Positions 1 to 64,000 of a stretch of DNA of 64,000 nucleotides are shown piece after piece. Position 1 is the first letter of the stretch; each line of letters opens with the position of its first letter. Origin of the DNA: Acanthochlamys bracteata (lineage: Eukaryota > Streptophyta > Magnoliopsida > Pandanales > Velloziaceae); the NCBI GenBank assembly GCA_019914995.1, contig CM034126.1, forward strand, positions 6,143,001-6,207,000, in the 5' to 3' direction. Position numbers and translations under genes: made by a program. Under the pieces are notes generated by a model that made no database searches, was not told the DNA's origin, and saw only the letters and a list, made by a program, of their open reading frames with translations.

Positions 1-3000
1 GAGGATTCCTAAGGAGTGTCCATTGTGAAGGGTGTCAGATTTTCGTTTGAAATATTGAAAAGAAATAGTGTTTTCTACGATTAAGTAGTACTTTTTGAAC
101 CTTTTTGTTATATGGCATACTTCATTTCCAGGTTCCCTGCAATGTATCTTTGTTCTGTGGAATAATTGTTTCGTATATGGAAATAGCAATCCGCATGTGT
201 TGCGTAAGGTTAACATAAAGAACAAGAGTTTTGCTAGCAACTGTAGGATTTCTGTTTTTCTTTGGCAAGTAAATGAAAGTTGACGCATGTTACTTATATT
301 GAACATGGTCAGTTATTAGTAACAGTATCTTCTGCTGGTCAGTTTTTAGATCTGCCATTTTAAACGTATATGTCATAATAGATAATTGACCTTCTTAAAT
401 TAATAATGCCGTTTGCAACTTTACTTTTTGTTCTTACTAAAAATTATGAACCAAGTTAGATACAACAATTTCAATTGTGAGATTATTAATTAAATGTAAA
501 TTGTCTTCTTTATATAAAAATTCTGTGATTGATTAGTTATGTGACGTGATTCTTTGTTGCAAGTTGCTAGATGGGACTCAGTGATAATTACATTAATAAT
601 ATTTTATAAGTTGATAGATACCTTCTGAGCAGATTTTGGTTGATACTTTGTTGCCAGTTGATACCATGGAAACAAGATTTTGGTTTACTTCAGCAGCTGA
701 GCAGCGTGCAACCGAGCTATCATCTATATGATACCACTGTTTCAATTCACTCCATACTTAGTCTGACCTGATTAAGATTAAAATAAGACAACAAATTTGT
801 CTGTGGTATCTGAAAGCCTGTACCAAAACGTCAGAGTAATGCATGTAGAGAATCTTTTTTCAATACTTACTTGTTTATGTACAGAATTCCTTTTGTACAT
901 CTAAATATTTTATGGATGTTAAACTGAAAAACAATATTAAAAAAGTATGATCCAGATGGTTCAAACGATCCTAAGCCTTCAACACCTGAATTATTTGAAA
1001 TAAAAGGGAGGAGGATCACAAATTTATCAACTAATGTTACTCTAAAGAAGAAACAGAGATATAAATTTTCTAATCGCGAGTATTTCCTGCATCTATTTCG
1101 CGAGTTTAGTTTCTCAAGTATGTCAGATACTAAATTTCCTCTAGGAGTAGAATATACAATCAGTTCATACAAGAATATTGCTGTGATAATAAAGTATTGG
1201 TAGTTTGACAAAAGCTCTTGGGTGGTTAGAGACTTAGAATATTCAGTTTTGGCAACCGAGTCGTGAATACTGACAAAGATGATGACATATAATTCTTCAA
1301 ATTATCGTGCTTGACTTTTATTTTTTTGTTTGGCTACGCAGGTTGGACTTTGGTGATGGTGACTCTTCTATAATCCTCCACAATCATATGGTCTAAGCCA
1401 TTGCGTTTCTTTTACTTTTGCTTGATGATATTCTGAATTAAATCGACAACTTGCTGTTTTAAAAATAAGAGTTAGAAGTTATCTTGAGTACATGATGTAA
1501 TTTGTAATTAATAGTTATGCGTTACTGCATCGTCAAGTAAATAGTTTGTGTTGGAGAAATACAATAATAGAAAATTTAATTAAAATAAAACACCTAGAAG
1601 TTTTCAACCTTCATATCAGAAAGTCCAATATAACTAAAAAAACTTAAGCTAATAGGATTATCGAACTCTCTAATATATTAATCCTATTTTTATTTTTATT
1701 CACTATTAAACTAATATACTTATTCTTTATCCAACGGTTTGGGTTTGTTATAATTTGCTTTCCCCATTTCAAGATCAAGAGGATGGTATATTGTCTCAGA
1801 TTGGATTGCCAATATTAACGAAGACGGTGTAACCTGATATGCAGCAATTCTATGTACAAGGATATAGTTTTATTACAATGTTAACTTTTATTATTTTTGT
1901 AAAGAAAAAAATTGGCAAGTGTTTAGGGAAAAAATTTGAAATTGCAATTGTACTTGAAGTGTTTGCTTTTTATTCTATTGTTCAGTTAATGTTTGAATGA
2001 GTTGTTTGCTTTTTCTTGCTGTATGCAGATCACTGATAGTGAGACGGCTAACAAGTTTGAAGACATTGCAGGTAACAACTAGTTGACTGTGAGAGCTGAC
2101 ATATTGTATACAAATTCTTAAAACAGTTTAGCATCTATATGGAACTGGAATCTTCATGCGCCGCAAATAAAAACTCACAGCACCTTGTTTTCAGGTACGG
2201 ATGTAATTAGAATAAAATACACCAGCAGGTCATAGTCGCATTTGGTGATGTTATTTGCATCAATTGATAATAAGTTGATGAAAGTATAATGGCAAGCATT
2301 ATATCTCATCACTTTATTATTTATTCATCCTGAGACCTACATATTATACGCAAAGGGTATTCTCATCCTTTAAGCAAACCGAGAGATGGCTTTTGACAGT
2401 TTCTAAAAGAAATAATGAAGATTTCTCTATCAAGATCTCAATCAAAGAGAAATTTGTTATTGATTCTTTAAACAAAACTTCTTCAAATGTAACAAGGTTA
2501 AGATACTTGGCATTCGAATCTCCTTCATTTGAATATCCCTAGCAAGCCTGGCCGCAAAACATATAGACAACGTGGCTCGTTCTAATCTTCCCTTTCCGGT
2601 GAAGTCAACTGTCCTTGTTGCTGAAGATTGGAGATCATCAAAGTCAACTTGCAAACCTTCCATTTCTATACATTATCCGTAGTTCATCATATTAATTATC
2701 ATAAAGTAAATTAGATTTCAATCGCTGATGTTGTCCTACCTCCTAAACAATAACTATATCTCTAAACCGCCAACGTCAGGCTCCATGTTACAAGCGAACG
2801 AAGATGTTCATGCTATGAGCTTCATTCAGAAAACACAGATATCAACATCTACCTATTGTCATATAGCCTCTGTTAGTCGTTTATTTTGAAGAGTTGTCTC
2901 TAAAGAAAAGAACCGTTTTACTAACAGTACAATATAAGTACACGTAAGATAGATAACCTGTACTTAAACAATCTTTTCCATCTCTCTGATTATATCAAAC

Positions 3001-3989
3001 AACATTGAACTCTGCATGCCTGCAGGTCTAACCATAAATGAAAACTGGAACTTTTTTTTTTAATAGTTACTTGAGGCTTATGATCTAGGTTTGTTCCTAT
3101 TGCTGTATGCATTTTTTCTGATTGCTTTTCCCTTCCCGTTTTACCCAAGACATTGCATTCGTATTGGATGACAATCATGACATCCAATATATTATATTTT
3201 CTACGGATTATAGTGAAAATGAGCAATTTAGTCATTTTTAACTTCACATGCAATGCAAAAGATTGTTTCGCAACTTGAGTTGTCAAATTTTAGATGTTAT
3301 TCCCAGTAATAATAATTGCTGCATCTAGTACTCACACAAATTTCCCTAAAGACTACCACCAGTAAGAGAAATGCTAATGACTAATAGGATAGGAAGTTGT
3401 AAAATTTCTGATTTTGCTTATTGGTTGCCGAGTTTAAATGTTCTGAAATTGATCTAAATTTACTGCAAAGATTTAAGTTTACGATGTTATGTGGTAAGAA
3501 TTTATTCATACGAAGATCAACAGAATCTTTAAGCTTCAAGTGACTTGAAACAGTCGATCGGTGTTCAAAGTGGGTGAGATTCATTAAATAGCCTTCTTTG
3601 AAATTTTTAAGAAGTTACTGGTACCAAGAAGTCCTAGAAATCCTAGGTTCTTCTGCCTTTGCATCAATCACCACATAATAGGTGCTTGACGAAATTTATC
3701 TACCTATTTGCTGTCTTTTTTTTTCTAATGAGATTGAGATTGTTAGGCTATAATGTGTACCTAAACCTAAATTATAGTTTTCAATCAATTCGAATGAAAC
3801 TGATTCCGTCGCAACTATACAGAACATATTTACATACGAACTAATGTTGAGTTCTATATAACACACGAGCTATTACTATGAGATCAAGTTGAAAATTTAT
3901 TTTTTGAGATCATCTTATGCGAAAGGGAACATGCAACGCTGAGAACAAAAGGCACCAACGCAATAATGTAACGATGTGTAAGATATGAA
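1..3989. other. AT-rich stretch with no identifiable gene
   Basis: No reading frame here has recognisable similarity, and the open frames are short (under 115 codons) and low in coding character. A short exon-like segment at about 2028-2071, preceded by a CAG acceptor-like site and followed by GGTAAC, could be part of an unrecognised gene but has no partner exons I can identify. The stretch is the left flank of the copia insertion. Confidence 0.5.
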
Positions 3990-3994
3990 GATTC

Positions 3995-4187
3995 TGTTGG
4001 CGTGAGTCAACAATATATTATTTTAAATATTTTTTCTTAGAATTATATTTTATTCTGAATATTTTTCTTAGAATTATATTTAGATATTTTTTTTTATTAG
4101 AAACTCTCCTTATTTAGATTTATAAGGAGTCTATATATATGTACTTATATTGAATGATAAGAATAAGATTGAAAGAGTTTTTCATCT
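3995..4187 (+). repeat. 5' LTR of the copia element
   Basis: Begins TGTTGGCGTGAG and ends TTTTTCATCT, directly followed by the primer-binding site. It contains a TATATATA run near 4132 that could serve as promoter. The right LTR has the same length and aligns without gaps. Confidence 0.95.
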
Positions 4188-4200
4188 TGGTACCAGAGCA
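4188..4200 (+). other. Primer-binding site (tRNA-iMet type)
   Basis: TGGTACCAGAGCA lies immediately after the LTR. It differs by one base from the usual plant copia site TGGTATCAGAGC, complementary to the 3' end of initiator tRNA-Met. Confidence 0.9.
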
Positions 4201-4377
4201 AAACCCTATATCTGCTTGCCGCCGTCGTGGAGAAAACGACTGTGACGGTCAGATTCCGACCAAACTATCCATTGCGATCGTGGAGGCACGATTATACCGG
4301 TTAGAAATTCCGACCAAAACAAGTCCGGTACTTTAATCGGATTAGATCCATTGGAAAAAAAAAAAATTTTCACGCTT

Positions 4378-4800
4378 CCGCCGACCGACTCATACCGCCG
4401 CCGCCGCCGCGCTCTCCCGCCGCCATCGCCGCCCGCCAAGTTACGCCGCCTTGCCCAGCCCACTCGATCGCCGCCGCCGCCAGCCCGCTCGATCGCCGCC
4501 GCGGCGACGACGACCGATCATATTGCCGCTATCGCCGCTTAGAGCAATCGCGCCGATTCGCCGCAATCGCCATCGGTTCGCCGCCGGACATCGCCAATCG
4601 CCGCCGACTCACATGCCGCCGCTTATTCGTGCTTTCGATCGAACGCCGCGCCTCTCGCCGGCCGATCGAGCCGATCCGATCGCCGCACCTAGATTCTAAT
4701 CGCGGACCAACAGCAACCGCTTTCGGTGTAGACCCGACGCGGCCCAATAAGATCTGATTCGGCCCGGCCGAACAGCTCTGACCCGGCCCGGTCAACTGAC
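4378..4800 (+). repeat. GC-rich CCG/GCC leader of the copia element
   Basis: This block between primer site and gag is dominated by CCG, GCC and CGATCG-like words, while the rest of the element and the flanks are strongly AT-rich. Arginine/proline-rich open frames here are a by-product of the base composition and are not taken as genes. The block may be a structured 5' leader or an expanded simple repeat. Confidence 0.75.
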
Positions 4801-4898
4801 CATTAAAATAATAATAATAATAATAAAATTAAAAAAAATGGAAGGTTGAAGTGTTCTCTCTCCAGTTGCTTCAATAGCTATTCCTATTATCAGCGTAC

Positions 4899-5649
4899 AT
4901 GGTGATTCATCCTCCGCCATTAGTGTTAAACTAAATGGTTCTAACTATTCTCTTTGGTCTCAAGTTGTTGAGATGTACATTATTGGAAAAGATAAGATGG
5001 GCTATTTGACCGGAGAAATAGCACGACCTCAAGAGACTGACCCTACTTATGTCCGGTGGAGAACCGACAATGCTATTGTCAAAGGATGGTTGATCAACTC
5101 CATGGAACCAGCTGTGATGGAGCTTTTTATTCGGCTTTCCCACTGCTCGAGATGTTTGGGTTCTTTGTGTCCAAAACTTATTATGATAATTACGACATAT
5201 CTCGGTTTATGAATTAACATACGGGGCATTCAAATTGAAGCAAAGTGGAAGGCCCACACTGCTTACTATCTTGAAATTACAGAGCATATGGCAAGAATTG
5301 AATTTTAAGTATCCAATTAGAATGTGTTGTGCTAATGATGTATTAGCTCAACAACGGGAGATTGAGAGGAACGTGTCTATGTTTTTTTTGGCGGGCTTGA
5401 TGATAAACTTGATAAAGCCCGCGATGATCTATCTACTGACAATGTATACTTTTTCTGGACTAGAAGCATCTTATAAGTACATTCATCGTGAGGAGCAACG
5501 ACGAGTAGTTATTATGGGGTCTAACGATGTTGGAGTTATTGCTGTTGTGGCCTCCAAAAATCTTAGATCCCAAGTGAAGCAAAAGGCACAAGAAGGACAG
5601 TGTACTCATTGTGGTAAAGCCGGGCATACTCGGAATTCATGTTTTTAGT
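4899..5649 (+). pseudogene. copia gag remnant with CCHC zinc knuckle
   Basis: The translated segments match the copia-type gag polypeptide: an N-terminal NGSNYSLWSQVVEMY-like segment (about 4930-4980), a central segment around 5290-5500, and a C-terminal CCHC knuckle CTHCGKAGHTRNSC at about 5601-5643. The frame is interrupted by a TAA soon after the first ATG, by at least one frame change between 5200 and 5420, and by TAG at 5647-5649 right after the knuckle. Gag would form the virus-like particle and package the RNA; this copy cannot do so as it stands. Confidence 0.85.
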
Positions 5650-8600
5650 TAGTTGGTTATTCTGATTGGTGGGAGGAACTGAATAAGAAGAAGAAACAAG
5701 ACAAAAAGATCTCTGGTGTAGCGTCTGGAGTTGCAGGCCTCACTTTAGCTAATCCTTCATCCTCTATATCATCGACTGCTCCTTCGCCAGTTCTATCTCT
5801 GGTGTCGCAGGTTAATTCAGATTCTCTAATTTTATGTAACCAAAGCTTTGCCTTTACTGTTTTAGATTCACAACGAGATACAGGATGGATTTTAGATTCT
5901 GGAGCTACGGATCATATGACATTCGATCCGAAAAATTTTCATATCGTAAGTACTCCAGTGAGAAATAATGTGACATATGCCAATGGAGAGAGTTCTCCGA
6001 TGAATGCACTTGAATCGCGTGGCATTATCATCATCTCTATCTCTACAGAATTGTCTACTTGTTCCATCTCTCTCACACAATCTTTTATCTATTGGACAAA
6101 TTACAGAACAGTTGAACTGCATTGTTCTTATGTATCCTTACTTTTGCTTATTTCAGGATATCCAGACACAGGAGATAATTGGGCGTGGTACTAAGAGAGG
6201 GGGTTTATACTATATGGATGATGTTAGTTCAGAGGAGTTTACGATGCTCGTGGATCTCAAACCGACAAAAGAATAAAAAATGCGGCTTTGGCATCGCCGT
6301 CTAGGTCATATTTCTTTTGGTTATTTAAAGCATTTGCTACCGTCTTTATTTTCTGGTCTCAAAGAGTCTGAATTTCAGTGTGAAGCATGTATTCTTGCTA
6401 AGGGTCATCGAGTGTCGTATTTTTCTGTTAGCAATAAAAGAGCAACTCCTTTTGAGTTAGTCCATTCGGATGTGTGGGGACCTTCTCTAGTTATGACTTT
6501 TTTACTGGCATTAGGTGGTTTGTGACATTTGTAGATGATTGCACAGGCATGACATGGTTATATGCTTTGAAGAATAAAAGTGATGTTAGTGATATATTTG
6601 TGCGGTTTCATAAGATGGTGCAGACACAATTTTCTCTTCCTATTCGAGTTTTTCGCTATGATAATGGTGGAGAATATGTTAATACATCTTTGAGTTCTTA
6701 CTTTCATTAGCATGGTATTATTCATGAGACTTCTTGTCCACAAACACCACAACAAAATGGAGTGGCTGAAAGAAAAAATCGACACATATTAGAAACCGCC
6801 CGTGCTTTATTGTTTGGAGCTCATGTTCTAAAATATTATTGGGTAGACGCAGTTCAGTCTGCGATTTATGTGATTAATCGCATGCCACCTAGAGTTCTGA
6901 ACTTTCGGACACCACTTGAGGTTTTATCTACATTTGTTACTATACCTTCTGTTCTCTCACTTCCACCTAGAATTTTTGGATCTGTTGTATTAGTACATTT
7001 GCAGAAAATTCAAAGAGATAAATTGGATCCATGTGCCTTAAGGTGCATATTTCTTGGCTATGGTCCTCACCAGAAAGATTATCGGTGCTATCATCCTCCT
7101 ACACGCCGTACCTTTGTGACTATGGATGTGACATTTCTAGAGTCGGAAATATACTTTGTCAGATTGACTTCACATTCAGATCTTCAGGGGGAGATAGAAG
7201 TTACGAAAGATCTGAATTGGCTTACCATTAAACTCAGCACACAAATTGAGGAAGGTCAAAGAAAATGTGTGGATCATGACTCAGGTCTGGAGGAATTTAG
7301 AACTACTGAACTTGAACAAAAAGAAACGAAAGAGATAGACAGAGCTGAAGCTGTAGAAGAAAGCCCTCTCTCGCACCCTACAGTACCCGCTCAAACTCCT
7401 GAGGATATCCCTGAGGTAAGTACCGAAACTCAGAATATTATTATAGATGAATCGAATATTGTCTGCAGGAATTATCAGTTACCACATGGACAAAATCGTG
7501 GAAAACCTCTTGAGAGATATTCACCAGAAGGAAAAATCTCCAGATATCCTATTGCTAATCATGTGTCCTCTCACAGGCTGTCCCCATCATATGTTGCTTT
7601 TATTAATCAGGTGGCAACTGTGACACTTCCTTCTAACACTAGAGAAGCCTTATCCGATCCTAGATGGACTAAAGCTATGAATGAAGAGATGGATGCTCTT
7701 CAGAAGAATATGACTTGGGAGATAGTACCATTACCAAAAGAAAAGAAAGCAGTTGGTTGTAAATGGGTGTACACCATCAAACACAAAGCAGATGGAACGA
7801 TCGAGAGATATAAGGCAAGATTAGTGGCCAAGGGGTACTCAAAGACTTATGGAGTGGATTATCATGAGACTTTTGCCGCAGTTGCAAAGATTAATACTAT
7901 CAGAGTATTGCTATCTCTCGCAGCAAATCTTGATTGGCCCTTGCAGCAATTTGATGTAAAGAATGCATTTCTTCATGGTGAGTTAGAAGAAGAAGTGTAT
8001 ATGGAGCTTCCGCCTGGTTATGAGGTATCGAGAAGAACTGAATATGTCTGTAGGCTAAAAAGGGCCATATATGGTTTGAAGTAATCTCCAAAAGCATGGT
8101 TTGGTAGATTTAGTCAAGCCTTGAGCAGATATGGTTACCGACAGAGTAATGCTGATCATACATTATTCTTGAAGAACCAGAATGATAAGGTAACTGCTTT
8201 AATAATCTATGTTGATGATATGATTGTTATAGGTAATGATCATGAAGAAATTCAAAAATTGAAGACATATCTAGCCTCTGAATTCGAGATGAAAGAACTT
8301 GGAGAGTTGAAATATTTTTTGGGCATTGAGGTGGCCAAATCTAAGTAAGGTATTTTTCTATCACAAAGAAAATATGTCATTGACTTATTATCTGAGACAG
8401 GGATGTCAGATTGTAAACCTGCCGACACACCTATCATTGAGAATCATAACTTAGCAGAGCTCCCTAATCAAATACCAGCAGCTAAGGAAAAATATCAACG
8501 ATTGGTGGGCAGGTTGATTTATTTATCACATACTCGCCCTGATATAGCATATGCTGTGAGCGTTGTCAGCCAGTTTATGCATTCTCCAAGTGTTGATCAT

Positions 8601-9150
8601 ATGGAAGCTGTGAACAGAATTTTGAGATATCTGAAGTCAGCACCAGGCAGGGGATTACTATTCAGAAAAAATAATCATCTGAATATAGATGGATATATTA
8701 ATGCAGACTGGGCAGGAGATAAGACGGATAGACGCTCTACATCCGGCTATTTTACATTTGTTGGAGATAATCTAGTCACATGGAGGAGTAAGAAACAAAA
8801 AATGGTTGCTCGATCTTCTGCTGAAGCTGAATATAGAGGAATGGCACATAGAGTTTGTGAAATTTTATGGCTTCGAATATTATTGACAGAACTTGGTTTT
8901 CTTCAAAAGAGTTCTATGAAGCTATTTTGTGATAATAAGGCTGCATTAAATATTGCTCATAATCCAATACAGCATGATCGCACCAAGCATGTTGAAGTGG
9001 ATCGACACTTCATCAAAGAAAAACTGGATTTAAAATTAATTGAGTTACCTTTTGTTACTTCAGAGGCATAGTTAGCAGATATATTTACAAAAGGAATTTC
9101 AAGCAAAATCTTTCATAACTCACTGAGTAAGTTGGACATTGATGATATTT
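5650..9150 (+). pseudogene. copia pol remnant (PR-INT-RT-RNase H)
   Basis: Domains in order: protease with LDSGATDHM at 5892-5918; the integrase HHCC zinc region (LWHRRLGH to CEACILAKG) at 6283-6405; an integrase core with VDDCTGMTWLY near 6535, a DNGGEY motif near 6660 and NGVAERKNR near 6750-6780; reverse transcriptase from about 7660, with the catalytic YVDD at 8208-8219; and RNase H with ADWAGD near 8700 and the SSAEAEY motif near 8820. Frame changes occur near 6000 and near 6480-6530. Stop codons break the frame near 6275, 6709, 8084, 8346 and 9069. The catalytic motifs remain legible, so decay is recent relative to the other two retroelements. Confidence 0.9.
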
Positions 9151-9157
9151 TTACACC

Positions 9158-9171
9158 AACTTGAGGAAGAA
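9158..9171 (+). other. Polypurine tract of the copia element
   Basis: AACTTGAGGAAGAA directly abuts the 3' LTR start TATTGGCGTG, the expected position for the plus-strand primer. The first dinucleotide of this LTR is TA where the 5' copy has TG. Confidence 0.8.
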
Positions 9172-9364
9172 TATTGGCGTGAGTCAATAATATATTATTT
9201 TAGATATCTTTTTTTAGAATTATATTTTATTCTGGATATTTTTCTTAGAATTATATTTAGATATTTTTTTTTATTTGAAACTTTTCTTATTTAGATTTAT
9301 AAGAAGTCTATATATATGTACTTATATTGAATGATAAGAATAAGATTGAAAGAGTTTTTCATCT
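9172..9364 (+). repeat. 3' LTR of the copia element
   Basis: 193 bp, colinear with the 5' LTR and followed by the target duplication GATTC at 9365-9369. By eye about 5% diverged from the left copy. Confidence 0.95.
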
Positions 9365-9369
9365 GATTC

Positions 9370-10128
9370 AAGGAATTCAAAAATGGCGGCTTAACTCAGT
9401 ACTGACAAACTGGATTCGTACTTCGGTTCAAATCAACGAATGTGGTCCAAACGAGTCGGAGTCAATTGGTTAGACTTTTAGATGATCCGGACCCAATATG
9501 ATCAAACATTTATACACTTTTATAGGGCTATATCTCAGTACGGCGTGGTACCAAATCCTTAGAGTGTGTTCTTCTCACAAATTTATTTCTTTTTATTAAA
9601 AATTCACTTTCAACTACTTTAAAAAACACAAAATTTTACTTTTAATTTATTTTATAAAGTATAAAAAGTAAATTTACTTTTATAAAATATTAATTCATTT
9701 TTTATAAAGTATTAAATTAACAAATAGTCAATTCTAATAGCTTCTTTTTAGAAACTCTTAATAATTTATTTTTAGTCTAAAAGAAGACAGTCTTATATAT
9801 TATAACTTTTTAATGTATTAATGGAGAAATTGTTAGGAGCTCTTATAGTAACTAGAATCACATATATCTATGCAAATTAATCAATTCATGGCACATTCAA
9901 GATTATAATGATAAAAAAAAATACAAAGGCGTAGTTACGCCAAAAATATCAATATTTCCTGAAACAAGCATTTGCTAAGATAAACGTTAGCGGCCTGCGT
10001 TTGCAAACTTATAAAAAACCCACAGAAACCAAAATACCTACGGAACCAATTTCCCAAAGTACCCTCATGGTGTCTTACTTCGATGGCAATGTAACAATTT
10101 TTACTCTCACTCTCTCTCACCCTTCGCC
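9370..10128. other. Intergenic upstream region of AMT1
   Basis: From 9560 to 9830 the sequence is AT-rich, with repeated TTTATAAAGT-type words. 10021-10128 becomes CT-rich, as expected just upstream of a plant promoter. No other gene is seen. Confidence 0.5.
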
Positions 10129-10135
10129 TATAAAT
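10129..10135 (+). promoter_or_regulatory. TATA box of the AMT1 gene
   Basis: TATAAAT within CGCCTATAAATTCG, 136 bp before the ATG, embedded in CT-rich DNA typical of plant core promoters. A start site about 30 bp downstream would give a 5' UTR of about 110 nt. Confidence 0.65.
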
Positions 10136-10270
10136 TCGTCCCTTTTTCTTCTCTGTTTTTCATCCGCTCTCAAACTCTTTTGTTAATATAGTTTTTTTCT
10201 ATTTCTTTCTTCAATTGCTTTCTTCTTCTTCTTCGTCATCGCTGTATAAGAAACTCAAACACCTGCTGCT

Positions 10271-11797
10271 ATGGGAGACGTAGGAACATGCTCGGTGTCT
10301 TCGTTGGCGCCGTTGCTAGGCAACAACGCCACCGACGCCGCTCAATATATCTGCTTGCAGTTCGACAATTTCAACAACCAGCTTACCGATGCAGGTTTCG
10401 CAATCAACTCGACATACTTGCTCTTCTCCGCTTATCTCGTCTTTGCTATGCAGCTCGGATTCGCTATGCTCTGTGCTGGATCTGTTCGCGCAAAGAACAC
10501 CATGAACATCATGCTTACTAACGTTCTTGATGCTGCTGCCGGCGGCTTGTTTTACTATCTGTTTGGTTTTGCTCTTGCCTTTGGCGCTCCTTCCAACGGG
10601 TTCGTCGGAAAGCACCACTTTGGTTTGAAAGATTTGCCCAACGCAGACTTCGATTATTCTTTCTTTTTGTACCAGTGGGCTTTCGCTATCGCCGCTGCAG
10701 GAATCACTTCTGGTTCCATCGCCGAACGGACGCAGTTCGTCGCGTACATGATTTACTCGTCGTTCCTTACCGGGTTTGTATACCCGATCGTTTCACACTG
10801 GTTCTGGTCAGTGGACGGTTGGGCCTCTGCTGCAAGAAACCCAGGTGATTCGCTTCTCTTCAGGTCCGGCGTGATTGATTTTGCAGGCTCCGGCGTTGTT
10901 CATATGGTCGGAGGGATTGCTGGTTTCTGGGGTGCGCTGATCGAAGGCCCAAGAATCGGTCGTTTCGATCACGCCGGCCGATCAGTTGCACTGAGAGGAC
11001 ACAGTGCTTCTCTTGTAGTTCTCGGAACTTTCCTTCTCTGGTTCGGTTGGTACGGCTTCAACCCCGGTTCCTTCCTCACTATCCTGAAATCCTATGGACC
11101 CATCGGTTCAATGAACGGGCAGTGGTCAGCCGTCGGCCGGACAGCCGTGACAACAACGCTCGCCGGCTGTACTGCAGCACTCACAACACTGTTCACAAAA
11201 CGCCTGCAGACCGGACACTGGACCGTTACCGACGTCTGCAACGGTCTTCTCGGCGGGTTCGCCGCCATCACCTCAGGCTGCTCAGTCGTTGACCCTTGGG
11301 CCGCTGTCATCTGTGGATTTATCGCAGCTTTCGTTCTCATGGGCTTCAACATGCTCGCTGAGATTCTTAAATACGATGACCCGCTGGAAGCTGCGCAGCT
11401 TCACGGAGGTTGCGGAGCATGGGGTATAATCTTTACAGGGCTTTTCGCGAGAAAGAAGTATGTAGGGCAAGTGTACCCGAACAGAAGCGACAGCAACTAC
11501 GGACTGTTCATGGGCGGCGGAGGGAGGCTTCTCGCTGCACACATCATTCAAATTATTGTGGTCATTGGATGGGTGAGTGTTACAATGGGGCCATTATTTT
11601 TCCTCTTGAAAAAGCTCGATCTTCTTCGGATTTCCGCTGATGATGAGCTCGCCGGGATGGACCGAACTCGGCACGGTGGATTCGCTTACGCTTACGACGA
11701 TCATGATGGACACCATCACAACCATCAGTTCATGCTTAAGTCAAGAGTTGAGCCTGGTAACAACGCCTCTCCTCCACAGACCAATGAACAAGTCTAG
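10271..11797 (+). CDS. AMT1: AMT1-type high-affinity ammonium transporter
   Basis: This intronless 508-residue protein belongs to the AMT/Rh/MEP family and would move ammonium across the plasma membrane as a trimer, as AMT1 proteins do in root uptake. The family's usual length is about 500 residues with 11 membrane spans, and hydrophobic stretches run from about residue 48 to 447. The ammonium-transporter signature [13 protein letters not shown] is at 203-215. The twin pore histidines are H211 and H378 ([10 protein letters not shown]). The cytosolic tail has the conserved [15 protein letters not shown] block (459-473); T466 corresponds to the threonine whose phosphorylation closes AMT1 trimers (T460 of AtAMT1;1). 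The start is the first ATG after the TATA box. Several plant AMT1 genes are intronless, as here. The exact paralogue number cannot be assigned. The frame is intact. Confidence 0.96.
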
Positions 11798-12190
11798 ATT
11801 AAATTACGAAAACAACCTCGGGTCATTGTTCATTGGTGAGGCGTAGTAGGTCTCTGTGTTAGAACAGTGTCTTTCTGTGCCTTTCATTCAAGAATCAAAT
11901 GGGTAAAAACTAAAAAGAGAACTAGAAATCTAGATGTATGTTTTTGGTTTTCTTCTTTGCAAGTGTTTTGTGGTGGGAGGATTATCTTTTTCCTTGTGCT
12001 TTTGTGTCTTTTTTTTTTTTTTTTTTGTGGAGGATTTCATTACATGGGTAGTTGGTTGGTGGCATGAGAAATATGAGAGATTTGTGAAAAGAAAAAAGAA
12101 AAAAGAAGAATGGAATGGTTTGAAGAAGCACATAGAATGAATGGTGATGATCAAAAGGTTTGTTGATGTAATATTGAATTTTGTTTTATT
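11798..12190 (+). other. Probable 3' UTR and downstream region of AMT1
   Basis: T-rich DNA with a long T tract near 12009-12027 follows the stop. The T/G-rich sequence to about 12200 would suit plant polyadenylation, though no canonical AATAAA is seen close by. Confidence 0.4.
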
Positions 12191-13155
12191 TTGTGGTATG
12201 GTTCCTTGAATAACTCAAATCAGATAACAACCAGTGGCTGTTGGTTTTCTTTAATCTTTCTGTCTTTTCTCTTTCACTACTTCATCTTCGCTCTAAGAAA
12301 AAGCAAATCAAAGAAAATGAAACGCTCTCATTTTCATAATTTCATATAGCGAATCAAATCGAGTTACTCTGCGTCAACATATTGAAGACAGCCAAGTGAA
12401 CAACCAAACAATACAAAAAATCTACTTTGCATTTATGAACAAGTATGCGACCTTTCATAATGAAAACTGTATATTTGGGTAGAAATGGAGACACATATTA
12501 ATAATATATAGCTGCCGCTTCAATTGGCCAGGCCTAAAGTGAGTGTATGAGAAAGGGGATTTTGGAATTTTGTCTAAAACTTTATAGTTTATAGGTGCTC
12601 TTTATAGATGTGGAATCTTTGCATGGATTAAAAACTAATGCAGCAAGTTGGGAGACCATCCTAATGAACCCCAACATAACAAGTAGATTAATAAGTAGTA
12701 TTATATGTCTGGTTCTCATGGTTTTGTAACAATTCTACAGTTATAATGTTCTAGTTGAGGTGAACTACTACTACTGGACAATTACATAAGTGTATAATAC
12801 ATGTATGAGCTACTACTGGACAGTGAAATAAAAGGTGTAAGGATATTCATGTGTTTGTTAAAGAAACTATCTCTTACTATTGACAGAGATTTTGTTCCTG
12901 ATATTTGTTGTAGTGAAAGAAAAGAAATTGGTAAAAAAATATCAGAAGAAAACGTAAATAAGAAATAATGCAAGGTAGAATACTGTATGCTGTAAATAAG
13001 AAACGCAACTGCTAACCAAGTGAACGGTAAATAGCTAACTCTAAAATCACCTTCTTGGTTTGTAAGATATCCCCTCAAAGAGGGTTCAAATAAGGATGTG
13101 TTTTAATCATCTATAACTCCAATTTTTTCTGCCAAAATTGAAATTTTGAATAGTT

Positions 13156-13372
13156 GATATATTTTATTTGCACAATAAACTAAAATTTCAGTTCCATCCA
13201 ATTTTTTTATTTGCACGTCTATCAATATATTTTTATTTTTCAATTTCTAACTCACTTTTAAAAACAATTGAAACACAAAAAATTGAACTCTACTTCAACC
13301 AATTTTTTAAAAAATTTTATTTTTTATTTTTCACTTACGTGAAACTTAATTATGAGCATTTAAAATATGCTC
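13156..13372. repeat. Degraded MITE copy related to the 46.2-kb element
   Basis: The right end, read in reverse, is GAGCATATTTTAAATGCTC followed inward by TTAAGTTTCAC, matching the end of the element at 46190-46428. The left end GATATATTTTATTTGCAC is a poorer match. No clear target duplication remains. Confidence 0.35.
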
Positions 13373-15316
13373 TAAATATAACTAGGAGAAGGAATGACTT
13401 AGTAGAAACAAGAAATATGGCGCACAATTATGAGACATGAATGTCTGGCAATAAACTTTATCATCTAATACTAAATTTGTATTTTCCAAATGTCTCTCCA
13501 ATGCTGCAATACCAAACAGAGTTGAGCTTGTTTTTAAAATTTCTCTTTTTACTTGCAACTTTACCCTGTTACTGTGAAGATTCACCCTCCATATATGACG
13601 AATGAAATGATGAAGCATGTGAAGAGTGTTTGCAGAACATTCAAAAGGGTTTTGAATTTTTTCTCCAACAAGCTAGGAACTAATGGCAGCTCTGTGATGA
13701 TACGGTTTTTTATGTATAGAAAAGTCTCATGTCAGAGAGTGAGACCACTTTCAACTCAAATTCAACTCAGCTAGAGTGCAGTGAAAATTTTCTCCGAAAG
13801 AACTCACTATCTCATAAAAGGTGCTCTATTTGATGTTTAGGCACTGCTAGGATAGCTTCCACAATTTCGAGTGCTTCTCAGTGAAAATGAAATAACTTCA
13901 AAAGTCTACCTTGAATCCACCTTCATCCGTGACTTTTGTGTGACAAGAAATTTATGGTTGTGGTTCCTTCCATGTGATAGCGAAAATACAAACATGCAGT
14001 TCTCACGAATCTTCGCCTTCCTAGCCACTAGCAAGAACTTGAGATCAAAGAACTGAGTTTAATACTGACCCAGTACCTAAATAGCTCAAACATTAAGGTA
14101 CTAAATAGCCACTAGCAAGAAAACTAATGATACTTCAGTTGGAGTGGCAAGTAAGGGAGCAGTTGTCTTTGTTTCTTCTCCAGCTTGGAAGGAACTGTTA
14201 CAATTCAATGAGGTAAAAACTCAAGAGAGTAGTAGAGATCACTCAAACAATTGTTCGATTTGGTTAAAAAGTAAGCATTAATTCACCTCCCCAACATTGT
14301 CATTTAGCAGGTATAGATAGGTCACCCAGTAAGTATACATAATTTTCATTCATATTATATTAGTATCTCGGTCTACATTCCAATTTCTTCTCTTCATGAT
14401 TTGGCTTATAACTACTCCTTGATTTTTATACAATTCCAAAATCTCGTCCTAAGTCTTCATTAGTTTTGTCATGTCTCTTTCTTTTTTTGAAAGACAATAT
14501 TCAGCACAACTAACCTATGTTTCGTAGATAAAGTCTTCCGAAGAATTACCTTGCGATCTTATAGGATGATCTATCCTATTGATTTTGCAAAGAAGGTTCA
14601 TATAGTTCCCTGCCTCCATGGTGCTTATCGTATAATTGGAGAAGCTTTAGAATTAAAAAAAATATTATATGAACTCAAACTCTTGAGCTTGATTTAATAA
14701 GATCTCAACTAAAATTACTGCCCTTAGATTTTACTCTGACATCATTACTAAAAATCAGGCCTATACTGACTGAATATTATCTACTGAACAATTTCATTAG
14801 ATAATTTCACCAATTATCAACTGAAAGAGATTTCCTGGTGTTGAATCGAGCAGAACGGATCCGTCATAACCCTGCCGATCAATTAACATAGTATGTAAAA
14901 TGAGAGCAAATTATGATACTTATTAGTTGTATACATATGTACATACCCTAACAAAAACAATTAGATTAATCTTCATTTCTCGACCACGTTATTATCTACA
15001 AACAACCAGACTCTAATATCTGGAATAGGGTAATTGCCACAACTAATTACTTTTTGGTATTTCCAAGAAACTTGATTTTTTTTTCTTAGTGATGTTTATT
15101 TTGTTGTGCAGACGCCGAGGAGGAATTGTTGCAGAATGATTAGAATGGAAGGGAAAAAGACCATAGCAATCCATGTAGGAATTTGCAATGAAGGTGAAAT
15201 TGTAGAAATTTAAATGGATTTCTTATTCTTTTCTGAATTTTTACTGCTGATGTAGTTTTTTGATATTGTGTTCTTCTACTCTTTAGAGCTAAACTAATAT
15301 AGTACAGACCCTTTCC

Positions 15317-15500
15317 TAGGGGTGGCAATTTGAATTAGTGTGTGGATTTTAGATCGATCTATTTAATAACTAGATCAAATTAATTCAACTTTAATTTAAC
15401 TTATGAATTTATACGGATCATAATTATTAAATCTAACCCAATCTATTAATAACCCGGTCAAATTCGGATCGACCCATTTAATAATTAAAATTTTTAATTT
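15317..15500. repeat. GGGTGGCAATTT-type dispersed repeat fragment
   Basis: Starts AGGGGTGGCAATTT and contains ATTCGGATCGACCCATTT followed by AATAATTAA. A closely similar block recurs at 17428-17480. Such starts occur in non-autonomous DNA transposons of plants; the partner end is not found here. Confidence 0.4.
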
Positions 15501-17144
15501 TTAATTCTATATTTTTAAACTTTAGCGAAATTATAAAGCAGTTGGAACAAAAGTGCACGATGTTCTAGTGACAAGATATAGTGAATGTTCGTCAAAATGT
15601 GCATTCTTTAATATCTTCATCAGTCTTTAAAATATCCAAAAAAATTTATTTTTATTTTTAGAAAATATATGACGATAGCTGTAATTTTACAAATATAAAT
15701 ACATACTAATAATTTCGATAAAATTTTTGATAAATATAGCTATCTACCAAAATTTTAATAAAAATTTTTATACGAAATCCAAATTCGATATTAAAAGATA
15801 CGTACATAGTAATATTTTCGATAATATTATAATTTTCTTTTGCATACTATGGTGGTGATTGGGCTAATGATGTAATAGATCGTAAGTGTACTATTTTTCA
15901 AACCTTTTTGATAATTCTCTTATCTCTTGAAATGTTAAAAACTAGTTTCCAATCCTCCAAATAGGAAAGTCTCATTCTATGGCATGCAATTACCATTGCC
16001 GAGATTGTACGGTAGCTGCAATTGTTAACATTTACAACTCTTCTTATTTAGGATCAGGTTCACATATTAACATAATTGTCCAATCACTCCTAAATTATCA
16101 TCTTTCACACGTAATCATATATTTTTTACAGCATTCATGTGACTATTAAAGGGCGTGAATTATCAAACCCACCAAGTCAGGAACCTAACTTGATCTAATT
16201 CAAGTGAGTTGCTAGTCTATTTATTAAGTTAATTAGCTCATTTTTTTACTTGAGCAATATCCTCAGGCTCCTCTGCTATAATATGGGCATAACAAACATA
16301 TCAAACCTATTTTTCACTCGAATCTCACGCGATCCTTAATAATCCTCACTCGGACCTAATATAATTTAGATGCCCAACATTTCTACTTGATTTTTCTTTA
16401 CCGCTCACAAGACCGTTTTTCATGAGAGGACTAAGCAAATCAAGATTGACTTATCTTACACGACATCATGTTCGGTATGGAACTGTTATCTTTACATAGT
16501 CCCAGACTATTTAACGTTTTTGTTTTTTGATTGTAAAAAACAAACTCTTGATACTTTTCTAGCATCTTGAGTTTAAAAAGGAATGTTAATTAATTAACTA
16601 AAGATAGCTTAGTCTTTGTCTTATAAGAGTATATTAGCCTCAACAAAATTTTACTGTAAGATGTGCTCTTTTATACTTTCTCAGTTCAAAACTATTACAG
16701 TCGGCTGTCCTTAAGGGGTAGTTTCGGATGCTTTAAGTAAGAAACTTCAGATAAAATTAAGGAGCTTTTCGTGAATTGTTTTAGATCGAGTTTACCTTTT
16801 AAGCTTAAAAAAAAAGCAAATTTATACACAACAATTTTATAGTTTATAATTTATTTATATTTTTTCAGAATTTTGAAAATAACTTTTAGAGTACAGTAAT
16901 AGAAAGCTAAAAGCTAAAAAGATGAAATAAATCAATTTAAGTAATGCCAAACAAAGCCTAAACACAACAAGGATATTGGTAGCTATAGAGTGAAACACCA
17001 TAAATCCATGCAATTGACCCAATACTTCGGCACCTAGTGTCAGGCCATCACTAGTTATCCGAATCCTTATAGGGAGGGAGAAACAGAAAGAAAATTGAAC
17101 GTTAGATCCTAATTCTCGCATTTGTTTGCATCATCTGAGAGATG

Positions 17145-17256
17145 CATTTTATTTGTAAACCTATATAAGAACTTCTCATTACATTTTATTTGTAAACCTC
17201 TGTAGAACTTCTCAATACATTTTATTTGTAAATCTCTTTACAAACTTTTTAGTACA
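17145..17256. repeat. Three-copy tandem repeat of about 37 bp
   Basis: The word CATTTTATTTGTAAAYCT begins at 17145, 17182 and 17218, each followed by a variant of AAGAACTTCTCA or its derivative, giving periods of 37 and 36 bp. Confidence 0.7.
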
Positions 17257-17427
17257 TTTTTCAGACATCATCAGCCTTGTTTGACTGTGCGTTTTTATCT
17301 ACTTCTAAATTACATTTTAACTTTTTGTTTCCAATTTTTTTTATGATATTCTATAAGCTCTTACATTCTTATTTTTAAAAAATTTATAAAGATATATTAT
17401 TTTAAAAATTTTTTTAAACAAGTCAGA

Positions 17428-17810
17428 ATTATGGGTGACAATTCGGGTTCTTAAATCGATTTCGGATCAACCCATTTAATAATTAAATAATATAAATATT
17501 ATTAATTATGATATATCTAAAAAAAATATTAATTTTTATAAAATTTATAAATTAAAAAAAAGTTAAATTAAGATAAATTAAAAATATATATATACAAATT
17601 AATTTATATAATTATTTTTTAATTATTAAATAATATATACTATATAAATAATTATACAAATTAAATATGTTAATTTCAGATCAATTCGTTGAATTCGATT
17701 AAAATTTCAGATTAATTTCGAATCAAATCCAGATAAGACTTACTGAATCCGATATTTTTTAATTGATTTCGAATTAGATTCACAAATTGGATAAAAAATT
17801 GCAACTCTTA
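17428..17810. repeat. AT-rich non-autonomous DNA transposon-like repeat
   Basis: Begins GGGTGACAATTCGGG and ends near AAAAATTGCAACTC, weakly inverted ends around a very AT-rich core. The left part matches 15317-15500, which suggests one dispersed family. Ends and target duplication are not clear. Confidence 0.35.
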
Positions 17811-19295
17811 ATCAGAATGGTCCCCTACTCTACCTCTCCAAGCAAAACAGGTTGACTACGGTTGTCAAACCTGAAAGAGAAATAGACATGTTAAGGCAGT
17901 ATAACAACATTGTGATGGGGTTTGACTGTTGATTCAAGCATATTAATGACATTTTTTGAATTACGTACAGTATTCTAACTTGGAACTTTCAAATTTGGCT
18001 TTTTTCTCAGAATCAGGTTTCATTAATTGTTGAATACTACAAAATGAGAAAGGCCACAGCCGTACCAAGTACCAATAGTTGTGGGAGACTACCGTAGACA
18101 TTATTCCAATAATGAAGACCTTTACCTGCTTTTCTTGGGAAAGCAATAGAATAATGAATTTTGCTGTAAGTACAACAATAAGGTTTTAAAAGAGAACATA
18201 TATTATATCATATCTTCACATATTCACATTCCCTGATTTCCCTTAAAAACACGAACAATAAAATGGTATATTTGGATACCAAATTATAAATAAAAGTAAG
18301 TAAACTAAGAGTAATAAAATAAGAATAATTATTTTTAATTTTATTTAATAAAATAATTAAAATTTTAAGAGTTACTATTATTTGATTAGAAAAATAGAGT
18401 AATAATAAAATAATTTTTTGTGTAGAGTGAAATGTTTTTATTAGATATTGAAAATTTTGAAACTTTTATATTTATATTACGAAGAGTAAAGACTAGTGAA
18501 AAGAATAGATTGATTTTTAATATTTTTTATTAATTCAATTTAGTTGGTTGGTTGGTTATAAAAAAATTGGATAGAATTTTTTATGTAGGCATGAAAGATA
18601 TAAGAGTAATGAAAAAGTTGTTTACTCTTTGTTACTCGTATGAAACAGTTGCCAAACAAAAATAAAAAAAAGTAATCGTTTATTTTACTATTCTTTACTC
18701 TTACTTTCTATCTAAAACTTCTAACTTCAGGTTCAATTGTGATGCGTCTAGAATGTGAACCATAAAGAAGCTACGGCTCAAAATTAGAATAGAGAGATTT
18801 TAAATTAACTAAAAGAATTTGATTGTACAACTAGCGGTCAAAGTAAGATGATACACGTTGCGGTATTGAATCCAACTGCAGTAGCTCTTTTTATGTTATT
18901 GAGATTAACGCGACTCAACAAAATCCAAGTTACTCACAGATCTACCTAAAAAGACCTTATTCGTTTCGGTAACTACAGGCTGCGTACACATGTGCATTGG
19001 CAGTAATTAACAACAAAGAAACGATACAAAAAAGCAAAGAAGAAAAGACTTTTGATCACTTAATTCGATCAGAGGACAACTAGACAAGATGCTTCCTTAT
19101 AAAAACAAAAAGAAAAAAACAGACAGTCAAACTCCTCTAATGACTTGCTCAAGAGTTGCAACAACAACAATAATCAACAATTAGAAGGAGGCCGATGTAA
19201 TTAACGAGAAATGCTAACATATCACCCTTGAAAGAAACATGCTAAATTTAGTTTATCAGCAAGACTCTTTCACCGGCACGACAACACTAGAGGTC

Positions 19296-19545
19296 GTTTT
19301 GAAAAAACTTATAAAAAATAATTTTTGTAAAATAAAATTATTTTATGTTATTTTGACAAATAATTTTTATTTTTTTTATTTAAAAAAATAATAAAATAAA
19401 TAATAATAAAATTTTATTATATAAAATCTTTTATATTTTTTAAATTTTAAATAAATTTTATAAAATATTTTAAAATATTTATTAAAAAATATAAAATAAA
19501 AATTTTTTTTTGAAACACTTCAGTAAGCAATCCCAAACGCGGCCA
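19296..19545. repeat. AT-rich block with GCGTTTGGG-type right end
   Basis: About 250 bp nearly devoid of G and C, with many AATATTTTAAAATATTT-like words, starting GTCGTTTTGAAAAAAC and ending near CAATCCCAAACGCGG. It resembles the better bounded copy at 51792-52040. Confidence 0.4.
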
Positions 19546-19998
19546 AGAAAATAGCAAACAAAATGATTTATAGTTTTAACAAGAAAAGAAAGTCGATTCT
19601 TGTGAAAGTCTCTAATGTTGATTCCATTTAATTGTTAGAAGTGGTTCACTAGCTTATTGCCACATCTTGAATAAAATATAAATCTCTCATCACTCTTGCA
19701 GATTGAAAATTTGATGCCATATGTTGTTAAAAAAGGTGATACTTATATCATTTGAGACGCAGGGAGAGCTACTACTTTACTTCTAACTAATTACCATATG
19801 ACATTCTACAAGGTCTAATAATCACTTTAACAAAAGCTCTTCCATATTAGCGTATGTTTTATCTGTAAAAAGTGAGATTTATAAATTGAATTCAATGAAA
19901 TTGAATTCGATAAAAAGTAGATTAAAATTGAGTTTGAAATAAACTGAAACATAGAAAATAAATTTGAACACAAATTTTGACAACAAAATAAAAGTTCC

Positions 19999-21469
19999 TG
20001 TTGAGTCTCCTACAAGATTAACTCAAAAGGGGACGAATGAATTAAGTTTATAAACAAAAATTTTCTTAAAACTTAATGATCCTAAGGATAGCAAGTGTAC
20101 AGCTGATTGTTAGCAGTTTTAACCTGCAGACAGAGAAGGTTAGAGTATATGGCGATTTAGGTAAAGAAGAAAAGTATTCGAAATATTTTACATAATTCGG
20201 CAAACCTCTTTACCTATATTTACGGATACTCTATCACAAGAGCCAAAGCTTCATTAAACTTTTAATAAGCTACATACATTAGGAGTAAAGCACTTCACCA
20301 AGCACACTTACTCTTAAAAAGTTTCTTCACCAAGACAATCCTTTACAGCCTACTGGACACCACTGTCCATCTGGCTGATATGCTAGCTCTATTACAAAGT
20401 TTAAGAACTTTCACCAAGCTCCAACCGAGCTTCTTTATTAGGTGCCCGAAGCACCCTATCACAGAACTGTATAAGGTTAAAAGAAAAATAATGGTTAGGC
20501 ACAGGATCTATTTCATGGTGAATGATTGTTCTCAGGAGTTTTCTGTTGAGATGATCAAGTTGGTTGCTGAGATTGATGTCTTCAGTATGATCAGCAACAA
20601 GACTTCAATTTTTGCTTGAGTGATTTTATCGTTGTAGAGCTATTAAGTTTTTGTCTTCGTTAATTAATCGCCTTTTTCTCTGTTTCTCTGCCATCCTTCT
20701 TATAGACTTTCATCTCTTTGCAGGATGATTCTTTCCATTGAAGAGATTGCCGTTGGCGCCTTTTGCCTTGGTTGACTTTCGAGACAGAGAGGAGCAGTTT
20801 GTTCAGCGGTTAATCAACTGCTTCCACGATCAGTTTCGGCTACTATGGTACAAGATCTTCATGGGCATTAAATGCAATATAAAGGAAAATTTAAATTTAC
20901 CCACCGGTGATCCTAAACTTGATTCAGCTGAATTGTTATTTGCAATATTAGAGCTGAGTTGGCTTATTCCAATTTAATGCATTCCAGGTTGTGTACTTGG
21001 GATTGGTTTGACTTTGCCAGTCTTGACTTGATTAGTCAATCTTAGTTGTATAATCTTTTCTTTTTTTGAACATTGAGTTTTCTCTTTTTGTGAAGAGGAT
21101 GAACTTTTTGCTCGTTGTAGATCTTGTATCATTTGATTTATTTCAATGGGTTGTAAATCCAAAAGATATTGAAATGAAAAGTTTGAGTTGAACCCAATCC
21201 TCTGCTTTGAACGTTATAGAAAAATCTTCGTATGCTTTAGTAATTGAATGGCTGGCTGTAGTGCAACTATAGTGTCCTCTATTTTGTATGCCGTTTTCTT
21301 GACAATAGCAGAACAGCTGGCTGTTCAATGGCTGTAATTATTGTCTGCCGTATATAAGATAAACTTGATTTATTTAATTCTGCAGAACTTGATCTTAATT
21401 TATTAGTCCAATATAAATAATGATTCTTAATTTATTGTTATCATCAAAGTTAACTTGAGAGTTCCAACA
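19999..21469 (-). repeat. 3' LTR of the Sirevirus element
   Basis: 1471 bp. On the plus strand it starts TGTTGAGTCTCC and ends GTTCCAACA, so the minus-strand LTR runs TG...CA. It aligns along its whole length with 28529-30006. Confidence 0.93.
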
Positions 21470-21487
21470 ATCTCTCTCTTTTTTATG
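21470..21487 (-). other. Polypurine tract next to the Sirevirus 3' LTR
   Basis: On the minus strand the purine run AAAAAAGAGAGAGAT ends exactly at the TGTTGGAACTC start of the LTR. Confidence 0.8.
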
Positions 21488-21591
21488 ATGACAAAATAAT
21501 TAAGAATTATTGATTTATATATCCAATTTAAATAGTGCATTTCTTAACCATTGCCCAGACAAGGTTTTCTTACTCTTGGTTACCTGTGTGT

Positions 21592-21648
21592 AGCTCCCCC
21601 TCAACCTGTGCATTTTATTTTATTTACCTGTATGTAGCTCCCCCTCAA
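21592..21648 (-). repeat. Two extra polypurine motifs (TTGAGGGGGAGCT)
   Basis: Minus-strand TTGAGGGGGAGCT occurs at 21592-21604 and again at 21636-21648, each inside a longer duplicated unit of about 25 bp with a TAGCTCCCCCTCAA core on the plus strand. Repeated polypurine-like motifs upstream of the 3' LTR are a known peculiarity of Sireviruses. Confidence 0.75.
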
Positions 21649-21907
21649 TTTGAGCCATCATATTTGTATGTATACTTCAATAATTCTCCTGCTTTTTCTC
21701 CCCTTTTGTCATCTCAAAAAGGTAAAGTAGAAGAACAATTGTACCAATAATGTCATGTAACTAAGAAGTCATAGCATCTGAACACAGTCATTATAAATGA
21801 AGATAACCAAACAAGAAATTTAAACAACCAAACAGACAACCAAACAGAGCTAAAACTAAAGATAACGTCTTAACATAACCAGACAAACTAAGACGAATTA
21901 AATTAAA

Positions 21908-23422
21908 CTAAGTGTTTTTGCGTCCGTTGGAGGTCCTGTAGCCAGGAGGTTTAGGACGTTGATGTTTGGGTTTGGCAGCTGAGGATTGAGGAAGGATCAC
22001 AACATCATCATTCAAAGAAGGTTGGGAATTAAGAACAGCTTTGTGAGCCCTACGTTTGAGGTTCTTACGTTTAAGAGGTAGGCTGGGAATATGTGACTGT
22101 GGAGATGGAGGGTCAGAGGAAGGGGATTGGGTGGTAAGAGGATCAGGGTGTGCTTTTGTTGAAACTGCAGGTGGAATTTCTGTTGGAGCTACTTGAAGCA
22201 GAGGATCATCCTGCATGGCTGTTGGAGCGGCATAGATAGTAATAGATGTTGATTCATTTTCAGGGACCACATCTTCTGAGGCTGCTTGGGCAGGGCAGTC
22301 AGTAGGTAACTCTTCATCAATGGGGTTCTCTATGGCAACCTCAGGACTTGCAAATTCTGTATTTACGATTATGTCCATCTATGCAGGATCTGAGTTAGGT
22401 GCATCCTGTCCTGCACACTCTTGAACTTGGGCATTCTCTGTTGTGGCATTCTCCTGTGCAGCTTGGGTTGTAGGGTGTTCTGGCTGACAGATGGTATCCC
22501 TGAGTTGTTCAAAAGTGGCATTGAGCCTTCTGATTTCCTTAATTTGCTCTAGGATTGCATCGTGAATGTTGGTTAGGCATTCTGTCAGAGGAGTCAAGGC
22601 TGTATGTGTGTCAGTCAGAGGATCTTCTTGAGTGTCCTTGGATTTTGTTTCTGCCTCTGTAATCCCCCGTAAAGAATTTTGCATCCAGCTTGAACATTTT
22701 CTTCACTTGAAATGACCCTATAGGCACTATCTCAAGACTGCACATTCTACAGATAATATGAGGGTATGGAAAGTGCTTGCTTTGATTTGATACCCTAATG
22801 ATATGGTGCAGCATTACTTCACAAAGATTGATGGAAAGTTTCTTTACTAACCTCTACAGCATAGAAGGCATCATAGGTAGTGATGATATTGCCAGAGCGA
22901 GGGACTATCATTTTTGAGATAATGTGGTACAGAGCTCTTGGAAGCAAAGATAGGTGAGCAGCAGAGTCATACTGATGCTTGGTTACTATGTCAGTGTGCA
23001 GTGCTTGTTTCAGGTAGTTCAATTCGGAGTCACTTACCGGCGGCATCTCTTCTCTGTAGGGTATGTCTAACATCAGTGGCATTGATCTAGCCTCAAGATT
23101 TATCTCAATACCATTCACCATGGTCTGGATCGAGGAGTTTTCGGTTTCGTGAAGGTTCGCATAAAATACTCGGACGCATTCTTCAGAAAATTCTCTAGGC
23201 CAATCGTTGAATTGCAACCATCCTTGTGCCTCGAACAATTCGTCCACCTTTAGGCCGAAATAGTTGAGATCATCAAAATTCATGCTCACCGGAGTCAAGA
23301 TCGGAATCGCCAGTTGCCGACCATATTTTTCAAATTCTCGCTTTCCGGTGAATTTGTCCGACTCATCAGCAGCAGTTTTGGAGCGCTTTGGCTGAAAAAG
23401 ATTTTGGGTTTTTCTTTGTCAT
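21908..23422 (-). pseudogene. Sirevirus envelope-like ORF region (broken)
   Basis: Downstream of pol, in the same orientation. A start ATG at 23422 opens a short frame, and the main frame then runs in another register through 23298-22819. Further in-register pieces are 22814-22611, 22684-22382 and 22378-21908, separated by frame changes and by a TAG at 22379-22381. The first half resembles the conserved N-terminal region of plant transposon envelope-like proteins. The middle (about 22610-22480) is a heptad-like coiled coil. The C-terminal part is acidic and proline-rich with a basic KRKNLKRRAHK stretch that could act as a nuclear signal. I see no convincing signal peptide or membrane anchor. 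The true function of such proteins is unknown; the name reflects position only. Confidence 0.75.
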
Positions 23423-23743
23423 GGCTGAGGTTGGGGGCAGGATTTGTTTCGAGAGATTAGAGATTTTGAGGATTCGGAGCAAGGGTTTTGCGAGGGATTT
23501 TTTGTTTAGAATTGAAAACGAGGAAATGGGAAGTGTTATCTGGTTGGGCTAGTTTAAGTGCATTCAGCTTGAAATGAGTCAACTCAGTCATATTTTAAGC
23601 ACGTGATCGGTCAGCTGCTTACCTTTTAGAACGAGTCATTGTGATGACTGCAACTAGCTGTTGTGTGGCTGATTATTGCTGTAAGTAGTGTGCAGAACAG
23701 AGCAAGTGTATATTATACATAAGCCTTATTCATGACAGATTTT

Positions 23744-26420
23744 TTAGAAGGAATCAAATCCTAGAGGTTTAGTAAAGACATCAGCTAGTTGATTTTCAGA
23801 GTTAACAAAGTTTAATACTATGTTATTGCATTCAACATGTTCTCTAATAAAATGGTATCTTAAATCAATGTGTTTTGTGCGTGAGTGTTTAATAAGATTT
23901 TTTGTTAGCTTGATGGTACTAATATTATCACAAAATATGGGCACATTCTTAAAGTCAAAGCCAAAATTAAGGAGTTGTTATTTTATCCAGAGTATCTGAG
24001 AGCAGCAACTTCCAGCAGCTACGTACTCTGCTTCGGCAGTGGACATAGCTACTAATGATTGTTTCTGGAGCACCATGAAATCAAACACTTCCTAGGAGCT
24101 ACGTACTATGTGATGATTGTTTCTGGAGCACCATTTTTCAGTTGTTTAATTTGTAGGCCGAGAAAGTAGAGAAAGTAATTCAATTCTCCTATGAGGCTCA
24201 TTTCAAATTCTTCTTGTATTAGCTCAGAAAATTTTCTTCGCAGTCTTTCTTTAGTGGCACCGAAGATTATGTCATCTACGTAAATCTGAACGATTAACAT
24301 GTCATTTTCTTCACGCAGGGTAAATAAAGTTAAGTCAATATTACCTCGACTGAAGCCTTTATCAATCAGGAATGTGGTTAACCGCTCATACCAAGTTCTG
24401 GGAGCTTGTTTCAGATCATAGAGTGTTTTGTTCAGTTTATAAACATAACTTGAAAAATTAATATTTTCAAAGCCAGGAGGTTGTTCAACATATACTTCTT
24501 CTTTCAGAAATCCATTCAGGAAGGCACTTTTGACATCCATTTGAAAGAGTTTAAAGTCTTTATAACATGCGAAGGCAAGCAGTTCTAATAGCCTCAAGAC
24601 GTGCAACAGGAGGATATGTTTCATCGAAATCTATTTCTTCTTCTTGATTATATCTTTTTGCTACTAATCTAACTTTATTTCTAGTTTCATCCATTTTATT
24701 TCTAAATACCTACTTAGTTCCTATCATTGATTTGTTTGATGGTTTCCTAACAATGTGCTACACATTATTTCTTTCAAACTGATTTAATTCCTCTTGTATA
24801 GTAATGATCCATGAGTTATCTGTCAGAGTATTATATATGCATTTTGGTTCTAGATTTGATACAAATGAAGAGTGTTCCATAAAATTATTTTTAAAATGAG
24901 ATATAGTTCGTATACCTTCATTTATCTCACCCAATATGTTTTCCTGTGAATGACTGGATCTGTGGTTGAAAGGTCTGTTAATTGGTTCAAGAATTTCTAC
25001 TTGATCAGGTAGATTTCCAGAGACGTGTCCTTCCACGGTTATTTCAACTGGCTGTTCGTCAGCTGTTTGGTTCTCTGTAATTTGTTGTATTTCTATCGAT
25101 GGGAATAATTCTTCTTCTTCTGGCCCTGCATTTAGTTCTGAATTCCTTCTTAGCCCATTGTTAGATTTATTAAATAATACATGCATAGATTCTTCAACAA
25201 TCACAGTTCTTTTATTAAAAATTCTATATGCTTTTGACGTTGAGGAATAACCAAGAAAAATACCTTCGTCGCTCTTAGAATCAAACTTTCCAAGATTATC
25301 TTTTCCATTGTTTAATATAAAGCATTTGCAACCAAAAGTTCTTAAATAATCAATATTGGGAGTTCTTCCCTTTACAAGCTCATATGGAGCTTTTAAAAAT
25401 GGGTCGGATGAGTGCACGATTAATTATGTGGCATGTAATGTTGACAGCTTTGGCCCAAAAATATTTTGGCAAGTTTTATTCTATTAACATGGTTCGGGCG
25501 ATTTCTACTAGCACTCTGTTTTTTCTTTTCACTACACCATTCTGCTGGGAAGTTATAGGAGCAGAGAAGTTATGCGTTAAACCATTAGTGTCACAAAATT
25601 CATCAAAATAGTAGTTTTGAAATTCCTTGACATGATCACTTCTTACAGAACAGATATTGAGATCGAGTTCTTTTTGAAGAAACATGTAAATATTTTTAGA
25701 GCATCATTTTTATATACAAGAAAGTAGACCCAACAAAAACTGAGTAATCATCTACAATTACTAAGCAGTAGTACTTACCTCCCAGACTTGCTGTCCTTGA
25801 TGGCCCAAACAAATCCATGTGCAGTAGTTGTAATGGCTTGCTAGTTATTATCGCTTGTTTGAGCTTGAATGATGACTTCACTTGTTTTCCTTTAGCACAG
25901 GCATCACATAGTTCATCCAGACTATAGTTTGCTTCATGCAAACTTTTTACTAATTTTAATTTAGACAGTTTTGATAGAATCTTTATGTTACGGTGTCCTA
26001 ATCGTCTGTGCCAGAGCCAGCTGTTTTTCTGCTGACTTGCAACTAAACACATTTTATAGTTAGGAAAATCATCAATATAAAGCATATAAACGTTGCCTTC
26101 CTTTTTTCCATTTAGTATTTTTTTTCCAGATGATAAATTAACAATTGAACAGCAGTGATTGTCAAAGTTGACTTTGAAGCCATTATCACAAAGTTGATTT
26201 ATATTTATTAAGTTGTGTTTTAATCCTTTAATATTAAAAACATTTTGTATGCAGAGGGATGAGAGATTATTTATCTTTCCCACACCTATTATTTTGCACT
26301 TACTATTGTCTTCCAGAATCACATTTCTACCGAATTATTTTTGCAAACTACTGAAGCATCTTTCGTTTCCAATCATGTGTCTTGAGCACCCGCTGTCCAA
26401 ATACCATTTGTTATATTTCA
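23744..26420 (-). pseudogene. Sirevirus pol remnant (PR-INT-RT, partial RNase H)
   Basis: From high to low coordinates: protease DSGCSRHM at 26397-26374; integrase HHCC region with LWHRRLGHRN and CDACAKGKQ (about 26040-25880); an integrase core with MDLFGPSRTASLGGKYY and VDDYS; a second core piece with NGVVKRKNR at about 25545-25518, in which lysine stands where copia integrases have the catalytic glutamate; the integrase C-terminal region and linker (25417-24758); reverse transcriptase (24624-24106) with YVDD near 24280; and RNase H pieces (STAEAEYVAAG near 24045-24010, then 23944-23744). Between the reverse transcriptase and STAEAEY, several hundred expected bases are missing. Numerous frame breaks make it non-functional. 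Confidence 0.88.
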
Positions 26421-26539
26421 GTCGAGTTGGCTCTTCTCCTTCCTGCAAAAGAAATTTCAGTGCTTAGGTACCCAAATTTTTTTGGATTCTACAGAGTTAG
26501 TGCTGTTAATTGTTCCTTTTGGACCCATATCATTTTTAT

Positions 26540-28430
26540 TTTATTAGTGTTTTATTTATACCAATAAGAATTAATATTATGACATTTTCTACCACAATAA
26601 AAATATTTAATAAAAGGTGTTGAAAAATATGACTCATTTGCTGTGCATGCTCTGGACACCAGATTTTTCTTATTCTGCACCCTTGGTTACTGCATACCTG
26701 TGTAACTGGTAGAGGGCTGATCTTCATACCTTGTGATTTGTTTACCTGTTGATTTAGATGTTGGTACAAATCCTATTCCTTTTTTTCTGTATGTGCTGCG
26801 TTGAGCTCCCAGTATTGCATCAAATCTATCTTTTCCTTTTACAAGTTTTGCTAGTGAAGCTTGTAGATCGAGATTCTTACTTTGCAGACTTTTATTTTCT
26901 TGAAACAGTCTTTGATTTTTTTCTTTCAGTTTACTCTCTTTCACGTATATAGTAGTGGAATCATTTATGAATGGCTTGAGATCTGGAATGGTAGGGTATG
27001 ACAATCTGTCTACTTCTCGACTCAGTGCTTAATTCAACTCTTCAAGTTCAGCAATTCTTTTTATCATATTTACACTTGAGCTTTCTGTGCAATTTGTTAG
27101 TTCACCAGTCTTGCATTCTTTTATTTTGACATGTAACTTTTCATTAATTTGCATGAGGCGTTTATTTTCAATATGTAATGGAAGTAGTTTAGAGTTCATA
27201 TTATCATAATCAGCATGCAATTTGTCTTTTATTGCATCTGTCTTGTCTTCTAAGGCATTTTTTAATGCAAGTATTTCTCTCTTTAGACATTCATTTTCAT
27301 CCTTAAACTTATGCATGCACACTTTCATAGTTTTGCAATCAGTCTTAACATGTAGGTATTTTGCATACAGTTCATCAAACACATCTTATAGTTCTTCATT
27401 AGAGTCATCATAATCAGTAGAGCTTACCTCGTGTCTTCATGATCTGCCATCAGACATAAGTTGACTTCTTCATTTTTCTCGGTCTTAGTCTGACTCTCTT
27501 CTGACGGACTTTCATCCTCATCGATCCAGACTGCTATAGCTCGTTTTCTTCTTCTGTCTTTATTTTTAAATCTCTTCAGTAAGGGACATTCGTTTCTGAA
27601 ATGTCCTGATTTGTTGCAGTTGTAACAGTTTGTCTCTTGTCTATCTTCTCCTTTATTGTTTCTTCTAAAACTTCTTCTTTTTCTAAACTTGTTTCTTCTA
27701 AGAAAGCTTTTAAATTTTTTGGTTAGAAATGCAATATCTTCATCAGAGGAAGAATCACTTACCTGCTGGTCATTTGTTTTTAGTACAATTCCTTCAGGAC
27801 GTTCATCAGTTTTCTTTAAGAATAGTTCTTTGGCCATCAGTTTACCGATTAGTTCATCTAAAGACATTTGAGGAAAAGTTAGATTTTCTTTTATGGCATC
27901 TAATTTCGATCCAAAAGTTGGCAGTACAGCTCTTAGTATTTTCCACTTCAGCTCTTCGGGTTTGAAGACCTTTCCTAAATTCTTCAGAGGATTTGTGATG
28001 TTAGTAATTCTAGTAAATATTTAAGTGATGGACTCACCTCGGTTCATTTTGAAGTTTTCATACTCATGCATGAGTAGATTTATTCTGATTTTCTTGACTT
28101 GTATGGTTCCCTCATGTGTTACCTCTACTTGATCCCATATTTTCTTTGCAGTGTTGCAAGCAGTGATTCTGTTGAACTCATTTGGATCCAGTGCGCAGTA
28201 GAGAAGTTTCATGGCTCTGTCATTCATTGATATAAGCTTGTTGTCTTCATCGGTGTATTCACGTTCTGTCTTTGAAATTTGTACTCCATCTGAACCGGCT
28301 TTTGCTGGCACGATTGGTCCATCGCGTGTGATTTTCAGAGTGTGAAATCTTGTGCTCGAATGAAGATTGTCATCTTTGTTTTCCAGTAGCCATAGTTGGT
28401 TCCATCAAAGAGGGGTGATCTGTTGGAGGA
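26540..28430 (-). pseudogene. Sirevirus gag remnant, extended, with CCHC and coiled coil
   Basis: The start region near 28430 encodes a LFDGTNYGYWKTKM-type segment typical of copia gag, then shows a frameshift near 28331-28338. The frame continues from 28311 (UBN2-like segment), is stopped at about 28021, and resumes through the zinc knuckle CYNCNKSGHFRNEC (27636-27595). The C-terminal half (27382-26687) is a long charged coiled coil, matching the extended gag of Sireviruses. A second, damaged knuckle-like motif (FYCGRKCH) sits near 26600-26575. Confidence 0.8.
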
Positions 28431-28514
28431 TCTTCTTTCAAAAGCTATAGGAACAAGGTTAGCCATAAGGATCTTTTACCTCAAGGTTGTTAGACCTTTG
28501 ATTTTTGGAGGTCT

Positions 28515-28526
28515 GCTCTGATACCA
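28515..28526 (-). other. Primer-binding site of the Sirevirus element
   Basis: Minus-strand TGGTATCAGAGC, an exact initiator tRNA-Met complement, two bases inside the 5' LTR end. Confidence 0.92.
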
Positions 28527-28528
28527 AT

Positions 28529-30006
28529 TATTGAGTCTTCTGCAAGATCAACTCAAGAGAGGAGGGGTGAATTGAGTTGATAAATAAAAATTTTCGTAAA
28601 GTTTAATGATCCTACGGATAGCAAATGTACAGCTGACTGTTAGCAGTCTTGTAACCTGCAGACAGAGATGGTTAGTGTATATTGCGATTTAGGTAAAGAA
28701 GAAAGTACTCGGAGTATTTTACGTTGTTCGGCAAATCTCTTTACCTACATCCACGGCTGCTCTATCAAAAGAGCCAAAGCTTCACTAAACTTTTAATAAG
28801 CTACATACACCAGAAGTAAAGCACTTCACCAAGCACACTTACTCTTAAAGGGTTTCTTCACTAAGACAATCCTTTATAGCCTACTGGACACCACTATCCC
28901 TCTGGCTGATATGCTAGCTCTATTATAAAGTTTAACAACTTTCACCAAGCTCCAACCTAGCTTCTTTATCAGGTGCTCGAAGCACCCTGTCACAGAACTG
29001 TATAAGGTTAAAAGAAAATTAATGGCTAGGCATAGGATCTATCTCATGGTGACTAACTGTTCTCAGGAATTTTCTGTTGAGATGATCAAGTTGTTGCTGA
29101 GATTGATGTCTTCAGTATGATCAGTAGCAAGACTTCAATTTTTGCTTGAGTGATTTTATCGTTGTAGAGCTATTAAGTTTTTCTGTCTTCGTCCATTAAT
29201 CGCCTTTTTCTCTGTTTCTCTACCATCCTTCTTATAGACTTTCATCTCTTTGCAGGATGATTCTTCCCGTTGAAGAAGATTGCCATTGGCGTCCTTTTGC
29301 CTTGGTAGACTTTCGAAATAGAGAGGAGCAGTTTGTTCAACGGTTAATCAACCGCTTCCACGATCAATTTCGGCTACTCTGGTGCAAGATCTTCATAGGC
29401 ATTAAATGCAATGTAAAGAAAAATTTAAATTTACCCGACAGTGATCCTAGACCCGATTCAACTGAATTGTTGTTTGCAATATTAGAGCTGAGTTGGCTTG
29501 TCCCAATTTAATGCATTCCAGGTTATCTGCTTTGGATTGGTTTAACTTTACTAGTCTTGACTTGATTAGTCAATTTTAGTTGTATAATCTCTTTTCTTTC
29601 TTTGAACATTAAGCTTTCCCTTTTTGTGAAGAGGATAAATTTTTTGCTCGTTGTAGATCTTGTATCATTTGATTTGTTTCAGTGGGTTGTAAATCCAAAA
29701 GATTTTGAAATGAAAAGCTTGAGTTGAACCCAGTCCTCTGTCTTGAACATTACAGAAAAATCTTCGTATGCTTCAGTAATTAAATGGCTGGCTGTAGTGC
29801 GACTATAGTGTCCTCTGTTTTGTATATCGTTTTTTTCTTGTGATAGCGAGCAATTTGTTTATTGAATGGGTGTAATTGTTGTCATCGTATGTAAGATAAA
29901 CTTGATTTATTTAATTTTGTAGAACTTGATCTTAATTTATTAGTCCAATATAAATCATAATATTTAATTTATCATTATTATCAAAATTAACTTGAGAGTT
30001 TCAACA
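28529..30006 (-). repeat. 5' LTR of the Sirevirus element
   Basis: 1478 bp, colinear with 19999-21469. On the plus strand the inner end reads TATTGAGTC where the other copy has TGTTGAGTC. It is followed outside by the target duplication GTTCC at 30007-30011. Confidence 0.93.
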
Positions 30007-30604
30007 GTTCCGCACAATTCAAATATACCCTTACACATTTATTATACGGATACTATATTGCTATACTATGCTTAACTTGCACACTGAAAGGCCCTACAAA
30101 CTAAGTACCGAAAAATTTTAGAAAAAGAGGCCTACAACTCAGGGGCAGAACTTTCATTTCAAGAATGAATGATGATACAATCTTGAACTTTCATTTCAAG
30201 AAAGTTGTCTTTTAAATGGCTTATTGTCTTGAATCTATGATAGCATGGACAATCGTGAAACAATTGTATCTCTTGTTTACTCTACTTTTTGGATTATCTC
30301 AGTTTAACCATATATAAGAACGGCATACAAATGTATGGCTGTTATAATTACACGATCACTACACAGTAACATAACTGTAAGTATGATTTGCCTTGGTATC
30401 ACAAACTAGCATGAATATCTAATTTTAAATTAGAAAATGGATTGAGTTTGTGGTTTGATAAATATTGTCGGAGTGGATGTCATTTGATTCAAGATAATAG
30501 GGAACAAGACAGGAATGAAAGATGAATAAGACGGGAAGTATACACAACACGATGAGATAATAGAAGACTAGAATATAAATATTTAAGTTCTTGATGTCTT
30601 TGCT

Positions 30605-30735
30605 AACGATCACATCTATGCACTTATATAACTCTGCTGTTATGCTAAGAGTGTATTTTAATTGGTAAGAAATTAGTTTTGTAAAACTTAATTCGGTAGA
30701 ATCAAATTCGATAAGAAGTGAATTATATTATATAG
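30605..30735 (+). repeat. Direct repeat copy A flanking the copia fossil
   Basis: ACGATCACATC, then CTTATATAACTC, GTTATGCTAAGAG, GTGTATTTTAATTGG and a TTCGATAAGAAGTGAATTA segment recur in the same order at 31745-31880. The inner part also begins like the MITE at 46190. Confidence 0.6.
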
Positions 30736-31063
30736 GAAGCATATGTTAATAAAATTGTAGAGAGATTTTGAATGAAAAATTGCTCCGCAAGTATTATTCC
30801 AATTCAGATAGGTGACAAATTCAGCATTATGCAATGCCAAAAAAAAAATTAGAACGCAAACAAATAAAATAAATTCTTTATACATCTCTTGTTGGGAGCC
30901 CGATGTATGATCAGACTTGTATTAGATCTAAAATCAGTTTTGCCGTTGGAATACTAACCGATATCAAAGTAATCTAGGACATGATTACTGAAAAGCTGCA
31001 AAGAAAGTATTAAATATTTGTAAGGAATGAAAGATCGCATGCTCACTTACAGAAGATCGCATG

Positions 31064-31480
31064 CAAAGAAAGTATTAAGATATTTGTATGGTTGTCAGAT
31101 TTTTGGATTCGGACTTTGCTGAATGTGTCGATAGTAAAAAATTCACATTCGGATATGTGTTTCTTTTGGCTGGAGGAGCAATATTATAAAAAAGTGCGAA
31201 ATAGTCTGTCATTATTATTTTCACTATAGAAGCTGAATTGTGGCATAGTTTGAGGCCACAATTCAAGTTAATTGGATGCAGAACTTTATTTTTAGGGTTG
31301 ACATTGTCGATAGTATTACCAAATAGCTGAAAAATTACTGTGATAATTCTGTAGCAATTTTTTCCTCTAAGAACGATAAATAATTTAATAGTGATAAACA
31401 TATGTAATTAAAATATCTTATTATTAAAAAAAATTCAGAAACAAATAGTATCAATTGAGCTTGATATAAATATATTTTTA
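31064..31480 (+). pseudogene. Fossil Ty1/copia RNase H fragment
   Basis: Read with frame changes, this segment retains the copia order: AKKVLRYLYG, then a GxxDSDFAECVDSKK-like motif, GYVFLLAGGAI, a TIEAEL motif standing for the usual STMEAEF, and SKNDK near 31365. A KYLIIKK-like end follows near 31410. It carries several stops and is far more diverged than the two copia elements in the window, so it is an independent older relic. Confidence 0.65.
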
Positions 31481-31744
31481 AAGTAATGCTTGGTTTTCTG
31501 TCGATCTTAATCTACATATAAAGCTTTATCGTCTATTCCATCACTTTTAGTATTAATTTAGAACTAAGTAAAGATCAAGATGGAAAAATCAAGCTTTCAA
31601 TAAGCAAATAATTGTGAAGATAAGTGTTATGGATCAAGGTATGTCTTTTCTCTTGATTAAGATTTTGTAAAAATTATATAGTTTCTAAGTCTTCGTATAT
31701 TATGATCTATGTAATTTTGATATTATATAGAAACAAAATTATCT

Positions 31745-31880
31745 TACAACGATCACATCCATACTTATATAACTCGGTTGTTATGCTAAGAGGCTAAGAG
31801 TGTATTTTAATTGGTTAGAAGTTAGCTTCATAAACTTAGTTCGGTAAAACTGAATTCGATAAGAAGTGAATTAGATGCGA
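31745..31880 (+). repeat. Direct repeat copy B flanking the copia fossil
   Basis: Matches 30605-30735 over about 130 bp, with an extra AGAGGCT duplication near 31790. The two copies bracket the RNase H fossil and could be remnants of its LTRs or of a duplicated MITE. Confidence 0.55.
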
Positions 31881-33229
31881 GTTTGGAATAAACTTAAACA
31901 CAAAAACTGAGTCCAAACTCAAAAATCTTGCAGAAGAAAATGAGTTTCGTCCAATTGAGATGCACTATAAGTCCACAAGAGTTTCTGCCTCTAATAACTA
32001 CTCACTACAACATAAAAAACTTACTGGAGTACTCAACTAAATAATTGAATAACTAACAAAAGATAAAATGCCGCTCTAGGAGTCCCGGTAGCTTCGTTGG
32101 TAACCCTCGCGGTTAATTAGCTACTTTACTTTTATGCATTTTCCTTTTTATCTGAGACTTCTAGTCTCTTTGAACTCTTTCTCATGGTGGAATATAACTT
32201 TTGAAGCGTTGTAGCTGATTCAGAAGACCACCACAAGTCCTTGGGAATTGCCACGAGTTTCCCTGGATGCCTGGTGACTATCTGCAGCCCGGTTAGCGCA
32301 AGTGCCTAATTTCTGCAACACGGGCGCTTGATCTACCCTGCACCTGCATTATGTAAAACACGTTTTAGACGAAAATCAGGACAGGTAACATGATCGTATT
32401 AGATAATATGTGTCCCTAGTCTACCCCTCTTTCATACATTGGACTTGTCAAAGAGAGGCAGGGTCATGACAAAATGAGACTTGCATGGGGAAGTGCCTTA
32501 CTGCCGGTACTTATACTTAAATTGGGTTTGAACCATAGGGACTTTACCTAAACGTACTGAAATGCATTATGGAGTTCCAACATAGATCTAAGTTCCATAG
32601 GATCAACCTAAACTCATAGCAAGGTTGGAAAATTCTAAATTATAATTTCAACATTTTGCAGGAAAGAAAATAACTCTTTACTCTAGAAGAATTAATCAAT
32701 CAATTGATTAAGGGAGAAAAGAATAGCTACCCATAGCCAGAACAAGAAATCAATGAAGGTTCCGCAAATAGAAAGAAAAACGAACTATGTCAACTGTACC
32801 TTGTTCTATTAATGTATATTTTATTTTACCATTTAAATTTAACTTTTTTCAGTAAATCTTATACAGTATTTTAAACATTTTAGAATTTAGAAAATACTTG
32901 TAAATTGTATGTAACAAAATATTTATATTGATAATTTTTATTATTTTCTAGACAGATTTTTTTTTTTTGGATATGCTACCCCAACCACATCAATATAGGC
33001 CCTTAAGAAGAAACTAGCAGTCTATTATGGTAAAACTTCTCCGATTTTGAATATTGAACACTGCCTATCAGCAGTGAAATTTTTACGTCCGTTATGTTAC
33101 TTTACATTGTTATTTCTCCTAGAAATATACAGGAGACAAGGTAAAAGGTATCAAAACAAAAGTTTAGTGGCAGCTGGTTCTGTGCATTTTATGCTAAATT
33201 TGAGCGAGAGCTGGTAAAGGGCTTGCAAA

Positions 33230-34752
33230 TTAAAGCTCGAATGTATCCATTTCTAGAGCTTGAGCAGCAGCTTCCTCTTCTTCTTCTCCAATGAACAGGT
33301 AAGGGTTCTTCTCAATAGGCTGGAAATTGTGGAACATAAATATGTAGAAAGCCAAGCTTGCACCTTCCATTGCAACAGTGACCAACCATCTGTACTTGTA
33401 ATACAATACGGCACTGAAAGCTGAGACGACAATTCTGGTGAAGTACAAGTAGCACACGACAACAATGTAAAACTGCTTGAATAGGTTGAGTTTCTGCAGG
33501 TTCCGTGCGGCTTTGCCGTCAGTCTTTGAAGCTTCCCGAAGGCCTTTGATAGACCAGATGATTGGGAAAAACACAGCTGCACAGCATATGATGTCGACGA
33601 GCAGGAAGATCTGGTTCCATGTTAACCAGCTCTTTTCAGCTGGTCCTGTTTCTCCAATCATCACTGATGCAATGTTCTCGATCACTTGCAGTGGTATCAC
33701 GATCATGAGAACATTCTTTTCTCGTTCCTATGGAAGAAAATGCAATATAAAGTTGAATTAATTTGTCAATAATATGCGTAGGGATAAACATCGATGATCA
33801 CATGTTCTACAATTTGCCAAACAGTATTTGCTGTGTTACAAAATGATGTCGAAAACTAAACCTGCGTACCAGAAGCGCTTAGCCAAACATCCATTGATCA
33901 AAAAATAGCAGTACGATGAACACTGCATACCTGAAGGTATGGTTTTAGGAAAGACCAGCCGGTGCCAATGAGAACAATAACTGTGAAGAGAAGCACACTT
34001 TTGAAGAATCCGAAAATATAAAACGGAACGTCCCAACCATGGGCAGCTCCTGTAACCTTGACATGCCACAAATCCTCCGCTGCACAAACCATTTTAAGCG
34101 CCTTGAACAGCAACAGCGCCGCCATCACTGCGTGAATCCACCCGACCGCCTCCCTTCTCTTATAACAAACAACTCCCCACATAACCAAGAAAACCACATA
34201 GACCAAGAAGAACATGAAATAAACCGCCGGAACTGGCGCAGTACCGGCAGGCAAGTAATCTTTCTTGTTAGATATAACATTGTACATCTCGGTTTGAACG
34301 TTCATGTTAACGGAAGCAAACTGGTTGCAGTTGCCAAAGAGGAGAGAGTAATCATCTGGTTCATCAATGGTGACTGAAGCATTCCCAGCGTTGTTGGAGA
34401 TGGCCGCGAAAGTAAGGAGAGGGCGAGCGAAGCGAGACGACAGAGGACAGAAGCTCGAAGAAAACTCTGACTCGTTGATAATGTTGGGGAACAAGGCTCC
34501 TCGTATAAGAAAGAAACCCATTAAAGAAGGGTCCACATCGCTGGGGTTCCCGCCGGTGATCGCAGGAGTAGACCATGATACTGAGTCTATAGAGACTTCT
34601 GCGTGACCGCCAGGGAGGAAACCGAATTGTTCGAAGAGGATCGTCGGACGAAAGTCGTCGATGATTCGATCGGTTCGGATCTCAGCTTCTGCTGTGAATA
34701 ATAAGAGAAGAAGGAACAGTTTTGCATAGTAATATTGGGAACAACAATGCAT
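33230..34752 (-). CDS. GOST/lung seven-transmembrane protein, CAND6/CAND7-like
   Basis: Two exons, 34752-33931 and 33727-33230, with a 203-bp GT-AG intron between complete codons; predicted product 439 residues. It has a hydrophobic signal peptide (about residues 9-23) and a luminal or extracellular domain of about 150 residues with several cysteines and N-x-S/T sites. Seven hydrophobic spans follow, starting near AVYFMFFLVYVVFLV and ending near ASLAFYIFMFHNF, and the acidic C-terminus is EEEEEAAAQALEMDTFEL. The conserved segments LREASKTDGKAARNLQKL and FYIVVVCYLYFTRIVV match the plant lung-7TM family to which Arabidopsis CAND6 and CAND7, proposed as candidate G-protein-coupled receptors, belong. 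Related GOST proteins act in Golgi trafficking, so a receptor role is not certain. The frame is intact. Confidence 0.9.
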
Positions 34753-35797
34753 CGCTGAAGATTGAAATGGATTTTTTCTATCGATTCAAAAAAGTAAAAA
34801 AAGGAAAGATTGGAATGCTTTGGTGAAGATTGTTGAGAGAGAGAGAGAGACGAGGGTGATCGTGGTGGTGAAGAGATGAAAGGATCCTGGTGCATGGCGT
34901 GCTTTGGGGAGAGACGGAAGGTTGGTTGCATGACGTGTGGTGAACAATTGGGCTGGACTATAGGCAGAACGATCTAATTGAAACTCTTTGTTGGGCTTAT
35001 GGTAGCCCAACAAAGGAAGGTTTTATCTTAGAGGAAGAAAGTAGCAATTCTGTTAATTAAATAGGTTCACTTGGCATGGCAAAGTGGTTGTGATCTGCAT
35101 AGATTAATTGTATTATAAGTAGAAGTCCTGGAATTGGGTAATTCATAATTGGTGGCTACCATATGCATCACTGTAGGAGTGAGTTCTACAAAATCAACAA
35201 AACAACAAGTACTTTGACATAATTAGCTCGTAGTTCAACTAAAATAGTTCATAATTTTACATAATTCAGATCATTTATCAAGCAAAAATATTACCAGGAT
35301 GGTGGATAATTAATCAATTAATTAATCTCATGTATATGTTTGTTAACAAATTCACTAAAGATATTGTTTTAGAGAGATAGGTAGTTATGATTTGAGTTAC
35401 AAGACTTCCGATAAAAAAAATATTTTTCGAGAGTTATTAAATTTCTAGAAATCACATCGTTCAAATAGTGAAATTTTTGTTTGCGTAATAATGATTTTGA
35501 GAGTTAGAAATCTAGGGAGAGAACTTTGTTTGTAAAGGTTACTAATTTCTCCACTATGCTTTGCAAATTGAAGAGTATGATTCAACATGAACGAAAGTGA
35601 ATTACCATCTATTTGGCTAAATTACAGTAACTACTTTTCTATCCGATTTAATATATAAAGCTGTAAAACTATCTATACCACTGATAAAATACCCAAGTCA
35701 CTAATAATTGTAAAAGCGAGTTTATTATAAAAGAAATTTCGTGTTTACAATTATTCATTTTCTTTGATATCAAGAATTATTTTGTAATTTTTAATAT
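34753..35797. other. Upstream region of the CAND-like gene and intergenic DNA
   Basis: Contains a GA microsatellite near 34835-34850 just upstream of the gene start, possibly in its 5' UTR or promoter, then AT-rich DNA with no further recognisable features. Confidence 0.4.
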
Positions 35798-36421
35798 CAC
35801 TAATACAAATTAGATAATCACCGACTAACAGAAACAGTAGGTTATCGTAAAAAATTTGTCGCTAAAGGTAACTACCGACTAAATTTTGGCTAGTCAGTAT
35901 TTGGTCGGCAAATCATTTACCTACTAGCAAAGAATATCAGTCGGTAAGTTTAATCAATTTACCAACTGAAAAAGCAATTTGTAAATTATCGACTACCAAC
36001 TAGTTGGTAAACTCTCCGACTAGCATCTTAGTCGGTGAATTTCTGATAATATTTTCTGTCGGTATCTTACCGACTACTTTGTTAGTCGGTACCTTTTTGT
36101 TAGTCGGTAATTTACCGACTACGTTTTTTCATCGGTAAATTACCGACTATTATTTCAATTGGTAACTTAGCGACTGCGCATATAGTCGGTAAGTTACCGA
36201 CTAATGTTTCAATCGATAAATTACGGTTGGCCTTTCAGTCAGTAATCTACCGACTATTTTCTTAATCGGTAAATAACGCCTTATCCAGACTTTTACCAAC
36301 TGTTATTTTCAGTCGAAAATTCTCCAAAGCCGGCTAAGCTTTTCAGTAGGAAAATTGTCAACCTTTGTAACCAAAAAGCTGCTTCATTCAGTTGGACAGT
36401 GATACGCGTTACGCCCTAGTG
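35798..36421. mobile_element. Possible CACTA-like remnant bearing the palindromic array
   Basis: CACTA at 35798-35802 and TAGTG at 36417-36421 enclose an array of short palindromes, which would fit the subterminal repeats of a CACTA (En/Spm) transposon end. The inverted ends do not match beyond five bases and there is no 3-bp target duplication, so this is a weak call. Confidence 0.25.
35816..36285. repeat. Palindromic TCGGTAA/TTACCGA repeat array
   Basis: More than ten variants of GTCGGTAA and TTACCGAC alternate through this 470-bp block, several joined as AGTCGGTAATTTACCGACTA (for example near 36101-36121 and 36184-36203). The spacing is irregular, about 35-45 bp. Confidence 0.8.
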
Positions 36422-36808
36422 AGTAATACTGAAGGAATACTAGCTAAATTAATTAAGAACTAATATTATTTAATCTTTCCTTTCTGAGTGTGCATTGCTT
36501 CCTATTAATACTAGTAAAGATTTCATCATATTGGAATACTCTCTTATTACAACTCTTGCTACAATCTCTTGATTACTAAAACTCCAGATAACTGAAATAC
36601 TTAATTAATACAAGAATCCCTAAAAACGAAGACTCTTAGCAGGTGAAGCTGCTAAGATGCCTGGGACACTATTAAGTGTACCCGGGTGCAACTCAGCTGC
36701 ACCTGGGTGCATCCAGCTGATCAGGACTTGTATCTAAGACAAGTCCTGCAGCTGTTTCCTGGGATTCTCCTTCTTCGTGATCGCTCTTGCATGGTCTCAA
36801 CAAGCTCA
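36422..36808 (-). repeat. 3' LTR of the gypsy element
   Basis: 387 bp. On the plus strand it starts AGTAATACTG and ends CAACAAGCTCA. It contains repeated GTGCA words (GGGTGCA, GCTGCAC), expanded differently in the other LTR. Confidence 0.85.
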
Positions 36809-36814
36809 GCCCCG

Positions 36815-39800
36815 CTCTGCGTATCATTCCCGTCCCCTTGAGAACCAGCTTCGTCCTCGAAGCTAACCTCTAGTAAGGAAGCTTCAACATCGAAGCTTCA
36901 ATGACTCCCTTAGAAAGAAGTCAGGCATCCTTAAGTTGGGAGACATGAAATACTGGATGAATTCTTGAAGTTGAAGATAGATCGAGACGGTAAGCAACTA
37001 GACCATAGCTTCTATCACTAAATATGGACCATATTAACGAAATCTTAACTTTTGTTTGCGCCGATCAGCGACTGATGATTGGTGGTGCGATTGCAGCTTC
37101 AGAAGTACTTGGTCCCCTGGCTGGTTTTGCTTTTCCCTTCGATGTCCATCAGCTAGTTGCTTCATTCTATTTTGCGCTTGAAGGAGATTACGGCGAAGCT
37201 CGCAAAGAATGTCATCTCGTTCCCTTAACATCACACACAGCGTGTCTGAACTGATAGGACTGGATGCATAGGAGACCGAGGGGGCCGCCTGCCATATAGA
37301 GCTTCGAAAGGTGTCACCTTAGTCCCCGAGTGAGTACTCATGTTGTAAGAGTACTTAGCCCAATGCAGCCAGCTGTACCACCTACGAGGATTGTCACCTA
37401 CAAAATATTTCAAATAAGACTCCAACCCATGGTTCACTACTTCAGTTTGGCCATCAGATTGAGGATGGTAGGCAGTGCTCATATGCAAGGACGTCCCTTG
37501 CTGCCGATGCAATTCTTTTCAGAGAGCACTAAGAAAAATCGAGTTTCGATCAGAAACTATTGATGTGGACATCCATGTAAATGAACGATTTTTTTGGCGA
37601 ACAGGCCAGCTACTTCAACTGCAGTATAGGGATGCTTAAGTGCTACAAAATGAGCATACTTAGTGAGACGATCAACCACCACAAGAATGACATCATTCCC
37701 TCCCGACATTGGCAAGCCTTCAATGAAATCCATAGATACACCTGTCCATATTTTGTCCAGCAAAAAAAGTGGTTGCAAGAGCCCTACTGGCTTCAAGCAT
37801 TCTATCTTGGCTGGGGCACAAGTAACATAAGAAGCAATATAATTTTGAACATCTTTAGTAATACCTGACCAATGGAATTGCTAGGCGAGACGTTTGTATG
37901 TGCGAAATTGTCCCCCGTGCCCACCTTCAGTCGAGTTGTGTGCTTCATAGAGCAGCTGCGCACGAACAGAAGCCTTATTTGGCACCCAGATTTTCCCCTT
38001 ACATAAAAGGATTCCATTAGATATCTTCATATTAGTCTGTGTTCCTTCGGTGGTGGCTTAGAGCAGACTGGTCATGGATGTATCTTCTTGTTGAGCCAGC
38101 TACAGGTCATCCCAAAACGAGTGATGCAACGTGGTGACCGCTGCTAGGGAGGCATGCGGCTGTCGGGAAAGAGCATCCGCCACTACATTTTGTGCCCCTG
38201 AACGGTAGACAATTTGGTAGTCGTAGCCTAAGAGCTTGATCAACCACTTGTGCTGGTCCGGAGTAGATAACCGTTGCTCTAAGAGGTACTTCAAACTCAA
38301 ATGTCTGTTTTGATTATAAACCATTGTCCCAGTAAGTAAGGTCTCCATCCTTGCACAGCCAACACCAACGTCATTAACTCCTTTTCATAGGTGGACTTAG
38401 CTTGGGTCGTGGCTGACAATGCCTTACTAAAAAATGCAATAGGTCGATTATGTTGAGTAAGCACAACCCTCAGGCCTTTATTGGATGCATCCATCTCCAC
38501 CGTAAATGGGGTTTGGAAATCTGGTGAAGCAAGAATGGGTGCTGATGCAACAGCCTCCCTTAGAGTCTGGAATGCTTAAGCTGCTTCTGGATTCCAACAG
38601 AAAGCATCTTTCTTTAACAAAGCAGTCAAGGGTGCAGCAATGCTTCCATAATTCTTGACAAACCGCCTATAATATCCAATGAGTCCTAGGAACCCTCTCA
38701 GCTCGGTTGTTGAAATGGGTGCAGGCCAATCCAACATTGCTTTAATCTTCTCTGGATCAACAGAAATGCCTTTCTCGGATACAACGTGACCTAGGTAGTC
38801 CAGCTGTTTGCACCCAAATCTGCACTTAGAGAGGTTAGAATAGAGAGACTCATTTTTAAGGACCGAGAATACCTTAGCCAAGTGATCTAAATGCTCTTGC
38901 CAAGTTTTGCTGTTAATAAGGATATCGCCAAAAAAACCAATACGAACTTTCGGAGAAAGGAACAAAAGACCTCGTCATTATTAAGGATTGGAAAGTTGCG
39001 GGCGCATTAGTTAGGCCGAACGACATAACTAAGAACTCATAGTGGCCATCGTGAGTCCGAAATGCCGTCTTGTGGACGTCTTCCTCGCGGACACGAATTT
39101 GATGACATCCGGACTTAAGGTCCAGCTTGGAGAAATATCGAGCCCCATGTGATTCGTCCAGCAACTCATCGATCATCGGTATTGGAAACTTGTCCTTGAC
39201 AGTGATGTCATTAAGTGCTCGGTAATCCACACAAAAACGCCACGATCTGTCCTTTTTCTTGACAAGCAAAATCGGTGAAGAAAAAACGGAAGCACTTGGA
39301 CGAATGATCCCTTGAGCGAGCATTTCTGTCACTGTCCTTTCGATTTCTGCCTTTTGAGCATGAGGATACCGATACGATCTGATGTTAGCCAGAGCTGCTC
39401 CTGATATCAAGGTAATGCCATGATCGTGTAGGCGCTTCGGGGGCATCCTAAGAATAAGCCTGAACACGGTCATATGTTGATCCACCAACTGTTGTAAGTC
39501 TGCTAGCAGACAGTTGGACAGTTCTGAATTTTTCTTTGGAGTTAGCTCTGCTGCCATCAACCTCAGTGAGTAGAAGGAAGCCTTAGGACAGAGGCTTGTA
39601 AGCTGCGATACCCGTCCCCCTCTTATGCCCTGCAATAGAAATTCTTGACCATCTAAGGTAAAACGCATGTCAGCCAGTTGGTGATAACGTCTCCTAGAGT
39701 CTCAAGCCACTGGATTCTTAAGACCAAATCCATGCCTCCTAAGGAAAATGGGTATGCATCAACCATGAGGTCCACCCTTGAATCCTAAGTGGTATGTGCT

Positions 39801-39930
39801 TATGCAAGACTTCTATTGAATGTGGCTTTCCATCAGCGAGCTCCGCCTTTAAAGGCTTACTGCTGTAGCGACAAACCTCAAGTGCTTGGGTAGATGATTC
39901 GAGATGAAATTGTGGGTGCTGCCCGAATCA
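36815..39930 (-). pseudogene. gypsy pol remnant (PR-RT-RNase H-INT)
   Basis: Protease motif LIDSGSTHNF at 39930-39902. Reverse transcriptase runs 39668-38913, with VKKKDRSWRFCVDYRALN and DLKSGCHQIRVREEDVHKTAF. The catalytic motif at 38935-38924 reads FFGD where FFDD or YVDD is expected. After a frame change RT continues at 38965-38576. RNase H (38500-38100) includes MEMDASNKGL and YRSGAQNVVADALSR. Integrase (38017-37034) includes an H2C2-like region, the core DFIEGLP and VVVDRLTKYAHF, and YHPQSDGQTEVVNH. The last part (about 37010-36820) ends with FHVSQLK-like and FEDE...GDGNDTQ-like stretches with no complete chromodomain between them. Confidence 0.88.
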
Positions 39931-41406
39931 ATCAAGATAAAAACTTCTTGCTTTTTGAGTTATCCCATAATGCGTATAGTTTGCGGCCCCACCAATCTAT
40001 GCATGGCACTAAGTGATAGAGTGGCATCCTCCGATGATGTTTCCTCCTCGGGCTCCTCTCTTTCTTCAGTCTCTTCTGTCTCAGAAACATTGATAGCATA
40101 AAGATGAGTTGTGCATTTATGCCCAGGTGCATACCTTTCGTCATAATAGAAGCATAGCCCCTTCGTTCGTCGAGCATTGATTTCTGCCACAGTGAGGCTG
40201 GATGCCTTTGGCCGAAGGCCTTGGAAGTGTCTTGTAGCAATGGAGTGCTTGCGGCTATCTGTCCAGCATTTCTGGAGTGAGCTAGTGTTGCTGCTAGCCA
40301 GCGGTTGGATATGTATTTCCCATTCCGTGTTGCGCTGGATTTCGCTGAAGTTTTCTGTTCAAACATTTTAGCCAGCATATAAGCCATTTGTAAGTCTTTA
40401 GGTTTGGATGCCATGACATCCATTGCAAGCTTCTTGCAGAGTCTCCATGGAACCATCCTATAAGGTCTTGCTCGTTTGTATTGTGGGGAAGTTATGTCCG
40501 TAAGTCTTCAAAGGCAGATAGATATTCCCCCAATGAGCCGGTTTGCTACAACTGTTGTAATGAGAAGCTAGGATTACCGAAGGCAGTAGGACCGAACCTT
40601 GTAAGCAAGGCCTCGCAGAATTCCTCCCACGAGTGTTGTGGTCTGTCCCGCTCAAAGTTTTGGTACCATCTATTGGCTTCATCTTAGAAGTACATAGCAA
40701 TAATGCTCACTCGTTCCTAAGGCGCCATGTTATAAAATTTAAAATATTTCTCCGCGGAATAAAGCCATTCACTAGGGCCATTGCCATCAAAATACGGAAA
40801 TTTATGGCATTCCTTGAAGGGTTGAGGGTAATATTCATGTGGGTGATCTAGAGAAGAATTCTTATAGGGTTGAGTTGCTGGTCTGGTGGGTATTTACTGC
40901 CAGTAATTGTCGGATTGGTTTTGCTTGTGGAAAGTGGTGGGTTGCTTAGAGGAGGAGGGAGCAAAAGGTGTTTGTTGCCAGTGATATCCTTGACGATTTG
41001 GTGATTCTTGAGGTGGCCAGTGAGGCTCAGAGTTGGGTTGATCACACTGTTGGGTTTGTTGAGGTTTTATTTTGCTGGATGCAGGTTGCAAGGACTGAAT
41101 GGCTCGGTTAGCTCTAGAGTTTTCATAAGTCTCACCTTCCTGATTGTGGTTTTGGACAGGAGTATCTCCTGTTGGCGCATTGGTGGGTTCTTTCTCCTTG
41201 TTGGCTTGCGATGCAAGGAAGGCGTTTGTAAGCTTCTCAAGGTTAGCTAACATACGTTTCATCTCTTCCAGCGAGAGATCTTCTTCGGTGGACTGCATCG
41301 TCTTAGTAGAAGAAGGACCGACGGAGTCTCTCGGTGACTCCCCGATAGTGAATGTAGACTCTGGAGTTTTGGGTATATCCGGAGTGGGTGAACGACGTTT
41401 TTCCAT
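39931..41406 (-). pseudogene. gypsy gag remnant
   Basis: Starts with ATG at 41406, seven bases after the primer site. The N-terminal 170 residues are polar and glutamine/proline-rich. After a stop, a retrotransposon-gag segment with FPYFDGNGPSEWLYSAEKYF follows (about 40800-40735). The C-terminal CFYYDERYAPGHKC motif (about 40155-40115) corresponds to a CCHC knuckle in which the second cysteine is a tyrosine. Several stops and frame changes interrupt it. Confidence 0.8.
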
Positions 41407-41413
41407 GGACCTT

Positions 41414-41425
41414 GCTCTGGTACCA
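41414..41425 (-). other. Primer-binding site of the gypsy element
   Basis: Minus-strand TGGTACCAGAGC directly follows the 5' LTR end; it is one mismatch from the initiator tRNA-Met complement. Confidence 0.88.
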
Positions 41426-41836
41426 AGTAATGCTGCAAAAATACAAGATAAATTAACTAAGAACTAATATTATTCAATCTCCCCCTTCTGGGTGTACATT
41501 GCTTCCTATTAATACTAGTAGAGTTTCCATCATATTGGAATACTCTCTTATTACAACTTCTGCTACAAACTCCTGATTACTAAAACTCCTAGATAACTAA
41601 AATACTTAATTAATACAAAAATTCCTAAAAACTAAAACTCTTAGCAGCTGAAGCTACTTAGATGCCTGGGACACTATTAACTGTTCTCTGGTGCAACTCA
41701 GGTGCACCTGGATGCATTTAGCTGCACTCGGGTGCATCCAACTGATCAGGACTTGCATCTAAGGCAAGTCCTGTAGCTGTTTTTTTTTGGGATTCTCCTT
41801 CTTCGTGGCCACTCTTGCATAGTCTCAACAAGCTCA
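41426..41836 (-). repeat. 5' LTR of the gypsy element
   Basis: 411 bp, colinear with 36422-36808 but with a longer GTGCA-rich segment and a T run near 41780. Confidence 0.85.
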
Positions 41837-44660
41837 GTGCGTATTAGACAATTCCATGATCAAATTAACTACCATAGTTTATAACCAATATAACCATCAA
41901 ATACTACTACAATAATATTCAATATTCTAAAATGGTATTAATACAACCATCAACAATCCAGTTATACAATTATACAATAATCAATATTTTCAAAATCTAT
42001 ATAATATATCATTCAATATTTTGAAACTAAAATATACAACATTCAACTATACGTCTACCATAACATATCTTCAGTCGACAAAAGAGAATCGCATGTTATA
42101 GACAGTGAAATAAGGTTCAAATCAAACATGCAAAGAAGTGAAGTGGAAATAAACTATCCTTGTTTTAAAGTATACATAATCCGTTATTTATATATGTCAT
42201 TAGATTCTTTGAAGCTTCATTCAAATCTACATCCAGATTGAGCTTTATGTTATTGCCTATGACTGGAATCATGCTTACCGGCGCTTAAAATCAGATTGCA
42301 ATCTTGTTTTAGCTAAATTGGATACACATGGCTACATATTAGTACATATGATAGTCATTAAACTATTATAGAAGATATATCTTGTCGAATCAATTAATTT
42401 GGTTTTGTTATTATTTGCGTGCCATTATTAATACGAAGATTACTGTTTTCACCGAAAGCAACACTAGTTACGAGTTAGCGACAGACAAGCGTTAGATAAG
42501 CAATACATTATATATATTGCCTATAATGTATATAGCCTTTGAAACTAGCTAGCAAGTCTTTAATGAATTTGCAGCTACCCTCTCTTCCATCAATTGTATA
42601 TTTCTTCATGGAACTGAAGATTTGGTATTTACCGCATGCTTTTAGAATTGTCTTGGAAAAGTTAAGATAACAAAAAATAGAGATACGCTACGAAGAAGCT
42701 TTCCAATGGGCTATTTGGCAGTGTGTCGGACCAAAAATATTTTTTTAATTCTTTAATTTATATTTTTATAAATATTTAAAAATTATACGTAACAAAAAAA
42801 TTTTATTATTTATTTTATAAAAAATATTTTTTATTTTAAAAAAATAATATTTTAAAAGCACCTTTAATCTAAAACTGCTAGCTCAAGTAAGGCAGTTGCA
42901 AGCTAGTACCCCAAGGTTCCTGCTAGCATACAGTAGAAAAAGTTGCAGCAGCAAAAAAAAAAAAAAAAAAAAAATTCTCACTTTTCTGTACAAATAAAGG
43001 TGCTACAGAAAAAAAAAATCGGCCTTTTTAGCGTTTGTTTGTTTGTTATGTTGGCATTTTCGCTTATTGCACTTCATTGAGTTTGGATCTGAAATGTGTT
43101 ATTGTCCAAAACCTTTTATGCGGAGTTGGCCTTTTTGTCGGATTGCGTCTTTTTTATATCAAACATAGTCTTCGAAGAACACAAAGATCAGATGCAAAAA
43201 GGAACCCAAAAAAAAAGGTTATGCAAGATTGCATCGATATATATGAATCTAATTATTTAAAAAAAGTGCTTTCTAATACGAGCGTGTTGACTGAAAGTCT
43301 TTGAAGACGACACCTGCAATTAATCTGTTTTATGTGCTTTTAAGTGTCTGGACTAATTAGATTGATCGATGATTATGTGCTATAGTCCAAAACGCGTATT
43401 ACCGCTCGTTTTAATCTTTGAATGGAAGAGACCTAACTTTGAAAAAGTTTTGATATATTGAACTCTAACAATTTTAATTGTACTAATTCTTTTTTATTTG
43501 GCTAAGAATTTTGAATGTGGTAATTAATATTAGCGCGTTTTGTAAGATATCTGATCATCTTGATATATTCTGAAATCGTGTGCATCTGAAATATGCTATA
43601 ACTGTAGTACAACAAACTGCCAAAATATTTGTCTATCCAAAGATCAAAGAATGAGACACCTCAATTGATCAGACTAACATAATGATCCAGAGTATATCTA
43701 AGATAGAATATTTTAAATGAGTTATACATCTAAGTTACCTATCTTTTCACTGATGTCACTCGCATTTTGGTGTGTCGAGTATTTGCTACAGTTTTTTAGG
43801 ATCTTTAATTAATTAATTAATGGACAAAAAGTGAGAAGACTACTATTGTTTTTTTTTCTAGCGGATCAGCATACCAACTGTTCAAGATATATATATAATT
43901 TCTGATTTTTCTTTCATGTTTTACTTAAATATATAGTTTCTGATGGCATGCTTGATCGCGCTTCGCACAGAACTTAAAAACGAAAAAGAAAGAAAAGACC
44001 GCGGTTTTTTTACGTTCACTAACTTCTGCATAAGCTAGAACTTGCAATTGGATGCAATTTTTAGCAGTTACTTTCACCTAAAAAATTAAGAGCTAGTAGC
44101 TAAAAGCTGATCAACCGAAAAATTCTGCAAACAAGCATGCGTTTATTATTGGGTATTTGGTTATGGAAAATACATTTATCGTACATGAGTATTGCATGTG
44201 GAAGAGACGCTCAATAAAATCTCTCAAGAACATGTCATATTGAGAAATCCACAGTACGTAATGATATCATACTATTAATAAACTATAGTTTTGCTAGAAT
44301 TATTTGGAACTCCTAAGACTCTTTTACGTACACCTATGCATACAAGGAAATCAACTAACTAGTTTTTAATTAAACACCTTTCCACATGTCTCTATGAAAT
44401 TAGTTGTTTTATTACTAGTGGGAATAACATCAACATAACATAAAAGATAGAGTTGAGACATAAATGTACGGCTATTTGCAAAATAATTCCACGTAAAAAA
44501 AGTGATTCCATTCCTTCATAAAAATTTCATCATCATATGCTGGTAGTTTAATTTATTTTCTCTAAGAGAGAATGATACATGACAGCAACATGGTTGAAGT
44601 GGTTGTATTCTTTTTCTCATGTGAATCAATATCTAACATAGATAATACATGCGATCCTTT
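41837..44660. other. Intergenic DNA downstream of the MYB gene
   Basis: No gene is recognised. It contains an AT-rich block at 42715-42880 similar to the other AT-rich elements, and a run of 22 A at 42953-42974. An 89-codon open frame near 43035-43304 has no recognisable domain. Confidence 0.45.
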
Positions 44661-45642
44661 TCAATAGAAGGAAAGAAGTTCATCTTGAATCATGAACTCT
44701 TCGCCGTTAGGTGATGCATCGGCACTAATGTCATCAAGGTTCCAAAGGCTCCCCCAAGTACAATCATCACTAGAGCCCTCAGTTTCACTCAGGGATATGG
44801 CGCCATTATTATCGTCTTCCAAGTTGAATTGAAACAACGGTTGCATACAATAGTTTGCCATCTCTTGCAAGTCTTGTGCTATTGCTTCTACTTCAACTTG
44901 ACTACCCATGATACAGCTGGAATTCATATCTGTCACTTGTTGCTGCTGCTGTTGCAGCAGCGGCTCGTAATGCAGCTGGTCTTGTAGTAGTAGCTGGTGT
45001 TGTTGCTTCTGTTCTTGTTGGTGCCTGAGAAACCTTGCTCGTGCTTGCTCCACATTCTTCGCAGATTTCCCCTTCTTGAAGTGCGTCCTCCAGTAATTCT
45101 TGATCTCATTGTCTGTCCTTCCAGGAAGGCTTCTTGCAATCGTCGACCACCTAAAAGTTTTAAAATTGTTGCTCAAATGATGATTTCAATATTAATTCTT
45201 TCAATTTAAATAAAAATAAATTAATATTAAAACTGTAGAACTCATGCACTAACCTATTACCCCATCTGGCATGGAGCTCAAGAATGATACTCTCCTCATG
45301 AGGGGTGATCTTCCCTCTCTTGAGGTCAGGTCTTAAGTAGTTCACCCATCTTAGCCTGCAGCTCTTCCCGCTTCTTCTCAGCCCTATATTCATCCATCAT
45401 ATAGCGACATATATAATCAGAATCCCGTAAACAAACTAGTGAACATACATGCATGTTGACATGCAAGCTTCGATTGATTAATTTGTTAGTTAGTTACCTG
45501 TAAGTTTGGAGACACAATTCCATCTCCCTTCACCATGGAGGTTTACATGCTCAGTGAGGATCTTGTCCTCTTGAGGAGTCCATGGACCTTTTCTCCAACC
45601 ATCTGCAATCGTTCCCCAGCCATAGCAGTACTGTGGCTCCAT
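44661..45642 (-). CDS. R2R3-MYB transcription factor
   Basis: Three exons: 45642-45498, 45383-45254 and 45150-44661. Introns of 114 and 103 bp follow the GT-AG rule and lie at the two classical R2R3-MYB positions (phase 1 after SKLT; phase 2 in the arginine of WGNR). The product is 254 residues. R2 (about residues 15-66) contains [14 protein letters not shown] and [21 protein letters not shown]3 contains [18 protein letters not shown]. Regularly spaced tryptophans indicate DNA binding at MYB recognition sites. The C-terminal half has a glutamine-rich stretch encoded by CAG/CAA codons, then an acidic region ending QDELLSFY, which may be an activation domain. The exact subgroup could not be fixed from motifs alone. 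The frame is intact. Confidence 0.93.
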
Positions 45643-45874
45643 AATCATGTATATGATCTACTGACTACTGCCACGCACAAGAAAGAGCTAAGCAAGCCTG
45701 CCCAAGAGCTTAAAGATCGATAATAACATACAGAACAACACAAAACTAGCTAGCTGGTTGGAAAGTTGTCTTGTAGTTGTTGCTGGGTGGTGGTGGTGGT
45801 GCGATGATGATCTACTTAATCAGAGTTTGTCTCCCTTGTTTTGAGACGAGATCAATTGAAGCGAAGGTTTTGCT

Positions 45875-45882
45875 TATATATA
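45875..45882 (-). promoter_or_regulatory. TATA box of the MYB gene
   Basis: TATATATA in TGCTTATATATACAC, about 230 bp upstream of the start codon in the minus direction. Confidence 0.5.
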
Positions 45883-46189
45883 CACTACACACCCGGCCCC
45901 TACAAATAAACATAATTAGCTTCAATTCTATATGTATGTCATTATCATAACATCTCCATCCCCACTTAGTTGTAATCAGCCAAAATTTTCCAATATCATC
46001 ATCGGCTTTCGAAGAAATTACTTTGAATTCGCTTAGCTAATGTGGTATATTTTTTGTTAGTGTTATCTTAATCAGTACTATATAATTAAGTAACTCGATG
46101 AAGGTTATCTTCATAAGGGGGTACATGATGATCATTCAATCTAACTAATCACACTTTTGACTGCTCGACTTACTGCTGCAAGATATTTA

Positions 46190-46428
46190 GAGCGTGTTTT
46201 AATGCGACCGTCCTCCACATTCTTCCTAAAAATTTTGAGTTCGGATCATTTCACATATTTTAATTGCTATTCTAAACTTTATTTTTATTTTCACAATAAA
46301 TTTCACTTTCATCAAAATTCTAATCTACAATTTACTTCACGTGCTTTAATTATTTCTTCAAACTCTATATTTTAACGAACTCTGTTTTCACATCGTGAAA
46401 CTCAATTTTACGCAATTAAAATACACCC
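46190..46428. mobile_element. Tourist/Harbinger-like MITE
   Basis: A 239-bp AT-rich element with imperfect inverted ends (left GAGCGTGTTTTAATGCG, right read in reverse GGGTGTATTTTAATTGCG). It is flanked on both sides by TTA (46187-46189 and 46429-46431), the 3-bp duplication typical of PIF/Harbinger elements. It has no coding capacity. Confidence 0.65.
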
Positions 46429-48904
46429 TTAGTGATTAGATAAAAGTTGATTACTTGACTGACGAATAGCGGTGTGGACTCGTTTTTGTTATAATCTACA
46501 AATCTACAAATCAGACGAGATTTGTTTGTGATCAATCGATCAATCATGTTTTTAAACTAATTAATTGAGTCGGTATTCTAGCATATATATAGGTTTCCTT
46601 TTTGAATTTTCTCAAACAACAGTTATTCTGGTGCCTATAATACATAACATGTTAAACTACACATAGATATAGAAATAACTAAATGCTCTTCGTGAATAAC
46701 AAAATATAGTCGAGTACATGAAGAAATTTTGGTTGATATGGTTTGATTCATCATGCTGCGGCCAAATATTTCAATCACAGAGTGCTTTTTTGAACTCCAG
46801 ATAAGTACTTTAACTATGCTATGAACTTTATTAATTCTTCTGTCTTTATGACGAGAATGTTGTTGTTGTTGCCTCTTCTGATAAGTGCTACCACAACCCA
46901 TACATATCGACCAAACATTTGGTGATTTTTGCAGTGCTCACCTACTAACTTTTATTTATTACTTGTAATAATGTAGCTTGTGGATGCCATTTTGGGATTA
47001 TTAATTTAAATCTTCTAATAGTGTAAATATTCCGTAGGGTATCATGTAGAGTTTTATTTATTTGTGGGGCGAAGGATCTGTGATACTAGCAATCGACACG
47101 TTCCTGCTTTAGATGTATAATAGACGCATTCGTTTTGAATTGCAGCAAATCAATATTACTAGTAATTTATGCATCTAGAGAAAAATCAAAGAGCACTTGA
47201 GAGATTTCATACAAGTGGTTAATTAAGTTTAATTAAGTTGGCTTGATGATGGTGGTTAAGAGAAAACTTTTGGGTGTTAGAATTTTAGAATGTCTACTTA
47301 TGACCATAGATGTCTTGTGTTCATGATGATGAGTTGTTGGGTTGTTAATTGTTAGTTGCTTTGCTTAAAGAATACTTGTTGTACTATGTTTCTTTTTTCT
47401 ATAGTAACCATTAAGGAGTTAGTGATCACAGGTTAAGGTGAGAAATTAATGAATATGATTTTATGGCAAAAGAGGAAAGAAGCTTTTGAAGGCACACGCG
47501 ATGGTTAGTTCTTTTGAGCATCTTCCTTACAAAGAGAAAGGAAATGTTCTGCATTGGTTCTAGGAATAGAATGAGCTAGAAACATCAAGGATGCCTTTCT
47601 TACTTTTAATGGACCTAATTAGAAGGAATGGACATTAAATATATTGAGGTTCTCAGAAGGTTTGTGTTTATTTTTACTTTGTTCATTTGAATGCTCTAGC
47701 TTTGCTCTTTTAAGAATTTATCCTATAATATATTAGTTGGCTGGCTACTTTAGGAATAGACGGCTAGTTTGTTGATCTTTGTGAAGTTACATACATTGTG
47801 TTTATCTTGAAATAAATTTATTTTTCTAAAACTAAATTAAAAAATTAAAATTAAAAATAGTTTATAAAAATAAAATTTTATATAAACTTTATATTAATAT
47901 AAGCTTTAAAAATAAATTTGACAAAAAATTTAATAGATAAAATTATTTTAAAATTTTTGCTTATTTTACATGAAAATTGAATTTAAAAAAAAAGATGAAT
48001 TTAAGATGTTGGTAAATAAGCCCATAATTTTCTAGATATGAACATTATTTGTGTCCACGTATAGCTCAAGTATCAAATGATAATAAATTATTTGAGATAT
48101 TCTTTGTCCAAATGTACAGAATACAAATATAAAACATATACAAAATAGAATTTGTTACTTCACATAAAGTGACTTACAAAAATGATTTTTTGAGAAAATA
48201 TGAAGTTGCCTTTAATCCGCTCTTTTTTCTTATCTTGCTGGATGCTACTTTTGTTGATTTGCTTGGCTTTGCAAATATAATGTGCTCCCTCAAGTCTCAA
48301 TTGCTCAATTAAAAAATATATATACTAGAAGGATCCAATATTAAAAATTCTATTTGGAATAACTACATACTTCAAAAAATATATTTTTTTTCTAAAAATA
48401 AGCTTTCAGAATTTTTCTGTGGTATTTCAAAAAAAAATTTTGTACATTCAATTATTCTATAGCGTAGTGATTTATCTATATTTTTAAATATTTGATTTTT
48501 TTTTTTTTTGGATTATGTTTTTAATTTTGAAAGCTTTAAAAATTTTTGCCATGGGACGCCAACATGGAGCCTAAAGCTATGAACTATTGGGCTTCAATTT
48601 TGGAACGAATGTTAGCATAACAAGCCCGACAGTTATTGCTTCAAATTGGCAAGAAACCCCTATCATACAAATAACTTCTAGTTTGGTATATTTAAAGTTC
48701 CTCGTGCGTAGCAACCTTAAATTAAAACTTTTGTTCAGAGATATCCATTTAATTTACTTTCTGTAATTAACACTTCAAAAATAATAACATACCAAAGTAA
48801 AAATAATTATAATAAAAAATATCTAAGTATTTCGTTATAGTAGCAATTACTAAGCAAGAATGATTTTTTCTTAGAAATAGAAGGCACAAGTTACAAGTTT
48901 TAGG

Positions 48905-49118
48905 CACCGTTTTGGCACTGCATTTGAAAAAAATTTCATTCCAATTTTTTATTTTATATTTTTTTAAATATTATTTATAATATTTAATAAAATATATTTT
49001 AAAAATTTTAAAATATAAAAAATAAATTTTATAAAATATTATTATTATTTATTATTATTCATTTTTAAATTAAAAAAGTTCATTTCAATATTCTCAAAAT
49101 CTTCTAACGTCCCTTCAA
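48905..49118. repeat. AT-rich MITE-like block
   Basis: Starts CCGTTTTGGCACTGCATTTG and ends TTCTAACGTCCC around an almost pure AT core rich in AAAATATTT words. Same general design as 51792-52040. Confidence 0.35.
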
Positions 49119-50029
49119 ATGGTTAAATTTAAAAGTTTTCTTACAGTAATCTCCATTCGAAGATAATAGTAAATTTTGTTAAGAAATAAAGTGAAAAGTC
49201 TGAGCATATAATTTTTTTGAAGTATGACACTATAGTTTTGTTTATGTTATTAACTACCTGTTTACATTAATAGTAAAGGTCCACATTGAATTAGAGGAGT
49301 ATTACTATTAAAATAATACCGATAATGTGCAGTATAATATTGTCAATTAAATAAAATAAACTTGGAATTGAGGTTATCTTTGAAGTTATGAACCAAGTTG
49401 GTGATTACTCAAATTTAATAGTCACCATAAAGAAACAGCAGTTGAGAGATCAGCTATTCACTTCGGAAGTGATGTAGGTACGTTGCTAGGAATGCATTAT
49501 GGTTTCTAATCCATCACAATTGGCTTCAATGTGCGACCTGTTTGGCTCTCTATTTGTTAATTTAACTGATTATCTATTTGTTTATTCGTTTTTGCAAACG
49601 GCGTTCAATCGAGTCCTAATTAATGAAAGCACTGTATACCAGGTATTAGAATTTCTTCTACTTATGAACAAACTATTTGAATGAATCTAGTCAATGTAAC
49701 ACAACATGAGAACTTCTGCTATTTTTTGGTGTTTGATATATTTGCTCCGATACAATCTGAAAGCATGTAATGATAGCGTCGGCTAGATGAAATAGCAGGC
49801 ATTGCAAATCAACTCCAAAGTACTTCACAAGTGAACAAGTGGGATTTAGCTGCTTCCGAAAATCATTCATATTTTCAAGTGACCTTTTAGTTACTTCAAT
49901 GTTGATGTATTTCTTTTTACTTTGAAAGTGAATTTCTAAAAGAAAATTTTATAAAGTGCTTTTTAAAAAATAGTATTAGGGGTTCAAATTCAGTTAGTTT
50001 GAATTATTAGCAAAGAAATTTAAAAATAA

Positions 50030-50235
50030 ATATTCAAATAATAAACTAAGCTATCTAATTTAAAAATAGACTAACAATTCATTATGAGTTGGGCCAAATG
50101 TCTCTGACTTTATAAACTTAACAATCCATGTTTTTAATAATTCCACATTAACTGTATGCAGAAATAAATATATATTTATATGTGTAAAATATTAATTTAA
50201 ATGATTGGCTATTATTAATTTGAAAATGTGATCCT
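50030..50235. repeat. Dispersed repeat copy A with USE/TATA-like module
   Basis: Aligns with 54805-55010, sharing TCTGACTTTAT, CTTAACA, TTAATA-TTCCACATTRA and a TATTTATAT box in the same order. Here the USE-like word is degenerate (ATTCCACATTA). Confidence 0.5.
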
Positions 50236-51791
50236 ATAATTGAGCCAGTGAGAACAAATTTTTATGAAAATATATAGAAATTATTGTCAAAGTGATTTTT
50301 TCACAAAATGTATCCCTTCTGTAGCAAAAATAACAGTCTTCTTCTTCTTGCGACCTCCCAAGACTCGCTTCCATATTCATTATTTTCATGCAAGTGAACG
50401 GGCCTAAGAATGGATGAACATTATCAGTCCATCTATGTAGCTGATGTGGGCTACATTTAGGCTTGATTACAAAATCGTGATGGACTTGTAACTCAAATGA
50501 AAGAGCTTCAAAGGTTCATTTGACATTTTTCTACCAAAGAATTTGTCAGAGGTACGATAATCATGATGGCAATGCCTGAGCCAATAATATGAGCAGCAGT
50601 ATTTGGCTCCGCAATTGGTATTGTCTTTGTAATCCATTTCCCAATTGGCTTCACTTATATGGCGCTATGCATACTTGTGTTTTCGTAAATGTTAAAAAAT
50701 ATCATCAAACTAATTTGTCTTATAGAAAAAAGAAATAAAGATAATAAATTTATTACAATCAACTCAAGAATGTCCTAGATCGATAATATTCCAGACATAG
50801 GCTCCAATCAACAAAATTATACCTAACAACATGTATCTATCTATCTAGTAGTTAATTAGCAAGCAAGTTTACGTCAAGCAGTACTTATCAAGTGAAACTA
50901 ATCACAACTTGTCATGAAATTCAGTAACCATCAATAATGTTTTGATCTCGTAAGAAAGCACTAAATAATCCTTTCCTTAAAACCTAAGCCAAGTGGAAAG
51001 AACAAAGCAGGAATTGCCAAAATCCAGGAAATTTGATAGCGTTCATATTAAATATTGCACAAGTGTTAGATTCTGAAAGCAGATAAAAAGCAGCTTTCAA
51101 AGCGACAGTTTGCGGAGAATGCTCCGGATATTTTGTTTCATTGCAATTGAAGAGAAAGAAGAACCGAGAAATGATGTAGTTGGCTAGTAAGCATTAGCAT
51201 GGGCCAGAATAGGGAAGATTTATGAATGAATAAGGTGCATGTACGTAGAGCTTAAGGATTGAAGACAAACATATGAATGATGTGGAAAATAGAAATGGAT
51301 AACGATGAAATTATTGAAGTGGATCCAATAGTTCATCGCCGCGTGACTTCCCTTCAGTTGAAGTGGATTTCTAGAATTTAAGAAAGAACCGAAATCCTCG
51401 GATTCAGGTCGGAGTTGAAAGATATACAGTAAACTTTGCTGATATATCGATTGGGGTTCTACTATTATTAATAATTGTAACAGAATTATAGGCAACACAG
51501 AAGGTCTTCCTGGAAAGGTGAAATTAATTGGAGGAGATCATAGATGAACATTGTTTATTAATTGCCCGACCTGTTGTTTTTCGGATTCAGATAAGTTCAT
51601 CTCCGATGGTGAAGAACTTGACCAGGGAAAGTTTTTTAACTTCTACTTTGATGAGAGCGGTATAACTAAAGTTGTAATACCTTGCTTGCCCGAGTCAACG
51701 TTTTAGGTACTAGTGTGCCTATCAGAGTAATTAGAAGGGCACACCAAAACACCAAAGCTAGCCTTGCTAACTTGCCTCCAAAATTCTGGAT

Positions 51792-52040
51792 GCGTTTAGA
51801 ATTAATTATGAAATAAAATTTTTCTGAAATAAAAAATATTTATTTTTTTAAAAAATAAGTTTTATTTTTTTTATTTTTAGAAAAATAAAAAAAATATATA
51901 ATAAAAATATTATTACGTAAAAAAATTTTTATACTATTTAAATTTTTAAATAAAATTTTTAAATATTTATAAAATATATATTGAAAAATATAAAATAAAA
52001 AAAAGTTAAAAATTAGAGTTTGAAATGTGCTTCTAAACGC
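51792..52040. mobile_element. AT-rich MITE-like element with 10-bp inverted ends
   Basis: Perfect terminal inverted repeats GCGTTTAGAA (51792-51801) and TTCTAAACGC (52031-52040) enclose 229 bp of almost pure A and T. No target duplication could be recognised. Confidence 0.55.
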
Positions 52041-52084
52041 GCTCTCTATGCATCAAAAAGTGATCAAATCACATGTTTAGGTGA

Positions 52085-52290
52085 TGGTTAGAAGTACTGT
52101 TTAATTATTTTTTATTTCATATTTTTTAATAAATATTTTTTAATATTTATTAATAAACACTTTTTGTATTTTAAAAAATTTTACTTAATAAGATTTATTA
52201 TTGCTTATTTTTAATAATTTTATTGTGAACAAAATAATATAGCTTTTTTATTATTCGTTCTAAATATTTATTTTTTAAAAGCACTTTTAA
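52085..52290. repeat. AT-rich block adjoining the 51.8-kb element
   Basis: Same composition and word content (TTTTTAATAAATATTTTT) as its neighbour. The ends are not clear. Confidence 0.3.
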
Positions 52291-53447
52291 TAAATTATGT
52301 AAATCACAGCTAAGCATTAATTTCAATAAAAAGCCAAGTGATGATAGCATGAGCAACATTATTTTCTAATTCTTGCCGTGTAGGTAGGTTTAGGACCGGA
52401 TTCAAAAAATAAAAGACTAGCTTTGGGTTAACGCAGGGAAGAATGAAGAATGGCACTAGCATGAATAAAGCACGGTGCATTATATGCTTTTGTAATGCGC
52501 GCTTTCGGTTGCCAAAGATTTTCAAACGGAGCATATTAAAAATAAGTACAGATGACCATTGGTCCCCTTAGTGGTTGTCGAAGGATCTTTGTTAGTTTAA
52601 TTAACACGGATTATATTGTTTTTGTTTATTTAAGAGAAATAGTCATGATTAGCATGAGATCACTTTGCAATTGCTCAATATTCCCCAAATCTCCCTTTGT
52701 TTTTGCTACAGAAATATCTGGCTAGGTTTGCTCTCAAAGTATAACACTTTATTTAGATGCTTGTAAAGTTATTTTCTATTATTTTTGAAGTTTTTCACAG
52801 TACTTGATTTGTTTCAAAACGCATTAATTAGGAAAAGTTTCTTTCATTATATACCAAAAAGAATTTTTTTTCTTTTACCATGTGGATCTGTGGGATAAAA
52901 GTATATGTATGTCTGGGGATGCATTATGCTATTGAAAAGGCCCGCTTCTATTCTGGGTTTTTTTGTATTTTACACACTTCATTTTAAAAATTGAAAAGAA
53001 TATCTCAAAATTTCATCAGGTTTTTAGTCATTTATAACAATAAAAAAATTATACGACATTAAGAAATACATGATCCATCATATCCAAATAAAACTTTTTG
53101 ATTCTAAAATAGTATTTAGGTAGTATTCTGGATGAGATCTTAAGCAACATAAACAATTTAAGTTCGATGACTGTGTAAGCCGTTTACTCATTAAGCTTTT
53201 AATGGAGTCAAAACACCATTATAATTTATAAATCTTGATTTGTAAGCATATAAAAGGTGAAGTTGAACTTGAAGTATTTGAAATTACAATTAAGGTTGTG
53301 ATTTCAAAACCAACTTATAATAGAACATAAAATAAAATTTTAAATCTTGTGATCATCTGCCTCTCTCTTTTTTTCTATATATATATATGAGTGGTGATAA
53401 GGAAATCACCCACTTTATGTGACTCTCATAGAGGACGTCTTTTTTAG

Positions 53448-53740
53448 GTTGCTCAAACTCAAATTTTATCGTTAGATATGAAGAACTATAGATTAAAATT
53501 TTTGTGATAAAATTCAAATCAATTAGACCACCAGTCGATTTCTATACAGTATCTTAATCAAGATCACAGAAAAAGGAAAACTAAAATACATATGTATTGC
53601 CTCTTGATCAAGATATTAGATGGAGATTGATTCGTGATCCAATTGAGATAAATTTTTTTCACAAATATCTTAACTATAGTTCTTCATGCCCAAAAGTGAA
53701 AATTAAACTTAAAGCATACTAAGTAAGGGGTGCCTATTAT
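53448..53740. repeat. Foldback (inverted-repeat) element
   Basis: ATGAAGAACTATAG at 53478-53491 is exactly inverted at 53674-53687. Similarity extends on both sides of this 14-bp core, including TTTTTGTGA inward. The centre has a second inverted pair around ATCTTAATCAAGAT and CTTGATCAAGAT. No coding sequence. Confidence 0.6.
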
Positions 53741-54233
53741 GGGGTGCGATAGCACTATCGTCGGTACTATACAATGTCCAACTGTGTCTGAAGTCAGACA
53801 TTTCGATCACGAATTTAACGATATATATTCGAGTAGTTGGTTTTTACAATTTCAGATACAGTTTCAGTCCTCTTTGTAATCAAATGCGTCACTATATATA
53901 TTTGTATCGCGCAGATCGCGAAGAGTCGCAAGGTCGCACAATTTTATTTAATAATAAATTTGTGAATTCTTTCAAAAATATGTTGTTATCCGACTAGGAA
54001 GAAAGTAGACTTTTATTCAAAAGACTCAAGTTTAAGTACTAATGAGTGATTCTATTTTAAATTTTATAAAAAATTTATTATAAATTGGCTCGTACTGGAT
54101 TGCACAAGACAACACTGGATCATGCTGAGTCTTGTACGTTTCCATTCAATGCATCGTATGCGACCACATGCGACTTTCTGCGACAAGTATTAGTCCACTT
54201 AGTAGCACTTAGGTCATATTTGGGTGTAATTCG

Positions 54234-54312
54234 GTTGCACCTAGTGCGATCATGTGTGACCAATACAACTCTATACGATCCGGTGTATCGCATATGATCA
54301 CACTAGGTGCAA
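54234..54312. repeat. Strong hairpin with GTTGCACCTAGTG arms
   Basis: GTTGCACCTAGTGCGATCAT (from 54234) pairs with the inverted copy ending at 54312. The arms are about 27 bp, with 24 or so matches, and a loop of about 23 bases. Degenerate ATGCGAC words lie just upstream (54150-54185). Confidence 0.6.
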
Positions 54313-54804
54313 CTGTAGTAGACCCGAGTTTGATCAGGTTAATTTCATTTCGACCTAATATTAACTAAATGTCGACTTCCTTTTTGACGTAGCATTGACT
54401 TTATATTGACATCATTTCGACCTATTATCAACTTCCTATTTGAACTTATATTTTGACTATTATATTAATAGAATCGCTTATAATTAATGCTGAAAGTGAT
54501 GTTTTAGCTGGCGACAATCCCACTATATATCATTTATTGGATAGAATATAGACACATGTGTACACACATCGACCAAAGTGATTGACGAGATCTCTAAATT
54601 CAATATATACGGTTGGATATAAAGAATCATGAATTAGAATCATGTTGAAAAAATTTGAACTCAATAGGAATACAAATTATTGGGCCTATAAATTAAACTA
54701 TACTCGAATTTGTAGCGTGTAGGATTTGATGGTTCTGAATGAAATACGAACTAAATTGGTGGATTATGATTGGATTAGTAGCGTATAAGCATACGATGCT
54801 GTCC

Positions 54805-55010
54805 AAATAAAAAAACAAAGTAGCTAACTTTGAGGTGGACTAGCAACTCGTTTTAAATTGAGATAGGTGAACTCTGACTTTATTGGCTTAACAGCTCACG
54901 CTCATTAATAGTCCCACATTGAATAGGTACTGAAATGTGTATGTATTTATATATGAAGATGCTAATTCTTAAAAAGCTAGCCACTCTTTTAGTATGGAAA
55001 TCAGATCCTA
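54805..55010. repeat. Dispersed repeat copy B with USE/TATA-like module
   Basis: Homologous to 50030-50235. It carries GTCCCACATTG at 54911-54921, close to the plant snRNA upstream sequence element RTCCCACATCG, and TTTATATA at 54946-54953, with 24 bp between. No snRNA sequence follows. Confidence 0.55.
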
Positions 55011-55801
55011 TCCAACTCGATCTCCATTAGAGCTTTTGATCAACATGACATAAAAAATAAAAATTGACAAAATTATATATATATATATATATATAATTTT
55101 ATTTTGATTAAGGTTTTTGATGAAATCGATTCGTTTTTCGATTGAGTTGAAATTTTGTTAATATATTTTCAACCTTTGATTATTCATATCTATCGATAGA
55201 GATTAGATTTAGAAATATCACCGATTATTATTTACAAATATGTGCATATATATATATATATATAATGCATGAAATTCGTACATCAATTCTCTAACAATTA
55301 ATTGGTGAACCGGCAATAAGAATCATCCTCAATTTAGATGTTGTTGAGCGTTACTTATCAACCCTCTTCTCCATTTTATTTTTTAAATATTTCAGTTATA
55401 GTATTTCTAATTATTTTAAAATTATAATTATAATTATAATTATACAAAATTTATGTATGTACTTTATTTTTAAGAAAAACAAAAAAAATTTTACGATATT
55501 TGAAATTTAAATGATACATTATACTAAATTTATATATGTATTTTTATTTTTTTAAATATAAAACAATTTACTATAAAAAAATTTTCAAATAAAAATTTAA
55601 AAATAATTTCTAGTTTAAGTAACCCCAAACCGGAGAATCCGAACAGTCACTACCATCAAAATTTCCGCGTCCGCTGTGTACATGAACAAATTAAAACCCG
55701 CTGACGGCGCGGAAATCAAAACCGCGGAGAAAAATCGAGAACAAGGACAACACTGTTGGCGTGCAACAGCAACGCTGAGAGAACCCAACAGTCTCGCTGG
55801 C

Positions 55802-55852
55802 CACGTGCTATTCCAACCTGGAATCCAATGAACCTCCCTTCCACGTGTCAGT
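55802..55852 (+). promoter_or_regulatory. Two G-box/ABRE elements of the first PM19 gene
   Basis: CACGTG at 55802-55807 and CACGTGTCAGT at 55842-55852. ACGTGTC is the classical ABA-response element core, fitting the known ABA and dehydration induction of this family. Confidence 0.7.
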
Positions 55853-55872
55853 CACCTGCCCCTTCTCTTCAC

Positions 55873-55879
55873 TATATAT
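55873..55879 (+). promoter_or_regulatory. TATA box of the first PM19 gene
   Basis: TATATAT in TTCACTATATATTTC, 131 bp upstream of the ATG and 20 bp after the CACGTGTCAGT element. Confidence 0.7.
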
Positions 55880-56003
55880 TTCTCTTGTTGTTCTCTTCTC
55901 CGCCGCAAACACACAAGAAGGCAACTAGTTTCAGTAAGAACAACTCACTACTTTAATATACTTGTTCCGGATTTTGGAAAACAAATTAAGATTTACAGCA
56001 GAA

Positions 56004-56721
56004 ATGGGCATGCTGGGAAGAACAATGGCGGCACCGTTGCTTTTCTTGAACCTTGCCATGTACATTGTTGTCATTGGGTTCGCTAGTTGGGCTCTCAACC
56101 ACTTCATCAACGGCCAAACCAACCATCCTGGTATACAATTAACCAAATTCCAATGTCTTCTTTTTCTGCAATGAAGCTTTTACTTCCGAAAAAAATCTAG
56201 AAGTTACTGAAAATTGTTTTCTTGACTTAACAGGTTTGGCTGGAAACGGTGCCACATTCTACTTCCTAGTGTTTGCAATCTTGGCTGGTGTGGTCGGTGT
56301 GGTATCCAAGCTCGCCGGTGCACTACATCTCAGGGCATGGAGAAGCGACAGCCTCGCCGGTGCTGCCTCTGCTTCACTCATTGCATGGGCAATCACCGCT
56401 CTTGCCATGGGGTAATCAATCAATCATTAACAAATCTAATTTCTCATCTCAATCACAAACAAAATTTGGGATATATCTAATTAACGTTAATTATTGGGAT
56501 TTGAATGTAGGTTGGCATGCAAAGAAATCCACCTTAGCGGATACAGAGGATGGAGGCTCAGGGTACTTGAGGCACTCATAATCATCTTGACATTCACGGA
56601 ACTACTCTACCTGATGTTGCTCCATGCCGGAATCTTTAACAGCAGATACGGGCCTGGATATAGAGACCCTGTCTACGGTGGTGCCGCCGGTGAACCGGTG
56701 AAGGGGACTGCAAGAGTGTAG
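56004..56721 (+). CDS. AWPM-19/PM19-like membrane protein, copy 1
   Basis: Three exons: 56004-56130, 56234-56411 and 56511-56721, with GT-AG introns of 103 and 99 bp; product 171 residues, normal for the family. Four hydrophobic spans are visible: LLFLNLAMYIVVIGFASWAL, FYFLVFAILAGVVGVVSKLA, SLIAWAITALAMGLACK and LIIILTFTELLYLMLLHAGI. Family hallmarks are INGQTNHPG, LHLRAWRSDSLAGAAS, GYRGWRLRVLEA and FNSRYGPGYRD. PM19-type proteins sit in the plasma membrane, accumulate in seeds and under ABA or drought, and in rice one was reported to help ABA uptake; transport by this copy is inference. The start is the second in-frame ATG, MGMLGRTMAAPL, which best matches the family's N-terminus; a longer in-frame start at 55962 also exists. 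Confidence 0.92.
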
Positions 56722-58970
56722 ACATGAATTTAAATGTGTGAAATTCGTTGCTTTAGCTTTTGCTTTTGGTTGTGTCGTGTGTTATTTGCCTCGTACAAGT
56801 ATCTGTCAGCATTATTAGCTATAAAGTGCTCGATTAATTCTGCAATTTGTGAACGCAGTCATTTCTTATTAGTCCAATTATCATAAGATGTGATTATTGT
56901 TGATAAATTTATTAAAAAAATTTAAGTTTAAAATAATTCCTAGCAGTTATAAATGCTTAACCTCTGTGATATCGTTATATTTAAATCAGAGGTAATAGAA
57001 ACGCACAAACAATTCACTAGCAAATTGCTTCTCAAGCAAAATTATTATTACAAGCAGGTTACAACAATAGAACATAAATTATCGAATAGGTCGTACATCA
57101 AATCGGGTTCGAATTTTTAACAATTACATTAATATAAAATCTATAATAATGCGGAGTAAACTATTTGCTTTATAAAATAAGTAATTATTATTCTAGAATA
57201 AAATAAATTATTTAGTTTAAAAATAAATAGATTATTAAATTCTAAACAAATAGATAATAAAGTTAAATTTATATTTTGGTTCAATCTGTTTTAGTATTGC
57301 GTGATAAATTTAAATTTTTTTAAAAACTAATTAATTATGAAAGAAAAGAGCCTAAATAATAATAAATATGCTACCAAAATTGTTAGTAAATAATATAAAA
57401 GTAAATCTTTTTTAATAGTTTCGTTCAGAAATTTTATTCACTTACTTTACTGTTAACTGTATAAATAATTTCGATCGTAGAAGATCTAAACCCAAACCTC
57501 TACTGCTATCCATTGGATTTTTAGAAGATCGTTTGAAAATACTTCAAATAAAAATTTATCTGAAAAAAGTTATTATACAAACTTTCAAAAATTAAATTGA
57601 ACTTTTGATTAAAACAAATATATATATAGTATATATTTAAAAATTTTTTTAATATTGTATAATATTTATAAGAAAATAAAATTTAAAATGAAATTTTATC
57701 GGTACTGCCAAACGATATATTAATTAGAGTACATAAAATACATCAAGCACGAATCATTTGCCACTACTGGCAAGTAACAAAAACGTAAAAATAGAAATTG
57801 TAGGGAAACTAAGTAGAAAATTAAAACACGAATTAAAAAGAAAAGCACTCATAACAGATAACCTTCTAACCCGAATCACTATCTAACTTGCTTCAATTAT
57901 AAATAAACTTGATAAAAAGTAATAGACATATTCGTTTAAAATAAGAAGAAAGAATTATAAACACCTCTGGAGATTGCGCCTAATATAAAGAATTATATAT
58001 TCTGGTTTGAAACGCACGCAGCATCATTACTTTTGGATTGGTTTCAGTAATTCCGCGAACCAAAGTTAACCTAAAAGCAATTAATCAAACAAAAAATTAA
58101 TAGAATATTTGAAATTACCTATAACAAACGATTTTTCTAAAATAAAAAATATTTAAAAAAATATTTTAACATAAAAGGTTATTATTTTTATTTCAAAATA
58201 TACATACAAATTAACAAAAAAATTTATTTATATTTTTGTAATTTAAGATAATTTATAAATATTAAATAATAATTTGTTTTTAAGAATAACAAGTACTGCT
58301 CTAAGCGGCGCCAAATGTAGGAATCTTGTACTTATTAAATACATTGTGCCGATAGTTGGTGAGAAACTAATCAATAAGAAAGCAGTACCTATTGCCCAAC
58401 ACGTTTAGCTCCTTTTGAGTGAACGAATGCTGATACATATCCAGTGCACGTTTGACAATAAAGTTTTTACTACCTTTTCTATTACAAATAAATATTTTAC
58501 TTTTCAAAATATGTTTTACCATACTTAAAAAATAGTAAACTTTAAAAATATATAAATTATACAACATCAAACTTTTTACAAATTCTATAATAATTTTTTT
58601 TTCAAACAAATTTCGAATGCCCTCTTAATCAAATTTTGGTTGGGAAGTGTTTTCAGTCTGCAACCAGTGCAATAGTCTGGAATATCTTGCAGAGTTCCTA
58701 CTAAAATAATACAAAAAAAAATATAAAAGAACATAACCACGGGGAGTTTTGCTTAAATTTTGCAGCACTCCCAACACCTAATTAGGCAGCACTATAGCAA
58801 CCAATAAGACCAACAATAATGAACAATAATAATATCAAACAATAGTTATCAATAAATTAACAATATCAAACCATTTATCAATACAACAGCATCAATACAT
58901 CCATCAACAACATCAATAATAACAAGCTAGACGAATGGAGAACAACTTGATGATTTATGAGAACCTATTG
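56722..58970. other. Intergenic DNA between the PM19 genes, left part
   Basis: AT-rich. It contains an AT-rich repeat-like block at 58120-58290. No gene is recognised. Confidence 0.45.
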
Positions 58971-59079
58971 AACTAATTTACACTGCAAAGATATTTCGAA
59001 GATGTCGAACATCCAGATAAGAGAAAACAAAAATGGTCCTGCCAGATCAACCACTCCACAACAAAAATCAAACTCATAC

Positions 59080-59770
59080 CATGCAAGCAACTACAATTCT
59101 CAGCTTTCTTGCGCGCAACTTCTAACACAACGTCAATTAATTCAGCTCCTTCCGGTATGCCCTTCGCCCAGTTGTTACCTGCACTAGACTGCCCAACAAT
59201 GAAGTTATCCGGCCTGAAGATCTGTCCATACGAATGAGATCGGATCCTCGTACTTGGTTCGAGATCTATTAGAACGGCATGGGCAACATCGATGATCGAG
59301 TTACCATTGACGGAGTTGATCTCACGATTTATGGCATGTATCACCATGGATGACTTCAATTTGCGGGCCGAGCCATTGCGGCGAAGTCGGAGTGCATAAG
59401 TGTCCTACTTCGGCTTCGGTAACAGGTCCATTTGGTGCTTCCTCTGCGCTTCCGCCATGTAATCGCTGCCTTCAAGGAGGTACTCCATTACTGCGGCGGC
59501 TTCGATTTGCTTGGGGTGTTGTTTCAATTCGTGCTTCAACCGATTTGTGAAATCCAGCTTCCCGTTCATGGCTTCACAAAAGATCACCGATAGTAATAAT
59601 TGATAGCAATACAAGAACATTTGCTTCGTAGCAAACCACAGTTAGAGATCTGAATCGCTGCTATAGGTTCCAGTTGAATCAATCCCATGTTCAACACAAA
59701 CTACTTTCCAAAACTTCTCTCCAATCTAATTTTCACGTTGTCCTTCCTGAATGTGGAGAACCTCTCTCAT
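59080..59770 (-). pseudogene. Chimeric beta-tubulin/PAL gene-fragment pseudogene
   Basis: From the ATG at 59770, the minus strand encodes the beta-tubulin N-terminus (MREVLHIQ..., then EHGIDSTG), with two in-frame stops at glutamine positions. Near residue 55 (about 59618) it switches to phenylalanine ammonia-lyase coding sequence ([27 protein letters not shown], and in another frame [13 protein letters not shown], then [10 protein letters not shown]). Near 59280 it switches back to beta-tubulin ([55 protein letters not shown]) and ends at 59080 on a GTATGA splice donor, where plant tubulin intron 1 begins. The remaining tubulin exons are absent; intron-like sequence continues to about 58986. 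It lies between two intact PM19 genes. It cannot encode either enzyme or tubulin. Confidence 0.85.
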
Positions 59771-59879
59771 GTTCGCCGAAGAAATGAACACCTCCACCAT
59801 GGCTGACAAGGAAAAAGCAAAAACAAAGAAGGCGAATTTAAGATCTGGCCTGGGAGAGAGTGAAGATGAAGACATTTTT

Positions 59880-60110
59880 CGTTCAATTTCACTCTATTCA
59901 AAAGATTTATTTATTTTATATTTTTTAATAAATTTTAATAATATAATATAAAAAATTTTATTTAAAATTTAAAATATAAAAAATTTATACAAAAATTTTA
60001 TTATTAAAAATTATAATATTAATTTTTTATAAAAAATAAAATTTTAAAATAAAATAAAATATTTTTTGTTTTAAAAAGTGCTACTTTAAAAATATTACTA
60101 ATTTATTATT
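59880..60110. repeat. AT-rich block next to the chimeric pseudogene
   Basis: Nearly pure AT with TTTTTTAATAAATTTTAATAA words, matching the other AT-rich MITE-like blocks. It directly flanks the 5' side of the tubulin fragment. Confidence 0.35.
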
Positions 60111-60774
60111 ATCATTTTTATAAGTGATCCGGACTGACGATCGTCAATCAATATAAAATCCGTCCAAACTAGGTCTGGTCATAACGGGTCAAAAATATAA
60201 TCGATTGTTTTATAAATTCAAATTAATTTTATATCCGGAGAAAAAAATTTCGAATCTCCAAAACAGTGCATACATGTCTGCCAACACCGGGTTGATGCCA
60301 ACACTGGTTTTGATGCCGAGTAGATTGTGCCGTTACGTAAAGCAAAAAAATCATGTTGATGGTGAATTTGACATAGCATATCTGCTTTGTCATCCCTTCT
60401 TTCGTCACTACTCCCATCTTATATCAATACCTAGTTGGTCAAAAGATATATAATACAACATTTGATAAAACTGGGATTCTTGAAGAGATAACAAATATTA
60501 GCATCGTGTATAATCAATTCGGATGCTGTAAAGTACAGCAAAAATATCTCATCTTTACTTTGCATTGCTGAAGGGCAATGCAAGGTAAGAAAATGCGGCG
60601 GCAAATCCTCCTTTTAAACCAACAAGGATTATAATCTGAAATGTTCTGTGATAGATATGAATTAGCTACATCATTTCATACTTTTAAACAACTCAGAAAC
60701 CAATTTCGTCTTTGTGAGAAGTTACCCGTGCTTTCGTTTTCACCAAGAGAACTCTGCCGGATACCTTGTGGCTG

Positions 60775-60905
60775 CGTTTGAAATTGTATTTTTAAACAAT
60801 TTTTTTAATTTTTCTTTATTTATATTTTTTAATATATATTTTATAAATATTTAAAAATTTTATTAAAAATTTAAAATATATAAAAAAATTAAATAATATT
60901 TTCAC
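60775..60905. repeat. Short AT-rich block starting GCGTTTGAAATT
   Basis: Begins GCTGCGTTTGAAATTG and runs into an AT core; probably a truncated copy of the same kind as 51792-52040. Confidence 0.35.
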
Positions 60906-60974
60906 TACCCCCGACCGTGTCCTTTCAAAACGGCGAAGCAAACTCGCTTCAAACAAAAGCATAGCAAAAAGGCT

Positions 60975-61245
60975 AAAAAAACGTTTAAAATTACTTATAA
61001 AATAAAATTTTTAATAAAAAATATTTTTATTTTTTCTAAAAAATAAATTATATTTTTTATTTTAAAAAAAATAATAAAAATATATAATAAAAAAATTTTA
61101 TTTCGTAAATTTTCTAATTTTTATATTTTTAAATTAATTTTTTATATTTTTATAAAATATATATTAAAAAACATAAAATTAAAAAAATTTAAAAAAAACT
61201 GATAAACAATTTTTTGAGATGGAGAACCAAACAGCCCCTAAAGCG
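60975..61245. repeat. AT-rich MITE-like block
   Basis: Begins AAAACGTTTAAAATTAC and ends near GAACCAAACAGCCCC around an AT core with AAAAATATTTTTATTTTT words. The end CCAAACAG matches the general (T)GTTTGG end type. Confidence 0.35.
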
Positions 61246-61666
61246 CAAACGTCAACTTCCGACACCAAAACAGTGATCATATATAGCAAATTCGTAAGGA
61301 AGAGGACGTGATCATAATGCTACTGTAATTTTCAAAGTAAATCACCACCCACTCTTATTATTCTGATATGGCAGTTTAAATCAATCCTTCTTATGAAACA
61401 AACTCACAGCATATAACAAGCGAAGTTTGAGAAATTCCAGGGAACAAAAAGCAATATCTAATAAGCACAACATACAACTAAATTAAACGTGAATCCGGAA
61501 TTTACAAAGCCTTCTACAAGAAAGAAAAAAGAGTAGATACAACCAGACAAAGACCATCAGTAAATTTAAAAAGCCGCGAAAGGCTTCTTAACAAAAGAGG
61601 GACAACAGGTGCAAAGAGAGACACGAAACCTTTTATTCATTCTCAACAGCATTCCATTCTTTATCC

Positions 61667-62413
61667 TTATATTGGAGTTCCTTTAACCGGTTGACCGCCG
61701 TATCCTGCGCCAGTGTCCCTGTAGCCGGGTCCGTACCTGCTGTTGAAGACTCCTGCGTGGATCAGGAGAAGGTAGAGAAGCTCGGTGAAGGTCAAGATGA
61801 TGATGAATGCCTCAAGAACCCTGAGCCTCCAGTTCCTGTATCCACCAAGATGAATCTGCTTGCACGCCAACCTGCAAGATTAAAATTGAGGAGCAATCTT
61901 TCAGCGCACGTCCAGTTCGAAGCAATCATCATAACCCACTAGCTGCTAACCAATCTCTGCCGCATTTACTTAAAACAAGAACAAGTTGAGATCCGTTAAT
62001 TACCCCATAGCAAGAGCGGTGATGGCCCACGCAATAAGAGAAGAGGATGCAGCAGAGGCAAGGCTATCGCTCCTCCATGCCCTGTGGTGGAGGGCAGCAG
62101 CGAGTTTAGATACCACGCCGACAACACCGGCCAAAATGGCAAATACTAGGAAGTAAAATGTCGCGCCATTTCCGGCCAACCCTGCAAATTAAGCAGCAAT
62201 TGACACTTTTGAGAGATCAATTCTAACTCAGCAACTAGAAGGATGCAGCTATGATCCGAATCAACCGTAAAGAACATCTTGTATTGTCAGTAACATACCA
62301 GGATAATTAAGCTGGCCGTTGATGAAGTGATTGATGACCCAACTTGCGAATCCAATGACGATTATGTACATAAGAAGGTTCAAGATCATCAATGGTGCTG
62401 CGGCGGCCCTCAT
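61667..62413 (-). CDS. AWPM-19/PM19-like membrane protein, copy 2
   Basis: Three exons: 62413-62299, 62181-62004 and 61871-61667, with introns of 117 and 132 bp; product 165 residues. Exon 2 is 178 bp, as in the other copy, and both splice phases agree, so the two genes are duplicates. Its N-terminus is MRAAAAPLMILNLLMYIIVI, shorter than in copy 1. Shared hallmarks are INGQ, GNGATFYFLVFAIL, RAWRSDSLAS, GYRNWRLRVLEAFIIILTF and FNSRYGPGYRD. Four hydrophobic spans place it in the plasma membrane. The gene is convergent with copy 1 (tail to tail, about 4.9 kb apart). The frame is intact, and promoter elements matching copy 1 suggest ABA or seed-stage expression. Confidence 0.92.
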
Positions 62414-62541
62414 CTTCGCTCTCTACTGCTACAACAACTGAGCCCTGCTCTGTATCTCAATAAGCTAAAGCTATAAGCTGCCAACCCAACTTACGTGTGC
62501 TTGTGTTTGTGCTCGGAAGTGGAAGACGAGAACCGTAGTAC

Positions 62542-62547
62542 TATATA
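62542..62547 (-). promoter_or_regulatory. TATA box of the second PM19 gene
   Basis: TATATA in CTCTATATAGTA on the minus strand, 129 bp upstream of the ATG. Confidence 0.65.
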
Positions 62548-62568
62548 GAGAGGCGGTGGGACATAAAC

Positions 62569-62593
62569 ACTGACACGTGTAGTGAAACGTGTC
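62569..62593 (-). promoter_or_regulatory. ABRE/G-box cluster of the second PM19 gene
   Basis: On the minus strand CACGTGTCAGT occupies 62579-62569, 21 bp before the TATA box. A second ACGTGTC word lies at 62587-62593 in the opposite orientation. Confidence 0.7.
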
Positions 62594-62599
62594 CAACCT

Positions 62600-64000
62600 T
62601 GTTTTACGTTATGCAATGTGTGGTGGGTCTTTCTTCACGTTTCTTCTCGGTTCTTCACGGTTGTTCTGGATGGATAAATTTGGGATTCCCGGCACCACCT
62701 CAACGGCCTTCACAATTTCACGTATCACCTATTAATTATTAGCTCTAATCTTTTTCTGAACACATGTTTAAGTTTAACCAGATAAACTGACACCAAAATT
62801 TTGATATTTATTAATTAATTAATTCTTATGATAGGAAAACGGATCATACACTCTCACGTACTTAATGCTTATTTAGTACTCGTTACTCAAAGACTTATTA
62901 AACTTTACATTCTCTTTTAAGCTTAAAAGTAAAAAGTTTAACTCCTATATAATCTTTGTTTTAAATATTCATAAATTTAATTTTTTACTTAAAATTATAG
63001 TTTGTGACATATTTGTCAGATTCGGATCAAAAAAATTATTGATCCGACTGAGATAAATTCGTCTGAATTTAGAAAAATTTTATGTATAATTGATCCGTTT
63101 CGATCCGTCATAATTCACTTCAATCTAATCAATCCGTCCGTCCGAATCAAATCGAATTGAATAAAATTAAAAAAATTAATTGAAAAAATTTAATTTATGA
63201 TATATTTAATATAAAAATAATTATTAATAATTTTATGTTGAAAAATAATATATACTTTAGATTTTATATTTGGATATGATAATTTAAAAATATAATTAAT
63301 TATATCTTATTTTGTAAATATAATTATTAGTAATTTTTAAAGTTTTATTTGTAAAATATTCAAACTCAAATTTTTTTATTATAAATATTTAATGTTATTA
63401 TTATTGTTGGTATGATAATATCATGATGATAATATTTTAATTTTTTCTGTAATTATTATTATTATATATATATAGTAATATTATAGTAAACATACTTTAA
63501 TTTTTTCTTATGATTACTGCTGCTATTATTGTTGATAATGTTATGATACCAATAGAATTCTTATTATGATTGTTGTTATTATTGTCGAAAATGTCTTAAT
63601 ATTAATCCAACGATTCGATCGGTGATCCGGCGAGTTAATTTGAGATTTAACTCGTATAATTTTTGAGTTCGACATTCGGTACTATTGATATTCAAATAAA
63701 AATTGATTACTTTATTTCAACAGCTATATATTTCAAATAAAAATTAAATCTAGCACTATATTAAAAAATGACTACTTTATTTTCACCTATTCAATAATAG
63801 TAATTTTTAATTACTCTAAAATACTAGCACAAAAATTAAGTCTTCTTCAAAATCAATTTTTAAAAAATTTATTTTATTTTTATTTTACGAAACTAAATCA
63901 CATCACACGCCAAGTATCTTATATCTTATAGTTTTTTTAATAATCTAACGTCTATATTAGATAGCGATAATATTAAATTTGAAGTTAGAATAGATTTTAA
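62600..64000. other. AT-rich flank with no gene recognised
   Basis: No coding sequence is recognised. 63020-63660 has GATCCG and TTCGGATC-like words at both sides of an AT core and may be a decayed non-autonomous transposon, but clear ends are lacking. Confidence 0.4.

Follow-up and report, generated by a model that had tools for sequence, protein, structure and literature searches.

What brought part of a phenylalanine ammonia-lyase (PAL) gene into the first exon of a beta-tubulin gene, and what kind of DNA carries the result? We examined this question in a window of 64,000 nucleotides (C1:6143001-6207000 of a 195.5-Mb genome, a plant's to judge by its genes), in which beta-tubulin exon 1 lies on the minus strand with its ATG at 59770, its end at 59080 and a GT donor at 59079-59078, and the PAL piece sits within this exon (59080-59770, minus strand). 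The reading that we favor, to which as a whole account we assign a probability of roughly 0.75, is that of a decayed, non-autonomous hAT-type transposon, which acquired its host DNA stepwise (a Pack-hAT). The locus adds a further case to a familiar type of gene scrambling and does not represent a novel gene.

The nested arrangement was first proposed in a preliminary description of this DNA, and it is upheld here by Pfam, PDB sequence search and alignment alike, with PAL lying inside beta-tubulin exon 1, which continues up to the intron donor on the minus strand. In the Pfam search, Tubulin is matched at 58973-59404 (E = 1e-9) and Lyase_aromatic at 59405-59641 (E = 3e-8), both on the minus strand, while a PDB sequence search with parts of the window returns PAL at 8.8e-18 and beta-tubulin at 6.7e-26. 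At the DNA level, the PAL part is closest in the genome to places on C17 (86-88%) and C9 (82%), and the tubulin parts to the tubulin genes of C3 (81%) and C5 (78%). The PAL match is thus significant, and the tubulin matches flank it on both sides, colinear with the C3 tubulin gene. The extent of the feature required revision, as the unit that is common to other loci is longer than first described, spanning 58762-59870, with a transposon-like 5′ end in addition at 60125-60256. The parts of the locus are as follows.

60125-60256, minus strand: hAT-like carrier 5′ end region (nhmmer with a 5′ profile from chimera-free training, E = 2.5e-7)
59885-60110, no strand assigned: AT-rich stretch (A+T 0.947)
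59771-59870, minus strand: tubulin leader, upstream of the ATG (alignment; a 5′ UTR by homology only)
59640-59770, minus strand: beta-tubulin exon 1, first part, from the ATG at 59770 (alignment; stop after 14 codons)
59640-59644, minus strand: 5′ joint, CAGCT in the donors and TAACT in the window copy (donor alignment)
59284-59639, minus strand: PAL segment, 356 bp (genome and PDB sequence searches, donor alignment)
59278-59283, minus strand: 3′ joint, CCCGTG in the donors and CCCATG in the window copy (donor alignment)
59080-59277, minus strand: beta-tubulin exon 1, second part, to the intron donor (Pfam, PDB sequence search, alignment)
59035-59079, minus strand: tubulin intron 1, first ~45 bp, boundary approximate (alignment with the C3 and C5 tubulin genes)
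58762-59034, minus strand: carrier body, common to tubulin-free loci (genome comparison)

Within this layout, positions 59645-59870 match the C3 tubulin gene at 79%. The stretch of 95% A+T at 59885-60110 has no counterpart in the alignment rows of C10, C19 and C16, and its part at 59905-60077 is similar to AT-rich repeats that occur in many of the fetched loci; we read this stretch as a later insertion between the carrier 5′ end and the tubulin leader. Extrapolated by eye, the outer 5′ terminus of the carrier would lie at about 60291, reading GTGTTGGCAGAC there. At the opposite extreme, the unit tail (58762-58784, minus strand) ends in GTGTTGGGAGTGCTGC, with GTGTTGGCAGTGCTGCC-like sequence in other copies, and by eye it resembles the 5′ terminus of the carrier family itself, which may point to a second end, nested or fused. 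Farther out, the chimera is flanked by sequences at 56028-56713 (plus strand) and 61672-62401 (minus strand) that were considered as long transposon ends and rejected, as they are really two inverted paralogous gene-like sequences. They have intron-like gaps, are members of a C1 cluster that has related matches on C2, and are presumably small membrane-protein genes, AWPM-19-like by eye.

The joints between the two genes can be read to the base. Between the microhomologies the PAL segment measures 356 bp, as compared with 358 in the nearest intact PAL gene that was inspected (C17); with them included it measures 367 bp (about 120 codons). It has displaced 50 bp of tubulin. The preliminary description had given about 110 codons of PAL and only a handful of replaced tubulin codons; the former figure was somewhat low, and the latter is about 17. 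Between the donor-type genes, the microhomology consists of CAGCT (5 bp) at the 5′ joint and CCCGTG (6 bp) at the 3′ joint, where random tubulin/PAL joints match over at least 5 bp in 0.6% and over at least 6 bp in 0.2% of 200,000 draws. At the 5′ (tubulin-to-PAL) joint the reading frame was shifted by one already at its origin, so a protein begun at the tubulin ATG would not enter PAL in frame, and a one-base insertion in the window copy masks this shift; the 3′ (PAL-to-tubulin) joint is in frame. In the fetched loci, the PAL-like genes nearest to the captured piece have open frames without interruption.

L012, 5657-7963, plus strand: PAL-like gene, open frame of 769 codons
L011, 1310-3538, minus strand: PAL-like gene, open frame of 743 codons
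L013, 2958-5312, minus strand: PAL-like gene, open frame of 785 codons

A third C17 PAL copy is without an internal stretch.

A DNA search of the genome yielded 20 matches at E <= 1e-3. Donor-type loci (PAL on C17 and C9, tubulin on C3 and C5) and further chimeric copies, for which the preliminary description had proposed to search, are both present: the tubulin-PAL-tubulin order is found in the same arrangement at four loci, namely C1 (the window), C7, C10 and C19. This sharing indicates that the fusion arose once and was then copied. Distances among the chimeras are 0.17-0.35 per block, and C10 and C19 have a further ~125 bp in common beyond the carrier body. The C19 and C7 copies are split by LTR-like inserts at different positions, in C7 within PAL; these inserts (L010, L014) are related to each other, with 2.5 kb in common at 91% and direct repeats of 136 and 143 bp.

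At a fifth locus, C16, the tubulin leader, exon 1, the start of the intron and the tail are all as in the chimeras, but the tubulin still has its original 50 bp. These are identical to the C3 tubulin gene at 42 of 50 positions, and since this is similar to the overall divergence of C16 from C3 (78-83%), a recent restoration by conversion is unlikely. In a tree of tubulin plus tail, C16 is placed with the tubulin genes and apart from the four chimeras with a support of 94. C16 represents the pre-capture state, a tubulin piece without PAL. At this locus (L021), the 3′ end repeat lies about 3 kb away and inverted (551-685, plus strand, versus 3549-4315, minus strand), a layout that looks as though part of the locus was inverted. 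The earlier proposal of DNA-level capture at the scale of fragments is borne out by the retained start of intron 1, by joints that fall on microhomology and by the chimera shared among four copies. An mRNA retrocopy is ruled against by the same intron 1 start, kept after exon 1.

To what, then, does the carrier belong? Past the ~45 bp of intron, the unit changes to sequence that is also found at tubulin-free loci on C5, C11, C7 (6.45 Mb), C3 and C20, with related carrier bodies at C8 and C7 (8.07 Mb). Two open frames near one relative yielded no family match that passed its cut-off, genome searches in which the query was just the 3′ flank of C10 or C19 recovered only C10 and C19 themselves, and plasmid records gave no match. 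The ~125-bp stretch of C10 and C19 resembles the 3′ end of a high-copy family, for which there were 594 first-look candidates (40 scored, 40/40 matching). In hAT termini, the second position is A and the fifth is G. Young members of this family are 732-822 bp long, start with C(A/C)TAGTT and end with AACTATG (n = 5 scored), and their 8-bp flanks are identical in four of five copies and agree at 7 of 8 letters in the fifth; the ends were first picked by eye, and a sixth fetched member with a degraded left end was left out. Target-site duplications of 8 nt are a hAT signature according to passages of PMC8903248.

A transposase relic provides a second point of reference. At C11:930991-934124 (L027/L037), hAT dimerisation (4.3e-27) and hAT-like RNase-H (4.8e-12) domains adjoin a 5′-type end, which scored 4.9e-11 before it joined the training set, and a weak 3′-type end follows about 3.1 kb on (0.051; 0.0022 in a smaller search). 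Of 316 candidate hAT dimerisation matches in the genome, 150 were scored, none of them tied to the chimeras; their abundance makes a transposase acting in trans plausible. The window itself also contains a separate old hAT-like copy at 63009-63690 on the plus strand, with both end types (5′ at 63009-63187, 3′ at 63593-63690), which was part of the training set of the final profiles and was also found independently with an earlier profile.

End profiles were trained on the young family plus four (5′) or three (3′) independent older copies and no chimera, and searched over 251,116 bases with reversed decoys, the best of which scored 0.02 (5′) and 1.1 (3′). In three of the four chimeras (C7 2.8e-16, window 2.5e-7, C19 0.0031) a 5′ end lies no more than 1 kb away with the side and strand as expected, and the same applies to C16 (1e-5). 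C10 has none within 4.9 kb, its nearest same-strand match (4.6e-6) being about 5.7 kb upstream. With the first, smaller 5′ profile, the same window end scored 0.0046, while C19 (0.58) and C16 (0.15) remained at the level of the best reversed decoy (0.33), and so for these two the 5′-end evidence depends on position and on the enlarged set of training sequences. An early two-sequence profile missed the C7 end. Between the 5′ end and the tubulin leader there are ~610 bp in C7 and ~255 bp in the window, with unexplained sequence between. The 3′ end is found in two of the four chimeras (C19 2.2e-11, C10 1.7e-9); the 3′ profile detected none at the window or C7 chimera and only a weak inverted piece (0.28) at C16. 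Among the chimeras, both ends occur together at C19 only, the 5′ end there being the weak one (0.0031).

Among the tubulin-free relatives, a 5′ end is so placed in five of seven, the exceptions being C11 and C8. C20 has both ends (5′ 1.5e-15, 3′ 0.003, smaller search), and the other 5′ ends score 5.5e-15 at C7 (6.45 Mb), 1.7e-11 at C5, 1.4e-6 at C3 and 0.0013 at C7 (8.07 Mb; smaller search), the last accompanied by another weak match on the opposite side. The 3′ end is weak at C7 (6.45 Mb; 0.18) and C3 (0.37). hAT-like ends are present at most copies, though not at every one. Target-site duplications were sought at C19, C7n and C20 with none found; none was found for any chimera, and searches at old copies gave nothing usable. 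The chimeras are best read as hAT-type, a putative label that draws on the end profiles and the reference family.

Could the chimera have spread without transposition? In such a scenario, a chance PAL filler was inserted in a tubulin copy, which was then multiplied by segmental or genome duplication. The microhomology at the joints fits repair alone, and the C1 neighborhood has a paralogous gene cluster on C2, which indicates that large duplications exist in this genome. However, when the flanks of the five tubulin-bearing copies were compared (blastn, E 1e-8, GC over 0.2, about 8-13 kb per copy), nothing was common beyond the unit except the inserts and AT-rich repeats; moreover, no copy lies on C2, and transposon-type ends flank several copies. 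We consider spread by duplication alone unlikely, although individual copies may owe their place to segmental duplication. Filler repair, which the preliminary description had listed beside transposon capture, fits the PAL insertion itself, as filler or template switch.

The carriers named in that description, Pack-MULE and Helitron, fare less well than a Pack-hAT, which better fits the 8-bp flanks and the hAT relic with similar ends. Pack-MULEs habitually capture 5′ gene ends, as would be the case here, and early alignments of C7 with C10 and C19 hinted at the long inverted repeats that, along with ~9-bp duplications and captured fragments, characterize these Mutator-like elements. The long-repeat signal proved non-specific, however: in shuffles, z was 4.9 for C7 and 6.8 for C7n, with 5.3 for one control orientation. 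The end family instead has 8-bp flanks in 5/5 scored members (one mismatch) and only short matching termini, and the transposase relic beside such an end is of the hAT type, making a Pack-MULE quite unlikely. Capture by a Helitron or an LTR retrotransposon is very improbable. Multi-gene chimeras are known for both (Bs1, in excerpts of PMC13317346), and in C10 and C19 the 3′ repeat may be taken to have the form TG...CA, an LTR-like trait. This repeat belongs, however, to the family with 8-bp flanks, for which reason its reading as an LTR or solo LTR was dropped; the start of the intron is retained; and the LTR-like inserts of C19 and C7, sitting at different places, are younger than the chimera. 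A Helitron would have a 5′ TC, a 3′ hairpin plus CTRR and no duplication; the shared end family does have duplications.

These copies have decayed. In the window copy, the tubulin frame is broken by a stop after 14 codons and by a second one at the 5′ joint, and the C10 and C16 copies are frameshifted. Relative to the C17 PAL gene, the PAL pieces of the four chimeras differ by 10-23% at first, 8-13% at second and 14-33% at third codon positions, as compared with 3, 0 and 26% for the C9 PAL gene. In tubulin, changes at second positions amount to 9-15% in the window, C10 and C19 copies and to 16% in C16, versus 1.5% between the two tubulin genes, in a comparison without C7 and with a C10 figure inflated by partial misalignment. 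The chimeras thus drift without evident coding constraint, and the stops, frameshifts and drift argue against a fusion protein. That the chimera yields such a protein or another functional product, for example a small RNA against tubulin or PAL, is hardly credible, as the in-frame PAL-to-tubulin joint that would favor it is preceded by one that never was in frame, the window copy has its two early stops, two copies are frameshifted, and changes fall at all codon positions. For annotators, the locus is a warning that tubulin or PAL matches at such places are not genes.

We infer template switching as the act that brought in PAL, transposition as the means of spread, and mobilization in trans. 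On the Pack-hAT account, the element would first have picked up the leader, exon 1 and the first ~45 bp of intron 1 from the 5′ end of a beta-tubulin gene, a state that C16 preserves. During repair or replication, the template would then have switched inside tubulin at the 5-bp match into PAL and returned at the 6-bp match, a switch that cost 50 bp of tubulin and brought in ~360 bp of PAL. Subsequently, the shared ends could have been acted on in trans by a hAT transposase, which relocated or duplicated the chimera so that it came to lie at four loci or more (C1, C7, C10 and C19), where the copies would have decayed without coding constraint, two of them being later split by LTR-like inserts. 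How transposons acquire host genes is still argued. In this one genome, relatives without tubulin, a tubulin stage (C16) and a tubulin-PAL stage (four copies) coexist, and these stages, together with donor-type genes and joints readable to the base, permit a direct comparison of template-switch and tandem-insertion models. The broader proposition that plant Pack-hATs grow by internal template switching, in which a second gene is written into a captured one at microhomology and not joined by fusion of neighboring elements, seems to us evenly balanced.

Our literature search found no paper joining the terms chimeric, phenylalanine ammonia-lyase, tubulin and Pack-MULE. Among the closest known systems, as far as excerpts of PMC13317346 describe them, rice Pack-MULEs likewise carry host fragments in a DNA transposon with terminal repeats, theirs being Mutator and ours having hAT-like ends, while maize Bs1 resembles the present case in fusing pieces of several unrelated host genes in a mobile element. 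Bs1 is a retrotransposon, however, whereas here intron sequence is kept and the ends resemble those of a DNA transposon. Also close are the Pack-hATs of rice and maize, which in passages of PMC8903248 are also non-autonomous hAT-type elements with host gene fragments; they have 8-nt duplications, whereas here 8 bp are seen in the young reference family and none was found at any chimera. In the model put forward in the same passages, tandem insertion followed by re-mobilization is how Pack-TYPE elements, whatever their superfamily, come by their DNA, in contrast to our PAL, which is nested in captured tubulin with microhomology at both joints. In this respect the chimera resembles the multicopy Pack-TIRs of animals, for which, in the portions of PMC8277862 used here, microhomology is reported at one breakpoint at least in 67.6% of those examined for it, gap filling and FoSTeST models are proposed, and a frog hAT element is described with a 291-bp 5′ UTR piece on three chromosomes. 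Those animal elements are described there with one host gene each, whereas here two are nested and the one-gene stage is preserved beside them.
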